64,000 nucleotides of DNA from Pseudomonadota bacterium (GTDB lineage Bacteria > Pseudomonadota > Gammaproteobacteria > Steroidobacterales > Steroidobacteraceae): assembly GCA_025357635.1 (NCBI GenBank), contig JANXOV010000009.1, forward strand, positions 1-64,000, in the 5' to 3' direction. The notes under the pieces were generated by a model. That model was not told the origin of the DNA and did no database searches. It saw only the letters and a program-made list of their open reading frames with translations. This document shows, in pieces, positions 1 through 64,000 of the stretch (position 1 is the first letter of the stretch; every line of letters begins with the position of its first letter). A program made the position numbers and the translations under genes.

Positions 1-113
1 GGATTGATGCTCATTTTCACGCCATCGAGCATCACGCCGCTGCCGTCGGGTTTGACGCGGACGCGCACGTTGTAATCGACCACGCGTTTGACGCACACCA
101 TAATCTTCTTCAT
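1..113 (-). CDS. etfB: Electron transfer flavoprotein subunit beta, N-terminal fragment
   Basis: Only the first 37 codons lie in the window; the gene runs off the left edge. The peptide starts [20 protein letters not shown] and continues with DGSGV and KMSIN, the characteristic N-terminus of EtfB, which with EtfA forms the FAD/AMP heterodimer carrying electrons from acyl-CoA and other dehydrogenases to ETF-quinone oxidoreductase. The ATG is preceded by AGGAG at good spacing (116-125 on the plus strand). It sits 59 bp downstream of the IclR regulator on the same strand. A beta-oxidation enzyme lies at 28-30 kb, but no direct link is visible. Confidence 0.88.
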
Positions 114-146
114 CAACAGCTCCTGCTTCGATCAATACAACAAAAA

Positions 147-176
147 ATTGGTCATGTTTTCGCGCAACCCTGTCAA
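147..176 (-). promoter_or_regulatory. Candidate sigma-70 promoter for etfB
   Basis: On the minus strand a consensus -35 TTGACA (176-171) is followed after 18 bp by ACCAAT (152-147), a weak -10. The -35 box overlaps the TGA stop of the IclR gene, and etfB starts at 113. The match is only partial at -10, so this is a candidate, not a demonstrated promoter. Confidence 0.33.
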
Positions 177-979
177 GCAACAGCGGCCGGCACGCCGGCG
201 GTTGCCGCCCTTGGCTCGGCCAGGCGCGCGGTAATCCTCGCGGCGCACTCGCGCAGCCGCGGCAGGAACCGTTCGATCCCCGTTTTCGCCGGCATCGCCA
301 TGGCCGAAATCCGGATGCCCAGCCCTGCCAGCATTTTGCCGTCGGCGAAGATGGGAACCGCAATGCTCAAATCGTCTGAAATCCGGCGCGATGTAGCCGC
401 CGTCGCGTGGCCCTGAGCCTTGATATCGGCGAGCATTTTTTCCAGTTCCGCCGGGCCGCGCGCAAGCCTGGCCTCGGGTGTATTGGAATCGGCCAGGCTT
501 TGGATCAGCGCCGCGCGTTCCTGCGCGGGACAAAACGCCAGGTACAGGCGGCCGCTGGCGGAGGTCAGCAAGGGGAAGCGCAGTCCCGGTGAGTACCGCT
601 CGATGGCCAGCGGGCTGAGGTGGTCTGTGGTTTCGCGGATCAGCATGGTGGAGCCGGATAGTGTGGACACCGCGACCGGCCAGACCACTTCACGCGACAG
701 TTCTTGTATCAGCGGGGCGGCGATCTGCCCGACCCAGTCCTCGTCCACGAACCGGTCGCTCAATTGCTCGACGGATTCGGACAGGCGATAGCGCTCATCA
801 GCCGCGTCGCGAAAGGCAAAACCGGCCTCGCAGAGGGTTTCCAGGATGCGATAGACCGTGGTGCGGGGGAGGCGGATTTCCAGCGCGACTTCCGAAACCG
901 TGACGCCGTTACGCAGATTCAGGACCGTAAGCGCGTCGAGACCGCGCACGAGCGCGCGGATGGGGCGTGTGGACTCCAT
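173..979 (-). CDS. IclR-family transcriptional regulator, MhpR-like
   Basis: 268 aa. The N-terminus (about residues 8-70) is a winged helix-turn-helix with LPRTTVYRILETL as recognition region. The rest is the IclR effector-binding (GAF-like) domain, with EVVWPVAVSTL, RETTDHLSPLAIER, LLTSASGRLYLAFCP and SIAVPIF. These segments resemble E. coli MhpR (VVWPTDVSTL, LPLLKTASG, AFCPEQER), an IclR member that senses a phenylpropionate. The effector here cannot be read from sequence. It is divergent from the opp cluster, with a perfect inverted repeat between them, so it probably controls itself and perhaps the transporter. The ATG at 979 suits the family N-terminus. Confidence 0.85.
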   Translation of the reverse strand: MESTRPIRALVRGLDALTVLNLRNGVTVSEVALEIRLPRTTVYRILETLCEAGFAFRDAADERYRLSESVEQLSDRFVDEDWVGQIAAPLIQELSREVVWPVAVSTLSGSTMLIRETTDHLSPLAIERYSPGLRFPLLTSASGRLYLAFCPAQERAALIQSLADSNTPEARLARGPAELEKMLADIKAQGHATAATSRRISDDLSIAVPIFADGKMLAGLGIRISAMAMPAKTGIERFLPRLRECAARITARLAEPRAATAGVPAAVA

Positions 980-1001
980 GAAACCTCAATGAACCGAATT
1001 C

Positions 1002-1018
1002 GTCCGCGATGGGCGGAC
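1002..1018. promoter_or_regulatory. Perfect inverted repeat, candidate IclR operator
   Basis: GTCCGC-gatgg-GCGGAC is a 6-5-6 perfect palindrome in the short divergent region. It begins 22 bp upstream of the regulator start and lies just downstream of a TATAAT on the minus strand (1034-1029), so a bound protein would block transcription of the regulator. IclR regulators commonly bind such palindromes; the assignment to this protein is inference. Confidence 0.45.
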
Positions 1019-1028
1019 CACGGAGCGC

Positions 1029-1034
1029 ATTATA
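1029..1034 (-). promoter_or_regulatory. -10 box TATAAT for the IclR gene
   Basis: A perfect TATAAT on the minus strand about 50 bp upstream of the regulator start codon. I see no convincing -35 at 16-18 bp. The predicted start of transcription falls next to the palindrome at 1002-1018. Confidence 0.4.
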
Positions 1035-1056
1035 CACGGGAAAACGGCCTTGGATT

Positions 1057-1085
1057 TTGTCGTCAAAGACTCGCGTGGCCACAAT
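1057..1085 (+). promoter_or_regulatory. Candidate promoter of the opp operon
   Basis: TTGTCG (1057-1062), 17 bp, CACAAT (1080-1085). This places transcription start near 1091. The in-frame ATG at 1084 lies inside the -10 box, which supports a later oppB start (1099 or 1108). Confidence 0.35.
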
Positions 1086-1107
1086 GTTTGCTGGCAGTAT
1101 GCGCTCC

Positions 1108-2034
1108 ATGATTCGTTACTTCGCGTCGCGGCTGGCCTGGGGCTTGCCCACCTTGTTCGTGATCCTCACGGTGACGTTTTTCCTGATCCGCATCGCGCCG
1201 GGCGGCCCCTTCGATGAAGAGCAGACCCTGCCGGCGCAGATCAAACGCAATCTGGACGCCGCCTATGGTCTTGACCAGCCATTGTGGGTGCAGTATGGGC
1301 GCTACCTGCGCGGCGTCGCGCACGGCGATTTCGGCCCTTCGTTCAAATACAAGGATTTCACGGTCACGGAGCTGATCAGCCAGGGGTTGCCGGTCAGCGC
1401 CACTTTGGGCAGCCTCGCCATGGCGCTGGCGCTGATCATCGGCGTGCTGATCGGTATTCTCGCCGCGCTTCGCCATCAGCGCTGGGGCGACCAGGCGGTC
1501 ATGGCCGCAGCGGTGATCGGCATTACCGTGCCCTCGTTCGTGCTGCTGCCGTTTCTTGCGCTGATTTTCGGGGTCTACCTTCGATGGCTGCCGGTGGCCG
1601 GATGGGAGCCGGGATCCGCGCGCCATTACGTCCTGCCTGTCATCGCGCTGACCTTGCCGCCCCTGGCATTCATCTCCCGGCTCACCCGCGCCAGCATGCT
1701 TGAGGTTCTGCGCAGTCCCTACATCCGCACCGCACGCGCCAAAGGACTTCCCGAGCGCATCATTCTGTGGCGGCACGCGTTGCGGCCGGCGTTGGTGCCG
1801 GTGGCCGGGTTTCTGGCGCCGGCGGTGGCCGCGATCATGACCGGCTCGTTGGTGGTGGAGAGCATTTCCGGTCTGCCCGGCATCGGGCGGTACCTGGTTC
1901 AGGGCGCGTTGAATCGCGATTACACCCTGGTCATGGGAATGGTCGTCGTCTACTCGGCTTTGCTGATCGCCATGGGACTGCTGGTGGATCTTCTGTATGC
2001 ATGGCTTGACCCACGCATCCGGTTTCAGACGTGA
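1108..2034 (+). CDS. oppB: Peptide ABC transporter permease, OppB/DppB type
   Basis: 308 aa from the chosen ATG. It begins with a transmembrane helix (YFASRLAWGLPTLFVILTVT), then APGGPFDEE and HGDFGPSFKYKD, both typical of OppB. The binding-protein-dependent permease domain carries the EAA loop RTARAKGLPERIILWRHALR, which docks on the ATPases. The end reads GLPGIGRYLVQGALNRDY...LYAWLDPRIRF as in OppB. Expected in the inner membrane paired with OppC. The open frame extends to 1009, but OppB proteins start just before the first helix and a candidate -10 covers the 1084 ATG. The stop overlaps the oppC start. Confidence 0.88.
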   Translation: MIRYFASRLAWGLPTLFVILTVTFFLIRIAPGGPFDEEQTLPAQIKRNLDAAYGLDQPLWVQYGRYLRGVAHGDFGPSFKYKDFTVTELISQGLPVSATLGSLAMALALIIGVLIGILAALRHQRWGDQAVMAAAVIGITVPSFVLLPFLALIFGVYLRWLPVAGWEPGSARHYVLPVIALTLPPLAFISRLTRASMLEVLRSPYIRTARAKGLPERIILWRHALRPALVPVAGFLAPAVAAIMTGSLVVESISGLPGIGRYLVQGALNRDYTLVMGMVVVYSALLIAMGLLVDLLYAWLDPRIRFQT

Positions 2035-2885
2035 GTGCCGGTTTGTGGGCAGATGCGCGCCGCAGGTTCTGCGCCAACCCGGCGGCGATGACGGCGCTGG
2101 CGCTCATCGGCGCGCTGATTCTGCTCACCCTCGTCGGACCGTTGGTCAGTCCGAATGGCTTCGATCACCTGGACTGGTCCCATGTGGCGGCGGCGCCAGG
2201 TTTTGCCCAGTCGCATTGGTTCGGAACGGATCGCCTCGGGCGCGATTTATTCGTACGCACGCTGCAAGGGGCTCGCGTGTCGCTGGCCGTCGGGCTCACC
2301 GCCACCGCGATCAGCGTCGGCGTTGGCGTGCTGTACGGTTCCGTGTGCGGATATTTCGGCGGTCGGGTGGACCAGATCATGATGCGAATCATCGAGATCC
2401 TGAGCGGTTTGCCCCTGATTTTCTTCGTGATCTTCCTGACCGTCATTGTCGGGCGCAGCGTGTTCTTGTTGTTTGCGGCCATCGGCGCCGTCGGTTGGCT
2501 GACCATGGCGCGCATTGTCAGAGGCCAGACCTTGAGCATCCGTCAAAAGGAATTCATCGAAGCGGCGATATCCTCCGGCGCCACTGCTCCGCGCATCATT
2601 TTCAAACACATCGTTCCCAACGTGATCGGTCCGGTGATCGTGTATGCGACCCTGACGATCCCACAGGTGATTCTGTTCGAGAGCTTCCTGAGCTTTCTGG
2701 GGCTGGGCGTGCAGGAGCCGCGCGCCAGCCTGGGTACATTGATCGCCGAAGGCGCCGCCGAAATGCAAGCAGCCGTTTGGATGCTGCTCATTCCCGGTGC
2801 GTTGTTGACGCTGTTGCTGCTGTGTCTGAACATCGTCGGCGACGGTTTGCGCGATGCGCTGGATGAGCCTGACCGTGCCGGTTGA
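2031..2885 (+). CDS. oppC: Peptide ABC transporter permease, OppC/DppC type
   Basis: 284 aa. N-terminal transmembrane segment (about residues 18-40), then a periplasmic stretch with HWFGTDRLGRDLFVRTLQGA, the hallmark of OppC/DppC permeases. The permease domain has an EAA-type loop near AAISSGATAPRIIFKHIVPN and ends with LNIVGDGLRDALD. The GTG start overlaps the oppB TGA (GTGA), implying translational coupling. It should pair with OppB in the inner membrane. Confidence 0.88.
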   Translation: MSAGLWADARRRFCANPAAMTALALIGALILLTLVGPLVSPNGFDHLDWSHVAAAPGFAQSHWFGTDRLGRDLFVRTLQGARVSLAVGLTATAISVGVGVLYGSVCGYFGGRVDQIMMRIIEILSGLPLIFFVIFLTVIVGRSVFLLFAAIGAVGWLTMARIVRGQTLSIRQKEFIEAAISSGATAPRIIFKHIVPNVIGPVIVYATLTIPQVILFESFLSFLGLGVQEPRASLGTLIAEGAAEMQAAVWMLLIPGALLTLLLLCLNIVGDGLRDALDEPDRAG

Positions 2886-3870
2886 CCATGCCATAAGCGC
2901 GCCGCCTTGTCTGCAAGTCGAGGCGCTGAGTGTCCGCTTTGGAGGCGGCGCGCGCGAGATCGCAGCAGTCAAGGAGGTCAGTCTGCGGATCGGCGCGGGC
3001 GAATGCTTGGGCATCGTCGGCGAGTCCGGCTCTGGCAAAACCCAATTGTTCACCGCCATCATGGGATTGCTGCCGCAGACGGCCCGCACTACGGGCAGCG
3101 TCCGCTTCAAGGGCGGAGAAATGCTGGGCATGAGTCCGACGGATTTGAATCGATTGCGCGGCCGTGAGATCTCGATGGTGTTTCAGGACCCGATGACCTC
3201 CCTGACGCCGCATCTTCGCATCGGCACACAACTCACCGAGGTGCTGATGCTGCACGCGCGGATGGATGCCGCAGCGGCCCGGCAGCGCGCGTTGCAAATG
3301 CTCGAGCGCGTGCAGATCACGCGGGCCGGACAGCGCATGCACCAGTATCCGCACGAACTCTCCGGCGGCATGCGCCAGCGCGTAATGATTGCCATGGCCT
3401 GTCTTTGCAATCCCAGTCTGCTGATCGCCGATGAGCCCACGACAGCGCTGGATACCACCGTACAGGCTCAGGTGCTGCTGCTGCTGCAATCGATGCGGCG
3501 GGAACTGGGCACGGCGATGGCGCTCATCACGCACGATTTCGCGCTGCTGGCGGGACTGGCGGACCATGTTCTGGTGATGTACGCCGGCCGCGTGGTGGAA
3601 GCGGCCTGCGCTGCAGATCTTTTCGATGCGCCGCTGCATCCGTACTCGGCCGGACTGCTCGCCTGCGTGCCGCGCTGGTCGCAAGCCCGCGCGTCCCGCC
3701 TTCCCAGCATCGCCGGCCAGCCACCGGACCCGCGGGAGCCCGAGGCGGGCTGCGCGTTCGCGCCGCGCTGCACGCGAGCGCAGGCCTTGTGTTCGCAACA
3801 GCGACCCGAACTGCGGCTGCACAGCAGTTCGCGCCGTGTCGCCTGCCACTATCCGCACGATCATGGGTGA
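2854..3870 (+). CDS. oppD: Peptide ABC transporter ATP-binding protein, OppD type
   Basis: 338 aa. ABC ATPase with Walker A GESGSGKT (about 53-60), Q-loop VFQDPMTSL, signature LSGGMRQR, Walker B LLIADEPTTALD and switch histidine in ITHDFALL. The C-terminal oligopeptide extension has GCAFAPRCTRAQALC, the cysteine-rich OppD/OppF tail (probable iron-sulphur site). The start overlaps oppC by 32 bp; a second in-frame ATG at 2863 is equally possible. Cytoplasmic, pairs with the OppF-type subunit. Substrate cannot be assigned because no binding-protein gene accompanies the cluster in this window. Confidence 0.88.
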   Translation: MRWMSLTVPVDHAISAPPCLQVEALSVRFGGGAREIAAVKEVSLRIGAGECLGIVGESGSGKTQLFTAIMGLLPQTARTTGSVRFKGGEMLGMSPTDLNRLRGREISMVFQDPMTSLTPHLRIGTQLTEVLMLHARMDAAAARQRALQMLERVQITRAGQRMHQYPHELSGGMRQRVMIAMACLCNPSLLIADEPTTALDTTVQAQVLLLLQSMRRELGTAMALITHDFALLAGLADHVLVMYAGRVVEAACAADLFDAPLHPYSAGLLACVPRWSQARASRLPSIAGQPPDPREPEAGCAFAPRCTRAQALCSQQRPELRLHSSSRRVACHYPHDHG

Positions 3871-4810
3871 GCCACTGCTGCAGGTGCAGAATCTGTGCGT
3901 GGAGTTCCAGCGCCATGCGATTCGCGCTGTCGATCAGGTGGACCTCAGCGTGGCGGCGGGGGAAACAGTGGGACTGGTGGGGGAGTCCGGATCCGGCAAG
4001 TCCACGCTGGCGCGGGCCATCGCGCGGCTGGTGCCTGTCGCCGCCGGGCGGATTGTGTTTCAAGGCCAGGATCTGCTGCGGTTGTCGCCCTCGCAGCTGC
4101 GGCCATGGCGGCGCCATGTGCAGCTGGTGTTTCAGGACCCGCTTGCCAGTTTGAACCCGCGAATGACAGTGGGCGATGCATTGCAGGAGCCGCTGAAGAT
4201 ATTCCGTCCCGACATGCCGCCCAATGAGCGTCGAGCGGCGGTGAGTTTGATGCTGACCCGGGTAGGGCTGCAGGCCGGGGCGGCGCACCGCTACCCGCGT
4301 GAATTCAGCGGCGGACAATGCCAGCGCATCGGGATCGCTCGCGCGATGATCATCAAGCCGGCGCTGCTGATCTGCGATGAGCCGGTCAGTTCGCTGGACG
4401 TTTCGATTCAGGGGCAGATCGTCAACCTGCTGCTCGACATGCAGCGTGAAACCCATGCCGCAATGATATTCATCGGCCACAATCTTGGGATCGTGCGCCA
4501 CGTCTCCCATCGGGTGTATGTGATCTACCGTGGCCGCATCGTGGAGCACGCGCCGTGCGAGGAATTGTTCCTCAGGCCGCGGCACCCCTACACGCGCGCG
4601 CTGATCGCCTCGATTCCGCAGATTCCACCCGTGGCCGTGGCGGTGGAGCCCGCAGTGATCGAGACACCGCACCGCACGGGCGGCATCCGGGGCTGCGCGT
4701 TCCGGGATCGCTGCCCTCATGCCCGCGAACCGTGCGCCGCCGCCGCGCCTGCGCTTGCTCCCGCGGCAGCCGGTCACTGGGTGGCATGCCTGCGGGCCGG
4801 TGAGATCTGA
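3863..4810 (+). CDS. oppF: Peptide ABC transporter ATP-binding protein, OppF type
   Basis: 315 aa. Walker A GESGSGKST, Q-loop VFQDPLASLNPRMTV (the LNPRMTV form is typical of OppF), signature FSGGQCQR (more usually SGGQRQR), Walker B LLICDEPVSSLDVSIQ, and switch HNLGIVRHVSHRV. C-terminal cysteine tail GCAFRDRCPHAREPC as in OppD. The ATG overlaps the oppD stop by 8 bp. A much longer in-frame extension upstream is only the shadow of oppD. It should energise OppBC as a heterodimer with OppD. Confidence 0.88.
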   Translation: MGEPLLQVQNLCVEFQRHAIRAVDQVDLSVAAGETVGLVGESGSGKSTLARAIARLVPVAAGRIVFQGQDLLRLSPSQLRPWRRHVQLVFQDPLASLNPRMTVGDALQEPLKIFRPDMPPNERRAAVSLMLTRVGLQAGAAHRYPREFSGGQCQRIGIARAMIIKPALLICDEPVSSLDVSIQGQIVNLLLDMQRETHAAMIFIGHNLGIVRHVSHRVYVIYRGRIVEHAPCEELFLRPRHPYTRALIASIPQIPPVAVAVEPAVIETPHRTGGIRGCAFRDRCPHAREPCAAAAPALAPAAAGHWVACLRAGEI

Positions 4811-4858
4811 GGCTCACCTCATGCCCGTACTGCAGCGGAATCCGGTATTCTTGCGCGT

Positions 4859-6133
4859 ATGAAACCGCGCAAATCATTCAAGCCCAGCGATGGGCTGACC
4901 AATGTCCGCTATGAAATCCGCGGCAAGCTTGCGAACCGGGCGCAGGAGCTGGAGCGGCGCGGCTACGACATCATCTCCTTGAACATCGGCAACCCGTACG
5001 CGTTTGGTTTCCGCACACCGGAATCCATGCGCCTGGCGATGATTGAAAACCTGCGCCACAGTGAAGGCTACACACACCAGAAAGGGATATTCCCGGCTCG
5101 CGAGGCGGTGGTCATGCAGCAGCAGGAGCGCGGGGTGCGCGGCGTCAGCGCTGAGGAGGTCTTCATCGGCAACGGCGTCAGTGAACTGATCGACCTGACG
5201 CTGCGCGCATTGCTCAATCCGGGCGACGAAGTGCTGGTGCCCAGCCCCGACTATCCACTGTGGACGGCCGCCGTGAATCTGAACACCGGGCGTGCCGTTC
5301 ACTATCCCTGCCGCCCCGAGCGGGCCTTCATACCGGATCCGGCGGAAGTCCAAAGCCTGATCACCAAGGCAACGCGCGCCATCGTCATCGTCAACCCGAA
5401 CAATCCCACCGGCGCCGTGTATCCGCGCGCGGTGCTCGAGGAAATTGCGCGCATCGCCGAGGAACATCGCCTGGTGGTGCTCAGCGATGAGATCTACGAC
5501 CAGATTCTGTACGACGACGCGCAATTCGTGCCAATGGCCACGCTGGTGCACGGCACCTTGTGCTGCACGCTCAGCGGCTTGTCGAAGGTTTATCGAGCCT
5601 GCGGCTACCGCGTGGGCTGGGCCTCGTTTTCCGGCGATGTCGAACACGCCGCTGAATATCTCGCCGCTCTGGAACTACTGAGTTCGCTGCGTCTGTGCAG
5701 CAATGTGCCAGGGCAGTGGGCGGTTCAGACCGCACTCGGCGGCCATCAGAGCATCAAGGAATTAACGCGTCCGGGGGGGCGACTGCACGAATCGCGCGAG
5801 GCCATTGTGAACGGCGTGAACAAGAGCCGATTTTTGCGTCTGGCCAAACCCATGGGTGCCCTGTATTCCTTCATTGAAGTCCGTGAAGACGTGCTGCCGG
5901 ATTTTGACGATCAAGCCTTTGCGCTGGAGTTGCTGGAAAACAAGCATGTGCTGATAGCGCCCGGCGTAAGCTTCAATGTCAGCTATCGCAACGCCTTCAG
6001 AATCACCAACCTGCCGGAACCGGCGATTATCGACACCGTGTTCGCACGCATCGAAGAGACGCTCGAAGCTCTGGCGGCGGCCGAGCCGAGCCTGCGGGTC
6101 GTCGACTCGCGGTCCAAGGTGGCCAAACGCTGA
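4859..6133 (+). CDS. alaA: Pyridoxal-phosphate aminotransferase, AlaA type (glutamate-pyruvate)
   Basis: 424 aa. Fold-type I class I/II aminotransferase. Segments close to E. coli AlaA are IGNPYAFGF, YTHQKGIFPAREAVV, VFIGNGVSELI, LVPSPDYPLWTAAVNL, NPNNPTGAVY, SDEIYDQILYDDA, LSGLSKVYRACGYRVGW (PLP-binding lysine), SLRLCSNVPGQ and PGGRL. It probably forms alanine from pyruvate with glutamate as donor; related transaminases with other substrates cannot be excluded. Cytoplasmic. It stands 48 bp after oppF and 17 bp before the nuclease gene, so it may be co-transcribed with both. The C-terminus has about 15 extra residues. Confidence 0.85.
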   Translation: MKPRKSFKPSDGLTNVRYEIRGKLANRAQELERRGYDIISLNIGNPYAFGFRTPESMRLAMIENLRHSEGYTHQKGIFPAREAVVMQQQERGVRGVSAEEVFIGNGVSELIDLTLRALLNPGDEVLVPSPDYPLWTAAVNLNTGRAVHYPCRPERAFIPDPAEVQSLITKATRAIVIVNPNNPTGAVYPRAVLEEIARIAEEHRLVVLSDEIYDQILYDDAQFVPMATLVHGTLCCTLSGLSKVYRACGYRVGWASFSGDVEHAAEYLAALELLSSLRLCSNVPGQWAVQTALGGHQSIKELTRPGGRLHESREAIVNGVNKSRFLRLAKPMGALYSFIEVREDVLPDFDDQAFALELLENKHVLIAPGVSFNVSYRNAFRITNLPEPAIIDTVFARIEETLEALAAAEPSLRVVDSRSKVAKR

Positions 6134-6150
6134 ACCCGGCATCCGATGCG

Positions 6151-8775
6151 ATGCAGCGGCTGCTGAGCCTCGTCGGCGCAGGGCGCACCCTGCTCGCGCC
6201 GACCGCTGAAATCGCAGCGGGCATCCTCGATCGGATCGAACAGACCTATCTTGCGCAGGGCCGTGAGGTCTGGCCAACGCCGCAGATCCGCGATTTTGCC
6301 GGCTGGGCTCGCCAGCAATACGAGGCGCAGTGCTTCACGCGGGCCAGTGCGCCTCGGATTCTGGAGGACATCGAGGAACGGCAGATCTGGCGCGAGGTGA
6401 TCGGCGCGAGCGCCATTGCATCTGAGTTTCTCGACACCGGCGGAGCCGCGCGTGCGGCAAGGCGGGCGGTTCGCGCCATGCATGATCACGGTATCGCGCC
6501 GCAGGCGCTGCAGGATTTCCCCGGACTCGAGAGCACCGCGCTGCTGCAGTGGATTGATGGGTTTGACGAGCGCTGCAGGCAATTGCAGGCGCTCAGCGCA
6601 GATCGAATCGTGCATTTGCTGGACGCCCCGGCCGGCCGGCCGGTGCCGATCGACAGCTCCGCGTGGCGGCCCAGCGTGCTGCAGTGGCTCAATACGCATG
6701 CCGATCCGCCGCTGCCACCGATGGCCGTGCCCGACAGCGCCGACGCTGCGCAGGGTGGTCGATGCATGCGCCTGTTCAAATCCTTCGATGCCGAGATGGC
6801 AGCCTGCGCCGACTGGGCGCGCGAGGCGCGCGCGCGGCATCCGGGCTTTCGCGGCTGGGTGTATGTCGCCAGTCTGACTGCAATGCGCTCATCGGTAAGC
6901 AATGCCTTTGATTCGGCATTGGCGCCGAACCGGTTTTCGATGCAGGAGTTTGCCGAAACGCCGGTGTATGCCATTGCAGGCGGCACGCCGCTGGCGGACT
7001 TCGAGCCGGTGCGCATCGCCTTGTCATGCCTGAGCTCGCCGGGCGATTCTTTGCCCTTCGATCAATTCAGCGCATTGCTGCGTGCGCCGGCCTTGCAATC
7101 GGAGGATGCCGATGCGTGCGCGGCGGCGCGGCTGGACCGCGTACTGCGTACCCAGGCACCGAGCGAAGCGCCCTTGATCTCATGGCTTGAGCTGGCGCAG
7201 CGCGCAGCCGGCGGCATCGGCATGGACTCAGTGCAGGCAATTACGCGCTTGCACGCGATGCGCCAGTGCCTGGTCGCATCGGCCGCGCCGCAATTGCTGA
7301 GCCGATGGGCTTCAGTCTGGATCGAAGCACTGGAAGCGGGTCCGTGGATGCAGCGCGCGTACTGGTCCAGCACTGCCTACCAGGCGGCGGAGAGTTTCCG
7401 CGAGTTGATCGGCAGGCTGGCCCGCGCCGATGTGGTGTTTGGCCCGCTGCGGCCGGCCGATGCGTTACGCACGCTGAGTACCGCCGCGCGCGAGAGTTTG
7501 TTTCAACCCCAAACCGGCGTGGCGCCGGTTTGGATCACAGGTCAGCCTGCCGATCCGTGGCTGGCCTTCGATGGCCTGTGGGTCACCGGCGGGTCCGCGC
7601 AGGCCTGGCCGCCGCCACCGGACCCGCTGCCGCTGCTGCCGGTGCAATTGCAGCGCAGGCACGGCGTGCCGGGTTCCAGCGCGGCGCTTCAACTGCAGCG
7701 GGCGATGGATCTGCAGACCCGCTGGCTGCAGCGCGCGCCCACGGTTGTTTTCAGCTGCTCGAGCGAAACTGACACGGCGGCGTTGCCGAGCGCGTTGCTC
7801 AGGCAGTACCTGAACGCGACCCCGACGGAAGAAGGTGTGTGCGACCCGCTGTGGCGCGCGCTGGCGGCCGGCGCCGCACCGCTGGAGCGATTCGTCGACG
7901 AGAACGGGCCAGGCTGGACAGCGCAGGAGAAAACGCGCGGTACGCGCAGTCTGCGCGAGCAATCCTTGTGTCCGTTCCGCGGTTTCGCCGCAAGCCGCCT
8001 GCGTGCCGATCCATTGGAGTTTCCCCAGCCGGGGTTCAACGCTCTGGAGCGCGGCGTGATCTTGCACGAATCGCTGCAGTTCATCTGGGCACGGTTGCGC
8101 AGCTCGGGTGAACTGGCGCGGCTCGACGAGGCGCAGTGCCAGAATCTGATTCGAGACGCTGTCCTTGGGGCAGTTGGCACAGCGGTCACACGCCGCGACC
8201 CGGGCGCGCACTGGAGTTTGCGCGAAGTGCGCCGCCTGCAGCGATTGCTTCCGAACTGGCTGGCGCTGGAGCGCAGGCGCGAACCATTCGATGTTGTGGA
8301 ACTGGAAGCCGGACACCACTTCGATGCCGCGGATCTGCGGTTCGATCTGCGCGTCGATCGCATCGATCGATTGCAGGACGCAAGCCTGGTGCTGCTCGAC
8401 TACAAGAGCGGCGAGGTGGCGCGCGACTGGGCCGGCGAACGGATGGAGAATCCGCAGCTGCCCTTGTACGCGCTGAGCGTGCGCGGTTTCGTTGCGGCGC
8501 TGGCTTACGCGCGCGTCAACGTCAAGGAGTGCCGCTTTTTTGGCCTGTCCGAGCGCGCGCACATCCTGCCGCAGGTAGATTCGCACTCCCTGGAAGGCAG
8601 CGCCGGCATGGCGGGACAGTTGAGCCTATGGTCAGCGCGGCTGGCCCCGATTGCCGCAGAATTGAAGGCAGGTGCGGCGAGGGTTGACCCTGTCCACTAC
8701 GCCTGCCGCAGCTGCTCGCTCCATGCATTTTGCCGAATTGCCGGGCATGCGGGCGGGGAGTTGAGCGATGACTGA
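6151..8775 (+). CDS. AddB-like PD-(D/E)XK nuclease with Fe-S motif
   Basis: 874 aa. The C-terminal third is a RecB-like nuclease: DLRVDRIDRL followed by LVLLDYKSGEVARDW (about 740-755), then NPQLPLYAL. A cysteine in REQSLCPFRGFAASRL (about 607) and a C-x2-C-x5-C cluster in YACRSCSLHAFC near the end match the Fe-S staple of AddB-type nucleases. The N-terminal half should be an inactivated helicase-like domain; I see no Walker A. It overlaps the next gene, an AddA-like helicase, by 8 bp. Together they resemble the AddAB-like pairs of proteobacteria called 'probable DNA repair protein' plus UvrD-type helicase. Expected role: processing double-strand ends. Confidence 0.78.
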   Translation: MQRLLSLVGAGRTLLAPTAEIAAGILDRIEQTYLAQGREVWPTPQIRDFAGWARQQYEAQCFTRASAPRILEDIEERQIWREVIGASAIASEFLDTGGAARAARRAVRAMHDHGIAPQALQDFPGLESTALLQWIDGFDERCRQLQALSADRIVHLLDAPAGRPVPIDSSAWRPSVLQWLNTHADPPLPPMAVPDSADAAQGGRCMRLFKSFDAEMAACADWAREARARHPGFRGWVYVASLTAMRSSVSNAFDSALAPNRFSMQEFAETPVYAIAGGTPLADFEPVRIALSCLSSPGDSLPFDQFSALLRAPALQSEDADACAAARLDRVLRTQAPSEAPLISWLELAQRAAGGIGMDSVQAITRLHAMRQCLVASAAPQLLSRWASVWIEALEAGPWMQRAYWSSTAYQAAESFRELIGRLARADVVFGPLRPADALRTLSTAARESLFQPQTGVAPVWITGQPADPWLAFDGLWVTGGSAQAWPPPPDPLPLLPVQLQRRHGVPGSSAALQLQRAMDLQTRWLQRAPTVVFSCSSETDTAALPSALLRQYLNATPTEEGVCDPLWRALAAGAAPLERFVDENGPGWTAQEKTRGTRSLREQSLCPFRGFAASRLRADPLEFPQPGFNALERGVILHESLQFIWARLRSSGELARLDEAQCQNLIRDAVLGAVGTAVTRRDPGAHWSLREVRRLQRLLPNWLALERRREPFDVVELEAGHHFDAADLRFDLRVDRIDRLQDASLVLLDYKSGEVARDWAGERMENPQLPLYALSVRGFVAALAYARVNVKECRFFGLSERAHILPQVDSHSLEGSAGMAGQLSLWSARLAPIAAELKAGAARVDPVHYACRSCSLHAFCRIAGHAGGELSDD

Positions 8776-11700
8776 TCCGACGCCCATACCCGATGCCCAG
8801 GTCCGGCAGGAGGCCATCGATCCGGATCAATCGGTGCTGGTGCAGGCACCTGCGGGTTCCGGCAAGACCACGCTGCTTACGCAACGTCTGCTGGGCCTGT
8901 TGCTGCGGGTCGATGCGCCCGAGCGAATTCTCGCCCTGACCTTCACGCGCAAGGCAGCACAGGAAATGCGCGCACGCGTCATCGATGCACTGGAGACCGC
9001 AACACACGATTCCTGTCCGCCGAGTGCAAATCCCACCACCTGGTCGCTGGCCCGCGCGGCGCGCGGTAACCTGCAATCCCGTGGCATCGATCTGCAGCAG
9101 TACCCCACGCGGCTGCGCATCGAGACCATCGACGGCTTCAATGCCTGGCTCGCCGCGCAATTGCCGGTGACGGCCGGAACGGGCGGCCGTTTCGTCATTG
9201 CCGCGGATGCGCAGCGCCTGTACCGCGAAGCGGCCGAGCGGGCGCTGGCCGTCGGCGGCGATGAGCCTTTTGCAAATGCCGTGGACCGTTCCTTGGAATT
9301 GAACGATGAGCGCTGGACGCTGGTTCGCGACCTCATCGCCTCCATGCTCTCCAACCGCGAAAGCTGGCTGGCCATTCTGGCCGGCCATATGCAGGCGCTG
9401 GGTGATCCGGATGAGGAGCACTTACGCGGTATTCGTGCATCGTTGGACGAGGATTTATCACTGCTCATCGCCCGGCATCTGCAAGGCGCCTATTTAGAAC
9501 TGGGCGCGGAGAGGGTTGCAGCGCTGAGCCGGTTGTTGAGTGGAGCGGCGACGCGTCTGGAGCCGGCATCAACGCTGTTGAGCAGCTGGCGCATGCTGAG
9601 ACGTGGCTTGAGACCGGTGGTGGAGGAGGTTGCGCAATGGCGCGACATGGCCGGCTTCTTGCTGACCCAGCAAGGGGCTGTCCGGCAATCGGTGACCAAG
9701 ACGCAAGGATTCGCACCCTCGTGCGGCGACAAACCCGAGATGATCGATCTGCTGACCGAGATCCAGCGCAACGGCGCTGCGGTTCTGGCGCTTCGCATCG
9801 TGCGGTTGTTGCCCGATGCACGTTACGACGATGATCAATGGGAGCGGGTGCGCGCGGTGTCGCGGACCCTGGTGCTGGCGGCGGCGGAACTCGAAACCGT
9901 GTTTCGCCGGCACGGGGAGAGCGATTTCAGCGCCGTGTCGATGGCGGCGGTGAGAGCATTGGGTTCGGCACAAGAACCGACCGATCTGAATCTGCTGCTG
10001 GACTACCGCATTGAGCACATTCTCGTCGATGAATTTCAGGACACCTCGAATGCTCAGCTGGATCTGTTCAAAATCATGACTGCGGGCTGGCAGTGTGGCG
10101 ATGGCCGCACCTTTTTTTGCGTCGGTGATCCGATGCAGTCGATTTATGGATTTCGGGAAGCCGAGGTGAGGGCGTTTCTGGAGCTGGCGCAGGATGGTCT
10201 GGGCGATGTGCCGCTGCGCGCGCTGCGCTTGAGCAGCAACTTTCGCGCCCAGGGTTCGCTGGTGGAGTGGATCAATGCAACCTTTTCACAAATCCTGCCG
10301 CGCCTGGATGACCGGCACCGAGGCGCTATTGCCTATTCGCCGGCGGTGGCTCGCGCGGCCGCAGCGGTCGGCGCGGACACCGGCGTGAAGACGCTGCTGT
10401 TCGAATCCTCTGTTCAGGAGGCCGCGCATATCGCACAGGCCGTGGAGTTGCGCCGCAGCGCCCATCCGCTTTGGCGCATCGCGATACTCGTTCGCAACAA
10501 GAGTCACGCGGGGGAAATCGCCGCCGCGCTGCAGACACGGCAGCTGAAGTTCCGGGCATTGGACATCGGAAGGCTGCAGGACCGTCCCGTCGTCAGCGAC
10601 ATCATCATGTTGAGCCGGGCGCTGCTGCATCTGGAGGATCGCATCGCATGGTTTTCCGTGCTGCGATCCCCGGCCGTCGGGCTGGAACTGGCGGATCTGT
10701 GGGCTCTGAACCGCGGCGCGGACACGCTGTGGGCCGCTTTGCAGGATCCGGGCGTGCGGCAGCGGCTGAGCGACGCAGGTAAGGATCGCGCACAGCGCGT
10801 GTCTGAAACGCTGCGGCAGGCATTCGCAATCCGCGATCAGAGCGGCGTTGCGCGATGGGTGGAGCGCACCTGGATCGCCTTGGGCGGTCCCTGCATTGGC
10901 TTGAGCGAACTGGACAGGGTCAGCGCCCGCGCCGCGTTTTCGCGTCTTGAGACAATGGATGCGCAGGGTTGCATGGAGGCCACGCAATTCGAGTCCGGCT
11001 TCGAGAAATTGTTTCCGGCCGACGAAGGCGATCAGCCCATCGAGATCATGACCATCCACAAGTCCAAGGGGCTCGAGTTCGACATGGTCATTGTGCCGCG
11101 GCTGGAGGCGCGCGTGCGACCGCCTGCGCGCAGCTTTCTGCAGCAGCATCGCTTCGCACGGGAGGACCGGCCGGGTTTCGTGCTCGCAGCAAGTGCGGGC
11201 GCCGGCGAAGACGGCGATGCGTTGTTTGAGTTCCTGCGCTGGGCAGAGCAGGACTCGACGCGGTTGGAAGCGCAACGGCTGCTGTACGTGGCCTGCACGC
11301 GCGCAAAAAATGAGCTGTGGTTGAGCGCCGGCGCAGAGCCGGATTCGAATCCCGGCGACCGGGAGTTCAAGCCTCACTCGGGTTCCCTGCTCAGCATTCT
11401 TTGGCCGATGACCCAGCATCGTTTCGAGCGTGTGCGCAATGCGGGGTTGCCGGTGCCGGCCCCACCGGCGATCCGCAGTTTGATGCGGCTCCCCGCCGGC
11501 TGGGCGCTGCCGCGCTTTGACGGCAGCGGGACATCCCAGCCTTTGATCGCGGATATGACGCTCGCACCCTCAACGCCGCCCTTCGACTGGGCCTCGGAGA
11601 CGGCGCGTCAGATCGGCATTTTGGTGCATGCACAATTGCAGGCTCTGCACTGCGACGCCGGATCGGATGAGCGTGTGCGCTCGCAATCGGAGTCATTCCG

Positions 11701-12124
11701 CCGCTGGTTCGCGGATCGAGGCGTTCCGGCGAGGCAGGTCGAGAATGCCACGCAGCGCGTGGTGGAGTCGTTGCTGGCCATCGCAGAGGATGAGCGGGGA
11801 CGCTGGATCCTGGCGCCTGGTTATACGCAGGAGGCGCGCGAGCTGAGCCTGTCGGGCGTTGTGCAGGGGCGCATCGTCAAGATCATTCTGGATCGGACTT
11901 TCGTGGATCAGGGCGTGCGCTGGATCATCGACTACAAAACGAGCCAGCATTCCGGCGGCGACCGGGAGCAGTTCCTGGACAACGAAATGCTGCGCTACCT
12001 GCAACCGATGCAGCGCTACGCCCGCATCGCGGCACGGCTTGGACCGGAACCCATCCGCTTGGGACTCTATTTCCCGTTGATGCGGGCCTGGCGCGAATGG
12101 CCCGCCGCAGAATCGGTCAGTTGA
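8768..12124 (+). CDS. UvrD/AddA-like helicase-nuclease
   Basis: 1118 aa superfamily 1 helicase. Walker A APAGSGKTTLL (27-36), motif Ia LALTFTRKAAQEMR (55-68), Walker B ILVDEFQDT (about 418), motif III GDPMQSIYGFREAEV, motif IV LSSNFRAQ, motif V IMTIHKSKGLEFD (about 757) and motif VI LLYVACTRAKNELWL (about 837). The C-terminal region has ILDRTFVDQGVRWIIDYKTS (about 1040-1057), the D...D-x-K core of a RecB-family nuclease. So it combines motor and nuclease as AddA does. It overlaps the AddB-like gene by 8 bp and should form a complex with it. It ends 3 bp from the convergent gspN stop, leaving no room for a terminator. Confidence 0.85.
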   Translation: MTDPTPIPDAQVRQEAIDPDQSVLVQAPAGSGKTTLLTQRLLGLLLRVDAPERILALTFTRKAAQEMRARVIDALETATHDSCPPSANPTTWSLARAARGNLQSRGIDLQQYPTRLRIETIDGFNAWLAAQLPVTAGTGGRFVIAADAQRLYREAAERALAVGGDEPFANAVDRSLELNDERWTLVRDLIASMLSNRESWLAILAGHMQALGDPDEEHLRGIRASLDEDLSLLIARHLQGAYLELGAERVAALSRLLSGAATRLEPASTLLSSWRMLRRGLRPVVEEVAQWRDMAGFLLTQQGAVRQSVTKTQGFAPSCGDKPEMIDLLTEIQRNGAAVLALRIVRLLPDARYDDDQWERVRAVSRTLVLAAAELETVFRRHGESDFSAVSMAAVRALGSAQEPTDLNLLLDYRIEHILVDEFQDTSNAQLDLFKIMTAGWQCGDGRTFFCVGDPMQSIYGFREAEVRAFLELAQDGLGDVPLRALRLSSNFRAQGSLVEWINATFSQILPRLDDRHRGAIAYSPAVARAAAAVGADTGVKTLLFESSVQEAAHIAQAVELRRSAHPLWRIAILVRNKSHAGEIAAALQTRQLKFRALDIGRLQDRPVVSDIIMLSRALLHLEDRIAWFSVLRSPAVGLELADLWALNRGADTLWAALQDPGVRQRLSDAGKDRAQRVSETLRQAFAIRDQSGVARWVERTWIALGGPCIGLSELDRVSARAAFSRLETMDAQGCMEATQFESGFEKLFPADEGDQPIEIMTIHKSKGLEFDMVIVPRLEARVRPPARSFLQQHRFAREDRPGFVLAASAGAGEDGDALFEFLRWAEQDSTRLEAQRLLYVACTRAKNELWLSAGAEPDSNPGDREFKPHSGSLLSILWPMTQHRFERVRNAGLPVPAPPAIRSLMRLPAGWALPRFDGSGTSQPLIADMTLAPSTPPFDWASETARQIGILVHAQLQALHCDAGSDERVRSQSESFRRWFADRGVPARQVENATQRVVESLLAIAEDERGRWILAPGYTQEARELSLSGVVQGRIVKIILDRTFVDQGVRWIIDYKTSQHSGGDREQFLDNEMLRYLQPMQRYARIAARLGPEPIRLGLYFPLMRAWREWPAAESVS

Positions 12125-12127
12125 TAT

Positions 12128-12925
12128 TCAAAGCGCGAACTCGATCTCCAGCGGCACGCGGCCCTGCGTGTCGCGCCCGCGCATATTCACCAGGTCCTGG
12201 AACTCCTGCTGCAATGAGGGCGGCAGCGGGACACGCTCTTTGACGGTGCCCGTGAAATTGACCTGGTTTTGCGCAGGCGCAATGCGCAATGCTCCGCTGA
12301 GTTGCAAGGGTCCGCTCAGATCGCGCAACTGCGCAATTGCGGTGCCATCGGCTTGCACCGACCCGGATGAAAACGCCAATTCGTAGGCGCCCAGGTCAGC
12401 CTCTGCGAATTTCCTTGATTTCAGCGCACCGATTCTCACCGTGCCTGCCGCCGCGGTGATTTTCTGCGCATCGACCCGGAACTCCGCAATGGCCACCTGC
12501 ATGTTCCCGCTCCATCCTTGCGGAGCGCCGATGTCCGCCAGATCTTCGAGTGCTCCGCCGCCGCGGACGCCATGCACAAAGATTTGCGCTCCATGGAACT
12601 GCAGACCGGCGTCGATGACGAAACTATTCTTGATCCAACGCAACTCCGCGCTGATTCTGCCCCCCAGCAAGGGCAGGGGGTGCAGCCGCCACTCGATGGC
12701 GCCGATCGGCCGGCCGCGAATGGTCACTTGCGCAGACGATCCGTGCCAGAGAGTGCCCGAGGCGTCATCGGCCTGTACGCCGGCGGGCAGAAAGCGCAGC
12801 GCGACGGAAGCGGGCAGCGCCAAGAGAACAAAACTCGACGCGGCGAGCAGCGCCGCGGCTGCCAGCCAGCCGTAGGAGCGGCGGGCCGGTTTAGCGGTGC
12901 GCTTGGGTGAGCGAGACGCTGACAT
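12128..12925 (-). CDS. gspN: Type II secretion system protein N
   Basis: 265 aa. One N-terminal transmembrane helix (YGWLAAAALLAASSFVLLAL, about residues 17-36), then a periplasmic beta-rich domain with GTLWHGSSAQVTIRGRPIG and WRLHPLPLLGGRISAEL, typical of GspN, and the end MRGRDTQGRVPLEIEFAL. It is an accessory of the inner-membrane T2SS platform. I chose the ATG at 12925 (MSASRSPKRTAKPAR), which overlaps gspM by 35 bp; a start at 12982 would add 19 low-complexity residues. Last gene of the gspGHIJKLMN run. Confidence 0.82.
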   Translation of the reverse strand: MSASRSPKRTAKPARRSYGWLAAAALLAASSFVLLALPASVALRFLPAGVQADDASGTLWHGSSAQVTIRGRPIGAIEWRLHPLPLLGGRISAELRWIKNSFVIDAGLQFHGAQIFVHGVRGGGALEDLADIGAPQGWSGNMQVAIAEFRVDAQKITAAAGTVRIGALKSRKFAEADLGAYELAFSSGSVQADGTAIAQLRDLSGPLQLSGALRIAPAQNQVNFTGTVKERVPLPPSLQQEFQDLVNMRGRDTQGRVPLEIEFAL

Positions 12926-13379
12926 TGACCCGGCCGGGCTTCGCGGCGCGGTCGATCGTGATGGACTCGATGGCGACCCCATGCCGCTGCTCCAGCACGG
13001 CGAGCCAGTTCACCAGGGCGTCGAAGGGAGCCGCCTCCAGCGTCACGCGCACACCGGAGTTGCCGCTGGGCTGCGTGCCGCGCAATGCCTGGCTCAATCC
13101 GGCCTCGCGGCCGGTGCGATCCACCAGCACGATCGGTGATTCGTTGCCGGCCTGTGCGAACGTGCCGGCCGCTGCTTGAATCTCGGGCGCGTTCTGCTGC
13201 ATCCAGAGCAAATCCTCGCGCTGCGTCTGAAGCTGATCGCGTGCTTTTGCGACGCTGGCGTGCAGCGGCAGGAGAATGCCGCCGAACAAGATCAAGGCCG
13301 CAACCGCGGTGCCGCCGATCAGCACGGCCTTGCGCTCGCGATCCTTCAGGCCCAGGTACCAGGAGCGCAACGCGTTCAC
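12891..13379 (-). CDS. gspM: Type II secretion system protein M
   Basis: 162 aa. Short cytoplasmic N-terminus (LKDRERKAVLIGG), a single transmembrane helix (about 18-38), a coiled-coil stretch (AKARDQLQTQREDLLWMQQN) and a small periplasmic ferredoxin-like domain (FDALVNWLAVLEQRHGVAIE). This is the bitopic layout of GspM, which binds GspL in the inner-membrane platform. The start overlaps the end of gspL by 4 bp, implying coupled translation. Confidence 0.85.
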   Translation of the reverse strand: MNALRSWYLGLKDRERKAVLIGGTAVAALILFGGILLPLHASVAKARDQLQTQREDLLWMQQNAPEIQAAAGTFAQAGNESPIVLVDRTGREAGLSQALRGTQPSGNSGVRVTLEAAPFDALVNWLAVLEQRHGVAIESITIDRAAKPGRVNVSVSLTQAHR

Positions 13380-14647
13380 TTGGGCCCCGCCAGCGCGGCC
13401 GAGCGGATCTGCATGCGGCCTTCGACGGCGCTGCCGACGGGGTTGGAGGATTGGATTTCCGCCGTGAGTCCCTGCTTGCTCATGAGCTGCGAGAATTGCG
13501 ACAGTTCACCCACGCTCGGCGCCGTTATTTTCAGATCCAGCGTTGCATCCCGATAGCTCAGCGCGTCCACCGAGGTGTTGGGCCGGCCGGCCAGGGCACC
13601 GCTCAGGCTCTGCAGCGTGCGCAAAAAATACTGCGGGCCGGCCGCCGCGCCGCGGATCTGCGCCAGCCGCGTCATCATCTGACGCCGCGGGTCAGCGGGC
13701 CTCTCTCCGGGCAGGGCTGAGGAGAAAACCTGCTCCAGGCTGGTCTTGAGTTCTGCGCTCTGCTTGCGGGCCTGATGCAAGGCGAGGGACTCCGCGGCGA
13801 TGTGCGTTCCCAGCAAACCCATCGCCAGGAATGCGGCCACGCGCCAACGCCGCCAGTGCGAGCCGTAGTCTTCGGACGGTGCGTATTCACCCTGCAGCAG
13901 GTTGATGGCCTGCATGTCAGGCAACTGGCGTGCCAGCCACATGAGAGGGCCTTCCGGCAGCAATTGCACTTTCAGCGAGGCAAAGCGATCTTGAAGCCTG
14001 TTGAATGTGTCCTGCACCGCCGCCCAATCTTCCTGCGTGGTATACAAAACAGCGCTTTCCGGCGGCGGCGCTTCGACGCCTTCGCTGTGCAGGGGCTCGT
14101 GAATGATGCCGGCCACCGCCAAGGCTTCTTCGATGGGAGACACTTCCACGGTGAACGCCGGACCCGCCGCACGCCGCACCGACAGGCGCGATTCCTCGAG
14201 CCACAACACGGTCTGACCGGGATTGTCGGGCAGGAGCGAAACGTCGGCATAGATCGCATGCGGGGACAGCCCGGCTTCCCTCAACGCGGCGATCCAGGAC
14301 TCCAGCAGGCTGCGCGCGACCACCACCACCGGAGTGGTGCCGCCGGCGGCGCGCCGTCCGATGGCAAAGTGCAGCGTGTCGATGTCATCGGTGACCAGTT
14401 CTTCCAGGGCGAAGGGCACGGCGCGCGCAAGCTTTGTGCCGCTGCCCGGCGGAAGCTCGGGCTCTGCGAGCATGACCTCCGTTGCCGGCACCAGTGCGAT
14501 CACGCGATGGTTGTGCGCCACCGCGGCGGCGAGCGACAGCGGTCCACGCTGCCGCGGTCCGGTGCGTACCCCGGTTTCATCGATGACCAGCCACTCGGTC
14601 TCATCGGAGCCCGCCGGTGGCATTCGCAGGAGCAGAGTGGTGGCCAT
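13376..14647 (-). CDS. gspL: Type II secretion system protein L
   Basis: 423 aa from ATG 14647. The N-terminal half is the cytoplasmic actin-like GspL domain (VIDETG, RVIALVPATEVMLAEPELP, AVPFALEELVTDDIDTLHFA), which binds the secretion ATPase GspE. A transmembrane helix follows (RVAAFLAMGLLGTHIAAESL, about 270-290), then a periplasmic ferredoxin-like domain with YFLRTLQSLSGAL. A TTG at 14659 overlapping the gspK stop would add four residues and is an alternative start. Confidence 0.87.
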   Translation of the reverse strand: MATTLLLRMPPAGSDETEWLVIDETGVRTGPRQRGPLSLAAAVAHNHRVIALVPATEVMLAEPELPPGSGTKLARAVPFALEELVTDDIDTLHFAIGRRAAGGTTPVVVVARSLLESWIAALREAGLSPHAIYADVSLLPDNPGQTVLWLEESRLSVRRAAGPAFTVEVSPIEEALAVAGIIHEPLHSEGVEAPPPESAVLYTTQEDWAAVQDTFNRLQDRFASLKVQLLPEGPLMWLARQLPDMQAINLLQGEYAPSEDYGSHWRRWRVAAFLAMGLLGTHIAAESLALHQARKQSAELKTSLEQVFSSALPGERPADPRRQMMTRLAQIRGAAAGPQYFLRTLQSLSGALAGRPNTSVDALSYRDATLDLKITAPSVGELSQFSQLMSKQGLTAEIQSSNPVGSAVEGRMQIRSAALAGPK

Positions 14648-14655
14648 AGTTGCTG

Positions 14656-15642
14656 TCAAGTCGTCCCGAAGCTGCGCAGAATCGGCGTCACTCGCTTGCT
14701 ATCCGGGTTGCGCCACAAAAGACTGTACAAGGTGAACTCGGTGCTGCCAAGCGTGACGCGCGTCGTGAGGCGGAAGTAGTCGCTTTTCTCAGACATCAGC
14801 TTCCCCAATTCCGCGGCGCCTGCAGTGCCGGCGGCGTTCAGCAGTGCGTCCTTTGCCGGAAAGCAGCCGGTCTTCCTGCCTTTGACCAATGCCTCCGGAT
14901 CGCCGGTGAACTCGCGCGAATTGGCGGTCAGGCTGTCCAAGACCAACCCCGGGGCCGTGCACACATTGATGGTGGAATCGTGAATCGGTAACGCGGTGAT
15001 GAATGGCGCAAGTTTCTGGAAGCGTTCTGCGCCAAAGCCCGGCAGGCTCAGCAATTCGGATGTCGAGAGCATCGGCCAGTCGGCGGTGCGATAAGGGGGT
15101 GTCTGCGCATTGTAGACCGCGTCCTCAGCGCCATCGGGAAAATCCACATCGGAGTCCGCGTCAATCCAGTCGCGCGCCAAGTGAGCCCACTTCGGATCGA
15201 TGTCCAGCGCGATCAGTATGCGGATGAACTGCTCCAATGGTTGCGGATCCGGTTTGCCGTCTTTGATCTTGAGCAGGTTGTTGATGTTGAACCGCCCGGA
15301 TTGATCCTCCAGTGAGCCTTCGAGCACGCCCATGGGCTCGCCTTCCGGGTCGTTAGGCGGACGCAGGGGAATCGGCTGCGGGGATTGGGCCCAAGGCTCG
15401 GCCAGCGTGTCCTGCTGTGCGCCGTTCTGCAAATCCTGGGTCAGTACATCGCCGGCCAGCGCTTCGGCTCCCATGGCAAATTGATAGGCCTGTTCTGCCG
15501 CGAGTATCGAGGTGGTGCGCTTGCGTTCTATGAAACCACCAAAGCCGATTTTCACAGCCAGAATAGTTGCCAGCGCCATCAGCACCAGCGCGATGATCAA
15601 CGCGACGCCGCGTTGCCGCGGCAGGGCCCGCGCGGTTTTCAT
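14656..15642 (-). CDS. gspK: Type II secretion minor pseudopilin K
   Basis: 328 aa. The class III-type leader RQRG is followed by VALIIALVLMALATI. As usual for GspK, the conserved Glu at +5 is missing. The large soluble domain has SGRFNINNLL, LIALDIDPKWAHLARDWIDADSD and the helix-hairpin-like LLSLPGFGAERFQKLAPFITALP, all GspK signatures. GspK caps the pseudopilus tip with GspI and GspJ. The ATG overlaps the gspJ stop as ATGA; a longer frame to 15678 was rejected because the leader must be N-terminal. Confidence 0.9.
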   Translation of the reverse strand: MKTARALPRQRGVALIIALVLMALATILAVKIGFGGFIERKRTTSILAAEQAYQFAMGAEALAGDVLTQDLQNGAQQDTLAEPWAQSPQPIPLRPPNDPEGEPMGVLEGSLEDQSGRFNINNLLKIKDGKPDPQPLEQFIRILIALDIDPKWAHLARDWIDADSDVDFPDGAEDAVYNAQTPPYRTADWPMLSTSELLSLPGFGAERFQKLAPFITALPIHDSTINVCTAPGLVLDSLTANSREFTGDPEALVKGRKTGCFPAKDALLNAAGTAGAAELGKLMSEKSDYFRLTTRVTLGSTEFTLYSLLWRNPDSKRVTPILRSFGTT

Positions 15643-16268
15643 CCGGACACCTCGATCAAGCGCCGCACCGTTCCCCAATCCTTGAACTCGATGACGATTT
15701 CAACCGCGACGGGCCGGATCCACAAGCCTTGATCCGGCGGCAGATTCGGTGCGGGCCATTGGTCGATCCATGTCCGGCCCTGATCCATGTAGCGAAACTG
15801 TACTCGCCTGACCTGCGTCAACAGATCCTGTTCGAGCGGTTGATTGGTCAGGGTGGGATCGAGCACGGCGTGGTAGCTGCGCTTCAGCGTTTCCTTCTCA
15901 AGGCGATAGGACACACGCTGCAAGGTACCGCGCTGCACACCGGCGGTGTTGGACCAGCCCATGCGCGTCAGGTCCAACAGTGTCGCCGCGCCGATGCCGC
16001 CGCGCATGGCCGGCAGTCGTTCTGTACCCAGCGGTCCTCGGATCGGCCGCGGCGCGGTTTGAGATATGTCCTGCACCAGCGTTCGAATGCCAAACTCGAT
16101 TTCACGCGTGCGGGTCTGCGACTGCACGGTGCGTTCCGCCGACACTCTTGCCTGACGGTAGGTTCCATAGCCCAACGCCGTCATGATCCCCAGCAGCAGC
16201 AAAGCCACCAGCACTTCGACCAGGGTGAAGCCAGCCGACAGGCTGTGCAGAGGATGCCGCCGGTTCAT
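15639..16268 (-). CDS. gspJ: Type II secretion minor pseudopilin J
   Basis: 209 aa. Prepilin leader ending SAG, then FTLVEVLVALLLLGIMTALG with Glu at +5 of the mature protein. YGTYRQARVSAERTVQSQTR continues the N-terminal helix. DLTRMGWSNTAGVQRGTLQRVSYRLE fits GspJ, where such a segment is conserved. It forms the tip complex with GspI and GspK. The ATG at 16268 overlaps the gspI stop (ATGA). The frame is open to 16355, but that would bury the leader. Confidence 0.9.
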   Translation of the reverse strand: MNRRHPLHSLSAGFTLVEVLVALLLLGIMTALGYGTYRQARVSAERTVQSQTRTREIEFGIRTLVQDISQTAPRPIRGPLGTERLPAMRGGIGAATLLDLTRMGWSNTAGVQRGTLQRVSYRLEKETLKRSYHAVLDPTLTNQPLEQDLLTQVRRVQFRYMDQGRTWIDQWPAPNLPPDQGLWIRPVAVEIVIEFKDWGTVRRLIEVSG

Positions 16269-16759
16269 CGCGGGAGCGTCGGGTTGATATTGCGGCCCGG
16301 CGGATTCTGAGGGCCGCCAGGGTTTGGTCCTGCCGGTTTGTTTTGCAGTGTCCAATCGACTTGATTGCCACCGGCGGGCGTGAGCGCAGAGCCGAGAAAA
16401 CTGGCGGACTCCGCCAGCGGTCCGGCCCCGGGCTTTGCCGTGCCGGGCCAGACGCGAACCACCACCCGACGGATGGTGGCGTTGTCGGTTTCAAAATAAC
16501 GCGTGTCGAAGCGCCACTTGCGATTGGCGAATTCGACCTCGCCCTTGTCCTTGGATTCTCCGAACTTCTGGATGTTGAGGCGGGCCTCTACGATGCGGTT
16601 CATTGCGATCCATTGCGCGATGGTCTTGTCGCGCAGGTACTCGCTGCCGCGCACCGTGCTGCTGATCGAACTCATCAGCGCAGCCAGCGACAACGCGACG
16701 ATCATCAAGGCAACCAGCACTTCCACAAGCGTAAATCCACGCTGCCCGCGCATGCTCAT
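16265..16759 (-). CDS. gspI: Type II secretion minor pseudopilin I
   Basis: 164 aa. Leader MSMRGQRG, then FTLVEVLVALMIVALSLAAL with Glu +5. AMNRIVEARLN and the following beta strands match GspI. The C-terminus carries an unusual Pro/Gly/Asn-rich tail (about 30 residues, GPNPGGPQNPPGRN) not usual in the family; its function is unknown. The start overlaps the gspH stop (ATGA). Confidence 0.9.
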   Translation of the reverse strand: MSMRGQRGFTLVEVLVALMIVALSLAALMSSISSTVRGSEYLRDKTIAQWIAMNRIVEARLNIQKFGESKDKGEVEFANRKWRFDTRYFETDNATIRRVVVRVWPGTAKPGAGPLAESASFLGSALTPAGGNQVDWTLQNKPAGPNPGGPQNPPGRNINPTLPR

Positions 16760-17310
16760 GTCTTCTTCGCGTTCGCGGATTTGTCGGAGGAATCCACGGT
16801 GATCTTGCCGAGCGTATCCGCATTGACGGAGGCTTTGTTCGGCGATCCTTCGCGCAACAGGGTCAGCCGGAAGGGCGTTCCTTCTCCGCTCGCCGCGATG
16901 ATCAGCTGCGGCGCCGTCAATGGCGCATCGGATTTGATGCGTTCGATCTTCGGGCGCAGCACGATCAGGCGTGAATCCAGCATCAACTCGAACGACAATC
17001 CCTTGGGCAATTCGCGGCGGCGGAACTCGCGCTCCGCATCGAAACTCTCCCAGCGTTGACGGCGGCTTTGGTAGACCACGAATTGATAAGTGGTGGGTTC
17101 GATCAGCATGCCGAAGTCCCGGCCCTCGAGCACGGCCCTTTCCTGCAGCAATCCGAGCAGGCCTTCGATGCGCCGGCTCTCCTCATCCAGCGCACCGTCC
17201 CGTCCGGTGACGCCAATGGACAGCACCGCAAAGGAAATGACGATGGTGATGATGACCAGCACCACCAGGATTTCGATCAGCGTAAAACCGCTCTGAGTGG
17301 GGCGGCGCAT
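16756..17310 (-). CDS. gspH: Type II secretion minor pseudopilin H
   Basis: 184 aa from ATG 17310. Leader MRRPTQSG, then FTLIEILVVLVIITIVISFA with Glu +5, followed by LQERAVLEGRDFGMLIEPTTYQFVVYQ, a GspH/FimT-type region. The last 20 residues (after ADTLGKITVDSS) are charged and look disordered. The frame is open to 17448, but that stretch overlaps gspG and would displace the leader. GspH lies 34 bp behind gspG. Confidence 0.88.
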   Translation of the reverse strand: MRRPTQSGFTLIEILVVLVIITIVISFAVLSIGVTGRDGALDEESRRIEGLLGLLQERAVLEGRDFGMLIEPTTYQFVVYQSRRQRWESFDAEREFRRRELPKGLSFELMLDSRLIVLRPKIERIKSDAPLTAPQLIIAASGEGTPFRLTLLREGSPNKASVNADTLGKITVDSSDKSANAKKT

Positions 17311-17344
17311 GGCGTACCCGCGGTTGTGGATGCCGGCGACGCGT

Positions 17345-17803
17345 TTACTTTTGATCCAGAGTGGCGGTGCCGATGTCGCTGTCGTAGCCTTCGCCGCCTT
17401 CCTTGCCATCGCGCCCGAAGGAGCGGATCTCGTACTCGGCGCCGTCACGGCCCGGGGCTTGGTATTGATACAGGCTGTTCCACGGATCCTTGGGCACCGC
17501 TTTCAGGTAGCCCCCGGAGCGGTAATTGGTGATGGTCGAATCGGCCGGCTGTTTGACAAGCGCCGCAAGGCCCTGTTCCGTGGTCGGATACTTGAAATTG
17601 TCCAGCCGGTACAGGTCGAGCGCGGTTTCGATGGCGCGGATGTCGCTTTGCGCGCGCGTGACGCGCGCCTTGTCGACGTTCTCCAGAATCTTGGGAACAA
17701 CCAGTGCGCCCAGGACCGCCAGGATGACGACCACGACCATGATTTCGATGAGCGTGAAGCCCCGCATGTACGACAAACTTTGTGCAGACTGTTGATTGCG
17801 CAT
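17345..17803 (-). CDS. gspG: Type II secretion major pseudopilin G
   Basis: 152 aa. Leader ending YMRG, then [20 protein letters not shown] with Glu +5. The soluble domain has [51 protein letters not shown] and [18 protein letters not shown], the calcium-binding C-terminal loop of GspG. It builds the pseudopilus. ATG 17803 has GAGGGT upstream at good distance; the inner ATG at 17767 is less likely. First gene of the gsp run; gspC, D, E and F are not in this window. Confidence 0.95.
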
Positions 17804-17815
17804 AAATTACCCTCG

Positions 17816-18460
17816 ATGCTGCGCAAATCATACGCTATTCATGTGACGAATCTCAGCGCCTCATTGCAATGCAGTGAGGGGCGTTGGGTTTGGCTGCTGG
17901 GAATCCTGGGATTGGGCGCCCTTGTGTTGGGCCTTGGCGACAGCACCCTGTCGGTGCTTCGCTACGATAGGACAGGAATCGGCGCAGGCCAGTGGTGGCG
18001 ATTGCTGAGTGCCCACGCGGTGCACGCGGATGTTCACCACTTCGTGCTCAACGCCCTGGGGTTGGTGCTGGTCTGGGCGTTGTTCGCGCGCGAGTACCGG
18101 GCCTTTGAGTGGTGCCTGATCGTGGTGCTGAGCGCGCTGGGGATCGGGCTGGGTTTGTGGCAGTTCGATCCTCAAGTGCAATGGTATGTCGGTGCATCCG
18201 GTGTGCTGCACGCCGCCATGGCCGTCGGCAGCGTCAAGCGGCTTGTCGAAAGGCAATGGGATCGCTGGATCCTGGCGGTGTTCCTGATGGGCAAGCTGGC
18301 GCTCGAGCAGTATGCACAAGTGCATGGGTCGAAGCCCTTGAGCGGCGCTGTGCCGGTCATCGTCGATGCGCACCTGTACGGCGCCGTGACCGGTGCGCTA
18401 ATCGGTGCCGCGCTGTGCGCCAGGTTGGCTATAATTCGCAAGATTTCTCACGAACGTTGA
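17816..18460 (+). CDS. rrtA: Rhombosortase, rhomboid-family GlyGly-CTERM protease
   Basis: 214 aa polytopic membrane protein of about six helices. Motifs: WWRLLSAHAVHADVHHFVLN (rhomboid histidine/asparagine region), YVGASGVLHAAMA (GxSG with catalytic Ser) and VDAHLYGAVTGALIG (catalytic His). The short, single-domain form without cytoplasmic extension fits rhombosortases, which cleave C-terminal GlyGly-CTERM tails from proteins that leave through the type II secretion system. The ATG at 17816 lies 12 bp from gspG, head to head. No ribosome binding site is obvious. No GlyGly-CTERM substrate is visible in the window. A generic rhomboid protease is the alternative. Confidence 0.8.
   Translation: MLRKSYAIHVTNLSASLQCSEGRWVWLLGILGLGALVLGLGDSTLSVLRYDRTGIGAGQWWRLLSAHAVHADVHHFVLNALGLVLVWALFAREYRAFEWCLIVVLSALGIGLGLWQFDPQVQWYVGASGVLHAAMAVGSVKRLVERQWDRWILAVFLMGKLALEQYAQVHGSKPLSGAVPVIVDAHLYGAVTGALIGAALCARLAIIRKISHER
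17827..17832 (-). promoter_or_regulatory. Candidate -10 box for the gsp operon
   Basis: TATGAT on the minus strand, 5 of 6 matches to TATAAT, about 24 bp upstream of the gspG start codon and inside the first codons of the divergent rhombosortase gene. I found no clear -35. If real, the two divergent genes have overlapping transcription units. Confidence 0.28.
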
Positions 18461-18470
18461 AGGTCACCGC

Positions 18471-19412
18471 ATGTCTCTGGCATTCGTTTTTCCCGGCCAA
18501 GGTTCGCAATCGCTCGGCATGATGGCCGCGCTGGCGGGCGTATCGCCGATTATCCAGGCGACGTTTGCCGAGGCATCGGCGGTGCTGGGCTATGATTTGT
18601 GGGATCTGTGCCAGAACGGTCCTGAGGAGCTGCTGAACTGCACCGAGCGCACGCAGCCGGCCATGCTGAGCGCCGGGGTGGCCACCTATCGCTTGTGGCG
18701 GGAGCGGGGCGGGGCGGCACCCGACGCCGTTGCAGGGCATAGTCTGGGCGAGTTTTCGGCGGTGGTTGCCGCCGGCTGTCTGGAGTTCAAAGCCGCGGTC
18801 GCGTTGGTCAAGTTTCGCGGTGAAGTCATGCAGGCCGCGCTGCCGGCCGGTCAGGGTGCGATGGCCGCCGTGCTCGGACTCGAAGACGCGGACGTCGAGG
18901 CCGCATGCCGTGAAGCCGGCGGCGCCGAAGTCGTCGAAACCGCCAACTTCAATTCCCCTGGACAGGTTGTTATCGCCGGACACGCCGGCGCCGTGCAACG
19001 CGCCATCGACGCCGCCAAAGCCCGCGGCGCCAAGCGCGCTTTGCTGTTGCCGGTGAGTGCGCCGTGCCACACCTCGCTGATGGCCGGCGCCGCCGAACAG
19101 CTGCGTCAGCGGCTGGCGCAGGTGCCGGTCAAGCCGGCCACCGCCATTGCCGTGTACGGCGTGGATGCTCGCACACACCAAAGCGCAGAGGAGATTCGAG
19201 CGGCCCTGGTCAAGCAGCTGGCCACGGCGGTGTACTGGTCGGCGACGATCCGCACCATGATCACCGCGGGCTTCAGTCAATTCGTGGAATGCGGACCCGG
19301 CAAGGTGCTGACCGGGTTGAACCGCCGCATCGACAAGAATCGCGATCTGAAAATGCTGGCTCTGGAAGATCCGGCTTCCGTCGAGGACGCCCTCAACGCA
19401 GTTAAACGGTAA
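18471..19412 (+). CDS. fabD: Malonyl-CoA:ACP transacylase
   Basis: 313 aa, normal length. FVFPGQGSQSLGM at the N-terminus, nucleophile in AGHSLGEFSAVVAAG (about Ser90), VKFRGEVMQAALPAGQGAMAAVLG, and FNSPGQVVIAG; PVSAPCHTSLM holds the catalytic His. It loads malonyl groups on acyl carrier protein. GAAGGT precedes the ATG. First gene of the fab run fabD-fabG-acpP-fabF. Usual upstream partners rpmF, plsX and fabH are absent here; the rhombosortase gene is upstream instead, 10 bp away. Confidence 0.96.
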   Translation: MSLAFVFPGQGSQSLGMMAALAGVSPIIQATFAEASAVLGYDLWDLCQNGPEELLNCTERTQPAMLSAGVATYRLWRERGGAAPDAVAGHSLGEFSAVVAAGCLEFKAAVALVKFRGEVMQAALPAGQGAMAAVLGLEDADVEAACREAGGAEVVETANFNSPGQVVIAGHAGAVQRAIDAAKARGAKRALLLPVSAPCHTSLMAGAAEQLRQRLAQVPVKPATAIAVYGVDARTHQSAEEIRAALVKQLATAVYWSATIRTMITAGFSQFVECGPGKVLTGLNRRIDKNRDLKMLALEDPASVEDALNAVKR

Positions 19413-19417
19413 TCATC

Positions 19418-20155
19418 ATGATTTTGAAAGACGAAGTGGCATTGGTGACGGGAGCATCGCGCGGCATCGGCGCAGCCATCGCTGCGCAGCTGGCGGCCGC
19501 CGGCGCGACGGTCATCGGCACGGCGACCACCGCGCAGGGGGCGGAAAGCATCGGCGAACGACTCAATAGCGCCGGCGGGCGTGGCGCCGTTTTGAACGTC
19601 GGCGACCAGGCATCCATCGATGCGCTGCTCGCCGACATCGAATCCAAGGAAGGCGCCATCACGGTACTTTGCAACAATGCCGGCATCACGCGCGACACGT
19701 TGTTGCTGCGCATGAAGCCCGAGGACTGGGAGCAGGTGCTCAACACCAATCTCACCTCGGTGTTCCGCTTATCAAAGGCGGTACTGCGCGGAATGATGAA
19801 GGCCCGCAAGGGCCGGATCATCAGCATCGCCTCGGTTGTCGGCCTGACGGGCAATCCGGGCCAGGCCAACTATGCCGCCGCCAAGGCCGGCATCATCGGA
19901 TTCAGCAAGTCCCTCGGCCGCGAAGTCGGCTCACGCGGCATCACCGTCAACGTCATCGCCCCCGGATTCATCGATACGGACATGACCCGGGCCCTGAGCG
20001 AGGAGCAGCGTACCGCCTTGATGAAACAGATACCGCTGGGGCGATTGGGGCAGGCGCAGGATATTGCCGCGGCCGTCGTTTTCCTGGCCTCCCCGGCCGC
20101 CGGCTACATCACCGGTGAGACCTTGCATGTCAACGGCGGCATGTACATGGCCTGA
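19418..20155 (+). CDS. fabG: 3-oxoacyl-ACP reductase
   Basis: 245 aa short-chain dehydrogenase. NADP-binding TGASRGIGAAIA (9-20), NNAGITRDTLLLRMKPEDW, catalytic Ser in ISIASVVGLTGNPGQ, YAAAKAGIIGFSK (Tyr-x3-Lys), VIAPGFIDTDMTRAL and C-terminal GETLHVNGGMYMA, as in housekeeping FabG. It reduces 3-ketoacyl-ACP in each elongation round. It starts 5 bp after fabD. Confidence 0.96.
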   Translation: MILKDEVALVTGASRGIGAAIAAQLAAAGATVIGTATTAQGAESIGERLNSAGGRGAVLNVGDQASIDALLADIESKEGAITVLCNNAGITRDTLLLRMKPEDWEQVLNTNLTSVFRLSKAVLRGMMKARKGRIISIASVVGLTGNPGQANYAAAKAGIIGFSKSLGREVGSRGITVNVIAPGFIDTDMTRALSEEQRTALMKQIPLGRLGQAQDIAAAVVFLASPAAGYITGETLHVNGGMYMA

Positions 20156-20251
20156 GGGCTACAGCCTCCAGTTCATATGATTTGTCAATAGCTGGCTGCC
20201 GGGCCGGCTTCAAAAGTCACCTTAACGGTAGCTTGCGCGGTCGCGTTCACA

Positions 20252-20257
20252 TAAAAT
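20252..20257 (+). promoter_or_regulatory. Candidate -10 box upstream of acpP
   Basis: TAAAAT in the 154-bp gap between fabG and acpP, about 52 bp before the acpP ATG. The hexamer 17 bp upstream (TAGCTT) is a poor -35. The gap size and high demand for acyl carrier protein make a separate acpP promoter plausible. I see nothing else in this gap except a hairpin-prone GC stretch near 20190-20210. Confidence 0.3.
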
Positions 20258-20309
20258 ACCGGCCCTGCCGATATGGCGTGTACACAGCAATGGCGAGAGG
20301 ACACCAACG

Positions 20310-20552
20310 ATGAGTACTGTTGAACAACAGGTTAAGAAGATCGTGGCCGAACAGTTGGGCGTGAAAGAAGAAGAAGTAACCAATGACGCCTCGTTCGTCG
20401 ACGATCTCGGTGCAGACTCGCTCGACACCGTCGAGTTGGTGATGGCGCTCGAAGAAGAGTTCGAAACGGAGATTCCGGACGAGGACGCGGAAAAGATCAC
20501 GACGGTCCAGCAGGCGATCGATTACATCAATTCGCACAAGGCGAAGGCTTAA
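20310..20552 (+). CDS. acpP: Acyl carrier protein
   Basis: 80 aa, acidic, one domain. [18 protein letters not shown] carries the phosphopantetheine attachment Ser37. The N-terminus [15 protein letters not shown] matches housekeeping AcpP. GAGAGGA precedes the ATG by about 8 bp. It carries growing acyl chains for FabD, FabG and FabF, encoded on both sides. Confidence 0.98.
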
Positions 20553-20611
20553 CACATTTTCAGGTTTGATCGGGCCACGGACGGCTCCGAAACCTCTATC
20601 TTCAGGAGCCG

Positions 20612-21856
20612 ATGTTGAGCAAGCGGCGGGTTGTCGTTACCGGTCTGGGAATCGTCTCGCCCGTCGGTCACGACGTCGACTCGGCCTGGAAATCCATTCT
20701 CGCCGGCAAGAGCGGGATTGCGCCCATCACCCGATTCGACACCACCAATTTTCCGATCCACTTTGGCGGGGAAATCCGCGACCTGAATCTGGAACCTTTC
20801 ATCAGTCCGAAAGAAGCGCGCCGCATGGACGCGTTCATGCAGTACGGCGTAGTGGCCGGCATGCAGGCCATGCGCGATTCCGGACTCACCGTCACCGAAG
20901 CGAATTCCGAGCGCATTGGCATCATGATGGGCGCGGGCATGGGTGGGTTGGAATCGATCGAAGAGACCTACGACAAATACCTCGAGACCAAGTCTCCCAA
21001 GAAAGTGTCGCCCTTCTTCATCCCCGCCAGCATCATCAACCTCGTCAGCGGTCATCTGTCCATCGCATTCAACATTACCGGCCCCAATCTGGCGGTTGCT
21101 ACTGCATGCACTACTTCCACCCATGCCATCGGCCTGGCCACCCGGCTGATTCAGTGGGGCGAGGTCGATGCAATGCTTGCCGGCGGATCGGAAATGGCCA
21201 CGTGCTACACCGGCGTCAGCGGATTCGCACAGGCCAAAGCGCTGTCGCTGCGCAATGACGATCCGCAAGGCGCAAGCCGGCCGTGGGACAAAGACCGCGA
21301 TGGTTTTGTCATGGGCGATGGCGCGGGCGCCATGCTGCTCGAGGAATACGAACACGCCAAGGCGCGCGGCGCGAGGATTTACGCGGAAGTCATCGGGTTT
21401 GGCATGAGCGGCGATGCCTATCACGTGACCGCGCCGCCGGCCGATGGCGAGGGTGCGCGCAAGGCCATGGCCAATGCCTTGAAGGATGCTCAGATTCCGG
21501 CGGATCAGGTGCAGTATGTGAATGCGCACGCCACTTCCACCGAGATAGGCGATCGCGCCGAGACTACCGCCATCCGCCGCGCCTTTGGCAATGCCGCCGA
21601 TCATCTGGCGGTGAGTTCGACCAAGTCCATGACGGGACACTTGCTGGGCGCCGCCGGCGCAGTTGAAGCGATTTTTTCCATCCTGGCATTGCGCGACCAG
21701 GTTGCGCCGCCCACCATCAATTTGCATCAGCCGGGCGAGGGTTGCGATTTGGATTACGTTCCCAACACGGCAAGATCCATGGCCTTGCAGAACGTTCTTT
21801 CCAATTCCTTCGGATTCGGTGGCACCAACGGTTCTCTCATTTTCCGCCGAGTTTGA
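20612..21856 (+). CDS. fabF: 3-oxoacyl-ACP synthase II
   Basis: 414 aa. Thiolase-fold condensing enzyme: [15 protein letters not shown], catalytic Cys in [13 protein letters not shown] (about 165), His in [12 protein letters not shown] and His in [17 protein letters not shown], ending [14 protein letters not shown]. This is the Cys-His-His triad of KAS II. AGGAG lies 3-8 bp before the ATG. It elongates acyl-ACP by two carbons. The 3' end overlaps the predicted pabB start. Confidence 0.97.
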
Positions 21857-23213
21857 TCCGCTCTGGCTGATTTCCCGATACCCGGAGTGCTATCCGGGCA
21901 TTCTTGAAAGCGGTGCTCGCGCATCTGTCGGCGCCGGCTCTTTGGCGGCCTCGGCAAGCGAGGATTCGCGCTACGACATTCTGCCCATTTCGAACGGAGA
22001 GTTCCTGAGCCTGGATTCGAATGCGGGCCTTGCGGGGACCGTGCCGCCGGTGTCGCAGGGGTTTCTGACTTCGCTGGAACGTTGGATCGCCGCTCAGCCT
22101 CGCGCCGCGCCGGAGCCGTCGAAATCCGAATCACCCTTGCCATTTCGTGGCGGTTGGCTGGTCTATCTGGGCTACGAGATCGCCGCCGAAGTCGAGCCTC
22201 TGCTGCGGCTGCCGCGCAGCGATGACCGGTTGGCGGCGCTGGCGCTACGCGCTCCGGCGGCCTGGATCCGCGACCGTCTCACCGGTCGTGACTGGCTGGT
22301 TGCAGAGTCCGGCCACGAGTATCTGCTCGAGCGCTTCAAGGCTCATGCCGCAAGCTTGGATGCGGCGCCACTGCAGACGTCGCTGCGCTTGGATGTGACC
22401 GAAGAGGAGCCCGCGCTGTTCGAAGCCCGAGTGCGCAAGTCCCTTGAATACATTGCGGCCGGCGACATCTACCAGGCCAATCTGTCGCGCGGCTGGCGCG
22501 CACGTGGCGCGGGGCCGGTCGATCCGGTTGCGCTGTACCGCCGGTTGCGGGCCGCCAACCCGGGCCCATTCTCGGCGCTGATGCGATTCGAGGACTTCGC
22601 CGTGGTCAGCTCATCCCCCGAGCGTCTGGTCATGAGCGACGGACACCGCGTATCCTCACGCCCCATCGCGGGAACCCGGCCGCGTGGCGCCGATGCGCAG
22701 GCCGACGCCGCATTGATCCGGCAGCTCCTCGACAACGAAAAAGAACGCGCCGAGCATGTGATGCTGATCGACTTGGAACGCAACGATCTGGGGCGCGTTT
22801 GTGTCGGCGGCAGCGTCAAGGTCGATGAGTTCATGAGCATCGAAAGCTATGCGCACGTGCACCACATCGTATCCAACGTGAGCGGCACGATGCGCCCCGG
22901 CACATCGATCATCGACATCGTGCGCGCCGTGTTTCCCGGCGGGACCATCACCGGCTGTCCGAAGTTTCGCTGCATGCAGATCATTGCGGAACTCGAAGGC
23001 CGTGGACGCGGCGCCTACACCGGCTCACTCGGGTACATCAACCGCGACGGCAGCGCCGATTTCAATATACTGATCCGCACCATGAGCCTGAATGGCAATG
23101 AGCTGAATTTTCGCGCCGGCGCCGGCATCGTTGCGGATTCCATACCCGATCGTGAACTCGCCGAGACGCGTGCCAAAGCCGAAGGGTTGCTGCGCGCATT
23201 GGAATCCGGATGA
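21819..23213 (+). CDS. pabB: Aminodeoxychorismate synthase component I
   Basis: About 464 aa from a GTG at 21819; the start is uncertain and the frame is open to 21663. The C-terminal chorismate-binding domain shows [68 protein letters not shown] and [18 protein letters not shown]. The GG-ITG-PK form is that of PabB, while PIAGT replaces the PIKGT in which E. coli PabB has its active-site lysine; PIAGT is also the anthranilate synthase form. The overlapping downstream pabC strongly favours p-aminobenzoate synthesis over TrpE. No glutaminase pabA gene is nearby. Confidence 0.85.
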
Positions 23214-24058
23214 TCGGGGTCTGGATCAACGGCAAGCCCGGGACGCAGATCGACTACCGCGATCGCGGCTTGCACTATGGCGATGGACTGTTCGAGACCA
23301 TGCGCGTAGCCGACGGGCGAATCGCGCTGCTTTCGCAGCACCTGGACCGATTGCTTCATGGCGGTGAGCGGCTGGGCATCCCAATGCCAGCGCGCGCAGC
23401 GCTGAGCCGCGAGGTCCTGCGCGCCGCGCGCAGTCGGCCTCATGCGGTGTTGAAACTGATCATCACGCGCGGTGCTGGCCAACGCGGCTATCGCGTGCCG
23501 CGTCCCTGCCGTCCGATGCGCATGATCATCTGCGAAGACCGTCCGCCGCCCGATGCGGGCGCCGCGGACAAGCCCGTGCGGGTGCGCCTGTGCCGGATGC
23601 GCCTGTCAGAGAACTCCGTTCTCGCCGGATTGAAAACCCTCAACCGGTTGGAGTCCGTGCTGGCCCGCGACGAATGGCGCGATCCGCGAATCGGTGAAGG
23701 GTTGATGCGTGATCACGCTGACCATATCGTTTGCGGTACCATGAGCAACGTATTCGTCGGCCACAACGGCCGGTTCGTGACGCCGCTGATCGACCGGTGC
23801 GGCGTGTCCGGCGTGATGCGCCGCTGGGTGCTCGAGACCGCCCGGCGCAACCGCATGGCGATCAGAGAAGGGCGGGTGCATTTGGCAGATCTGGTGACAG
23901 CCGATGAGATATTTCTGACCAACGCCCTCATCGGCATATGGACCGTGGGAACGGTTGTGGATCGCAAGGTGTTGGCCAGACCCGCGAGTCACGCGATGGC
24001 CGATGCACTGCGTGCCCGTTTCGCCGCCGCGACTTCACGCCGCGATGCCCTTGCATGA
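23210..24058 (+). CDS. pabC: 4-amino-4-deoxychorismate lyase
   Basis: 282 aa, fold-type IV PLP enzyme. DYRDRGLHYGDGLFETMRV at the N-terminus, PLP lysine in LAGLKTLNRLESVLAR (about Lys141) and VCGTMSNVFVG. It releases pyruvate and p-aminobenzoate for folate. The ATG overlaps the pabB stop (ATGA). The next gene, mltG, overlaps in the same way, a common gammaproteobacterial order. Confidence 0.93.
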   Translation: MIGVWINGKPGTQIDYRDRGLHYGDGLFETMRVADGRIALLSQHLDRLLHGGERLGIPMPARAALSREVLRAARSRPHAVLKLIITRGAGQRGYRVPRPCRPMRMIICEDRPPPDAGAADKPVRVRLCRMRLSENSVLAGLKTLNRLESVLARDEWRDPRIGEGLMRDHADHIVCGTMSNVFVGHNGRFVTPLIDRCGVSGVMRRWVLETARRNRMAIREGRVHLADLVTADEIFLTNALIGIWTVGTVVDRKVLARPASHAMADALRARFAAATSRRDALA

Positions 24059-25095
24059 AGCGGGCGCTGCGCATAGGACTGGGGATGCTGGTGGCGCTCG
24101 CGGGTCTCGCCGGTTTCGGCGTGCGCTGGGGATTGCAGACGCTGGATCAGCCGGCCGGCATGTCCGGCGAACTGGTTTATCGGGTGCCGGCGCATGCGCG
24201 GTTTGCACAGGTCGCCGAAGAGCTGCGCGCCAAGGGGGTCATCGCGCATCCGCGCATCTGGACGCTGTATGCCCGCTGGCGCGGTCAGGCATCGCAGATC
24301 AAGGCCGGCGAGTATGCCATCGCCGCGGACGCAACGCCCCGCACGCTGCTGCAGCAGCTCATCGAAGGCCAGGTATTGCTGCATTCCTTTACCATCGTGG
24401 ACGGCTGGCAGGTTCGCGAATTGTTGGAGGCTCTGCGCCGCAATCCGGACATACGCAATATACTGCCCTCCCGCGTGCCGGATCTGATGAGCCGCCTGGG
24501 TTTGCCCGCGCAACATCCGGAAGGGCAGTTCCTGCCTGAAACCTACAAGATACCCGCCGGAACGACCGACGTTGCACTGCTGAAGCTGGCGCATGCTGCG
24601 CTGGTGAACGAACTCAAGTCGGCCTGGGCTGGCCGCGATCCCCGCCTGCCGCTGCAATCGCCGCTGGAATTGCTGACACTGGCATCCATCGTCGAGAAGG
24701 AAACGGCACAGCCGGCCGAGCGCGCCAAGATTGCCGGTGTCTACGTGCAGCGCCTGCTGAGCGGCATGCGGCTGCAGGCCGATCCCACCGTGATCTACGG
24801 ACTCGGCGAGCGATATGACGGCGATATCCGCAGCGCCGATCTGCGCACCGACGGTCCGTATAACACCTATACGCGTGCCGGTCTGCCGCCCACGCCGATC
24901 GCATTGGCAGGCGCCGCCGCCATTCGAGCCACGGCGCATCCGGAAGTTTCCGGGGCGCTTTTTTTCGTTGCCTCCGGCTTGGGCGATGGCAGCCATGTTT
25001 TCACGACCAATCTCAAGGATCACAATGAAGCGGTGGCGCGCTATCTGCAGCAGCTGCGCCGGCTTGCTGCGAAATCTTCGGACAACCCTCCGTGA
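24055..25095 (+). CDS. mltG: Endolytic murein transglycosylase MltG
   Basis: 346 aa. Short cytoplasmic tail, one transmembrane helix (about 5-25), then the periplasmic YceG region. LysM-like part FAQVAEELRAKGVIAHP and KAGEYAIA; catalytic core PEGQFLPETYKIPAG, TLASIVEKETAQPAERAKIA (catalytic Glu about 216), GMRLQADPTVIYGLG and YNTYTRAGLPPTPI. It cuts nascent glycan strands. The ATG overlaps the pabC stop (ATGA); the longer frame from 23938 is the pabC shadow. Confidence 0.94.
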   Translation: MKRALRIGLGMLVALAGLAGFGVRWGLQTLDQPAGMSGELVYRVPAHARFAQVAEELRAKGVIAHPRIWTLYARWRGQASQIKAGEYAIAADATPRTLLQQLIEGQVLLHSFTIVDGWQVRELLEALRRNPDIRNILPSRVPDLMSRLGLPAQHPEGQFLPETYKIPAGTTDVALLKLAHAALVNELKSAWAGRDPRLPLQSPLELLTLASIVEKETAQPAERAKIAGVYVQRLLSGMRLQADPTVIYGLGERYDGDIRSADLRTDGPYNTYTRAGLPPTPIALAGAAAIRATAHPEVSGALFFVASGLGDGSHVFTTNLKDHNEAVARYLQQLRRLAAKSSDNPP

Positions 25096-25727
25096 TCGTC
25101 CCTCCAGGAAAATTCATCACCTTCGAAGGAATAGAAGGCGGCGGCAAGAGCACGCAGGTCTTGCTTGCTGCGCAGTGGCTGCGCGACAAGGGCCTGGATC
25201 CGCTGGTCACGCGTGAGCCGGGCGGCACGGCACTGGCGGAGAAAATCCGCGATCTGGTGTTGATGCCTCGCGATGAGATGCTGCCGCCGATGGCGGAGCT
25301 GCTGCTGATGTTTTCGGCTCGAGTCGTACATTTGCACAATCTCATCGAGCCGGCACTGCGCGCCGGCCGCTGGGTGCTGTGCGATCGATTCACTGATGCA
25401 ACCTTTGCCTATCAGGGCGCCGGACGCGGCATTGCCGCTGATGTGATTTCCAAGCTGGAAGAAATGGTGCAGGCGGGACGGCAGCCGGACCTCACGATCC
25501 TGTTGGATCTGCCGGTGGAGCTGGGCATGCAGCGCGTCGCACAGCGTGGAGGCCATAAGGACCGCTTCGAGCGCGAACGGATGGAGTTCTTCGAGCGCGT
25601 GCGCGAGGGCTACCTGCAACGTGCGCGTGCCAAGGCGCGGCGTTTCTGCGTCATCGACGCCGGTGAACCCATCACTGCCGTGCAGACAAGGATCGCAGCT
25701 TCACTGCAGGCGTTTGTGGACGATTGA
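25092..25727 (+). CDS. tmk: Thymidylate kinase
   Basis: 211 aa. P-loop FEGIEGGGKSTQ, TREPGGTALAEKIRD, CDRFTDATFAYQGAGRG (DRx motif) and LTILLDLPVELGMQR with a lid near GGHKDRFERE. It phosphorylates dTMP to dTDP. GTG start overlapping the mltG stop as GTGA. The Q at the end of the P-loop is a normal TMK variant. Confidence 0.96.
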   Translation: MIVPPGKFITFEGIEGGGKSTQVLLAAQWLRDKGLDPLVTREPGGTALAEKIRDLVLMPRDEMLPPMAELLLMFSARVVHLHNLIEPALRAGRWVLCDRFTDATFAYQGAGRGIAADVISKLEEMVQAGRQPDLTILLDLPVELGMQRVAQRGGHKDRFERERMEFFERVREGYLQRARAKARRFCVIDAGEPITAVQTRIAASLQAFVDD

Positions 25728-25749
25728 TTCACGGCAGGAACGCGCACAC

Positions 25750-26730
25750 ATGGATTTCAAGAAAATCGAGACGCTTGACTGGCTTGAGGATGCCCGCCGG
25801 CAGATCCAGCGTCTGCTGGCGGGCGGACGCTTGCCGCATGCGTTTCTGATCTTGAGCAAAGATGGTTTGGGCGCGGGACCGTTGGCCGATTGGATCGCCG
25901 CCGCGGTGCTGTGCGAGTCGGCCTCGGGGCGTCCTTGCGGAGCCTGCCCCTCCTGCAACTTGCTGCGCGCGGAGAATCACCCGGATCTGCATCGGGTGGA
26001 TCGCGAAGACGATGCGCTCCAGGTCAAAATCGATCAGGTGCGTACATTGATCGATGCACTGTCGTACACGAGCTATCGGGGCGGCTATAAGGTGGGCATC
26101 CTCAGCAGTGCCGAGACGCTCAACGCCTCAAGCGCCAATGCGTTCCTCAAAACGCTGGAGGAGCCTTCTGGCAATACCCTGCTGCTGTTGATTGCCGCGC
26201 CGAGCCACCGTCTGCCGGCGACCATCGCCAGCCGCTGCCAGCGCCTGGTGTTGCGCACGCCGGCGCCCGATCTGGCGCTGTCCTGGCTTGAGCGTAACGG
26301 GCTGGCGGAACAGGGACGCGCGGACTTGCTCCAGTTGAGCCATGGCGCGCCGCTGCGCGCTCTGGAACTGGATTGTGCCAGCGCATTGAACCTGTCGCAG
26401 GAGATGGTGCAGAGCGTGGCACAACTGGAGGCGCGGCGAGTCGACCTCAGTCTGGTGGCGGAACGCTGGGTGAAGAGCGATTTCCCCTTGCGCCTGATAT
26501 GGCTTGAGAACTGGATCACAGATCGAATCCGTTCTTTGGGGGCTGCCGGCGCAACGGGCGTCAAAACTGTCGACGCAGTCGTCTTGCCTCGTTCTTTACT
26601 TAAGGCGAAGATACGGGGCCTGTTCGGACTGCTGGATGATGCACGGGAGTTGAAGAGGCTGACAGGAACCAGCATCAATCTCCAGTTGGCGTTGGAGCAG
26701 ACGCTGATCAAACACTTTGTTCGGGAATGA
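25750..26730 (+). CDS. holB: DNA polymerase III subunit delta prime
   Basis: 326 aa. AAA+ clamp-loader fold with no working P-loop (LSKDGLGAGPLADW), as expected for delta prime. A four-cysteine zinc module (LCESASGRPCGACPSC), EDDALQVKIDQVRTLIDAL, ANAFLKTLEEPSGNTLLLL, and SRCQRL (arginine finger). It is a clamp-loader subunit. ATG 25750 was chosen because the zinc module and family length fit; the frame is open further up through tmk. tmk-holB-pilZ is a classical order. Confidence 0.92.
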   Translation: MDFKKIETLDWLEDARRQIQRLLAGGRLPHAFLILSKDGLGAGPLADWIAAAVLCESASGRPCGACPSCNLLRAENHPDLHRVDREDDALQVKIDQVRTLIDALSYTSYRGGYKVGILSSAETLNASSANAFLKTLEEPSGNTLLLLIAAPSHRLPATIASRCQRLVLRTPAPDLALSWLERNGLAEQGRADLLQLSHGAPLRALELDCASALNLSQEMVQSVAQLEARRVDLSLVAERWVKSDFPLRLIWLENWITDRIRSLGAAGATGVKTVDAVVLPRSLLKAKIRGLFGLLDDARELKRLTGTSINLQLALEQTLIKHFVRE

Positions 26731-26736
26731 TGAAAT

Positions 26737-27087
26737 TTGCGAAGCCCAAGTAACAAGCCGGGACTGTTGACGCTGACGATCAAGGACAAGAGCGCCCTGT
26801 ATCTGGCGTACATGCCTTTTGTCAAGAATGGCGGCCTGTTCATTCCGACCAACAGCAACTATCGCCTGGGGGATGAAGTGTTCATGCTGCTCAATCTCAT
26901 GGGCGAGGAAGAAAAGCTGCCCGTTGCCGGCCGCGTCATCTGGATGACGCCCAAAGGCGCCTCGTCGCGACGCACAGCCGGTATCGGCGTGCAATTCAGC
27001 GATCAGGACCGGGGCAACACCCAGAAGAAGATTGAAAATTACCTGGCAGGCGCGTTGGGCGGCGACAAGCCCACGCACACGATGTAG
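26737..27087 (+). CDS. pilZ: PilZ-domain protein, type IV pilus PilZ type
   Basis: 116 aa. LTLTIKDKSALYLAYMPFVKNGGLFIPT, read as LTLTIKDKSALY then MPFVKNGGLFIPT, is the typical start of the pilus-assembly PilZ, followed by VFMLLNLMGEEEKLPVAGRVIW and RTAGIGVQF. The c-di-GMP-binding RxxxR and D/NxSxxG motifs are missing, as in pilus PilZ proteins. No ATG is available: the first start codon is a TTG at 26737. An out-of-frame ATG at 26730 overlapping the holB stop opens only a 7-codon ORF (MKFAKPK), which might couple translation. Confidence 0.85.
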   Translation: MRSPSNKPGLLTLTIKDKSALYLAYMPFVKNGGLFIPTNSNYRLGDEVFMLLNLMGEEEKLPVAGRVIWMTPKGASSRRTAGIGVQFSDQDRGNTQKKIENYLAGALGGDKPTHTM

Positions 27088-27093
27088 GCAGAC

Positions 27094-28155
27094 TCAGCGG
27101 TTCGCGCCAACCGTTTCAGTCGCGGCCAAGCCGCCCTTCAACACATAGGCATCAAAACCGCGCTCGCTCAGAATGTACGCAGCCGCGGAACTTCGACGTC
27201 CGGTGTCGCAGCAAAGTACGTAGGACACATCGCGGTCGAGCGCATTGAGTTTCAGGCGGATGAAATACAGCGGAATGTTCACCGCCTCGTCGATGCGAAA
27301 GTTTTGAAACTCACTGGGCAGGCGCACGTCCAGCCACTTGCCGCCTTTGGCGACCAATTTCTTCGCGCCTTCGTAATCGACCCATTGCAAAAGCGGTTCA
27401 TTGAGCAACGTTTGGAAATCCTGCTTTCCCAAGCGCATCAGGCTGCCTTCGGTTTGCATCACCACGGTTGCGTTGCGTTTGGCTTCGGCAATCAGCGCCT
27501 CTTCACCAAAGCTGTCGCCGGGGCCCAACTCGGCCAGTTTGATGCCTTCCTTGTTCAGCGGCGTCTCTCGGGTGACGGTGCACTTGCCGGACATCACCAC
27601 ATAGAAAAAGTCGCCTTCCGTTCCCTGCTTGATCACCACGTCGCCGGCACGGTAGTTGATGCGTTGCATACGCATGAAAATAGCTTGAATGTTGGCCGGT
27701 GGAATGCGATGAAAGGCCTTCGTCTGCAGCAACGTGGTCATCCAATCGGCGTTTTCGTCCACGCCGGTGCGGCTCAACTCACCGACTTCGTATTGACCGG
27801 TCTGATCCCAGGTGATCAGGACATCGAGCAGTTCGCTGTCGATGCTGATGTATTGAATGTTATCCATGGCGCGCGCCGTGTACTTGCGCGGCATGGCTGG
27901 TGCTAACGCTGAACGCGCTTCGGGCGTCCCGCCTTTGATCGTTCCCAAGGTGCGGTCGTTGGATCGCAATTCCACCGTGCCGGCCACGACATAGAAGGTG
28001 CGCTTGTCGGTGTCGCCCTCCTTGAAAAGAATCCGGCCTGCGGGGAGTTCCTTGAGTTGCGTTTTGCGGGCGAGCGCCTGCACGTTTTCAGCCTTCAGAC
28101 CATCCAGAGGCGAAAACGACTTCAACACCGAAACTTCAACAGGCCTTTCTTCCAT
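27094..28155 (-). CDS. Two cyclic-nucleotide-binding domains fused to rhodanese
   Basis: 353 aa, no signal peptide or HTH. Domain 1 (about 10-125) is cNMP-like but degenerate (GRILFKEGDTDKRTFYVVAG). Domain 2 (about 140-255) is better preserved (AGDVVIKQGTEGDFFYVVMS, GPGDSFGEEALIAEAKRNATV). The C-terminal rhodanese (about 260-345) has WLDVRLPSEF, AVNIPLYFIR and CCDTGRRSSAAAYILSERG, with the active-site Cys in the CDTGRRS loop. Likely a sensor whose sulphurtransferase domain is controlled by nucleotide binding; substrate unknown. It stands alone, convergent with pilZ. Confidence 0.82.
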   Translation of the reverse strand: MEERPVEVSVLKSFSPLDGLKAENVQALARKTQLKELPAGRILFKEGDTDKRTFYVVAGTVELRSNDRTLGTIKGGTPEARSALAPAMPRKYTARAMDNIQYISIDSELLDVLITWDQTGQYEVGELSRTGVDENADWMTTLLQTKAFHRIPPANIQAIFMRMQRINYRAGDVVIKQGTEGDFFYVVMSGKCTVTRETPLNKEGIKLAELGPGDSFGEEALIAEAKRNATVVMQTEGSLMRLGKQDFQTLLNEPLLQWVDYEGAKKLVAKGGKWLDVRLPSEFQNFRIDEAVNIPLYFIRLKLNALDRDVSYVLCCDTGRRSSAAAYILSERGFDAYVLKGGLAATETVGANR

Positions 28156-28219
28156 TACAACCCTATGATTTTGCGCACGAATCCTACCACAGCAGGCGCG
28201 CGTGCAGTGGCTTGGCCGA

Positions 28220-30250
28220 TCAATCGGTCATCGCGTCCCAGCCCGGATCGGGTCTGAACCGCTCGCCGTACCGCTGTTCAAGTTCTTGCAAACGCTGCCG
28301 AACCACCGCTATTCCACGGCTTTTTGCATATTGCAGGGGTCCGCCGCGAAACGGCGCAAACCCAGTCGCAAAAATCACGCCTGCATCCAGCAAATCGTGA
28401 TCTTCCACTATCTTCTCACGCAAAATCGCCGCTGCTTCATTGACCATGGTCAGGATCAGCCGGTCTTCCAGGTCCGGCGGGGCCGGGGCCGTCTCGGCCG
28501 CCGGCCGCAAGGGCTTGCCGTTTTCCCATTGATAAAATCCCTGGCCTGTCTTTCGGCCCAGCTTCTTGGCATCCACCAGCTGAGTGAGCGCGGCCGGCGC
28601 CGAGCCCCCGACTGCCCCGGCCAGCACCCGTCCGACGCTCAGGCACACATCCAAGCCAACCACGTCGGCCAGTTCGATCGGCCCCATCGGCATGCCGAAG
28701 CGCACGCAGGTCCGGTCGATGACCGAGGCTGGCGTGCCGCTGTCCAGTGCAAAAAGTGCCTCGTTGATATAGGGCATGAGAATCCGGTTGACCACGAACC
28801 CCGGCGCGCTCCTGCAAGGCAGCGGGAGTTTGTCGAGCTTGCGTACGAAGGCCAGCGCCGCCTGCCCGACCGACGCGCGGGTTCGGCTGCCGCGCACGAC
28901 CTCGATCAATTGCATCTGCGCCACGGGGTTGAAAAAATGAATCCCGACCAGCCTGTCGGGATCCCGCATCTTCTCGGACAAAGTCTCGATCATCAGGCTC
29001 GATGTGTTGGTGGCGAGGAGGGCATCGGGCTTCATGACGGATTCCAGCTGAGCGTACAACGCCTGCTTGGCTTGCGCGTTCTCGACAATAGCCTCGATCA
29101 CGACGTCGGCATCCTGCGCGCCACCGCCGCCGGCATCCGCACGCAACCGCGCCAGCGCATCCGCTGCCGCCTGCGGATCTTTGAGCCGGCGCTCGAAAAA
29201 CACCTTGGCCCGTTCCATCGCCGGTTTGATCAATTCTTCGCTGCGATCCTGCAGTGTGACGGTCATGCCGCGCAGCGCTGCCCATGCGGCGATATCCCCG
29301 CCCATGACGCCGGCGCCAACCACATGTACATGACGGCAGTCCAGTTTGGTCTTTCCGGCGAGCCCCTTGAGGCGGTCCTGCAACAGGAATACGCGCACCA
29401 GATTGCGCGCGGACGGCGAGCACATCAACTCGCCAATGGAGCGCGCCTCGGCCTCGTAACTGGCCGCTCCGGCGGCGCCATAGTCGCGCCATAAATCGAC
29501 GATCGCGAAGGGTGCAGGGTAGTGGTCGCGCGTGGCCTTCTGTCGTACGCCGGCCTCGATCTGCTTGGATATGAAAGGCCGGACGAAACCCCAGTTGAGT
29601 ACTTTTTCGGCAAACGGCGCGCTGCGCCGGGCCGCCTTTTCCTTGATCAATTGCTGCGCAACCTCGACGGCCTGATCCGGCGCGGCAAGCCGGTCGATCA
29701 GGCCCAGCGCCAGCGCACGATCGGCCCTGACGGGTTTTCCGGTCAGCATGAGTTCCATCGCCGGCCGCACGCCGATCAATCGCACGCTGCGCACAGTGCC
29801 GCCGAAGCCCGGATGAATTCCCAGCTGAACCTCCGGCAGCCCGAGGGTCAGCTTGCCGTCATCGACGCCGACGCGGTATGTACAGGCCAGGGCCAGTTCA
29901 AGCCCGCCGCCCAGGGCGAAACCTTGAATCACCGCCGCGCTGGGGCAGGGCAGTGCTTCCAGCCGATCCAGAACTGCCTGCCCCGCGCGAATCAGTTCAA
30001 AGGCATCGGCCGGCGATTGCAGAGTGGTGAACTCCTTGATGTCGGCGCCGGCGATGAAACCGCTCTTCTTTGCCGAGGTGATGATCACTCCACGGGGCTT
30101 TCGCGCCAGGATGTCAGTCAAATGCCGATCCAGCTCCTGCAGCACCGGGCGCGACAGCACGTTGGCGCTGGTGCCGGGCTTGTCCATGCTCAGCCAGGCC
30201 AGGCCAGTGTCGTCGTAACGCAGATTCCAGCAGGTCTCGTTATCCGTCAT
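28220..30250 (-). CDS. FadB/FadJ-type enoyl-CoA hydratase / 3-hydroxyacyl-CoA dehydrogenase
   Basis: 676 aa. N-terminal crotonase domain (1-190): SGFIAGADIKEFT, FALGGGLELALACTYR and LGLPEVQLGIHPGFGGTVR with both catalytic glutamates. NAD-binding domain from about 305 (VHVVGAGVMGGDIAAWAA) with LVGIHFFNPVAQMQLIEVV (catalytic His) and the C-terminal 3HCDH domain (PGFVVNRILMPYINEA), then a second partial one (FATGFAPFRGGPLQY). It performs two steps of fatty acid beta-oxidation. Somewhat shorter than E. coli FadB/FadJ (about 715-730). No thiolase gene is adjacent. Confidence 0.9.
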   Translation of the reverse strand: MTDNETCWNLRYDDTGLAWLSMDKPGTSANVLSRPVLQELDRHLTDILARKPRGVIITSAKKSGFIAGADIKEFTTLQSPADAFELIRAGQAVLDRLEALPCPSAAVIQGFALGGGLELALACTYRVGVDDGKLTLGLPEVQLGIHPGFGGTVRSVRLIGVRPAMELMLTGKPVRADRALALGLIDRLAAPDQAVEVAQQLIKEKAARRSAPFAEKVLNWGFVRPFISKQIEAGVRQKATRDHYPAPFAIVDLWRDYGAAGAASYEAEARSIGELMCSPSARNLVRVFLLQDRLKGLAGKTKLDCRHVHVVGAGVMGGDIAAWAALRGMTVTLQDRSEELIKPAMERAKVFFERRLKDPQAAADALARLRADAGGGGAQDADVVIEAIVENAQAKQALYAQLESVMKPDALLATNTSSLMIETLSEKMRDPDRLVGIHFFNPVAQMQLIEVVRGSRTRASVGQAALAFVRKLDKLPLPCRSAPGFVVNRILMPYINEALFALDSGTPASVIDRTCVRFGMPMGPIELADVVGLDVCLSVGRVLAGAVGGSAPAALTQLVDAKKLGRKTGQGFYQWENGKPLRPAAETAPAPPDLEDRLILTMVNEAAAILREKIVEDHDLLDAGVIFATGFAPFRGGPLQYAKSRGIAVVRQRLQELEQRYGERFRPDPGWDAMTD

Positions 30251-30274
30251 TTACAATACTCCGGGCATGCGCAA

Positions 30275-31060
30275 TCAAGATCCGGACTGTATCGTGAAAT
30301 CGCAAACCAGCGGCAGGTGATCCGACAATCTGACGTCCGGAATGCTGAATCGATCGACGTGAATTTCGCGGCTGTGCAGGATGAAATCCAGCTCTTTGCG
30401 CGGATTGCGGCTCGGATAGGACGGCAGACCCTTGAGGTTGGCGCTCGTCAGGCCCGAGGCGCGGGTGAACAGATAGATCTCATGTTCACCCCAGAAGGTG
30501 TTGAAGTCGCCGGCGACGATCACCGGCTTGGTTGTTTTGCTGACGAGTTCATGCAGATAGCGCAGCTGATACTGCCGGTGGCGAAACTTCAGCGACAGAT
30601 GGACCAGAAAGATGGCCACGTTGTCGAGTTCCAATTCGATGATGAGACGCTTGATGCCGGTGTCAAAGTAGTGAAATCGCTCACCTCGCACGCTGGGCGC
30701 GGCCAGGAATGCATTGGCCTGTTTGCGCACGATCGGCACCAGTTGATTGAAGGACGTCACGCCATACTTGCATTCGTAGGTGGAGTAATGGCCCAGCGAG
30801 CGGGCGATCACGTCGGCCTGGTTGACCATGCCTGATCGGATCGAGCCGGTGTCGACCTCGATCAGGCCCACCACGTCCGGCTCCTGCTGCTTGATGAATT
30901 CGGTGATCTGGCGCAGCACCAACGGGTTTGAACGCAAATACCCTGCGCCGGGCAGGGGAAGGTGGAAGGCGGGTCCGACTCCGGTCGCATACCTGATGTT
31001 GTAAATCAACAATCTCACCGCTGCGATTGTATCGGTGGCCACAGTGTTGCGCATGACCAT
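30275..31060 (-). CDS. Endonuclease/exonuclease/phosphatase-family hydrolase
   Basis: 261 aa. EEP fold: LLIYNIRYATG, Glu in PDVVGLIEVDTG, FLVHLSLKFRHRQ, AGDFNTFWGEHE (catalytic D-x-N), KELDFILHSREI and LSDHLPLVCDF (Ser-Asp-His). A metal-dependent phosphodiesterase; substrate (nucleic acid, phospholipid or inositol phosphate) cannot be told. No signal peptide. Start is ATG 31060 or 31054. It is divergent from the TIR-like gene with only 21 bp between. Confidence 0.83.
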   Translation of the reverse strand: MVMRNTVATDTIAAVRLLIYNIRYATGVGPAFHLPLPGAGYLRSNPLVLRQITEFIKQQEPDVVGLIEVDTGSIRSGMVNQADVIARSLGHYSTYECKYGVTSFNQLVPIVRKQANAFLAAPSVRGERFHYFDTGIKRLIIELELDNVAIFLVHLSLKFRHRQYQLRYLHELVSKTTKPVIVAGDFNTFWGEHEIYLFTRASGLTSANLKGLPSYPSRNPRKELDFILHSREIHVDRFSIPDVRLSDHLPLVCDFTIQSGS

Positions 31061-31081
31061 CGTCCGGTTAAACTACGGTGC

Positions 31082-31537
31082 ATGAGCGGACCCAACGAAC
31101 CCATTCGCCTGTTCGTCTGCCACCTGTGGGCGGAGAATGACGACTATTCGCGCGTTTTCGAGTACCTGGAAGCACCGGGAACGTTCTATTACCGCAGTAC
31201 CAGTGAGCCTCACCTGAGGCGGCCCATCGACAAAGAGGCGCAGCGTGAAGACCTGCGGCGGCAGATCGCGCCGGCCGAAGTGATCATCGTCACCCCTGGC
31301 ATTTTCCTGGCGCAGCCGGAATTGGTCGGGTTTCAGCTGACCTTTGCCAAGGCGGCGGACAAGCCGGTGGTTGCGCTCGAGTTCTTCGGATCAACCGAAA
31401 AACTGCCCAAGGGCATCACCGACTTCGCGGATGAAATCGTAGGATGGAATGACAGGCTATTGACCGATGCGCTGCGCCGCCAAGCGCGTCATGAAGACAC
31501 GACGCGCTGGGATACGATCGAATTCAAGCTCGATTGA
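31082..31537 (+). CDS. TIR-like (DUF1863/ThsB-type) small protein
   Basis: 151 aa, a single domain. RLFVCHLWAENDDYSRVFEY, FYYRSTSEPHL, DLRRQIAPAEVIIVTPGIFL, KAADKPVVALEFFGS and EIVGWNDRLLTDALR match the TIR-like family of MTH538 and Thoeris ThsB. At the position where related proteins have a W-x3-E-I segment with the likely catalytic Glu, this protein reads LVGFQLTFAK, so the Glu appears to be Gln. It could be a catalytically weak or signalling-only TIR. Function unknown. The frame is open upstream to 30962, but that lies in the divergent gene. Confidence 0.68.
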   Translation: MSGPNEPIRLFVCHLWAENDDYSRVFEYLEAPGTFYYRSTSEPHLRRPIDKEAQREDLRRQIAPAEVIIVTPGIFLAQPELVGFQLTFAKAADKPVVALEFFGSTEKLPKGITDFADEIVGWNDRLLTDALRRQARHEDTTRWDTIEFKLD

Positions 31538-31901
31538 CGCTCGCAATGGTGGCCGGGATTTCCGGATGCAGTGTCACCACGGAGGCCATCGGCCTGCTCG
31601 TGCTTTGACTGACGCCGCTGATCGCTCCGAATATTTCCACGATCAGCGCTGCGCATTCATCCGCTTCGTGGTTGGACATCTTGCGCACCGAGGCGGTGAC
31701 TTCGTCCTCACCGGGTTGCGGTCGAACGTTGCTCAGACTGCGCATGACTTTTGAAAAATTTTCCCGCAACTCGCGTGGCAGCTGATCCTCTTTGAGGTCT
31801 GCCAGATGACGGCGGTAGGCGCCAATCAATCGGTGCTTGATGGGCGTCGATCGAACCAACTCGAGCGTTGCCGACTGAAAACATTCCCAAGCGCTGGCCA
31901 T
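31524..31901 (-). CDS. Hypothetical protein, mostly helical
   Basis: 125 aa, not recognised. It starts MASAWECFQSATLELVRST and continues with IKHRLIGAYRRHLADLKEDQLPRE in pieces, then VRKMSNHEADECAALIVEIF. It looks soluble, helical and charged, with no membrane segment or signal. Its 3' end overlaps the TIR-like gene by 14 bp tail to tail. An inverted repeat covers its translation start region. Codon usage resembles its neighbours, so I take it as a real gene. Confidence 0.6.
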   Translation of the reverse strand: MASAWECFQSATLELVRSTPIKHRLIGAYRRHLADLKEDQLPRELRENFSKVMRSLSNVRPQPGEDEVTASVRKMSNHEADECAALIVEIFGAISGVSQSTSRPMASVVTLHPEIPATIASVNRA

Positions 31902-31906
31902 ATGCA

Positions 31907-31925
31907 GAAACCTTAAAGTGGTTTC
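31907..31925. repeat. Inverted repeat at the translation start of the hypothetical gene
   Basis: GAAACC-ttaaagt-GGTTTC, 6-7-6, ending 6 bp upstream of the start codon at 31901. On the mRNA the hairpin would include the only ribosome-binding-like AAGG. It may be an operator or a translational hairpin; either is inference. Confidence 0.35.
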
Positions 31926-32062
31926 GAGGTTAAATTAATGTTCAGATTCTTGTTAAATCAATGAACTGCAGGGCGAATATACAAGAGTTTTTACAAAAGA
32001 CAACGCGGAATTTATGCGCTACTTCACATCGGGGATTTATTAGTGGGTTAGAGCGGCTTTAT

Positions 32063-35000
32063 CTAGTCATTTATTCTAATAGTACTCAACACATTGTTTA
32101 CATTGTGTTTATTAATCTCTGGCGGAATGAGTTTGTACATAACAGGCGTAACGATGCGCGCCAGCACCGTCGAGGAAATCAGTCCGCCGATGATCACCCA
32201 GGCCATGGGGGAGTAAAACGTCGAGTTTTGCAAAGCCAAAGGCAGCAACCCGCCGATGGCAGTGGCCGAGGTCAGCAGGATCGGCAGGAAACGAACTTCG
32301 CCGCCGCGCTCAATGGCAGCGTCGAGTTCCATCCCCGATTCGCGCAGTTGGTTGGTAAAGTCCACCAGCAGAATCGAGTTCTTTATTTCGATCCCTATCA
32401 GCGCAATGAACCCGATGGTGGCCGTGAACGACAGCGTGTTACCGGTCACGAACAGCGCCAACAGTCCGCCGAGCGCACCGAGTGGGATGACCGTCAGCAC
32501 GATCAGCACGGATTTGAAGTTTCCGAACTCCAGTACGAGTACGCAGAAGATGCCAAAGACGGCAATAAGAATGGCTGTGCCCATGCCGCCCAGGCTTTCT
32601 TCTCGGCTCTCGATTTCGCCTGCCAGCATGTACCGATAGCCATGGGGCCATGGGTACTGGTTCAACTTGGCGCGAATCACCTGGGTCACCTGATCCGTAT
32701 TGAACCCGTTTGCCGTGTAGGCCGTGAGCGTGGATTCGCGCTGTCGGTTGTAACGGGTGATCTGGGTCGGCGAGGCGGCAAACTCAATGCTGCCAAGCTG
32801 CGCGAGCGGCAGTGATGCCCCCTCGGCATTGACCACGCGCACGTTCTGCAAGGCATCCAGCGTCGGCCGTGCCTGGATCGGCGTACGGACGGTGATATCG
32901 TATTGCTCGCCGTTGGGGTCCTTGAACTGCCCGGCGTTGCTGCCGGACACGGCCAGTCGAACCGCCCGGTTCATCTCCAGGCGCGATACACCCAGCAACG
33001 CGAGCTTTTGCGAATCGACCTTCAACTTCAGATCGCTGCGCATGAGGCGCAGTGGATTCACGACATCGCGGGTTCCGGCCGTGCTCTTGATCAGTTGCTC
33101 GATCTGAGCGGACAAGCGACTCAGTTCTTTCAAGTCCGGTCCCAGCACCCGTACAGCGATGGGCGCATCCAGCGGCGGCCCGTTTTCGAACTCCTTGACG
33201 CTGATTTCGGCGTTGGGATAGGCGTTGAGATCCTTACGCAGGGCGTCCAGATGCGCCGGCGTTTCACGGGACGAATAGCGCTTCAACTGCACGAACACGT
33301 CGGCGATATTGGTCGCCTCGTCCAGTGGTATCACGTTGTAATACACCTTCGGATTGTTGTTGCCGAGGTTGGAAAAGTAGCTCGCGACCTCACGGTCGCT
33401 GGCAAGACGCGCTTCGACGAACCGCAACGCTTTGTCCGTCTCCGTCAAACTGGCGCCCTCGGGGGTCTTGATTGAGACGATGAATTGCGGAGTGTCGGCT
33501 TTGGGGAACAGCGCCTTGGGTATGGCCAGAAATCCGCCGGCCATGAGCGCAATCAGCACCGCCACGGCGGCGATCGTTTTCCTTGGTGATCCCAGCGCGG
33601 CGTGCAGCAACGGGGTGTAGAAGCGATGAATGCCGCGTTGAACCACCTGCAGAATCCGATTGCCGGCGCCGCTGTCGTGCGCCGGGAAGAAGCGGCTGGC
33701 CAGAAAGGGAATGATGGTGAGCGACACCAACAATGAGGCGATGACCGTCGCAAGCACGGCGGAGGGCAGCGACCGGATGAACTTGCCGGCGTTTCCTGGC
33801 AGAAACATCAGCGGCAGAAAGGCAAGGCACAGACACACGGTGCAACCGAGAATGGCGATGAATATCTGGCGCGTGCCGGAGATTGCCGCTGAGATTCGAT
33901 CCTGGCCTTCGCGCAGATGCCGCGCGATGTTTTCCACCACCACGACCGAATCATCGACCAGCAATCCTAGCGCGACGATGAACCCGGCGATCGACAGCTG
34001 GTTCAGAGAGAATCCGACAAAGTCCAGCGCCGCGATGCCGATTGCGAGCGACAGAGGGATCGAGATCATGACGATGCCGGCAGCGCGGAACCCCAGCGGC
34101 AGCAGCGTGACCGCCACCAGTATGATGGCGATGCTCAGGTCGATGCTCAGACGGTTCAAGCGCGCGCTTACGTTGACGGACTGGTCGAAGCCCCTTTCCA
34201 GCTTTACGTTGGCGGGCAGGTCCTTGGCGAACTCCTCGATGACGGCCGTGAGCCCGGCGCGCGTGGTGAAGATGTTGAAATTGTCCTTTTGGTTGGCGGT
34301 TACGAATACCGCGCGCCTGCCGTTGAAGCGCCCCATATAGGTCTGTTCCTTCGTGGCCCAGCTCACCTCGGCGATGTCCGCGACCTTGACGATGCGGCCG
34401 CCGGCGGAGCTGACGACGGTGTTGCGGACGTCGTCCAGATTTTCGAAGTTGCCGCTCGATTTGATGCTGAAGCTGCGCGGACCGATCTCGATGCGCCCGC
34501 CAGGAATGCTGGCGTTTTCCGCCTGCAATGCCTGCGCGACCCGGTCCGCCGAAACGCCCAGCAGCGCCAGCCGTTTCAAATCCACGGCCACGCGCAGTTC
34601 CCGCTTGGGAACGGCCCAATAGTCGGATTGGCGAACGCCCTTGACGCCCTTGAGCCGGTCCTTCAGTTCGCGTGCGAGATCCTCGAGCTGGCGGTAGGGC
34701 GCTTCGTCGGACACGAGCGCGAGTTGCACGATGTTGACCAGACCGGGATTGACTTTGCGTATTTCGATTCTGGCAAGCCCCGCGGGCAGGTTAGGCCGGA
34801 TCGCATTGATCTCCCGCGTGATCTCATCGTATTTTTTTTCCGAATCGACATACGCCTCGAACTCGACGTTGAGGATGGCCACGCTGTCAGAGACCGTCGT
34901 GATGATCTTTTTCAGATCATCGATCTCGTTCAGCCGGTCCTCGATGGGCTTTGCGACCAGGCGTTCCATTTCCACGGCGTCGGCTCCGGGATACACGGCC

Positions 35001-35143
35001 GATATCAGGAACGCGGTGATTGGAAAATTCGGATCCTCAGAGCGTGGAATGGAGATGAGTGCGGCAGCGCCCAATGCCGTGAGCAGGCCGAATACGACCA
35101 CCGTGAACTGCCAGCGGCGGATCGGAAACTCAAGAAAGGTCAT
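32063..35143 (-). CDS. RND efflux transporter, inner-membrane permease (HAE type)
   Basis: 1026 aa. Twelve-helix RND layout: first helix then AALISIPRSEDPNFPITAF, VAKPIEDRLNEIDDLKKI, a TM4 with GLLVDDSVVVVENIARHL (paired proton-relay aspartates), LPGNAGKFIRSLP, and GIEIKNSILLVDFTNQLRESG. It is the proton-driven pump of the TolC-MFP-RND set. The last about 20 residues (PPEINKHNVNNVLSTIRIND) exceed the usual end and are encoded by strikingly AT-rich DNA. The start overlaps the adaptor gene by 4 bp. Confidence 0.92.
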   Translation of the reverse strand: MTFLEFPIRRWQFTVVVFGLLTALGAAALISIPRSEDPNFPITAFLISAVYPGADAVEMERLVAKPIEDRLNEIDDLKKIITTVSDSVAILNVEFEAYVDSEKKYDEITREINAIRPNLPAGLARIEIRKVNPGLVNIVQLALVSDEAPYRQLEDLARELKDRLKGVKGVRQSDYWAVPKRELRVAVDLKRLALLGVSADRVAQALQAENASIPGGRIEIGPRSFSIKSSGNFENLDDVRNTVVSSAGGRIVKVADIAEVSWATKEQTYMGRFNGRRAVFVTANQKDNFNIFTTRAGLTAVIEEFAKDLPANVKLERGFDQSVNVSARLNRLSIDLSIAIILVAVTLLPLGFRAAGIVMISIPLSLAIGIAALDFVGFSLNQLSIAGFIVALGLLVDDSVVVVENIARHLREGQDRISAAISGTRQIFIAILGCTVCLCLAFLPLMFLPGNAGKFIRSLPSAVLATVIASLLVSLTIIPFLASRFFPAHDSGAGNRILQVVQRGIHRFYTPLLHAALGSPRKTIAAVAVLIALMAGGFLAIPKALFPKADTPQFIVSIKTPEGASLTETDKALRFVEARLASDREVASYFSNLGNNNPKVYYNVIPLDEATNIADVFVQLKRYSSRETPAHLDALRKDLNAYPNAEISVKEFENGPPLDAPIAVRVLGPDLKELSRLSAQIEQLIKSTAGTRDVVNPLRLMRSDLKLKVDSQKLALLGVSRLEMNRAVRLAVSGSNAGQFKDPNGEQYDITVRTPIQARPTLDALQNVRVVNAEGASLPLAQLGSIEFAASPTQITRYNRQRESTLTAYTANGFNTDQVTQVIRAKLNQYPWPHGYRYMLAGEIESREESLGGMGTAILIAVFGIFCVLVLEFGNFKSVLIVLTVIPLGALGGLLALFVTGNTLSFTATIGFIALIGIEIKNSILLVDFTNQLRESGMELDAAIERGGEVRFLPILLTSATAIGGLLPLALQNSTFYSPMAWVIIGGLISSTVLARIVTPVMYKLIPPEINKHNVNNVLSTIRIND

Positions 35144-36174
35144 GGCGCCACGATGTCGACGACGTCGCCGTCATGCAGATACGCTAACCCCGCACTGATC
35201 AGCGATTCGCCCGCCGACACGCCGGATCGTAGTGCCGCCTCACTGCCGTCGATGAAGGCAACCTCGACCGGCTTGCGCTTCACGCGCCGGGAATGCGCAT
35301 CGTAGGTGAACACCCATGCTCGCATCTGATCGCCCTCGATCAGGCATTCGATCGGGACGCGGATCAGAGCCGGGGCGGGCGAGGTCGGCGTAATCTGCAG
35401 TTTGGCCAGCAGTCCTGATGCGGGATTGGCAAGGCCGGCGACATCCACATTGACTTCGATGTCGAATGTTCCGGTGCGAGCATCCGCCGCACGCGTGATC
35501 TGCGACACGCGGCCGGCAAGAACCTTGCCCGGGTAGGCATCAAAGTGCGCCTGTACGCCATCGCCGAGTTTCACATTGACGACGTCTCGATCCGATAGGG
35601 AGGCTCGGACCACCCAACCGCGCGTTTCGTTGGAGATGATCAGCACGGGCGCTCCCGCCTGCACCAGCTGCCGGGCTTCGGCCAGGCGGCGCAGGACGAT
35701 CCCGGGGCCGGGTGCGTGAATGGCGGCATAACCGGCATTGAAACGAGCCGAGGTCAGGGCCGCGCGCGCCACGGCAGCGTTGGTCCGAGCATCCTCCACC
35801 CGCTCGCGCGTGATCACCTGGTCGGCATACAAGGACTCAGCACGCTCAAGATCCCGGTCGGCTTTCACGGACAGTTCATGCGACTGCCTGACTCCTGAGT
35901 CCACTTCAGCGCGTTCAAGTTCAGCGAGCATTTGACCCGGCTTCACCAGGGCTCCTTCCTCGACCGCGAACCGCGCGATGACGCCGGACACCTTGAACGA
36001 TAGCGGCACCTGGTCCTTTGCGGCGAGTGTTCCCGTGGCATCTATCAGTGCAAGCCCGGAGCCGGCTCTCGCATTGACCAGTGTCGCGCGCTGCACTGGC
36101 GGGACAATGTCAGGAGGGCGCCCGCCACAGGCGGCGAGCACAAGCGCAGGCACTAGCAGGCAGATTGATTTCAC
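35140..36174 (-). CDS. RND efflux periplasmic adaptor (membrane fusion lipoprotein)
   Basis: 344 aa. Lipoprotein signal LLVPALVLAACGG (lipid-modified Cys about 16). The biotinyl-lipoyl halves read VSGVIARFAVEEGALVKPGQ and YAAIHAPGPGIVLRRLAEAR, flanking a helical hairpin with ERVEDARTNAAVARAAL. The beta-barrel part follows (LGDGVQAHFDAYPGKVLAGR). It bridges pump and outer-membrane channel. Its start overlaps the end of the TolC-family gene by 4 bp. Confidence 0.9.
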   Translation of the reverse strand: MKSICLLVPALVLAACGGRPPDIVPPVQRATLVNARAGSGLALIDATGTLAAKDQVPLSFKVSGVIARFAVEEGALVKPGQMLAELERAEVDSGVRQSHELSVKADRDLERAESLYADQVITRERVEDARTNAAVARAALTSARFNAGYAAIHAPGPGIVLRRLAEARQLVQAGAPVLIISNETRGWVVRASLSDRDVVNVKLGDGVQAHFDAYPGKVLAGRVSQITRAADARTGTFDIEVNVDVAGLANPASGLLAKLQITPTSPAPALIRVPIECLIEGDQMRAWVFTYDAHSRRVKRKPVEVAFIDGSEAALRSGVSAGESLISAGLAYLHDGDVVDIVAP

Positions 36175-37616
36175 GGTGAAGTCCCAAGATGTTGTGCGGG
36201 GTTGCCCGCTGCATAGTCCAATTCAATCGCGCGCGCGAACACCTCGAAGCGCACCAGGTTCAGATTGCTTTGAGCGTCTGCGAAGCTGGTCCGTGCATCC
36301 AGAAACTCGACCTGGGAAATGACGCCGGCATCGCGCTTCTTGCTGGCAATTTTGAATCCGGCGCGCGCTGCGCTCTCGCGCGCCGTCGCGGTTCGCAGCG
36401 CACTCAACCCCGCAAGCAAGTCCTCGCGGGACTGCTCGACCTCCAGGCTGATCTGCTGCCGCGCCTGCTCCAACTGCAGGGCGCTGGCCTTCTGCGCCAG
36501 CGTCGCCTGGCCGACGCGCGCCCGAGACTGGTTTCCACTGAACAGACTCCAGCTGAATACCAGGGAACCGATGGCATATCGCTCGTTCGGGCCAAAGCGA
36601 TACTCCTCGCCCTGCGTACCGCCCTCCAGTGCCAGCGCCAACGTTGGTTTGAAGCCCGAACGGGCGGCATCGATGCCGGCGGCGGCCGCCTGTTGCAGTG
36701 AATCCAGCTGGCGTAACTCGGCACGCCGGCGCATGGACTCAGAAATCAGCGTTTCCAGCGGGCCGGGGTTTAGCGTATCGACACGGGGCAGATCGGACGG
36801 TTCGATGGGCAGTGCGCGATCCCGGTTGATCAGGAAGTTGAAATAGCGCTGCGCGCGGGCGATGGCGTTGCTCGCCTCGACCCGCTGTTGCTGCACGCTC
36901 AGCAGTTCGGCTTGGGCTCGCAGCGCCTGATCTTCGGTGACCTTGCCGGCCTCGTATAGCTTGTTGTTGACGCGCAGATTCTCACTGAGACTTTCGATGT
37001 TGGACTCGGCGATCGCGAGGCTTTGATTCGCCTTGCACCAGTCCAGATAGGCAATGCCGATGTCGCGCACGAGCACGGATCGGAAGGCGTCCCGGGTGAA
37101 CTGCGCGGCATACGAGTTGGCGCGCTGCGCACGCACATTGGCCGCAATTGCCGGCGCATACAACGGTTGCATGATTCGCAAGGCTGTTTGCTGTTCGCGT
37201 GGGCGTTGGGTGGTGAACTGCTGATGCGGAAGCGGCGAGAAGTTGGTGGGAGATGGCAGATTCTGGGTCAGCTGATTGAGCGTCGCGTATACCGGATTGA
37301 CCACGCTGCCGATGGGTATGTCGATCGTGCGGCCGCCGTGGGCGCGCGTGTAGCGTGCTTCGAGCGACAGAGAGGGAAGGTAAGCGCCGCGTGCTTCGGC
37401 CAGCGCCTGCACGCTGCGCTCGAAGGAAATCTCCTGCTGTTGTAAAGGCAGATTGCTGTCCAACCCTTGCGCGAGGTAGTCCGACAAGACTTGCTCCAAT
37501 GTGCGGCCTGCCGGCGTGGACTGGGCGGCCGCCAGGGTGGCAGGCGCCAGGACCTGCGTGCTCAGCAACAGCGCCAAAAGGAATCGATGCTGGGCAGTAA
37601 TACAACTAGTAGACAT
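36171..37616 (-). CDS. TolC-family outer-membrane efflux channel
   Basis: 481 aa. Signal peptide about 1-31 (FLLALLLSTQVLAPATLAAA). Two repeated helical OEP regions: LPLQQQEISFERSVQALAEA, RGAYLPSLSLEARY, KLYEAGKVTEDQALRAQAEL in the first, and ARSGFKPTLALALEGG, KRDAGVISQVEFLDARTSF in the second. It is TolC-like and not lipidated. First structural gene after tetR, 23 bp downstream. Confidence 0.9.
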   Translation of the reverse strand: MSTSCITAQHRFLLALLLSTQVLAPATLAAAQSTPAGRTLEQVLSDYLAQGLDSNLPLQQQEISFERSVQALAEARGAYLPSLSLEARYTRAHGGRTIDIPIGSVVNPVYATLNQLTQNLPSPTNFSPLPHQQFTTQRPREQQTALRIMQPLYAPAIAANVRAQRANSYAAQFTRDAFRSVLVRDIGIAYLDWCKANQSLAIAESNIESLSENLRVNNKLYEAGKVTEDQALRAQAELLSVQQQRVEASNAIARAQRYFNFLINRDRALPIEPSDLPRVDTLNPGPLETLISESMRRRAELRQLDSLQQAAAAGIDAARSGFKPTLALALEGGTQGEEYRFGPNERYAIGSLVFSWSLFSGNQSRARVGQATLAQKASALQLEQARQQISLEVEQSREDLLAGLSALRTATARESAARAGFKIASKKRDAGVISQVEFLDARTSFADAQSNLNLVRFEVFARAIELDYAAGNPAQHLGTSP

Positions 37617-37639
37617 GCGTCATTTTCATGTCGAAAAAA

Positions 37640-38287
37640 TTAGCCCTTGGGTCCCTTCATGGAGTGACGCGCCATTTGCAGCGCATGCCGGCCGAGTTGT
37701 TGGACGTTAATGCCCTCGCGCGCGAACGCGTCGGCCTTGGTTGTACTAAGCTGGATGATCCCGTGCATGAACCCCCAGAGCGCGATCGACGTTGTTAGCG
37801 GATCGCCGATGTCCGCACGGATGGATCCGTCAGCAATGCCATGCCGGATTGCCGAGACCATGATGGCCATTTTCTTCTGCTGGCCGGTCATGCACGCATC
37901 GATGTAGGCGCTGTTCACCTCGGCACTGGCTATCAATGATTCAAACGATGCTATTGCGTTGAAATAGACTGGGAATTCCTGTGAAAACGCCAGATACGCG
38001 CGGCCTATCGCCTCGATCTGATCAAGTCCTTTCTTGTTGCGGGCAACCGCTTCGCTGAAGCGCTGCTGCAGTTGCAGACCGGCCCGCTCGGCGATGGCGA
38101 ATTGCAGGTCCGCCTTGTCCTTAAAGTAGATGTAGACCAGGGCGCGCGAGAGTCTGGCTTTGCGCGCGATTTGAAGCATGGTCGCATCGTCGAACCCGAC
38201 TTCGCCGAACACCTGCTCGGCTGCGTCGATGATTTCGAGGCGGCGGCGCTCCTTTTCCTCGCTGCGGCGGTCTTCAATTTCAGTCAT
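37640..38287 (-). CDS. TetR-family transcriptional regulator
   Basis: 215 aa. N-terminal HTH (about 15-60): EVGFDDATMLQIARKARLSR and ALVYIYFKDKADLQFAI. The ligand domain is variable, with KALINSAEVNSAYIDACM-type helices. As first gene of the tetR-TolC-MFP-RND run it is the likely repressor of the pump. A palindrome lies 22 bp upstream of its start. The N-terminal RRSEEKERRRLEI is a basic arm common in this family. Confidence 0.88.
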   Translation of the reverse strand: MTEIEDRRSEEKERRRLEIIDAAEQVFGEVGFDDATMLQIARKARLSRALVYIYFKDKADLQFAIAERAGLQLQQRFSEAVARNKKGLDQIEAIGRAYLAFSQEFPVYFNAIASFESLIASAEVNSAYIDACMTGQQKKMAIMVSAIRHGIADGSIRADIGDPLTTSIALWGFMHGIIQLSTTKADAFAREGINVQQLGRHALQMARHSMKGPKG

Positions 38288-38293
38288 ATCGTC

Positions 38294-38323
38294 AGTCTAC
38301 GAAAAGAACTGACATGGTGTCAA
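38294..38323 (-). promoter_or_regulatory. Candidate promoter and TetR operator
   Basis: On the minus strand TTGACA (38323-38318), 18 bp, TAGACT (38299-38294). The -35 overlaps the perfect palindrome TGACA-tgg-TGTCA (38310-38322). The -10 is only 7 bp from the tetR ATG, so transcripts would have almost no leader, or the real promoter lies further up. The palindrome over a -35 box is a typical autorepression layout. Confidence 0.38.
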
Positions 38324-38435
38324 TAGATACACTTATGTCCAAGTAGCGCCTCGCCTCACGCCGCTTGCTAAGATGGCCAGTCGGGTGGAGATGAACGGTA
38401 CACCCGTCGACCCAATCAACGATAAAGGACGAGCC

Positions 38436-38489
38436 ATGCGCCAATTGATTCTTGAACCCGTGTTCTGTTCGGCAGGGCACTCATTGTGA
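38436..38489 (+). CDS. 17-codon ORF overlapping the fhs start
   Basis: [20 protein letters not shown] 38436 with a strong ribosome site (AAAGGACG) 6 bp before it. Its TGA overlaps the GTG start of fhs (GTGA). The frame extends in frame to an ATG at 38373 (38 residues). fhs itself has a weaker ribosome site, so translation of this ORF could feed fhs by re-initiation. Whether the peptide matters is unknown; its composition shows no obvious attenuator run. Confidence 0.45.
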
Positions 38490-40153
38490 GCAATATCGAT
38501 ATCGCGCAGCGCGCAACGATGCGGCCGATTCTGCAATTGGCGCAGGAACGACTGGGCATACCTGAAGAATCGCTGGAATCCTACGGCCGGTACAAGGCCA
38601 AAGTGTCCTTGGATTTCATCAAAAGCTTGAATGACCGGCCCGACGGCAAACTGGTTCTGGTGACGGCCGTTTCCCCCACCCCGGCGGGCGAGGGAAAGAC
38701 CACCACCACGGTGGGTCTGGGCGATGCCCTGAATCACATCGGCAAGAAAGCCATCATCTGCCTGCGAGAACCGGCACTGGGGCCCGTATTCGGGATGAAG
38801 GGCGGAGCGGCAGGGGGTGGATATTCGCAGGTCGTGCCGATGGAGGATATCAACCTTCATTTCACCGGAGATTTCTCCGCCATTTCGCTTGCGCACAATC
38901 TGTTGTCGGCCCTCATCGACAACCACATTCATTTCGGCAATGAGCTGAAATTCGACACGCGCCGCATCGCCTGGCGGCGCGTAGTGGATTTGAACGACCG
39001 CGCACTGCGCAGCATCGTCGTCGGGCTGGGAACCTCGAACGGATACGCGCGTGAGGACGGGTTCGACATCGTCGTAGCCTCCGAAATCATGGCTATTTTC
39101 TGTCTGGCCACGAGCTTGCACGATTTGCGCGAGCGGCTCGGGAATATCGTCATCGGCACCTCGCTAGGCGGCGAGCCGATCCTGGCCCGGCAACTCAAGG
39201 CGCACGGCGCGATGACAGTGCTCTTGAAACAGGCGCTGGCGCCCAATCTGGTGCAAACGCTGGAGAACAATCCCGCATTCATTCACGGCGGGCCCTTCGC
39301 GAACATTGCGCATGGCTGCAATTCCGTGATCGCCACGCGTACGGCTCTGAAGCTTGCGGACTATGTGGTCACCGAAGCCGGATTCGGCGCCGACCTGGGC
39401 GCAGAGAAATTCGTCGACATCAAATGCCGAAAATCCGGGTTGAAGCCATCGGCTGCTGTGATCGTCGCAACGATCCGTGCTTTGAAGTTTCATGGGGGCG
39501 TGAATGTTGCGGATGTAGGCAAGGAAAACCTTGGCGCGCTCAGGCAAGGCGTGGTCAATCTGGAACGGCACATCGACAACGTGCGCAACCATTACGGAAT
39601 ACCGTGTGTTGTGTCGATCAACCACCGTGCAGAAGACACCGATGCCGAGGTGAAGCTGCTGATCGACTCCGTCGCTCATCAAGGCGTCAAGGTGATTCTT
39701 GCGCGCCATTTTGCCGAAGGCAGCAAGGGCGCGATCGAGGTTGCACACGAGGTCGTGAATCTGTGTTCACAACCCAGCGGGTTCAAGTTTGTCTACGAAG
39801 ACGGCGCCACGTTGTGGGAGAAGATGCAGGCCATCGCCCAGAAGATATATCACGCCGCCGATATTTCAGCCGACAAGAACGTGCGGCAACAGATCCAGCG
39901 GCTGCAGGACGCCGGCTACGGCCACTATCCGGTGTGCGTAGCCAAGACCCAGTATTCGTTTTCGACCGACCCGACCCTGCGCGGCGCACCGTCGGGTCAC
40001 ACCGTCAATGTGCGTGAAGTACGGCTCGCGGCCGGAGCGCAATTCATTGTCATGATCTGCGGGGAAATCATGACCATGCCCGGTCTGCCGAGGATTCCAG
40101 CCTCGGTGTCGATCGATGTGGACGAGGATGGAAAGATCTGCGGATTGTTTTGA
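38486..40153 (+). CDS. fhs: Formate--tetrahydrofolate ligase
   Basis: 555 aa, full length. KYKA-type N-terminal segment [14 protein letters not shown]-loop [87 protein letters not shown], and C-terminal [15 protein letters not shown]. It makes 10-formyl-THF from formate, ATP and THF. In gammaproteobacteria it is scattered. GTG start; alternatives upstream are closed by the short ORF arrangement. Neighbours give no C1 pathway context. Confidence 0.96.
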
Positions 40154-40205
40154 AAGGTTGACGGCAATGCCAGGTGCAAACCGGTGGGAGCTTGGCAAGA
40201 TGATG

Positions 40206-40229
40206 CCCGCTCACAAGAGCGGGTTGTCT
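40206..40229 (+). terminator. Hairpin after fhs, probable terminator
   Basis: CCCGCTC-acaa-GAGCGGG, 7-bp perfect stem with 4-base loop, followed by TTGTCT. It lies about 52 bp after the fhs stop. The U-tract is short, so efficiency is uncertain. Confidence 0.55.
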
Positions 40230-40308
40230 ACCTCAGGATTCCGGGTACGCCATTAGGGTAAGCCGAGCGTATTGCACGCACCGGTTTCGGCTGCGCGTCA
40301 ACCATTAG

Positions 40309-40407
40309 TTATTTCAGGTTACGAAATTCCATGATGGTCAGAAGTACGCCGATCAGCATCAACGCAAAAACGGCAATACCGACGTAGAGCGGATCGCCGA
40401 ACATCAT
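40309..40407 (-). CDS. 32-residue single-helix membrane peptide
   Basis: MMFGDPLYVGIAVFALMLIG followed by a short tail ending EFRNLK. One transmembrane helix (about 8-26), Lys/Arg at the C-terminus. The ATG overlaps the stop of the preceding gene (ATGA), a classic coupling signal that supports its being real despite its size. Third tiny membrane gene in the run behind the PAS protein. Function unknown; such peptides often stabilise or tune membrane complexes. Confidence 0.5.
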   Translation of the reverse strand: MMFGDPLYVGIAVFALMLIGVLLTIMEFRNLK

Positions 40408-40586
40408 GGCTTTTTACCCAGCAATGCTGTCAGCTTGAAATAAATCCCGAAGCACAGGATGGAGGGCACCCAAATCGCTGTGAAGATTGCCTGCTCTCGA
40501 TCCTTCAAGCCAAACCACATGTAGGCTGACAGAATGAACGATATCATCACCGCCAGCAGAAAGAAAAAATCCGATTTTCTGAACAT
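40404..40586 (-). CDS. Small membrane protein, two helices
   Basis: 60 aa. Two predicted helices, FFFLLAVMISFILSAYMWFG (about 6-25) and a second with IFTAIWVPSILCFGIYFKL (about 34-52). GGAGGG precedes the ATG by 6 bp, a strong ribosome site. The IWVPSIL stretch looks like a family motif, but I cannot name the family. Between the 70-aa and 32-aa genes, 18 bp after the first and overlapping the second. Confidence 0.62.
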   Translation of the reverse strand: MFRKSDFFFLLAVMISFILSAYMWFGLKDREQAIFTAIWVPSILCFGIYFKLTALLGKKP

Positions 40587-40604
40587 ATCAGCCCTCCAAG
40601 AATT

Positions 40605-40817
40605 TTACTCGTCCAGATAGTCAACGATTCCATAGCCAACGGCGCTTAACAGGCAACCCGTAATCGCCACCGAACCGATTATTCTTATCCCCGAGGAGAT
40701 TCCTATCGCAAAAAAATCTGGGTTGATCATCCCGCTCAGGGCGAGTACCAGGCCAGCGCATCCGACCGCGGTCAGCGAGTTTCCGATCGAAATCAACAGC
40801 CCGTAAAGATATTTCAT
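40605..40817 (-). CDS. Small membrane protein, two helices, glycine-rich
   Basis: 70 aa from ATG 40817. Helices at about 4-30 (LISIGNSLTAVGCAGLVLAL) and 42-63 (IIGSVAITGCLLSAVGYGIV), with Gly/Ala/Ser small-residue spacing suggestive of helix packing. A TTG at 40904 would add 29 residues overlapping the PAS gene; I reject it because those codons are not hydrophobic and the overlap is long. It follows the PAS gene by 44 bp on the same strand. Function unknown. Confidence 0.55.
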   Translation of the reverse strand: MKYLYGLLISIGNSLTAVGCAGLVLALSGMINPDFFAIGISSGIRIIGSVAITGCLLSAVGYGIVDYLDE

Positions 40818-40861
40818 TGTGCCGTACGAGTATCTTGCATATTCAACCGTGAGCGATGCGG

Positions 40862-41263
40862 CTACTGAATCGCAAAGCCTGCGCGTTGAATCGCCAACCA
40901 ACACCTGGCCAGCTTGCCGACCTTAACTGGCGTTACGCGCCAGTGCATGACGAAGGGGGTTCCATCCTTCTTATAATTGATCGCTTGACCTTCGAATTTG
41001 CCGCCGTTCTTGATGGCTTCACCCAGGCGCGCAATCACTTTTTGATCCGTAGCGGGTCCTTGCAAAATTTTCGGCGTTTTGCCGATTACTTCCGACGGCG
41101 CGTAACCAGTAAGCTTCTTGAAAGCCTGGTTCGCGTAAATAATTTTGGCCCCGGCACTCGCATCCGTGATGAGGATCGAGTCATAACTGGTTTCTGTCAG
41201 CACCTGCAGGAGTTTTAGGCTGACAGGCGTATCACTCAGGACTTTTTCTAAAGAACCAGACAT
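40862..41263 (-). CDS. Short PAS/LOV-like protein lacking the photoactive cysteine
   Basis: 133 aa, PAS domain only. LLQVLTETSYDSILITDASA, IIYANQAFKKLTGYAPSEVI, GKTPKILQGPATDQ, INYKKDGTPFVMHWRVTPV and CWLAIQRAG follow the LOV pattern, but the NCRFLQG-type motif reads TPKILQG, so the cysteine that forms the flavin adduct is replaced by proline. It may still bind flavin or another ligand. Length and context resemble the short PpSB-LOV photoreceptors of Pseudomonas putida, encoded beside PplR regulators. AGGAG lies before the ATG. Divergent from the MerR-type gene. Confidence 0.75.
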   Translation of the reverse strand: MSGSLEKVLSDTPVSLKLLQVLTETSYDSILITDASAGAKIIYANQAFKKLTGYAPSEVIGKTPKILQGPATDQKVIARLGEAIKNGGKFEGQAINYKKDGTPFVMHWRVTPVKVGKLARCWLAIQRAGFAIQ

Positions 41264-41310
41264 TGAAGATTTCTCCTGTGATAGTGGGTATGTCTCTCCA
41301 TTGCTGCAAT

Positions 41311-41324
41311 ATACATAGTTGTAT
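41311..41324. promoter_or_regulatory. Inverted repeat between PAS and MerR-type genes
   Basis: ATACA-tagt-TGTAT, preceded by T so that the left half reads TATACA. It lies 48 bp upstream of the PAS gene and just before the candidate merR promoter. The half-site resembles the T(G/A)TACA element reported for PplR1, but the spacing and orientation differ, so this is only suggestive. Confidence 0.38.
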
Positions 41325-41329
41325 TCATA

Positions 41330-41360
41330 TTGAACAGGGTTTTCTGGAAAAATTTATTCT
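41330..41360 (+). promoter_or_regulatory. Candidate MerR-type promoter with 19-bp spacer
   Basis: TTGAAC (41330-41335), 19 bp, TATTCT (41355-41360). Overlong 19-bp spacers are typical of promoters that MerR-family proteins activate by DNA distortion. It would drive the MerR-type gene, with about 65 bp of leader. Confidence 0.4.
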
Positions 41361-41428
41361 AAAGACCTGTTAATGAACGCAATAAACGTGATAATAGCGT
41401 TTCAAAGACAGTTCATTAAGAGAGGCCG

Positions 41429-42418
41429 ATGCCAAAAGATCCACGGGTTCTGGTGGCGAAGCAGGTGTACCGAAGTGGTGCGGTAGCACGACTCACCGGC
41501 ATCCCCGTTCAAACGCTGCGCGTTTGGGAAAGGCGATACAACATTGTCGGACCACGCCAGAGTGCGACGGGGCAGCGCCAGTACTCCCCCGACGAAGTCA
41601 CCCGCCTCACGGTGATCAAGCAGCTGGTTGACTCGGGGCACGCGATAGGCTCTGTCGCCGCACTTGATCTGGTGCGGTTGCAGTCCATGCTCCACACGGC
41701 AGCACGCGCCGCCCGCGCTCCGCGCGGCGAGGCCCATTCCACTGCCGAGGGCGCAAGACTCCCGGTACGCGTGGCCATCGCCGGCGATGCACTGGCCATG
41801 CGGGTGCAGCACTATCAACTGCCTATGGTGCAAGTCGTAGCGTCAAGTCCTGATGCCGAGCGCGCTGGCGAAGCCCTGCGAGGAGTTGCCGCCGATGTCC
41901 TGCTGATCGAGTTGCCGACTCTGCAGCGCGAATCGGCGCGGACAATTCAGTCCCTGGCGCAACAAGTCGGGGCGCAGAAGATCATCGTCGAGTACGGCTA
42001 CGCTTCGCAACGCATCGAGCGGGAACTGAGGGCACTGGGCTGCAGTCTGGCCCGCGCGCCGCTGAGTGTCGACCAGCTGGAATTGCTATGCCAATTCCCG
42101 CCTGCCGCCGCGCAGGCCAGCGGTCTCAGCCCTTTACGGCATCTGGATCCGGTCGCGCCGCGCCGCTTCGATAACAAGGCGCTCGCGGAAGTTTCCCTGG
42201 CGTCAGTCGCCCTGAACTGCGAGTGTCCGCACCACCTCTCCGAGCTGCTGGTGCGAATGGGAAATTTCGAAACCTACAGCGCCGAGTGTAAAAGCCGCAG
42301 TCCGGCCGATGCCGCACTCCATCATTATCTGATGCAGGTAGCGGGCACTGCACGGGCCTTGTTGGAGGATGCACTCGTGCGTGTCGTCGAGGCGGAAGGC
42401 ATTTCGCTTCCCGTCTGA
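41429..42418 (+). CDS. MerR-family regulator, class II LitR/PplR-like
   Basis: 329 aa. N-terminal MerR HTH (about 12-85): YRSGAVARLTGIPVQTLRVW and ERRY, then RQYSPDEVTRLTVIKQLVDSGHAIG. The C-terminal two thirds resemble the cobalamin-binding half of LitR/CarH (Rossmann-like VRVAIAGDALAMRV... and VAADVLLIELPTLQ), but the DxHxxG cobalamin motif and W...EH motif are not seen, as in class II LitR proteins that respond through a partner LOV protein. A conserved-looking CECPHHLSELLVRMGNFE segment and a cysteine pair follow. AGAGAGG precedes the ATG. Probably regulates its own and the divergent operon. Confidence 0.75.
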   Translation: MPKDPRVLVAKQVYRSGAVARLTGIPVQTLRVWERRYNIVGPRQSATGQRQYSPDEVTRLTVIKQLVDSGHAIGSVAALDLVRLQSMLHTAARAARAPRGEAHSTAEGARLPVRVAIAGDALAMRVQHYQLPMVQVVASSPDAERAGEALRGVAADVLLIELPTLQRESARTIQSLAQQVGAQKIIVEYGYASQRIERELRALGCSLARAPLSVDQLELLCQFPPAAAQASGLSPLRHLDPVAPRRFDNKALAEVSLASVALNCECPHHLSELLVRMGNFETYSAECKSRSPADAALHHYLMQVAGTARALLEDALVRVVEAEGISLPV

Positions 42419-42452
42419 GACTGCAGCGCTTAATCGAGAAGGGAAATCAATC

Positions 42453-43175
42453 GTGGAATCACCAGCATCAGCCGAAGCGTTTCCTGCAGGCGGCCGCGCC
42501 GTCGTGTTCGGAGCCAGCGGCGGGATCGGCCGCGCTCTCGCGCTGCGGCTCGCTGCACAGCCGGGTTTCTCAGCCGTGCTGGGCTACTCGCGCAGCAGCG
42601 CTGTAGCCCTGGATCTATGTGACGAGTCAAGCATCGAGGCGGTCGCGGCAGACGTGCAGCGCAGCCCAGTGGACTTGCGGCTGCTGATCGACGCCACTGG
42701 CGTGCTTGATGGCGATGGTGTGGTCGCCGAGAAGACCTGGCGCCAGATGGACGGGGCTGCAATGATGCGCGCATTCGTAGTCAACGCAATCGGGCCGGCG
42801 CTGCTGATGAAGCATTTTCTCCCGTTGCTACCGCGTGCCGGCAGGTGCGTATTCGCCACCTTGTCCGCACGGGTTGGCAGCATCGGCGACAATCGGCTTG
42901 GCGGGTGGTACAGCTACCGCGCCTCAAAGGCCGCGCTGAACCAGATCGTGCGCACCGCTGCGATTGAACTGCGTCGCACCCGACCCGAGGCGCTGTGCAT
43001 CGCCTTGCATCCTGGCACGGTTGCCACGCCTCTGTCCGCTCGCTTCGCAAAGCCTGGGCTTGAAGTCCAATCACCTGAAGTGGCGGCGCTGCGTATCCTG
43101 GCGGTGCTCAACACGCTGACAGCGCAGTCCTCGGGAGAATTCTTTGATCAGCGGGGGCGGCCGATCGTCTGGTAG
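42453..43175 (+). CDS. Short-chain dehydrogenase, C-factor (CsgA)-like
   Basis: 240 aa from GTG 42453, with AAGGGA 8 bp before it. Nucleotide site AVVFGASGGIGRALALRL, DATGVLDGD in place of NNAG, catalytic Ser in FATLSARVGSIGDN and Tyr-x3-Lys in WYSYRASKAALNQ. ALHPGTVATPLSARF at the end is typical of the C-factor-like subgroup. Substrate unknown. It directly follows the MerR-type gene (34 bp), and related SDR genes occur in light-responsive LitR clusters of other bacteria. Confidence 0.82.
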   Translation: MESPASAEAFPAGGRAVVFGASGGIGRALALRLAAQPGFSAVLGYSRSSAVALDLCDESSIEAVAADVQRSPVDLRLLIDATGVLDGDGVVAEKTWRQMDGAAMMRAFVVNAIGPALLMKHFLPLLPRAGRCVFATLSARVGSIGDNRLGGWYSYRASKAALNQIVRTAAIELRRTRPEALCIALHPGTVATPLSARFAKPGLEVQSPEVAALRILAVLNTLTAQSSGEFFDQRGRPIVW

Positions 43176-43260
43176 TAATGTTAACTGGCAGGGCGATACC
43201 GCGATGGCACCCCAAGCATCACGAAACCAATAGCGAGCTCAAAGGCAGTTCACAACAAAG

Positions 43261-43295
43261 CGCGACCCCGGAGTCCTTTCGCTCCTGGGGTCGCG
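43261..43295. terminator. Strong hairpin between convergent SDR and fasciclin genes
   Basis: CGCGACCCCGGAG pairs with CTCCTGGGGTCGCG around an 8-base loop, a 13-bp stem with one bulge. On the minus strand it is followed by CTTTGTTG, a loose U-rich tail, so it best serves the fasciclin gene, and may stop SDR transcripts as well. Confidence 0.65.
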
Positions 43296-43320
43296 GCAAC
43301 TCTGCGTTCGAACTAGCGAA

Positions 43321-43830
43321 TCATTTCGGCATGAGCACTGAATCGATCACGTGGATCGTGCCATTGCTCGCTGCGATATCGGTCTTGGTGACCGTCGCGC
43401 CGTCGACCTTGACCGTTCCTTTGTCAGCCGAGATCATGACGGACTGCCCGTTCACGGTCTTCGCGCTCTTCAGCGTCACCACCTTGGCGGCCTTGATGTT
43501 CCCGGAAACCACGTGGTAAGTGAGGATATCGCTCAGCTTTTGCTTGTTCTCCGGCTTCAACAGCGATTCGACTGTGCCGGGCGGGAGCTTCGCGAATGCC
43601 TCATCCGTCGGCGCGAATACCGTGAACGGCCCCTTTCCCTTCAGCGTCTCGACCAGCCCTGCCGCTTGCAATGCCGCAGCGAGCGTCTTGAACTGGCCGG
43701 CGGCAACCGCGGTGTCGACGATATCTGTCTTCGCCTCGTGGTGTGAGGCGCTCGCCAACAGTGGCAATGCCAGCAGGGCGGACATTGCCAGTCCGGTCGC
43801 TGCCGAAAGTATCGATTTCCTATTGCGCAT
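43321..43830 (-). CDS. Secreted fasciclin (FAS1) domain protein
   Basis: 169 aa from ATG 43830, with GGAG 8 bp before it. Signal peptide about 1-29 ([15 protein letters not shown] region). One FAS1 domain: H1 box [30 protein letters not shown], and H2 box [15 protein letters not shown]. Such proteins mediate adhesion or are stress induced. The frame extends far upstream in the opposite direction of the M28 gene, but the signal peptide fixes the start. Confidence 0.92.
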
Positions 43831-43868
43831 AACTGTATCTCCATTGTGTCTGGGTTGAATCGATTCAC

Positions 43869-43885
43869 AGGCCATTGTTTGGCCT
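43869..43885. repeat. Inverted repeat upstream of the fasciclin gene
   Basis: AGGCCA-ttgtt-TGGCCT, a perfect 6-5-6 palindrome 38 bp before the fasciclin start codon in the 205-bp divergent gap. Candidate operator; no known site matched by eye. A second GC hairpin (GGCCGC/GCGGCC, 44002-44020) lies just before the M28 gene. Confidence 0.35.
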
Positions 43886-44035
43886 ACCCCCGCTATTCGT
43901 GCGCGGCCGCCGGATGGATTCAATTGCGTTAGGATCGGCTTGATTGGTCGTGATAGCCGGCCCGCAACACGGCGCCTGTTTGCGTATAGTTGAGCAGAGG
44001 AGGCCGCCGCGTTCGCGGCCGTGTGCGAAGTGCCC

Positions 44036-45253
44036 ATGCGTAAACTGAATTTTGCCGATTGCACCGCGGTCTTTCTGATCATGTCGGCGTTGGCGCGGCT
44101 CGTACACGCCGGCGAGCCGCCAAACGCCTCAAACGTCGCAACGGATCCGGTCAAAACGCTGGTGGCGCGCCTGGACCTTGCCCGATACAAGGCGACCCTC
44201 AAGGGCCTGACCCAATTCGGCGACCGGCGCCAGGGCACGGATCGGAATCGCGCCGCGGTGGATTGGATTGAGGCGCAGCTGCGCGGCTATGGCTGCGCGA
44301 ACACCGCGCGGATCCACTACGAGTTCAATACGCCTGAACCACGCAAAGCCGGCGACCCGTTGCCGCCGGATGATCCGGATCAAGCGGTCGGCGGTGGCCG
44401 GTATCGCGGCATCGTTGCTCCGACGGGCGTCAACATCGATTCCTCCCGCCAGCCGGATGCCAGACTGCGAACGCTCAATTCACAGCCCAGCCGGGATGGC
44501 GCGCGCGAGGAAGTCTATTGCACCAAGGTGGGCACGGTGCATCCTGAGCTGATGTATATCGTGAGCGCGCATATGGATGGTCATGGTTGGGGCGAGGCCG
44601 CCAATGACGATGGATCGGGCACGGCGCTGGTCATGGAACTGGCTCGGGTGCTCTCCTTGCCGGATGTGAAAACCGAGCGCTCGATCCGCTTCGTGCTTTG
44701 GAACAATGAAGAGACGGGACTGAACGGCGCGGAGGCCTACGTTGCGCAGCGCGCCGCGCTACAGGGTCAGGAGGATCCTCCAGGCTCAGGGCGATATCCG
44801 GAGCCGAAGTGGTTGGGCATGATCCAGCACGACATGATGCTGTTCGATCACGGCATGCCGCGTCGCGATGGCACCTCTTCCACGCAGCAGCGGCCCGAGG
44901 CCGACGTGAATATCGAGTTCCAGTCCGCTTCCAAGTTCGCACCCGGCGCGCAGGAACTGGCGTGGGCTTTCCATGCCGCCAACGAGGCGTATGCCACTCA
45001 GTACCCCGCCTCAGTGGGTCCGCACATGACGCACACCGACAGCGAAGCGTTCATGGATCACGTGCCGGCGATCAGCCTGCGCGAGAACGAGCGAGGCCGT
45101 GACATCGGCGCCGGCTGGGATCCGCATTGGCATCAGCCCACCGACGTGTACGCCACTTTCTCGGATGATGATTTCAGGCTCGGGCTCAACGCTGCACAGA
45201 CCACGCTCGGCGCCGTTGGCCGATTGAGTGGGGCGAGTCTTACCGGACGGTGA
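44036..45253 (+). CDS. Secreted M28-family zinc metallopeptidase
   Basis: 405 aa from ATG 44036. Signal peptide about 1-25 ([14 protein letters not shown]). Zinc site of the M28 aminopeptidase family: [20 protein letters not shown] (H-x-D and bridging Asp), [15 protein letters not shown] (catalytic Glu pair), IQHDMMLFD, and HWHQPTDVY (last His). [12 protein letters not shown] precedes. It should act in the periplasm or outside, releasing amino acids from peptides. A GTG at 44021 is an alternative start. Followed at 164 bp by an amino acid permease. Confidence 0.85.
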
Positions 45254-45416
45254 ATCACGCGCATGGCCGCGGCCGTCGGAGCGGGGCGGCTGTGCCGCCA
45301 GATCGAGAGCAATTAATCCCCGGAACCACGCTCATGAATTTCCTGCTGCCGGCCACCTGTGGCAGACTGAAAAGCAGGGTTGCCGAGCGACGACCCATTT
45401 CACAGGGGATAAAAGC

Positions 45417-47000
45417 ATGGTCAAGAATGAGACTGGCGGCCGGAGCGACAGCGGCATGGAGCACTTCGGCTACAAAGAATCGCTTGATCGCAGCATTGGG
45501 GCCTTCGGCAGCTTCGCTGCGGGCGTCAGCTATATTTCCATTCTCACCGGTACATTCCAGTTGTTCTTTTTCGGCTTCAGCACCGCCGGGCCAGCTTATC
45601 TGTGGTCCTGGCCGCTGGTACTCGTCGGTCAGTTGGCGGTCGCGCTATGCTTCATGGAGCTGGCTGCCAAATACCCCATCGCTGGATCGGTCTACAACTG
45701 GTCCAAGCAACTGGGCAGCCGGATCGTTGGCTGGTCCTCGGGCTGGCTGATGCTCACGGCGTCGATCGTTTCCCTGTCGGCCGTGGTGCTTGCGCTGCAA
45801 CTGAACCTTCCGCGGCTGTGGAGTGGCTTCCAGGTGATCGGCGACGGCAGCGGAACCTACGATTTCGCCACCAACGCGGTAATCCTCGGCACCGTTCTGA
45901 TCGTGTTCACTACCGTCGTCAATGCGCTCGGCGTGCGGTTGATGGCAATGATCAACAGTGCGGGCGTCTTTATCGAGCTGATCGCGGCTTGCCTCATCGC
46001 CATCATCCTGGCGCTCAACATCAAGCGCGGCCCGGAAGTGTTTTTCTCCACTAACGGTTACGGTGCCGGTAATAGCGGGGGGTTTCTGGGTGCCTTCCTG
46101 GTGGCATCGCTGGCCTCGGGATATGTGATGTACGGCTTCGACACCGCCAGTTCACTGGGTGAGGAGACGCTGGAGCCTCGGCGCACCGCTCCGCGGTCCA
46201 TTCTGCGGGCCATACTTGCCTCGTTCGTCATCGGTGGCGCGATCCTGGTGTTCGCAGTCATGTCGGCGCCCGATTTGCATGATCCGATGATCGGTAGCAG
46301 CAGCGGCGGCTTGCAATACATTGTCGAGCAGGTGATGTGGGGCCCGGTGGGAAAAGTTTTCCTCGCCTGCATCGTGGTCGCGGTGACGGTGTGCGCGCTG
46401 GCGGTGCACACGGCTGCCATCCGTCTGACCTTCGCGATGGCGCGCGATAACGCGCTTCCGTTCGGGGAGAAGCTGGCGCGAGTGCATCCCAAAACGCAGA
46501 CGCCTATTGTTCCGGCCGTCGTCATCGGCATGATTGCCGCGCTGATCCTGGTCGTCAACATTGGTCAGCCGAAAGTCTTCACGGTGCTGACTTCGATTGC
46601 CGTCATCATGATCTACCTGGCGTACCTGATGGTGACGGGCCCACTGCTGATGAAGCGCCTGCAGGGGCAATGGCCCCCCGCAGATCTCAAGGCCGGCGGC
46701 TACTTCACCATGGGCAAGTGGGGAATGCTCGTCAACATCGTCGCGGTGCTGTGGGGCGTGGGGATGGCGCTCAACCTGGCCTGGCCGCGCGAATCGATCT
46801 ACGGCGCACCCTGGTACAACACCTGGGGCGCGTTCGTTTACATCGCCGTGATTCTCGGGGCAGGCCTGTTGTGGTACGCCGTCAAAGGCCGCCATCACAT
46901 CGGCACGCTGGCCTCGCACGCGGTGACCACCCGGACGGATTCTCCGCAGGCGAATCTCGGACGCAACGGCGAAGTCGGCGTGTCAGTTCCGCCGCGATAA
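45417..47000 (+). CDS. APC-family amino acid/polyamine permease
   Basis: 527 aa, twelve predicted helices. SIGAFGSFAAGVSYISILTG, ELAAKYPIAGSVYNWSKQLG (family signature), YGFDTASSLGEETLEPRRTA, AIRLTFAMARDNALPFGEKL and KTQTPIVPAVVIG are typical of the amino acid-polyamine-organocation superfamily, near the GabP/urea-carboxylase-linked subgroups. AGGGGAT lies before the ATG. Substrate unproven. Upstream peptidase suggests uptake of released amino acids. The 163-bp gap before it holds nothing I can identify. Confidence 0.87.
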   Translation: MVKNETGGRSDSGMEHFGYKESLDRSIGAFGSFAAGVSYISILTGTFQLFFFGFSTAGPAYLWSWPLVLVGQLAVALCFMELAAKYPIAGSVYNWSKQLGSRIVGWSSGWLMLTASIVSLSAVVLALQLNLPRLWSGFQVIGDGSGTYDFATNAVILGTVLIVFTTVVNALGVRLMAMINSAGVFIELIAACLIAIILALNIKRGPEVFFSTNGYGAGNSGGFLGAFLVASLASGYVMYGFDTASSLGEETLEPRRTAPRSILRAILASFVIGGAILVFAVMSAPDLHDPMIGSSSGGLQYIVEQVMWGPVGKVFLACIVVAVTVCALAVHTAAIRLTFAMARDNALPFGEKLARVHPKTQTPIVPAVVIGMIAALILVVNIGQPKVFTVLTSIAVIMIYLAYLMVTGPLLMKRLQGQWPPADLKAGGYFTMGKWGMLVNIVAVLWGVGMALNLAWPRESIYGAPWYNTWGAFVYIAVILGAGLLWYAVKGRHHIGTLASHAVTTRTDSPQANLGRNGEVGVSVPPR

Positions 47001-47014
47001 TCAGGGAGTTCTTC

Positions 47015-48085
47015 ATGCTCAGCCCCTCTGTCGGCAACATCATCCGCCCGTTCGCAGCGATTGTCGCTGCCTCAATCCTGGTCCAGCCGCTGGCGGCGAA
47101 GGCACCCTTCGATGACAAGGCGTATTCAATCATCCATCGTTGGACACTCACGGGGACTGGCGGCTGGGACTACCTGACCTTGGATGAGGCGCGTCATCGC
47201 CTGTTTATAGCCCGGGACAATCGAGTCGAAGTCGTGGACACGGCCACCGGTGCGGTGGTTGGACGGATTCTCAACACGGAGGGCGTGCATGGCGTGGCGC
47301 TCGCGCCCGAACTGAAACGCGGCTTTACCAGCAACGGCAGGGTGAACTCGGTGACCGAATTCGATTACGACACGCTTGCGCCGCTGCGCACAGTGGCGGT
47401 TTCCGGATCAAACCCTGATGCCATTTTGTTTGACGGCGAGCGTGGGCATCTGTTCACGTTCAATGGCCGAAGCAAGGACGTCACGGTATTGGATGCGACG
47501 TCGCTAAAAGTGCTGGCGACACTGGCAATGCCGGACAAGCCGGAGTTTGCAATTCAAGACGCCCATGGCCATATCTTCGTGAATATTGAAAGTGATGCGG
47601 GTCAGATGGTGGTCATCGACGCCGACAAGTTGGCCGTTGCCTCAACGTGGGCATTGCCCGGCTGCGCAAGCCCGAGCGGACTTGCCCTGGATGCCGTCAA
47701 CCATCGGTTGTTTTCCGTCTGCGATGAGAACGTGATGGCAATCACCGACTCCATCAGTGGGAAACCGGTGGCGCGCGTAAGGATCGGTGCGGGTCCGGAC
47801 GGCGCGGGTTACTGGTCGGCAAGGGGCTTGGTTTTCAGCTCCAATGGCGAAGGCACGCTGACGATCGTGCGGGCCGGATCAGGCGATGCGTACTCGGTTC
47901 TGAGTACGCTGGCCACCCAACGCGGCGCACGCACGATGGCCGTGGATTCACACACGGGCCTGGTCTATCTGGCCACGTCCGATTTTGGTCCCGAGCAGGC
48001 GGCCACGCCGGAGCACCCGCATCCGCGGCCGGTGCCCACGCCCGATACGTTCACGGTGTTGGTCGCAGCGCCGGTAAAGCGTTGA
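47015..48085 (+). CDS. Secreted YncE-like beta-propeller protein
   Basis: 356 aa. Signal peptide about 1-29 (FAAIVAASILVQPLAAKA). Repeated propeller blades such as NRVEVVDTATGAVVGRI, RSKDVTVLDATSLKVLATL and QMVVIDADKLAVASTW, the YVTN/YncE pattern. The end is rich in Pro/His (TPEHPHPRPVPTPDTF). Role unknown; such propellers bind ligands or DNA outside the cytoplasm. CAGGGAG precedes the ATG, 14 bp after the permease, so likely the same operon. Confidence 0.8.
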   Translation: MLSPSVGNIIRPFAAIVAASILVQPLAAKAPFDDKAYSIIHRWTLTGTGGWDYLTLDEARHRLFIARDNRVEVVDTATGAVVGRILNTEGVHGVALAPELKRGFTSNGRVNSVTEFDYDTLAPLRTVAVSGSNPDAILFDGERGHLFTFNGRSKDVTVLDATSLKVLATLAMPDKPEFAIQDAHGHIFVNIESDAGQMVVIDADKLAVASTWALPGCASPSGLALDAVNHRLFSVCDENVMAITDSISGKPVARVRIGAGPDGAGYWSARGLVFSSNGEGTLTIVRAGSGDAYSVLSTLATQRGARTMAVDSHTGLVYLATSDFGPEQAATPEHPHPRPVPTPDTFTVLVAAPVKR

Positions 48086-48117
48086 ATCAGATCGGCAGAT
48101 ATCGAGGGGTGCATTGA

Positions 48118-48795
48118 TTGAAGATCCTGGTCGTCGAGGACGATGCGGATACCGCGGACTATGTGGCGCAGGGCCTGACCGAGGCCGGCCACAGCGTTGC
48201 GGTGTCCCGTGACGGTCCCGATGGCCTTGCGCGCGCCAACGCGGAAAAGTGGGATCTGCTCGTCGTCGACCGGATGCTTCCGAAGCTCGATGGACTGGCG
48301 CTCATCAAGGCTGTTCGTGCCGCCGGCAACACCACGGCGGTAGTGTTTTTGACAACACTCGGCGGCATCGACGATCGGGTGCATGGCTTGAACGCCGGTG
48401 CCGACGACTATCTGGTCAAACCCTTTGCCTTGTCAGAACTGGTGGCCCGTGCCGCCGCGCTGGGTCGCCGGCCGCGGAACGCGGCAACGGAAACGATTCT
48501 GCGGGTGGAGGATCTGGAGTTGGATCTGCTGGCCCGGAGCGCGCGACGAGCGCAGGAGAAAATCGACCTGCAGCCGCGGGAGTTTCGCCTGCTCGAGTAT
48601 CTGATGCGGCATGTCGATCACGTGGTCACCCGGACCATGCTATTGGAAAACGTCTGGGATTTGCACTTTGATCCGCACACGAATGTGGTGGAGACGCATG
48701 TCAGCCGCCTGCGATCCAAGATCGACCGAGGTCGGGAGGTGGCGTTGATCCACACGATTCGCGGTTCCGGATACAGCATTCGTGCTCGTCCGTAG
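48118..48795 (+). CDS. OmpR-family response regulator
   Basis: 225 aa. Receiver domain: KILVVEDDADTADYV (acidic pocket), phospho-acceptor Asp51 in LLVVDRMLP, FLTTLGGIDDRV, and Lys in YLVKPF. C-terminal winged helix: LQPREFRLLEYLM, THVSRLRSKIDRG and IHTIRGSGYSIRA. TTG start after the ATTG context, 32 bp behind the propeller gene. Probably controls the linked histidine kinase and RND pump genes, in the CusR/CopR style. Confidence 0.92.
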   Translation: MKILVVEDDADTADYVAQGLTEAGHSVAVSRDGPDGLARANAEKWDLLVVDRMLPKLDGLALIKAVRAAGNTTAVVFLTTLGGIDDRVHGLNAGADDYLVKPFALSELVARAAALGRRPRNAATETILRVEDLELDLLARSARRAQEKIDLQPREFRLLEYLMRHVDHVVTRTMLLENVWDLHFDPHTNVVETHVSRLRSKIDRGREVALIHTIRGSGYSIRARP

Positions 48796-50125
48796 AGTCC
48801 TGGGAACCTCGAGCTTCCGGCTGGCGCTGATGTACGCGGCGCTCACGGGCATCAGCTTCCTGCTGCTGTTCAGTGTCATTTTCTGGTCGACCGCACGCTT
48901 CATGAGGCACCAGATCGATGACAGCGTCTCCAATGAATTGAACGAGGTATTGACAGACAAACTGTCCGCCTCGCCTGAGGGAATGAGCCAGTTGGTAGCT
49001 TCGATGGCGCATCACTCCTCAGGTTTCCATTATCTTCTGCAAGATTCCGGGCGCGTCGTGCTGGCTGGCAACCTGCCGGCGCTGGATCCGCGGGTGGGCA
49101 TTCGTGAATGGTCGGGCGAACCGGGCAAACTCAAGACATCCCTCACTGCCATTCGCGGCCGGGGCGTCGACGTGAACGGCAATTATCTGTTCGTTGGGTG
49201 GAGTACCGACCAGCTTCTTGAAATGCAGGAGTTCGTGACGGCGTCCTTCCTGTGGGGACTGGCAGCATCCGTCGTGCTCGCGCTCGCCGGTGGGGTTGTG
49301 ATGAGCCGGCGTCTGATGCGAAAGATCGAGCGCGTCAGCGAAACCAGCCGCAACATCGTGCAGGGTGATCTGAAACAACGGGTTCCTACACAGCACGGCG
49401 GGGATGAGTTCGATCACCTTGCCTCCAGCATCAACACCATGCTGGATCGAATTGAAGCGTTGATGACCGATGTGCAGCAGGTGACCACCGATATTGCGCA
49501 CGACCTTCGGACCCCCTTGACCCGCTTGCGAAATCGCCTCGAATTTTCCCAGAGAGCCGACGTCGGCGCGGCCGCACTGCGCGAGGTCATCGACACTGCC
49601 CGGCGCGAGACTGACGTCATTCTGGAAATTTTCGGTGCGTTGTTGCGCATCGCGCAGATCGAAAGCGGGGCACGCAAGGCGGGTTTCGCGCGGGTTGACC
49701 TGGGCGAGGTGTTGAACACCGTCATCGAACTTTACGCGCCGGCGGCCGAAGAACGGCAATTGACGCTGGAAGCGAAGGTTGCTGCGCCCTTGATGATTGA
49801 CGGTGACCGTGAATTGCTGACTCAACTATTCGTCAATCTCGTCGACAACGCCGTGCTGCATGCGGGTTCTGGCGCGCACATCTCGGTCCGGGCGCACAGC
49901 GTGGGTGCAAGCGTGGTGGTGCGCGTCTGTGATGACGGTCCCGGTATTCCTGAATCAATGCGCACCAGGGTCCTGCAACGGTTCTTTCGCCTGGAAGGCA
50001 GCCGGAGCACGCCGGGGAGCGGTCTGGGCTTAAGTCTCGCGGCCGCCATCACAAAGTTGCATGGCGCGAGGATCGTGCTGATGGACAATCAACCGGGGTT
50101 GAAGGTCGAGATCACCTTTCTATAA
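48782..50125 (+). CDS. Sensor histidine kinase
   Basis: 447 aa, GTG start overlapping the regulator gene by 14 bp. TM1 about 10-35 (LALMYAALTGISFLLLF), periplasmic domain 36-150, TM2 about 153-175, HAMP, dimerisation helix with DIAHDLRTPLTRLRN (phospho-His about 239), N-box NLVDNAVLHAG, G1 DDGPGIPE and G2 GSGLGLSLAAA. A standard EnvZ/CusS-type kinase that phosphorylates the upstream regulator. Signal unknown; the RND pump downstream suggests metal or envelope stress. Confidence 0.92.
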   Translation: MLVRRVLGTSSFRLALMYAALTGISFLLLFSVIFWSTARFMRHQIDDSVSNELNEVLTDKLSASPEGMSQLVASMAHHSSGFHYLLQDSGRVVLAGNLPALDPRVGIREWSGEPGKLKTSLTAIRGRGVDVNGNYLFVGWSTDQLLEMQEFVTASFLWGLAASVVLALAGGVVMSRRLMRKIERVSETSRNIVQGDLKQRVPTQHGGDEFDHLASSINTMLDRIEALMTDVQQVTTDIAHDLRTPLTRLRNRLEFSQRADVGAAALREVIDTARRETDVILEIFGALLRIAQIESGARKAGFARVDLGEVLNTVIELYAPAAEERQLTLEAKVAAPLMIDGDRELLTQLFVNLVDNAVLHAGSGAHISVRAHSVGASVVVRVCDDGPGIPESMRTRVLQRFFRLEGSRSTPGSGLGLSLAAAITKLHGARIVLMDNQPGLKVEITFL

Positions 50126-50155
50126 CTATCCGTAAAGGACGGGTCCGCTGGCCTG

Positions 50156-51646
50156 ATGCTACTGTTCCGCCAGGGAATTGGCTTTGGAATGGTCCTACGA
50201 GATGTCAGCGTGACGTGCGGTTTTCCATGGGTGCCGGGAATGGCGATGTTCGCCTTGGTGGCGTCCTGCGCCATGCAGCCGGCTGCCATCGTGCCGCAGA
50301 ATGTTCCGTCAGTGTTCGATGCGACGGGTGAGCCTGTCGGATCGCTGCCGACACCAGACTGGTACCGCACGTTTTCAAGTCCGGAGTTGAATGCGTTGGT
50401 GGACATCGCAAGCAGCAGCAACCTGGACATCGCTGCCGCAAGTGCGCGCGTTGCGCAGGCGGATGCGCGAGCGCGCCAGGCCGGCGCGGCCCTATTGCCC
50501 TCGCTCGATGCCGCCGGCAATGCGAATTTTCTGGCCGGTCACTCCTCGCAAGGGTCGGGGCACGAGTTGGATTGGTCCGGGATGCTCTCGGCCAGCTACG
50601 AAATCGACTTCTGGGGCAAGAATCGGGCGACCCGAGATTCAGTCCTGCATCTGGCGGGTGCGTCGCGCGCGGATCGCGACACGGTCACCCTGACGACGCT
50701 GGCCGGCGTAGCGAACGGGTACTTTTCGGTGCTCGCGCTTCGCGACCGTCTTGCGCTCGCGCAATCGAATCAGGAGGCGGCGAAACAATTATTGGACGTC
50801 ATCGATGCGCGACTTGCGGCGGGCGCTGCCGCGCCGGTCGAGCAGGCGACACAACGGTCCGTTTATGACGCGGCGCAGATCACCAGGCTCGGTCTGCAAC
50901 AAATGGAAAGCGATGCGCGTACCTCGCTTGCGCTCTTACTGGGCCGGGAGCCGGAACAATTTGTCGTGCGCGGACAGCCTCTGGATGCGTTGACCGAGCC
51001 GGTCATCGCGGCAGGACTTCCGTCGGATTTGCTCACCCGCCGACCCGACATCGCACGCGCCGAAGAGAATCTGCGGGCAAGCCATGCGGACGTGCTGGTC
51101 GCGCGCGACGCGATGTTTCCCAGCCTCACGTTGACCGGCAGCGCAGGCGTTCAGAATCCCGCCTTGCAGGCCGCCGTCCTGACTATCGGCGGCGCGGGTC
51201 CCTCCTTCTCGCTGGGCGCAAATCTGGTGCATCCCATATTTGATCACGGGCGATTGCGCGCGCAACGCGATGAAGCGCAGGCGAAAGAGCGCGAACTGCT
51301 TTCGGCGTATCGGGCGGCGATTCTGGCGGCGCTCGTCGATGTTGAGCATGCCCTGTCCTCGATTCGTCGCCTGGAAGACGCGCGGCAATTCCAGCTCGAC
51401 AATATCGCGCAATCGACAAAAGCTTTCGAGGGTGCAAAGCTGCGCTATCAATCCGGTGCGGGTGATTTCCTGCTCGTGTTGGAGGCGCAGCGATCTTTGT
51501 TTTCGGCGCGCGACCAATTCGTTCAATACAAGCTGGGGCGCCTGCAAGCCCTGGTGAGCCTCGCGAAGGCGCTCGGAGGAGGGTGGACTCAGCACCCGGA
51601 ATCCGAGGCAGCGACTGCAACCCTCCACCGAACTACAAACCCATGA
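50156..51646 (+). CDS. NodT-family outer-membrane efflux lipoprotein
   Basis: 496 aa. Lipobox LVASC (Cys about 38). WYRTFSSPELNALVDIA, YEIDFWGKNRATRDS and LLTRRPDIARAEENLRASH are standard of the NodT/OprM-like channel family. The N-terminus before the lipobox is long, so the start could be the ATG at 50189. Outer-membrane part of the second RND system. Its stop overlaps the adaptor start (ATGA). Confidence 0.9.
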   Translation: MLLFRQGIGFGMVLRDVSVTCGFPWVPGMAMFALVASCAMQPAAIVPQNVPSVFDATGEPVGSLPTPDWYRTFSSPELNALVDIASSSNLDIAAASARVAQADARARQAGAALLPSLDAAGNANFLAGHSSQGSGHELDWSGMLSASYEIDFWGKNRATRDSVLHLAGASRADRDTVTLTTLAGVANGYFSVLALRDRLALAQSNQEAAKQLLDVIDARLAAGAAAPVEQATQRSVYDAAQITRLGLQQMESDARTSLALLLGREPEQFVVRGQPLDALTEPVIAAGLPSDLLTRRPDIARAEENLRASHADVLVARDAMFPSLTLTGSAGVQNPALQAAVLTIGGAGPSFSLGANLVHPIFDHGRLRAQRDEAQAKERELLSAYRAAILAALVDVEHALSSIRRLEDARQFQLDNIAQSTKAFEGAKLRYQSGAGDFLLVLEAQRSLFSARDQFVQYKLGRLQALVSLAKALGGGWTQHPESEAATATLHRTTNP

Positions 51647-52644
51647 ATGCAAATTGGCCGCACCGTTTGCGACGCTGTGCTGCCGTGCTCTTGCTCTGCA
51701 CGGGCGGCATGATGCTCGCGCCATTGAGCAGCTGCAGTAAGTCACCCAGCCAGGCGGCGGCGCCGATCCCCGTGGCACCCGCCACCGACGAGGCAGGCGA
51801 GGGTGTGAGCTTAAGCGCCGCCGAGGTGAAGACCATGGGGATCGAGACATCGATCGCCGCCGTCAGTTCTCACGTGCCGGAAGCAGCAGGCTTTGGGGTC
51901 GTGTTGGCTCATGAAGCCTTCGCCCAGTCGGTGGCGGATCTGTCGACGGCAATCGCCGTGCAGCGCCAAAGTGAATCGGCCTTTGAGCGCAGCAGGCGGC
52001 TGGCGGGTACGACGGGCGCGATGGCTGCGGATTTGCAGGAAGTGGCCGAGCGTCAGGCCATGGTCGATCGGGCCGCCCTGGAGCTGGTCAAACGCCGTGC
52101 ATCCTCGACCTGGGGCCAGGACCCGCCCTGGAAGAATCAGGGCATCAATGCTGAAGTTTCCGCCGTTGCGCGAGGTGAGGCCAAGATGGTGCGGGTCACA
52201 TTTCCCATTGGTACCATCGGCGGCTCTGCACCCAAGTCGGTGCGGCTAGGCCGCATTGCCGCGGATCCGACTCGTTCGGGTTGGCAATCAACCGCGGTCT
52301 GGGCAGCGCCGGCCGATTCCAGCGTACCCGGCACGAGTTTCTTTGCATTGCTCAAGGGCGGCTCGGTCAATGAAGGCGAGCGGCTGGCGGCGTGGGCCCC
52401 CGTGGGCACGGCGAAAGACGGTGTGACGATTCCCTCATCGGCCGTCATCATCAGCAAGGGAAAGTATTGGTTCTACCTCGAGACAAAGCCCAACGTATTC
52501 CTGCGCATCGAGCTGGATACGAGCATGCCGGCCGCTGATGGCTTCTTCGTGCGGCAAGGCGTTGACGCGGGCGCTAAAATCGTGACGACGTCGGCTGGTC
52601 AGTTGCTGGCGCGCGAAACCAATCCGAACCGGGAAGCGGAATAG
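51643..52644 (+). CDS. RND efflux adaptor lipoprotein, short form
   Basis: 333 aa. Lipobox MLAPLSSCS (Cys31). SAAEVKTMGIETSIAAV is a usual start of the HME/CzcB-like adaptor domain. The hairpin is short and the lipoyl halves hard to recognise; the C-terminal SSAVIISKGKYWFYLETKP is a typical beta-barrel/MP strand (VIISKGKYW...). It is shorter than most adaptors (360-420 aa). The ATG overlaps the upstream stop (ATGA), and the pump follows at 2 bp. Confidence 0.78.
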   Translation: MNANWPHRLRRCAAVLLLCTGGMMLAPLSSCSKSPSQAAAPIPVAPATDEAGEGVSLSAAEVKTMGIETSIAAVSSHVPEAAGFGVVLAHEAFAQSVADLSTAIAVQRQSESAFERSRRLAGTTGAMAADLQEVAERQAMVDRAALELVKRRASSTWGQDPPWKNQGINAEVSAVARGEAKMVRVTFPIGTIGGSAPKSVRLGRIAADPTRSGWQSTAVWAAPADSSVPGTSFFALLKGGSVNEGERLAAWAPVGTAKDGVTIPSSAVIISKGKYWFYLETKPNVFLRIELDTSMPAADGFFVRQGVDAGAKIVTTSAGQLLARETNPNREAE

Positions 52645-52646
52645 GC

Positions 52647-55600
52647 GTGATCCGGGCACTGGTCACGCTGTGCGTGCGTCATTACGGCGCGATTGCGGCG
52701 CTGTCGTTGTTCGCGCTCATCCTGGGTTCCTGGGGGGCGTTGCAGGCACCTTTGGATGTGTTCCCGGAATTCGTTCCTTCGCAGGTGGACATCCAAACGG
52801 AGGCGCCGGGATTCGCGCCGCAGCAGGTCGAGGAATTGGTGACCAAGCAGGTCGAAAACACCGTCAATGGTGCGGCGGGTGTTGCGACCATGCGCTCGGA
52901 ATCGATTCCGGGTCTTTCGGTGGTGAAGATCACCTTCACCGAGGGCATCGATGTCCACATTGCGCGTCAGGGGATTTCAGAACGCCTGTCGGAGCTGGGC
53001 AGCACTCTGCCTGCCGGCGTCGCCACGCCAAAGCTGTCGCCGCTGGTCTCCAGCACCATGGACTTGTTGAAAATCGGACTGGTGTCCGACAGCCTCGATG
53101 CCTTCACCTTGCGCGACAATGCCGACTGGATCATCAAGCCGCGATTGCTGGCCGTGCCCGGCGTGGCGCATGTCAATGTTTTCGGCGGCGAGGTTCGACA
53201 GATTCAGATCCTGCCTGATTCACGCAAACTCTCGAGTTTCAATTTGTCGTTCACCGATATTGCGGACGCCGCAAAAGCAGCGCTGCCCCTGCGCGGCGCG
53301 GGATTCATCGATATGAAGGCGCAACGTGTGCTGTTGCGCTCGCCAACTCCGCAACCGGATGTCAATGCGATAGGGCAGACTGTGATCGCGGTTCGCAGCG
53401 GCCTGCCCATCTTGTTGCGCGACATCGCGGAAATCAAAGTGGCTCCGGCCCTCAAATTCGGCGATGCACTCATCATGGGTCGACCCGGCGTCATGCTCGC
53501 GCTTACCGGTCAATACGGCGCCAACACATTGACGACCACGAAGGCTGTTGAACAGGCCCTGGCGGCACTGGAGCCGGCGCTCAACAGGCAAGGCATTACC
53601 GTGTATTCCGGCCTGCATCGGCCGGCCAATTTCATTGAACGGGCTCTGCGGAATCTGCAGGAATCGCTATTGATTGCGGCCGTTTTGATTCTGGTGGTCC
53701 TGTACCTGTTCCTGCGCGACTTTCGGGCAGCGATGATCGCTTTCACCGCGATTCCTCTGTCGCTGCTGGCGGCGGTGGCCGTGCTGCGGCATATGGGGCT
53801 TACGCTCAACACGATGACGCTGGGCGGATTTGCCGTGGCGCTCGGCGTTCTCGTGGACGATGCCATCATCGGTATCGAAAACATCCTGCGGCGCTCGCGT
53901 GAGAACGCCCACGCCGCAGCGCCCAGGCCGCGGCTCGACGTTGTTCGCGACGCGTCGCTCGAGGTGCGCGGTCCGGTCATCTATGCCACTGCGGTGGTGA
54001 TTGCCGTGTTTTTGCCCGAACTGTTCACCTCGAGTGTGCAGGGTCATTTCGTGGGACCTCTGGCGCTTGCCTTCATATTCGCAGTCCTCGCCTCGCTGCT
54101 GGTCGCGATGACCTCCACGCCGGCATTGTGTGCGCTGTTCCTGCGGCGGCACGATCAGCGCCCGGAGCCTGCCTGGCTGCGTCGCATGAAAGCCTGGCAG
54201 AGCGCTGCCGTGCACGCCGTCGGTGCGCATTTGCGAGCGACGCTGCTCCTGCTCGCAGCAGTGGTGTTGGCCGTCGCCGCGTCGGTGCCGTTTTTGGGCG
54301 GCACCTTCATGCCGGATTTTCGCGAAGGACATTTCGTCATGCAGGTTTCAAGCTCGGTGACCGGCACTTCGCTTCAGGAGATGCGGGCCGTCGGAGAACG
54401 GATCAGCAAGGATGTCCTCGCTTTGCCCTACGTGCAAAGCGTCGAACAGCAGGTCGGCAGGGCAGAGTTGGGCGAGGATACCTGGGGTCCGCACCGCAGT
54501 GAATTCCACGTCGAGCTCAAACCCGGGTCGAACGTGGATCAAGCGCAGGCGCAGGAGCAACTGCGCGCAATACTGGAGAACTACCCGGGTACTCAGAGTG
54601 AGGTGGTGACCTTTCTCGGTGATCGCATCAGCGAGAGTTTGAGCGGAGTCACTGCGCAGGTGGCGATTAAGGTATTCGGCGAGGATCTGGATACGTTGGA
54701 CAAGACGGCAGACAGGATCGTCGGCGCGCTGGGCGGGGTCAATGGAATTGTCGATCTGCAGTTCAAGCGTCAAAGCGGCACGCCGTCCATTTTCATACAC
54801 CTGGTGCCTCAGGCACTGGCCGCGTCGGGTCTCAGAGTCCAGGAAGTTCTGGATACGATTCAAGCCGCCTATGTAGGCGCCAGGGTGGGACAAACCTACA
54901 ACGGAACCCGCACTGTCGATGTGGTGATGTTGTTGCCGGATGCGATGCGGCACGCACCGGCGCAGCTGCAGGGCTTGATGATCGCATCGCCCTTTGGGCC
55001 CGTGCCCCTGTCGCAGGTGGCCCAGATTGAGGTGGCGCAGGATCGTTACAGTATTGAGCACGATGGCGGCCAGCGCCTGGTCGCCGTGACGTTCAATGTG
55101 GGGGCGGGCTCGCTGCAATCCGTCGTCCAGAATGCCCGGCAGGCAGTTTCAAAATCGGTCGCGCTTCCGGCAGGCGTATTCCTGGAATTTGCCGGTGCAG
55201 CGGAAGCGGAGTTGAAGACGCGCAACGAATTGATGTTGTATTCCGGACTGGCGTTGGCACTGATCATCATGATCTTGTTCATGTCGTTTCATTGGCGTGC
55301 CAACAGCTGGCTGGTGCTCGCCAATCTGCCGTTCAGTCTCATCGGCAGCATCATAGCGATCTGGGTCACGGGTCTGGGCATTTCCCTCGGGACCGTCGTG
55401 GGTCTGGTGACGGTGTTCGGCGTCAGCGCTCGTAATGCCATCCTTCAACTGGCGCACTACGAGCATCTTGTCGAGGTGGAGGGACGCGCCTGGAATCTGG
55501 AGCTGGTCGTGCGCGGCGCCAATGAGCGGCTGGTGCCCATCCTGATGACGGCCGCGGTGACTGCGCTGGGGCTTGCGCCGCTCGCGGTGGGCTTGAGTCG

Positions 55601-55733
55601 CCCGGGTCAGGAGATTGAGGGCCCGATGGCAGTGACAGTGCTGGGCGGACTGATTTCCTCCACGCTGTTGAACTTGTTGGTGTTGCCGGCCCTGGCGCAG
55701 CGATTCGTTCGACTCACAAAAGCGGACGCTTGA
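52647..55733 (+). CDS. RND efflux permease, HME (CusA/CzcA)-like
   Basis: 1028 aa, GTG start. N-terminal FPEFVPSQVDIQTEAPGFAP, VEELVTKQVENTVNGAAGV and RSESIPGLSVVKITF fit the heavy-metal-efflux branch. TM4 has GVLVDDAIIGIENILRRSR, with a double Asp as in HAE drug pumps, so the branch is mixed. Other features are RVGQTYNGTRTVDVVMLLPD and GRAWNLELVVRGANERLVP. Substrate unknown. Last gene of the regulator-kinase-channel-adaptor-pump run. Confidence 0.85.
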   Translation: MIRALVTLCVRHYGAIAALSLFALILGSWGALQAPLDVFPEFVPSQVDIQTEAPGFAPQQVEELVTKQVENTVNGAAGVATMRSESIPGLSVVKITFTEGIDVHIARQGISERLSELGSTLPAGVATPKLSPLVSSTMDLLKIGLVSDSLDAFTLRDNADWIIKPRLLAVPGVAHVNVFGGEVRQIQILPDSRKLSSFNLSFTDIADAAKAALPLRGAGFIDMKAQRVLLRSPTPQPDVNAIGQTVIAVRSGLPILLRDIAEIKVAPALKFGDALIMGRPGVMLALTGQYGANTLTTTKAVEQALAALEPALNRQGITVYSGLHRPANFIERALRNLQESLLIAAVLILVVLYLFLRDFRAAMIAFTAIPLSLLAAVAVLRHMGLTLNTMTLGGFAVALGVLVDDAIIGIENILRRSRENAHAAAPRPRLDVVRDASLEVRGPVIYATAVVIAVFLPELFTSSVQGHFVGPLALAFIFAVLASLLVAMTSTPALCALFLRRHDQRPEPAWLRRMKAWQSAAVHAVGAHLRATLLLLAAVVLAVAASVPFLGGTFMPDFREGHFVMQVSSSVTGTSLQEMRAVGERISKDVLALPYVQSVEQQVGRAELGEDTWGPHRSEFHVELKPGSNVDQAQAQEQLRAILENYPGTQSEVVTFLGDRISESLSGVTAQVAIKVFGEDLDTLDKTADRIVGALGGVNGIVDLQFKRQSGTPSIFIHLVPQALAASGLRVQEVLDTIQAAYVGARVGQTYNGTRTVDVVMLLPDAMRHAPAQLQGLMIASPFGPVPLSQVAQIEVAQDRYSIEHDGGQRLVAVTFNVGAGSLQSVVQNARQAVSKSVALPAGVFLEFAGAAEAELKTRNELMLYSGLALALIIMILFMSFHWRANSWLVLANLPFSLIGSIIAIWVTGLGISLGTVVGLVTVFGVSARNAILQLAHYEHLVEVEGRAWNLELVVRGANERLVPILMTAAVTALGLAPLAVGLSRPGQEIEGPMAVTVLGGLISSTLLNLLVLPALAQRFVRLTKADA

Positions 55734-55759
55734 ACTTAGCCAGATCCGGACATCAGAAC

Positions 55760-55788
55760 TTGGCTGCTACACTCCAACTACGTATAAT
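55760..55788 (+). promoter_or_regulatory. Strong sigma-70-like promoter, orphan
   Basis: TTGGCT (55760-55765), 17 bp, TATAAT (55783-55788). It lies in the 191-bp gap after the RND pump and reads rightwards, towards the 3' end of the oppositely oriented TonB-dependent receptor. No gene starts behind it. AT-rich DNA with ATAAT-gtat-ATTAT (55784-55797) surrounds it. Confidence 0.5.
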
Positions 55789-55794
55789 GTATAT

Positions 55795-55912
55795 TATGTT
55801 AAATTACAGATATCCATTGAACCCGCTGATTGGAATCTGAAGTCAGCCATCGGGATTCCGGCTACCCCGCCATCCCAGCACCATGTGCCGGCGTCTGTCT
55901 GACACCGGCACA
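55795..55912 (+). ncRNA. Possible small RNA, promoter to hairpin
   Basis: From the predicted start of the promoter at 55760-55788 to the stem TGTGCCGG/CCGGCACA (55884-55912, 13-base loop) is about 118 nt without a clear ORF. No U-run follows the stem, so it may continue antisense into the receptor. Hypothetical. The same hairpin may instead help end the receptor mRNA on the other strand. Confidence 0.25.
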
Positions 55913-55924
55913 CGGTCTGTCATA

Positions 55925-58585
55925 TCAGAACTTGTACCCGAACGTTACGCCCAGCACCCGCGGGCGCAGCGGCGTTTGAGCCACGATGAACTGCTGGGTG
56001 CTGGTGAAAACGGCCGCATTGGAATTCGCAAGATTCTCGCCAAAGACTGATACGTTCCATTGGTCCTTGGAAATGCCGAACGATGCATCGTAGGTTGAAT
56101 AGGCTTCGTTCTCGAAACGAAGTCTCCCGGTGGTGATGACGCCGTCTGACGCGATCGGCGGATTGGAGCCTGCCTGCGTGAACGAATGCCCGACATGGGA
56201 CGCGCCCGCCTGGAAGAAGGCTTCGTAATCGCTGAAGGACCACTGGTACCGAGCCCGCAGCGAAAACTGCATGGGCGGTGAATTGGCGGTCGGTGATCCA
56301 ATGGGACCGAACGGGTTCGACACCGCCACGCAATTGGCCCCGGTGTCATCGCAATTCTGTGTGATTGGATTGCCGAAATTGCCGCTGGCAGGATTGTTGG
56401 CGATCAGTGCCGGCGAGTTCGTCTGCTCGCTGCGGTTCCAGGAGCCGGCCGCCTGCACCGTGAGTCCAGGGAGCACCTTGAAGATGAACGAGGACTCGAT
56501 GCCCTTCAGGTCGAAGTTCTGCCCGTTCGTGTTATAGAAAATGTTGCCCACCAGTCCCGGATTGAAGAACGCGACCTGCACGTTTTCCCATTTTTCTTTG
56601 TAGATGGCGCCGTTCCACTGCACGCGATTGTCGAGGAACTCGGCCTTCCAGCCGATTTCGTTGTTCGACAGCTTGTCCGACTGGTACGAGCGCGGCGTCA
56701 GGTATTGGTTGACCCCATCCGTACCGGGCGCATGCGGAGAATCGCCGTTTTGGTTGAATCCGCCGGGACGAAAACCCTGCGAGAACGTGTAATACACCAT
56801 CACGTCGGGCGTGATGTGCCAGGTGAGGTTCGCGCGGCTCTTCCAGCCCGACTCCGTGTCCTGCAGATTCTGGGCATCGAGGTTGAAACCCAGCGCGCAG
56901 CCGCCGGCCGGCAGACCGCCCTGGAAGCAGCCGAAGCTGTTGGCCACATTGCCCTTCAAGGAATTCTTGAACTTGAAATGCCGTGTTCCGATGGTCGCGG
57001 TCAGGACCTTGGGAATGATGTCGTAGTCGAACGAGAAAAAGAACGCGGTCTGCTTGGTCTGGCGCACGTCATCCTGAAAGAACGAGCTGTTCGCGTCGCG
57101 CACGCCCGGCGATTCGATTGTCACGCCCGGCGGCTGGCCGATGGGCGTGAAGCAGTTGGTGTTGCCGGGCGTGCCCGCAGGCACGTCCGCCGTACAGGCG
57201 GGAACGGTCTTGTATCGCCAGTCGCTCTGGTCGAACAGCTTGTTGCTCTGGATGTACACACCGGCGATGCCGCGAAAGCGCCATTCATCGGGCGTGGCCA
57301 ATCGGAACTCATGCTGCCAGTGCTCGTTGCGTTCGACGGAACGCCAGATCGCCGAGGGCGAGTAACAGGGTGGCGGGTTGGGAACACCAGGATCGTTGTA
57401 ACACTGATAGTAGTCGGCGTACACGCCGCGTGCATAGTTGGTGTAGTCATTGACCTGCTCCACCTTGCGTAACAGGTAGCCGCCCGTGTAGACGGCTTTC
57501 AGCGCGCCGATCCTGCCGTTCAGGGTCCACGCAGTGTTGGAGAACTTGTCCTTGTTGTAGGACGCATTGAACAGCGTCACTTCCAGGGGATTCAATCTCT
57601 CGCCGTCCGAGCCGTTAGGCAGCTGGTAGAACACGCCGTCCGAGTTCATGTTCTGGTACGTCTGCGACAACAGAAAATCCCAGTCGTCGTTGAATTTATA
57701 CAGCGCCTGCAGGCGGACGCCCTTGTAGGTCACCGGATTGATGGCCCGCGCCGTGATCGAGTTGTTATTGATGCGCACTGAGTTCGGCGGCACGCACCAG
57801 CCGTTGTTCGGCAGTCCGTTCGGGCAGTTGCCGCCGGCATCGGCCGGGTAATTCGCGTAGGCCATGCCGACATCGGTGTTGCGGCGTGTGAATGTGCCCG
57901 GCACGTTGTCAATGTAGCCGCCGCGCTGGTCGTTGAACAACACGCCTCTAATGGCCAGCTTGTCCGAAATCAACGGCAGGTTCAGTACGGCCATCAATTT
58001 GGAATTAGGATCGCCGTGCGCGGTCACGCCATAGCCGGCCGTGAAGTTGCCCTCGGTGACGTTGATCTTCGGTTCGTTGGTGATATATCGGACCATGCCG
58101 GCCTCGGCTCCTGAGCCGAACAGCGTTCCCTGGGGCCCCTCGAGCACTTCGATGCGGTTCAGATCGGCGGCGTAGATGTCCAGATTGCGTCCGGGCAGCT
58201 GGCCCGACTGGTTGTCGAGGAAGATCGCGACGTTGGGGAACGCGGCCGTGGAGCCGCTGCCCTGGCTTGGCTGCGCACCGGCGCTCAAGCCGCGCATGAA
58301 GATCTCGTTCTGTCCCGGACCGTTGTTGGCCGAGGTCACGTTCGGCAGATACTTGATGTAGTCATCGAAGGTCGCCACGTTCAACTCGGCGATCGTCTTG
58401 CCGGTGAATGCCTGCATGGAGATCGGGACGTTCTGCATGCTCTCCGAGCGGCGCTGTGCCGTGACGACGATCTCGCCGAGCGCCTCCGATTCTGGTTCCG
58501 CCGGGGCTGCGAACGCAGCTGCAGACATCCCCACGGAGGCACCGCTGAGGATGGCGGCGATCGTACGCGACAGGGTTAGATTCAT
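55925..58585 (-). CDS. TonB-dependent receptor
   Basis: 886 aa from ATG 58585, with AGGAG 8 bp before it. Signal peptide about 1-27 (ISGASVGMSAAAFAAP region). TonB box GEIVVTAQRR, plug with MQNVPISMQAFTG, EIFMRGLSAGAQ, RIEVLEGPQGTLFGSGAEAG and YITNEPKI. C-terminal barrel ends PRVLGVTFGYKF with terminal Phe, as outer-membrane proteins do. The plug variants resemble receptors of sphingomonad/xanthomonad type for plant or steroid-like ligands, but the ligand cannot be told. It follows the sugar dehydrogenase-like gene by 181 bp. Confidence 0.93.
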   Translation of the reverse strand: MNLTLSRTIAAILSGASVGMSAAAFAAPAEPESEALGEIVVTAQRRSESMQNVPISMQAFTGKTIAELNVATFDDYIKYLPNVTSANNGPGQNEIFMRGLSAGAQPSQGSGSTAAFPNVAIFLDNQSGQLPGRNLDIYAADLNRIEVLEGPQGTLFGSGAEAGMVRYITNEPKINVTEGNFTAGYGVTAHGDPNSKLMAVLNLPLISDKLAIRGVLFNDQRGGYIDNVPGTFTRRNTDVGMAYANYPADAGGNCPNGLPNNGWCVPPNSVRINNNSITARAINPVTYKGVRLQALYKFNDDWDFLLSQTYQNMNSDGVFYQLPNGSDGERLNPLEVTLFNASYNKDKFSNTAWTLNGRIGALKAVYTGGYLLRKVEQVNDYTNYARGVYADYYQCYNDPGVPNPPPCYSPSAIWRSVERNEHWQHEFRLATPDEWRFRGIAGVYIQSNKLFDQSDWRYKTVPACTADVPAGTPGNTNCFTPIGQPPGVTIESPGVRDANSSFFQDDVRQTKQTAFFFSFDYDIIPKVLTATIGTRHFKFKNSLKGNVANSFGCFQGGLPAGGCALGFNLDAQNLQDTESGWKSRANLTWHITPDVMVYYTFSQGFRPGGFNQNGDSPHAPGTDGVNQYLTPRSYQSDKLSNNEIGWKAEFLDNRVQWNGAIYKEKWENVQVAFFNPGLVGNIFYNTNGQNFDLKGIESSFIFKVLPGLTVQAAGSWNRSEQTNSPALIANNPASGNFGNPITQNCDDTGANCVAVSNPFGPIGSPTANSPPMQFSLRARYQWSFSDYEAFFQAGASHVGHSFTQAGSNPPIASDGVITTGRLRFENEAYSTYDASFGISKDQWNVSVFGENLANSNAAVFTSTQQFIVAQTPLRPRVLGVTFGYKF

Positions 58586-58656
58586 CGAAGAGTCTCCTTG
58601 GTATTTTAAATCCGTTTCATTCCCGGACCGGCGGCAAGTGGCGCGGTGATGTGCAG

Positions 58657-58674
58657 AGGTACGAATGCGTACCT
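58657..58674. repeat. Inverted repeat in the receptor leader
   Basis: AGGTACG-aatg-CGTACCT, a perfect 7-bp stem, between the candidate promoter (58704-58733) and the receptor start at 58585. It may be an operator or a leader hairpin. Confidence 0.4.
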
Positions 58675-58703
58675 GGCTCGCCAGGGCGCGCAACCTGCTG
58701 CTT

Positions 58704-58733
58704 TCTATAGGATCGATACTAGCATCAGACCAA
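58704..58733 (-). promoter_or_regulatory. Candidate promoter of the TonB-dependent receptor
   Basis: TTGGTC (58733-58728), 18 bp, TATAGA (58709-58704) on the minus strand, about 120 bp upstream of the receptor start. Good spacing and a fair -10. Confidence 0.45.
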
Positions 58734-58766
58734 CAGCCGCTGGTAGTCGTGCCGGATGCGGGCGGC

Positions 58767-60533
58767 TCAGCGCTTCTGGCCAAGCCCCCACACGAAGGCG
58801 GCAACCGCAGCCACTTGCTCCTCGGTCAGCGTGGCGCCGCCTCTGGCGGGCATGGGTGCGCGGAACTTCTTGGGCTTGGCAACGCCGCCGGCAATCGTGC
58901 GCTGGATGCCGGCAAGGCTGCCGTCGCTCCACAGCCACTGCGGGTCGGTCAGATCGGGGCCCAGAACTGAGCCGGCACCGCCGTCACCGTGACAACCTGT
59001 GCAAGCGGCGCCGCCCACCTGGCCGTGATAAATCCGATCGCCCAATTCGACCATGGCGCGGGTGGCGCCCGGCGGCACGGGTTGATTCGCGGCGGTGACG
59101 GTCGCGGCGGCGATGGCGCCGGGGTCGCTTGCGGCGCTCGGACACGCCACATACCGCGCATCGCCCGGCGTCGCCGCATCGCCGTTATACGTGATGCGAT
59201 AAATCCGGCCGCGTGAATCATCGGACACGAACAAGGCGCCATCGGGTGCCACGGCAACGCCGGTGGGGCGATGCAGCGCTTTCTCGGGCGACTTGTCCGG
59301 GCCTGCGAAGCCGTCCGCAAAGACTTCGCAGCGGCCGGCGGCCGCGTTGCCTGAGAGCGGCTTGAACACCACGTTGTAGCCGCCTTGCGGATACGGCGCG
59401 CGGTTCCAGGAACCGTGGAAGGCGATGAACACACCGCTGCGGTACCGCTGCGGAAAATGTGCGTGATCGTAGAACGCCATGCCATCGGGGCCCCAATGCG
59501 CCGGAAAAAAGGCGACCGGCGGGATCTTCGATACACAGCGGCCGATCGCCTTGCCGCCATCCCCGCCGTATTCGGGTGCGAGCACTAGCTTGTTCTGCCG
59601 TGGATCGAAATAGCAATACGGCCAGCCGTAGTCGCCGCCCTGCTCCAGCAGCAGCACCTCCTCCGCCGGCTGTGTCGCCTCCTCCTCCGGCTTGTAGAGC
59701 TGCGGCCAGTTCGAATGCAGTTGATCGCGGCCATGCTGGGTCACGAACACGCGCCTGCCGCTGGCATCCACCGCGAATCCTTCCGCATTGCGAATGCCGC
59801 TGGCATAGCGCTCGGCCGGTGAGAATTTCTGCCCGGTCTTGTTCGCGTCATAGCGCCACACGCCACCGCGCGTTTGCAATTCCTTGCATGGATCATCGCT
59901 GCGCACTTCGAGCTGGCGATTATTGGGCTGGCAGGAATTGCTGGCGGAGGCTACATCCACGTACAGCCATCCGTCCGCATCGATGATGAAGGGGTGCATC
60001 GGGTGATCGCCGCCCAGCGGCAATCCGGACACCACGGTCACCGGGGCGGCCGTCGGCGCAATCGACGCCACGTCCAATTCATAGCGTACGATCTTGTCGT
60101 TGATTTCGGCGTAAAGGCGTCCCTTGTACAAAATGACTCCGGTGCCGCCGGTGCCACCGTTTTTCGCGGTCTCCCCGAATCGCTGAATCTTGTCGGCACG
60201 CCCCGCTGACTTCGTGTCCTGAAGGGCAACCAGAAATTCGCCCTGCGGCGGCTTTGGATCATCGTAGTAGCCGCCCGACCAGGTGTTGACGTAGACGACG
60301 CCGCTGGGTGAGATCGCCATGTGCCGGGCGTGTCCAATGCCGTCCGCAAAAACCGTGGCGCAGAAACCCGGCGGCAGCGTCAGCCCTGCATTCTCACCTT
60401 CGCAGGCGGTTGTCTTCACGGTAGTGGCGGCAGGCGCCGCTGATGCGTGGACTGCCACACATCCCGATGCCGACAGCGCCACAACGCCCAGCCGCTTCAC
60501 TGCTGCTACGGTTCCAATCGTCGATCGCTGCAT
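58767..60533 (-). CDS. Soluble glucose dehydrogenase-like beta-propeller fused to cytochrome c
   Basis: 588 aa from ATG 60533 with GGAG upstream. Signal peptide about 1-34. The main part is a PQQ sugar dehydrogenase-type propeller: GFCATVFADGIGHARHMAIS, GGVWRYDANKTGQKF, RYASGIRNAEGFAVD, GGDYGWPYCYFDP and FIAFHGSWNRAPYPQGGYNV; HRPTGVAVAPDGALFVSDD follows. C-terminal cytochrome c domain has CTGCHGD (about 512) and axial Met in APMPARGG. It should be periplasmic, oxidising a sugar or alcohol and passing electrons to its own heme. No pqq genes are in the window. PQQ binding is inferred. Confidence 0.85.
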   Translation of the reverse strand: MQRSTIGTVAAVKRLGVVALSASGCVAVHASAAPAATTVKTTACEGENAGLTLPPGFCATVFADGIGHARHMAISPSGVVYVNTWSGGYYDDPKPPQGEFLVALQDTKSAGRADKIQRFGETAKNGGTGGTGVILYKGRLYAEINDKIVRYELDVASIAPTAAPVTVVSGLPLGGDHPMHPFIIDADGWLYVDVASASNSCQPNNRQLEVRSDDPCKELQTRGGVWRYDANKTGQKFSPAERYASGIRNAEGFAVDASGRRVFVTQHGRDQLHSNWPQLYKPEEEATQPAEEVLLLEQGGDYGWPYCYFDPRQNKLVLAPEYGGDGGKAIGRCVSKIPPVAFFPAHWGPDGMAFYDHAHFPQRYRSGVFIAFHGSWNRAPYPQGGYNVVFKPLSGNAAAGRCEVFADGFAGPDKSPEKALHRPTGVAVAPDGALFVSDDSRGRIYRITYNGDAATPGDARYVACPSAASDPGAIAAATVTAANQPVPPGATRAMVELGDRIYHGQVGGAACTGCHGDGGAGSVLGPDLTDPQWLWSDGSLAGIQRTIAGGVAKPKKFRAPMPARGGATLTEEQVAAVAAFVWGLGQKR

Positions 60534-60592
60534 CGGGGTCTCCGTGAATGGTTGCGAGCCCTCGCGGGGCATTCCAAGGTATTCTACCGGTC

Positions 60593-62620
60593 ATGGCCAC
60601 CCGCAGCGTACACGCCGCCTGCCCGCACGATTGCCCTGACACCTGTGCCATCCGTGTCACCGTTGAAGACGGGGTCGCGGTGCGCGTGCAGGGCGATCCG
60701 GACCATCCGCCCACCGACGGCACATTGTGTACCAAGGTCGCTCGCTACACCGAGCGCACCTACCATCCCAATCGATTACTGTACCCTTTGCGCCGGGTTG
60801 GCGCGAAGGGCGGCGGCCAATTCGAGCGAATCACCTGGGACGAGGCGCTCAATGACATCGCGGCGCGCTTGCGCTGCATCGCCGCGCGCGATCCCACGGC
60901 CATCGTTCCCTACAGCTATTCCGGCACGCTGGGCTTGATCCAGGGTGAAGCCATGGCGGCGCGTTTTTTCAACCGGCTGGGCGCTGCCCGGCTTGATCGC
61001 ACCATTTGCTCCAGTGCCGGCGCCGCCGCATTGAACGCCACGTACGGCAGCCGCGTCGGCATGCATGTGGAGCATTTTGCCGGCAGCAATCTCATTCTGA
61101 TCTGGGGAAGCAATAGCATCGCCTCGAACCTGCATTTCTGGAGCGTTGCGCAGACTGCCAAGCGCAACGGCGCGAAACTGATCTGCATCGATCCACGACG
61201 CACGGAAACGGCCGACAAATGCCATGAGCACATCGCATTGCTGCCGGGCACCGATGGCGCGCTGGCGCTGGGCCTCATGCAGCAGTTCATCGAACAACGC
61301 CTGCTGGACCAGGATTACATCGACTGCCATACCGATGGCTGGCCGGCGCTGCGCGAACAGGCGGGTCAATGGACGCCGGAGCGCACCGCGTCGGTGTGCG
61401 GCATCACCGCACAGCAAGTACGGGATCTGGCGCGCGACTATGGCACTACGCGCCCTGCTGCGATCCGTCTGAATTACGGCATGCAGCGGGTGCGCGGCGG
61501 CGGCAGTGCCGTGCGACTGATCGCCGCCCTTCCCTGCCTGACCGGCGCCTGGCGGCATCGCGCCGGCGGTCTCCTGCTGTCTTCCTCGGGCTGGCCGCAG
61601 GTGCAACGGGCCGCACTCGAACGCCCGGATCTGTTGGGCGGGGCGAATCCGCGCACCATCAACATGAACACCATCGGCAACGATCTGCTGCGCGAGACCA
61701 CGCCCGAATTCGGTCCGAAGATCGAGGCGCTGATCGTCTACAACAGCAATCCAGTGGCCGTGGCGCCTGAGTCGCCGCAAGTACTGCGTGGTTTTTTGCG
61801 CGAGGATCTGTTGACGGTGGTGATGGAACAGTTCCAGACCGACACGGCCGACTACGCCGACTATGTGCTGCCGGCCACCACACAGCTGGAGCATTTCGAT
61901 GTGCACACCAGTTATGGCCACGCTTACGTGTTGGTGAATGAACCGGCGATCACTCCGCTTGGAGAGGCCCGGCCGAACAGCGCCGTGTTTCGCGCATTGG
62001 CGGCACGGATGAGCTTCGACGACGCGTGCTTCAGCCAGACCGATGAACAAATCGGCGCGCAGGCGTTCGCCGGCGGCGTCGATTTTGAGCAGTTGCGCCG
62101 CGACGGCTGGGTCCGGTTGCCCGTGCCCGAGGCGCCGTTCGAGAACGGCGGTTTTCCCACGGCAAACGGCCGCGCGCAATTTGCGCCTGCCGGGCTCGGT
62201 GTTGCCGGTTTCGTTGCGCCCTATGAGTCCCGGCAGTCTTCCCCTGAGCTTGCCGTGCGATTTCCGCTTGCCATGATCTCCCCGCCGGCCCGGCATTTTC
62301 TGAATTCGACGTTCGTCAACGTCGCCAGCCTGCGCAGCATCGAAGGCGAGCCGCTGCTGGAGGTTCATCCGCAGGACGCCGCTCCGCGCGGCCTGCGCGA
62401 CGGGGAGATCGTGCGCACCTACAACGACCGCGGCGAGTATCGTTGCAAGGTGAAGATCAGCGATCGTGCGCGGCCCGGTGTGGTGGTGGCATTGGGCATC
62501 TGGTGGCGCAAACTCGGACCTGCCGGCACCAATGCGAACGAACTGACGCATCAACGGCTGACGGATATCGGCCGTGCCGCGACTTTTTACGATTGTCTGG
62601 TGGAGGTTGCGGCGCTTTGA
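60593..62620 (+). CDS. Molybdopterin oxidoreductase (DMSO reductase family)
   Basis: 675 aa from ATG 60593. N-terminal 4Fe-4S ligands C10-x3-C14-x3-C18-x27-C46 (ACPHDCPDTCAI, GTLCTK). A Cys at about 140 in RTICSSAGAAA aligns with the usual Mo ligand (SeCys in FdhF), inferred. Others are WGSNSIASNLHFW, LICIDPRRTETADKC, NSNPVAVAPESPQV and the C-terminal dinucleotide-binding domain ending EVHPQDAAPRGLRDGE. No Tat signal, so cytoplasmic. Substrate unknown; no partner subunits adjoin. The start lies 59 bp from the divergent dehydrogenase gene. Confidence 0.87.
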   Translation: MATRSVHAACPHDCPDTCAIRVTVEDGVAVRVQGDPDHPPTDGTLCTKVARYTERTYHPNRLLYPLRRVGAKGGGQFERITWDEALNDIAARLRCIAARDPTAIVPYSYSGTLGLIQGEAMAARFFNRLGAARLDRTICSSAGAAALNATYGSRVGMHVEHFAGSNLILIWGSNSIASNLHFWSVAQTAKRNGAKLICIDPRRTETADKCHEHIALLPGTDGALALGLMQQFIEQRLLDQDYIDCHTDGWPALREQAGQWTPERTASVCGITAQQVRDLARDYGTTRPAAIRLNYGMQRVRGGGSAVRLIAALPCLTGAWRHRAGGLLLSSSGWPQVQRAALERPDLLGGANPRTINMNTIGNDLLRETTPEFGPKIEALIVYNSNPVAVAPESPQVLRGFLREDLLTVVMEQFQTDTADYADYVLPATTQLEHFDVHTSYGHAYVLVNEPAITPLGEARPNSAVFRALAARMSFDDACFSQTDEQIGAQAFAGGVDFEQLRRDGWVRLPVPEAPFENGGFPTANGRAQFAPAGLGVAGFVAPYESRQSSPELAVRFPLAMISPPARHFLNSTFVNVASLRSIEGEPLLEVHPQDAAPRGLRDGEIVRTYNDRGEYRCKVKISDRARPGVVVALGIWWRKLGPAGTNANELTHQRLTDIGRAATFYDCLVEVAAL

Positions 62621-62648
62621 TCGCATCCTAGCGCCGGCGCGCCTTCTC

Positions 62649-64000
62649 TCAACTCTGAATTTGCAGGCGCCCTTCGGATGCGGACAACATCTTGCGGGTC
62701 TTCGGCCCGATCCATTGCTCGACGTCGTCGATCACCGTGAACACCGCCGGCACGATGACCAGCGTGAGCAGCGTGGAGGTGATGAGTCCGCCGATGACGG
62801 CTACCGCCATGGGCGCGCGGAAGGAACTGTCGCCGCCGATCCCCAAAGCGACCGGCAGCATGCCGGCCACCATGGCCACCGTGGTCATCACGATGGGACG
62901 AGCACGTTTGTGGCCCGACTCGAGCAATGCTTCCAGCCGCGGCTTCCCGGCGCGCATTTCCTCGATCGCAAAGTCCACCAGCAAAATGGAGTTCTTTGCC
63001 ACGATACCCATGAGCATGAGCAGACCGATGATCACGGGCAAGGAAAATGGAAGTCCGGCCAGCACCAATGCGAGCAGGGCGCCGCCCAGGGACAGCGGCA
63101 GGGCCGACAGGATGGTGATGGGCTGGAAAACCCGTGCGAACAGCAACACGAGCACCGAGAAAACCATCAGGATCCCTGCGCCAATGGCCAGCGTGAAGTT
63201 CTCATACAGTTCTTTCATGAATTCGGCGGTGCCGACTTCGACCAGCCGCACCCCGCGCGGAAGGTTCTTCAGCGCCGGCAATGCCTTGAGCTTGTCCATG
63301 CCGGTGCCCAGTTCCACGCCCGGCGTGAGATCGGCCTCCAGGGCAACGCGACGCGTCTGGTTGTATCGCCGCACGGTCGAGGGTCCTTGCGCAAAGGTCA
63401 GCTCCGCCACGGACTTCAGCGGCACACTGCCGCCCGACGCCGTTGGCACGGGGAGATTCTCGAGCGTGTTCAGATCGCGGCGAGCGTTTTCGATCAGGCT
63501 GACCCGGATGGGGATCTGCCGGTCGGAGAGCGAGAACTTCGCTCCATACTGCGGCAGATCGCCCAGGGTGGCGATGCGAATCGTCTGGCTGATGCTTTGC
63601 ACGGACACGCCGAGTTGTGCGGCAATGTCGAGCCGTGGGTGCACGACGATTTCGGGCCGGGGCAAATCCCCGTTGATGCGGGCGCCCCGCAATTGCTTGA
63701 GGCCGCGCATTTCTTCGACAACCTTGACCGCCGTCGCCTGTACCAGCGCTGGGTCATCTCCCGTCAAATAGACGCTGATGTCGCGGCCCATTCCGCCGCC
63801 GTCCTGATTGGCGAAGTTGATGCGACCGTCGGGAATCTGGTTGAGCATGGGGGTGAGTTTCTGCTCCCATTGCTTCTGCGACAGTTTGCGCTCGCCTGGC
63901 TTTTTCAAACTGATGTAGACCGCTGCCTGGCGGACATCGCCGTCCTCGCCGATGGATTCGGTGACATTGGCAACCTCGGGCTGTTGGAGCAGCAACTGAG
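62649..64000 (-). CDS. RND efflux permease (HAE type), C-terminal part
   Basis: The C-terminal 449 or so residues of an AcrB-type pump; about 590 N-terminal residues lie beyond the right edge. PEVANVTESIGEDGDVRQA and MGRDISVYLTGDD are from the second periplasmic domain, PLKSVAELTFAQGPSTVRRY from the docking region, then TM helices with IVAKNSILLVDFAIEEMRAG, RPIVMTTVAMVAGMLPVALG and GGLITSTLLTLVIVPAVF. Third RND pump of the window. Its operon partners are outside. It is convergent with the molybdopterin enzyme. Confidence 0.9.
   Translation of the reverse strand, partial: QLLLQQPEVANVTESIGEDGDVRQAAVYISLKKPGERKLSQKQWEQKLTPMLNQIPDGRINFANQDGGGMGRDISVYLTGDDPALVQATAVKVVEEMRGLKQLRGARINGDLPRPEIVVHPRLDIAAQLGVSVQSISQTIRIATLGDLPQYGAKFSLSDRQIPIRVSLIENARRDLNTLENLPVPTASGGSVPLKSVAELTFAQGPSTVRRYNQTRRVALEADLTPGVELGTGMDKLKALPALKNLPRGVRLVEVGTAEFMKELYENFTLAIGAGILMVFSVLVLLFARVFQPITILSALPLSLGGALLALVLAGLPFSLPVIIGLLMLMGIVAKNSILLVDFAIEEMRAGKPRLEALLESGHKRARPIVMTTVAMVAGMLPVALGIGGDSSFRAPMAVAVIGGLITSTLLTLVIVPAVFTVIDDVEQWIGPKTRKMLSASEGRLQIQS

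Follow-up and report, generated by a model that had tools for sequence, protein, structure and literature searches.

A conserved operon encoding three predicted small membrane proteins beside LOV-like and LitR-type genes

Described LitR/LOV loci and the locus in the window

Light-response loci of the LitR/LOV type contain DNA repair and fatty-acid genes, and many of their genes are hypothetical. The closest described systems come from Pseudomonas. The class II LitR of P. mendocina has a short LOV protein encoded next to it, and the two act together: upon illumination, PmSB-LOV binds to the class II LitR PmlR2 and frees the promoter, and the C53A mutant of PmSB-LOV gave no inhibition of PmlR2 (PMC9758184). 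The Pseudomonas LitR/LOV regions also hold genes for photolyase, SDR, FAD oxidoreductase, CryB and FolE (PMC9758184). Moreover, LOV proteins whose Cys has been taken away can still signal, using photoreduction of the flavin (PMC4682037).

The window, i.e., the whole 64,000-nucleotide stretch of DNA that was analysed, carries a locus of comparable composition, in which three small genes, here named A, B and C, accompany a LOV-like gene and a LitR-type gene:

40309..40407, minus strand: gene C, 32 aa, ATG start (ORF reading and family alignment)
40404..40586, minus strand: gene B, 60 aa, ATG start (ORF reading and family alignment)
40587..40604, minus strand: A-B spacer of 18 nt with the ribosome site of B (read from the sequence)
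40605..40817, minus strand: gene A, 70 aa, ATG start (ORF reading and family alignment)
40862..41263, minus strand: short LOV-like PAS protein, 133 aa (Pfam PAS_9, 5e-14), 44 bp upstream of A
41264..41428, no strand: divergent MerR/PAS promoter region with three GTTCAWT/AWTGAAC repeats (comparison with homologous LitR-divergent promoters)
41429..42418, plus strand: LitR/CarH-like MerR regulator (Pfam MerR_1 only, 6.6e-17)
42444..43175, plus strand: SDR oxidoreductase (Pfam adh_short; 79% to the relative L035), homologous to the SDR in the cluster of relatives
43321..43830, minus strand: fasciclin (FAS1) domain protein (Pfam Fasciclin, 1.3e-41)

As in the PmlR2/PmSB-LOV and PplR/PpSB-LOV loci (PMC9758184), a LitR-type MerR protein without full B12 domains stands beside a short LOV-type protein, and SDR, FAD oxidoreductase, photolyase, CryB and FolE are common to the gene sets. 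However, the LOV-like protein of the window lacks the photoactive Cys, the published operator was not found in the window, and the locus adds FAS1 and A-B-C, small membrane proteins of a kind not named in the available part of that source.

The MerR regulator shares 71% identity with the LitR-type counterpart in L035, and its NCBIfam CarH match is confined to the HTH. Profile searches of 41429..42418 gave no recognisable B12-binding domain, so the regulator would belong at most to the class without full B12 domains. In its promoter, the GTTCAWT/AWTGAAC repeats have counterparts in six of seven relatives, whose LitR-divergent promoters hold two or three copies, often spaced by 31 or about 62 bp; L035 is the relative without the repeat. 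The motif was spotted by eye in the same sequences that were then used for counting, so the shuffle counts for it are partly circular. A direct-order pair of repeats occurs at three places in the window's genome, the other two of which look by eye like GC-rich coding sequence. The published class II LitR operator, T(G/A)TACA-N12-TGTA(C/T)A, had no convincing match in the window; the best one carried 3 mismatches and was equalled by 96 of 300 shuffles. A sigma-70 promoter scan found none.

The PAS protein is a stand-alone LOV/PAS core similar to solved LOV domains: its best NCBIfam match is to the YtvA blue-light receptors, and its residues 30-114 align with a solved LOV domain at an E value of 1.3e-20. 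The photoactive site, GXNCRFLQ in LOV, reads GKTPKILQG in the window, with Pro in place of Cys. All aligned members of the family have TP or SP at this position, and His or Tyr takes the place of the FxN asparagine in the flavin pocket. Without the photoactive Cys, the protein is not a classical LOV receptor. It is like the Cys-less LOV receptors (PMC4682037, PMC5645311) in the LOV fold, in much of the flavin-type motif and in having no adduct-forming Cys; those receptors, as described in the available parts of the sources, are based on LOV variants whose Cys was removed, whereas the PAS family is a putative flavin binder and has His or Tyr for the FxN Asn.

Three small genes and their conservation

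An earlier note on this DNA had read the three frames as translated genes lying behind the PAS gene on one strand, pointing to a strong ribosome site for B and to an ATGA overlap between B and C, and both signals are present. The A-B spacer contains TTGGAGGG, in which GGAGG lies 6 nt 5' of the ATG of B. The 3' end of B reads AAA-AAG-CCA-TGA, and C starts in the ATGA that overlaps this stop; as the start reads ATGATG, either Met is possible. B and C are probably translationally coupled. No clear ribosome site was seen in the sequence ahead of the ATG of A, so the exact start of A is uncertain. The same note had described the proteins as hydrophobic with two, two and one helices, and the models agree: AlphaFold gives A two helices, predicted to be transmembrane (2-28 and 43-69, pLDDT 90), and a two-helix hairpin for B (4-25 and 30-57, pLDDT 86), and C has a single hydrophobic stretch, a predicted transmembrane helix, followed by an EF(R/K) motif.

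In the family alignments, A has the conserved motif GxSGxRxxAxxAVxGCLLAAIG, with R45, A51, G54, C55, A59 and G61 as conserved residues, R45 and C55 being invariant. B, the most conserved of the three, follows the pattern SD..FILLAV.ISF..S.YLWF....FTA.WVPSIL.FGIYFKL and has 18 invariant columns in an alignment of 40 sequences; W24, W39, P41 and Y49 are among its invariant residues. In C the residues F14, G20, E27 and F28 are conserved, with E27 and F28 invariant. A conserved His or metal-ligand set is absent from all three alignments; this makes it unlikely that the proteins are catalytic and more likely that they are structural or accessory.

Profile and sequence searches gave no match above the cut-off for A, B or C in Pfam, NCBIfam or PDB, nor did the three match PADLOC; B had no match in plasmids or phages, and a PDB fold search with its model gave nothing. 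The profile matches to SepZ, MerT, PetM, FocB and 7TMR-DISM were weak and were judged to be composition effects. The 7TMR-DISM_7TM profile was touched by 15 of 40 B members (best E 1e-4), which was put down to transmembrane composition, and PetM gave a single weak match (E 0.005, one member).

The distribution of B was followed through genomes at increasing distance. Near genomes gave 2 matches, the window's own included (59 genomes searched), and the window's order gave 26 reported matches (396 searched), of which the one in G176 is probably due to chance, lying inside a long frame, which leaves 25 B-positive genomes. There were 9 matches in the class (369 searched) and 2 in the phylum, the window's own included and both of the same class (249 searched). 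Among the carriers of B are two other genomes of the window's own family. Scanning genome contigs for B yielded 382 confirmed stretches, and the best 80 of these, nearly all labelled Beta- or Gammaproteobacteria, form together with the window a set of 81 loci.

In this set of the window and the best 80 of 382, the order A-B-C was kept in 78 of 81 loci; A lies upstream of B in 78, and C follows B in 80, while L049, the remaining locus, runs off its contig. Relative to the end of the B stop, C starts at -4 (ATGA) in 51 of 80 loci, at -1 in 16 and at +2 in 9. In another 32 loci, taken from the genome searches and with organisms partly shared with the first set, C follows B in 32/32, A precedes B and the full order is found in 29/32, and C starts at -4 in 23/32 and at -1 in 2. 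Among 20 close pairs, pN/pS was 0.29 for A, 0.07 for B and 0.23 for C, and the changes cluster at third positions, indicating purifying selection on each of the three frames. The conserved frames, order and overlap, together with the third-position changes, argue that A, B and C are genes, and their real translation is well supported on these grounds. A-B-C can be regarded as a genuine operon of three small genes, conserved and without a name, in which a shared transcript would be expected. Since the order is kept despite differing neighbours, a joint function is suggested.

Neighbouring genes

Clustering and profile searches showed which families recur next to A-B-C: short LOV-like PAS, LitR-type MerR, SDR (PRK09009 type), fasciclin, DUF3429, DCC1-like, lipocalin, FAD oxidoreductase, DPRP (cryptochrome/photolyase-like), photolyase, FolE and BLUF. 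In betaproteobacterial-type relatives, the FAS1 gene is the first of a FAS1-PAS-A-B-C unit. The neighbours regarded as light-linked are DPRP/photolyase, LitR, LOV-like PAS, BLUF, FolE, PucC, FAS1, FAD oxidoreductase and lipocalin. Within 6.2 kb, a strict light-linked gene (DPRP, photolyase, PAS, LitR, PucC or FolE) was found in 26 of the 81 loci (the window and the best 80 of 382) and one from a broader list in 36; the remaining 45, many of them on short contigs, had no light-linked gene within that distance.

DPRP occurs in 16 of the 25 B-positive genomes of the window's order, and in 8 of these 16, from five families (G260, G391, G037, G136, G126, G202, G086 and G167), it lies on the same contig as B at a distance of 0.4 to 7.5 kb. 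Under random placement, and with genomes treated as independent, the binomial chance of this closeness is about 5e-15. Co-occurrence per genome was weak (16/25 versus 12/32, Fisher p = 0.06). A linkage of A-B-C to light-response genes is well supported in several lineages by these comparisons, being strong in some and not seen in others.

Some neighbourhoods have features of their own. In Polynucleobacter-type loci (L043, L045 and L046), A-B-C stands after PucC and before glutathione peroxidase, an FrhB-type reductase and NnrU, a gene set that resembles photosynthesis-linked sets. In five Pseudomonadales loci (L066, L072, L077, L085 and L090), OvoA, of ovothiol biosynthesis, is located about 3 kb from the operon.

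Proposed working and competing explanations

Building on the observed genes, their order, overlap, selection and genomic linkage, we consider it reasonably probable that A-B-C is an operon of the light or photo-oxidative-stress response and encodes a small heteromeric complex of the inner membrane. It stands in one run with PAS, and the promoter faces the LitR-type MerR gene inside a light/photo-oxidative-stress gene set. In darkness, or as long as the cell is unstressed, the LitR-type protein would repress; a light or oxidative change would relieve this repression, through the flavin-type PAS partner where it is present and through other inputs elsewhere. A, B and C would then be produced in fixed proportion and, in the membrane, may keep photo-oxidative damage in check, probably as a scaffold or accessory unit because no conserved His or metal-ligand set is present. 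A, B and C most likely assemble into one such complex, and we infer the shared transcript, the LitR control and the protective role along with it. As a tentative extension, a Cys-less flavin-type short LOV and a LitR-type repressor might form a redox or non-adduct light switch for the protective complex across Beta- and Gammaproteobacteria.

Small one- and two-helix membrane proteins are often accessory subunits, and A-B-C might serve a larger constitutive membrane complex coded elsewhere, for instance in respiration or transport, with the light genes as bystanders in a stress island. The weak PetM match (E 0.005, one member) and the many loci without light genes would fit such an arrangement, and tiny one- or two-helix proteins from overlapping genes are a likeness shared with operons of small accessory membrane subunits. 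A-B-C differs from these in having no sequence match in Pfam, NCBIfam or PDB and no constant larger membrane partner in its neighbourhoods; its patchy presence (26 of 396 genomes in the order, 9 of 369 in the class) is unlike that of a core respiratory part, and the recurrent DPRP linkage also speaks against bystanders. This explanation is considered unlikely.

The earlier note had proposed that the three genes may be the output of the PAS gene, such as a small membrane complex, and had suggested co-occurrence as a check. In the window and in seven betaproteobacterial-type relatives, PAS immediately precedes A and shares its strand; L042 has PAS on the opposite strand, and in L080 and L095 it comes after C. 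In all, 11 of the 81 loci (the window and the best 80 of 382) have PAS beside the operon. However, PAS was not found within 6.2 kb in the other 70, and L029 and L031 keep LitR-FAS1-A-B-C without it; as most loci carry A-B-C without PAS, the three proteins cannot depend on it generally. Moreover, the known short LOV protein acts on the LitR-type regulator (PMC9758184), and by this analogy the PAS protein would act on the MerR protein, by other chemistry. The suggested complex is likely, being well supported by the conservation of the frames, their order and the overlap. The link to PAS is real but limited, the wider link being to light-response genes (LitR-type MerR, DPRP, photolyase, BLUF, FolE, fasciclin and PucC). 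By analogy, PAS more likely partners with the divergent LitR-type MerR, and A-B-C would be among the target units under regulation; a complex gated directly by PAS is quite improbable.

A toxin-antitoxin, phage or defence module could also consist of small hydrophobic proteins in a patchily distributed operon. The lack of a plasmid or phage match for B and of PADLOC matches for A, B and C, the strong purifying selection and the light-gene neighbours make this very improbable. Spurious ORFs, or hydrophobic frames that follow one another by chance, are hardly conceivable: the three are very short and matched nothing in Pfam, NCBIfam or PDB, but frame, order and overlap are conserved in more than 80 loci and changes are biased towards third positions.

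If A-B-C is tied to LitR/LOV loci, as the proposed light or photo-oxidative-stress operon would have it, it would add a new membrane effector to the response to light or singlet oxygen, found in non-phototrophs and in some phototrophs (Polynucleobacter-type, beside PucC). The proteins are absent from the family libraries searched (Pfam, NCBIfam, PADLOC and PDB), and one of them has 32 residues. The PAS-A-B-C locus would also offer a natural test of LOV signalling without the Cys.

PAS, A, B and C have a GC content of 46-51%, compared with 62% for the window; across 40200-41400 the GC content falls to 45-51%, with about 55-65% on either side. The nearest relatives are labelled betaproteobacterial. 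A foreign origin by recent horizontal transfer into the window's genome is possible, although the third-position GC, which is mildly low only, and the two same-family genomes with B count against it. A formate-tetrahydrofolate ligase gene (38486-40153, plus strand) converges on the operon, and no homologue of it was found in the other fetched loci. The window's genome also carries a second LitR-type gene (L127, G000:C158:2065-2967), 37% identical and about 3 kb from a photolyase-family gene.
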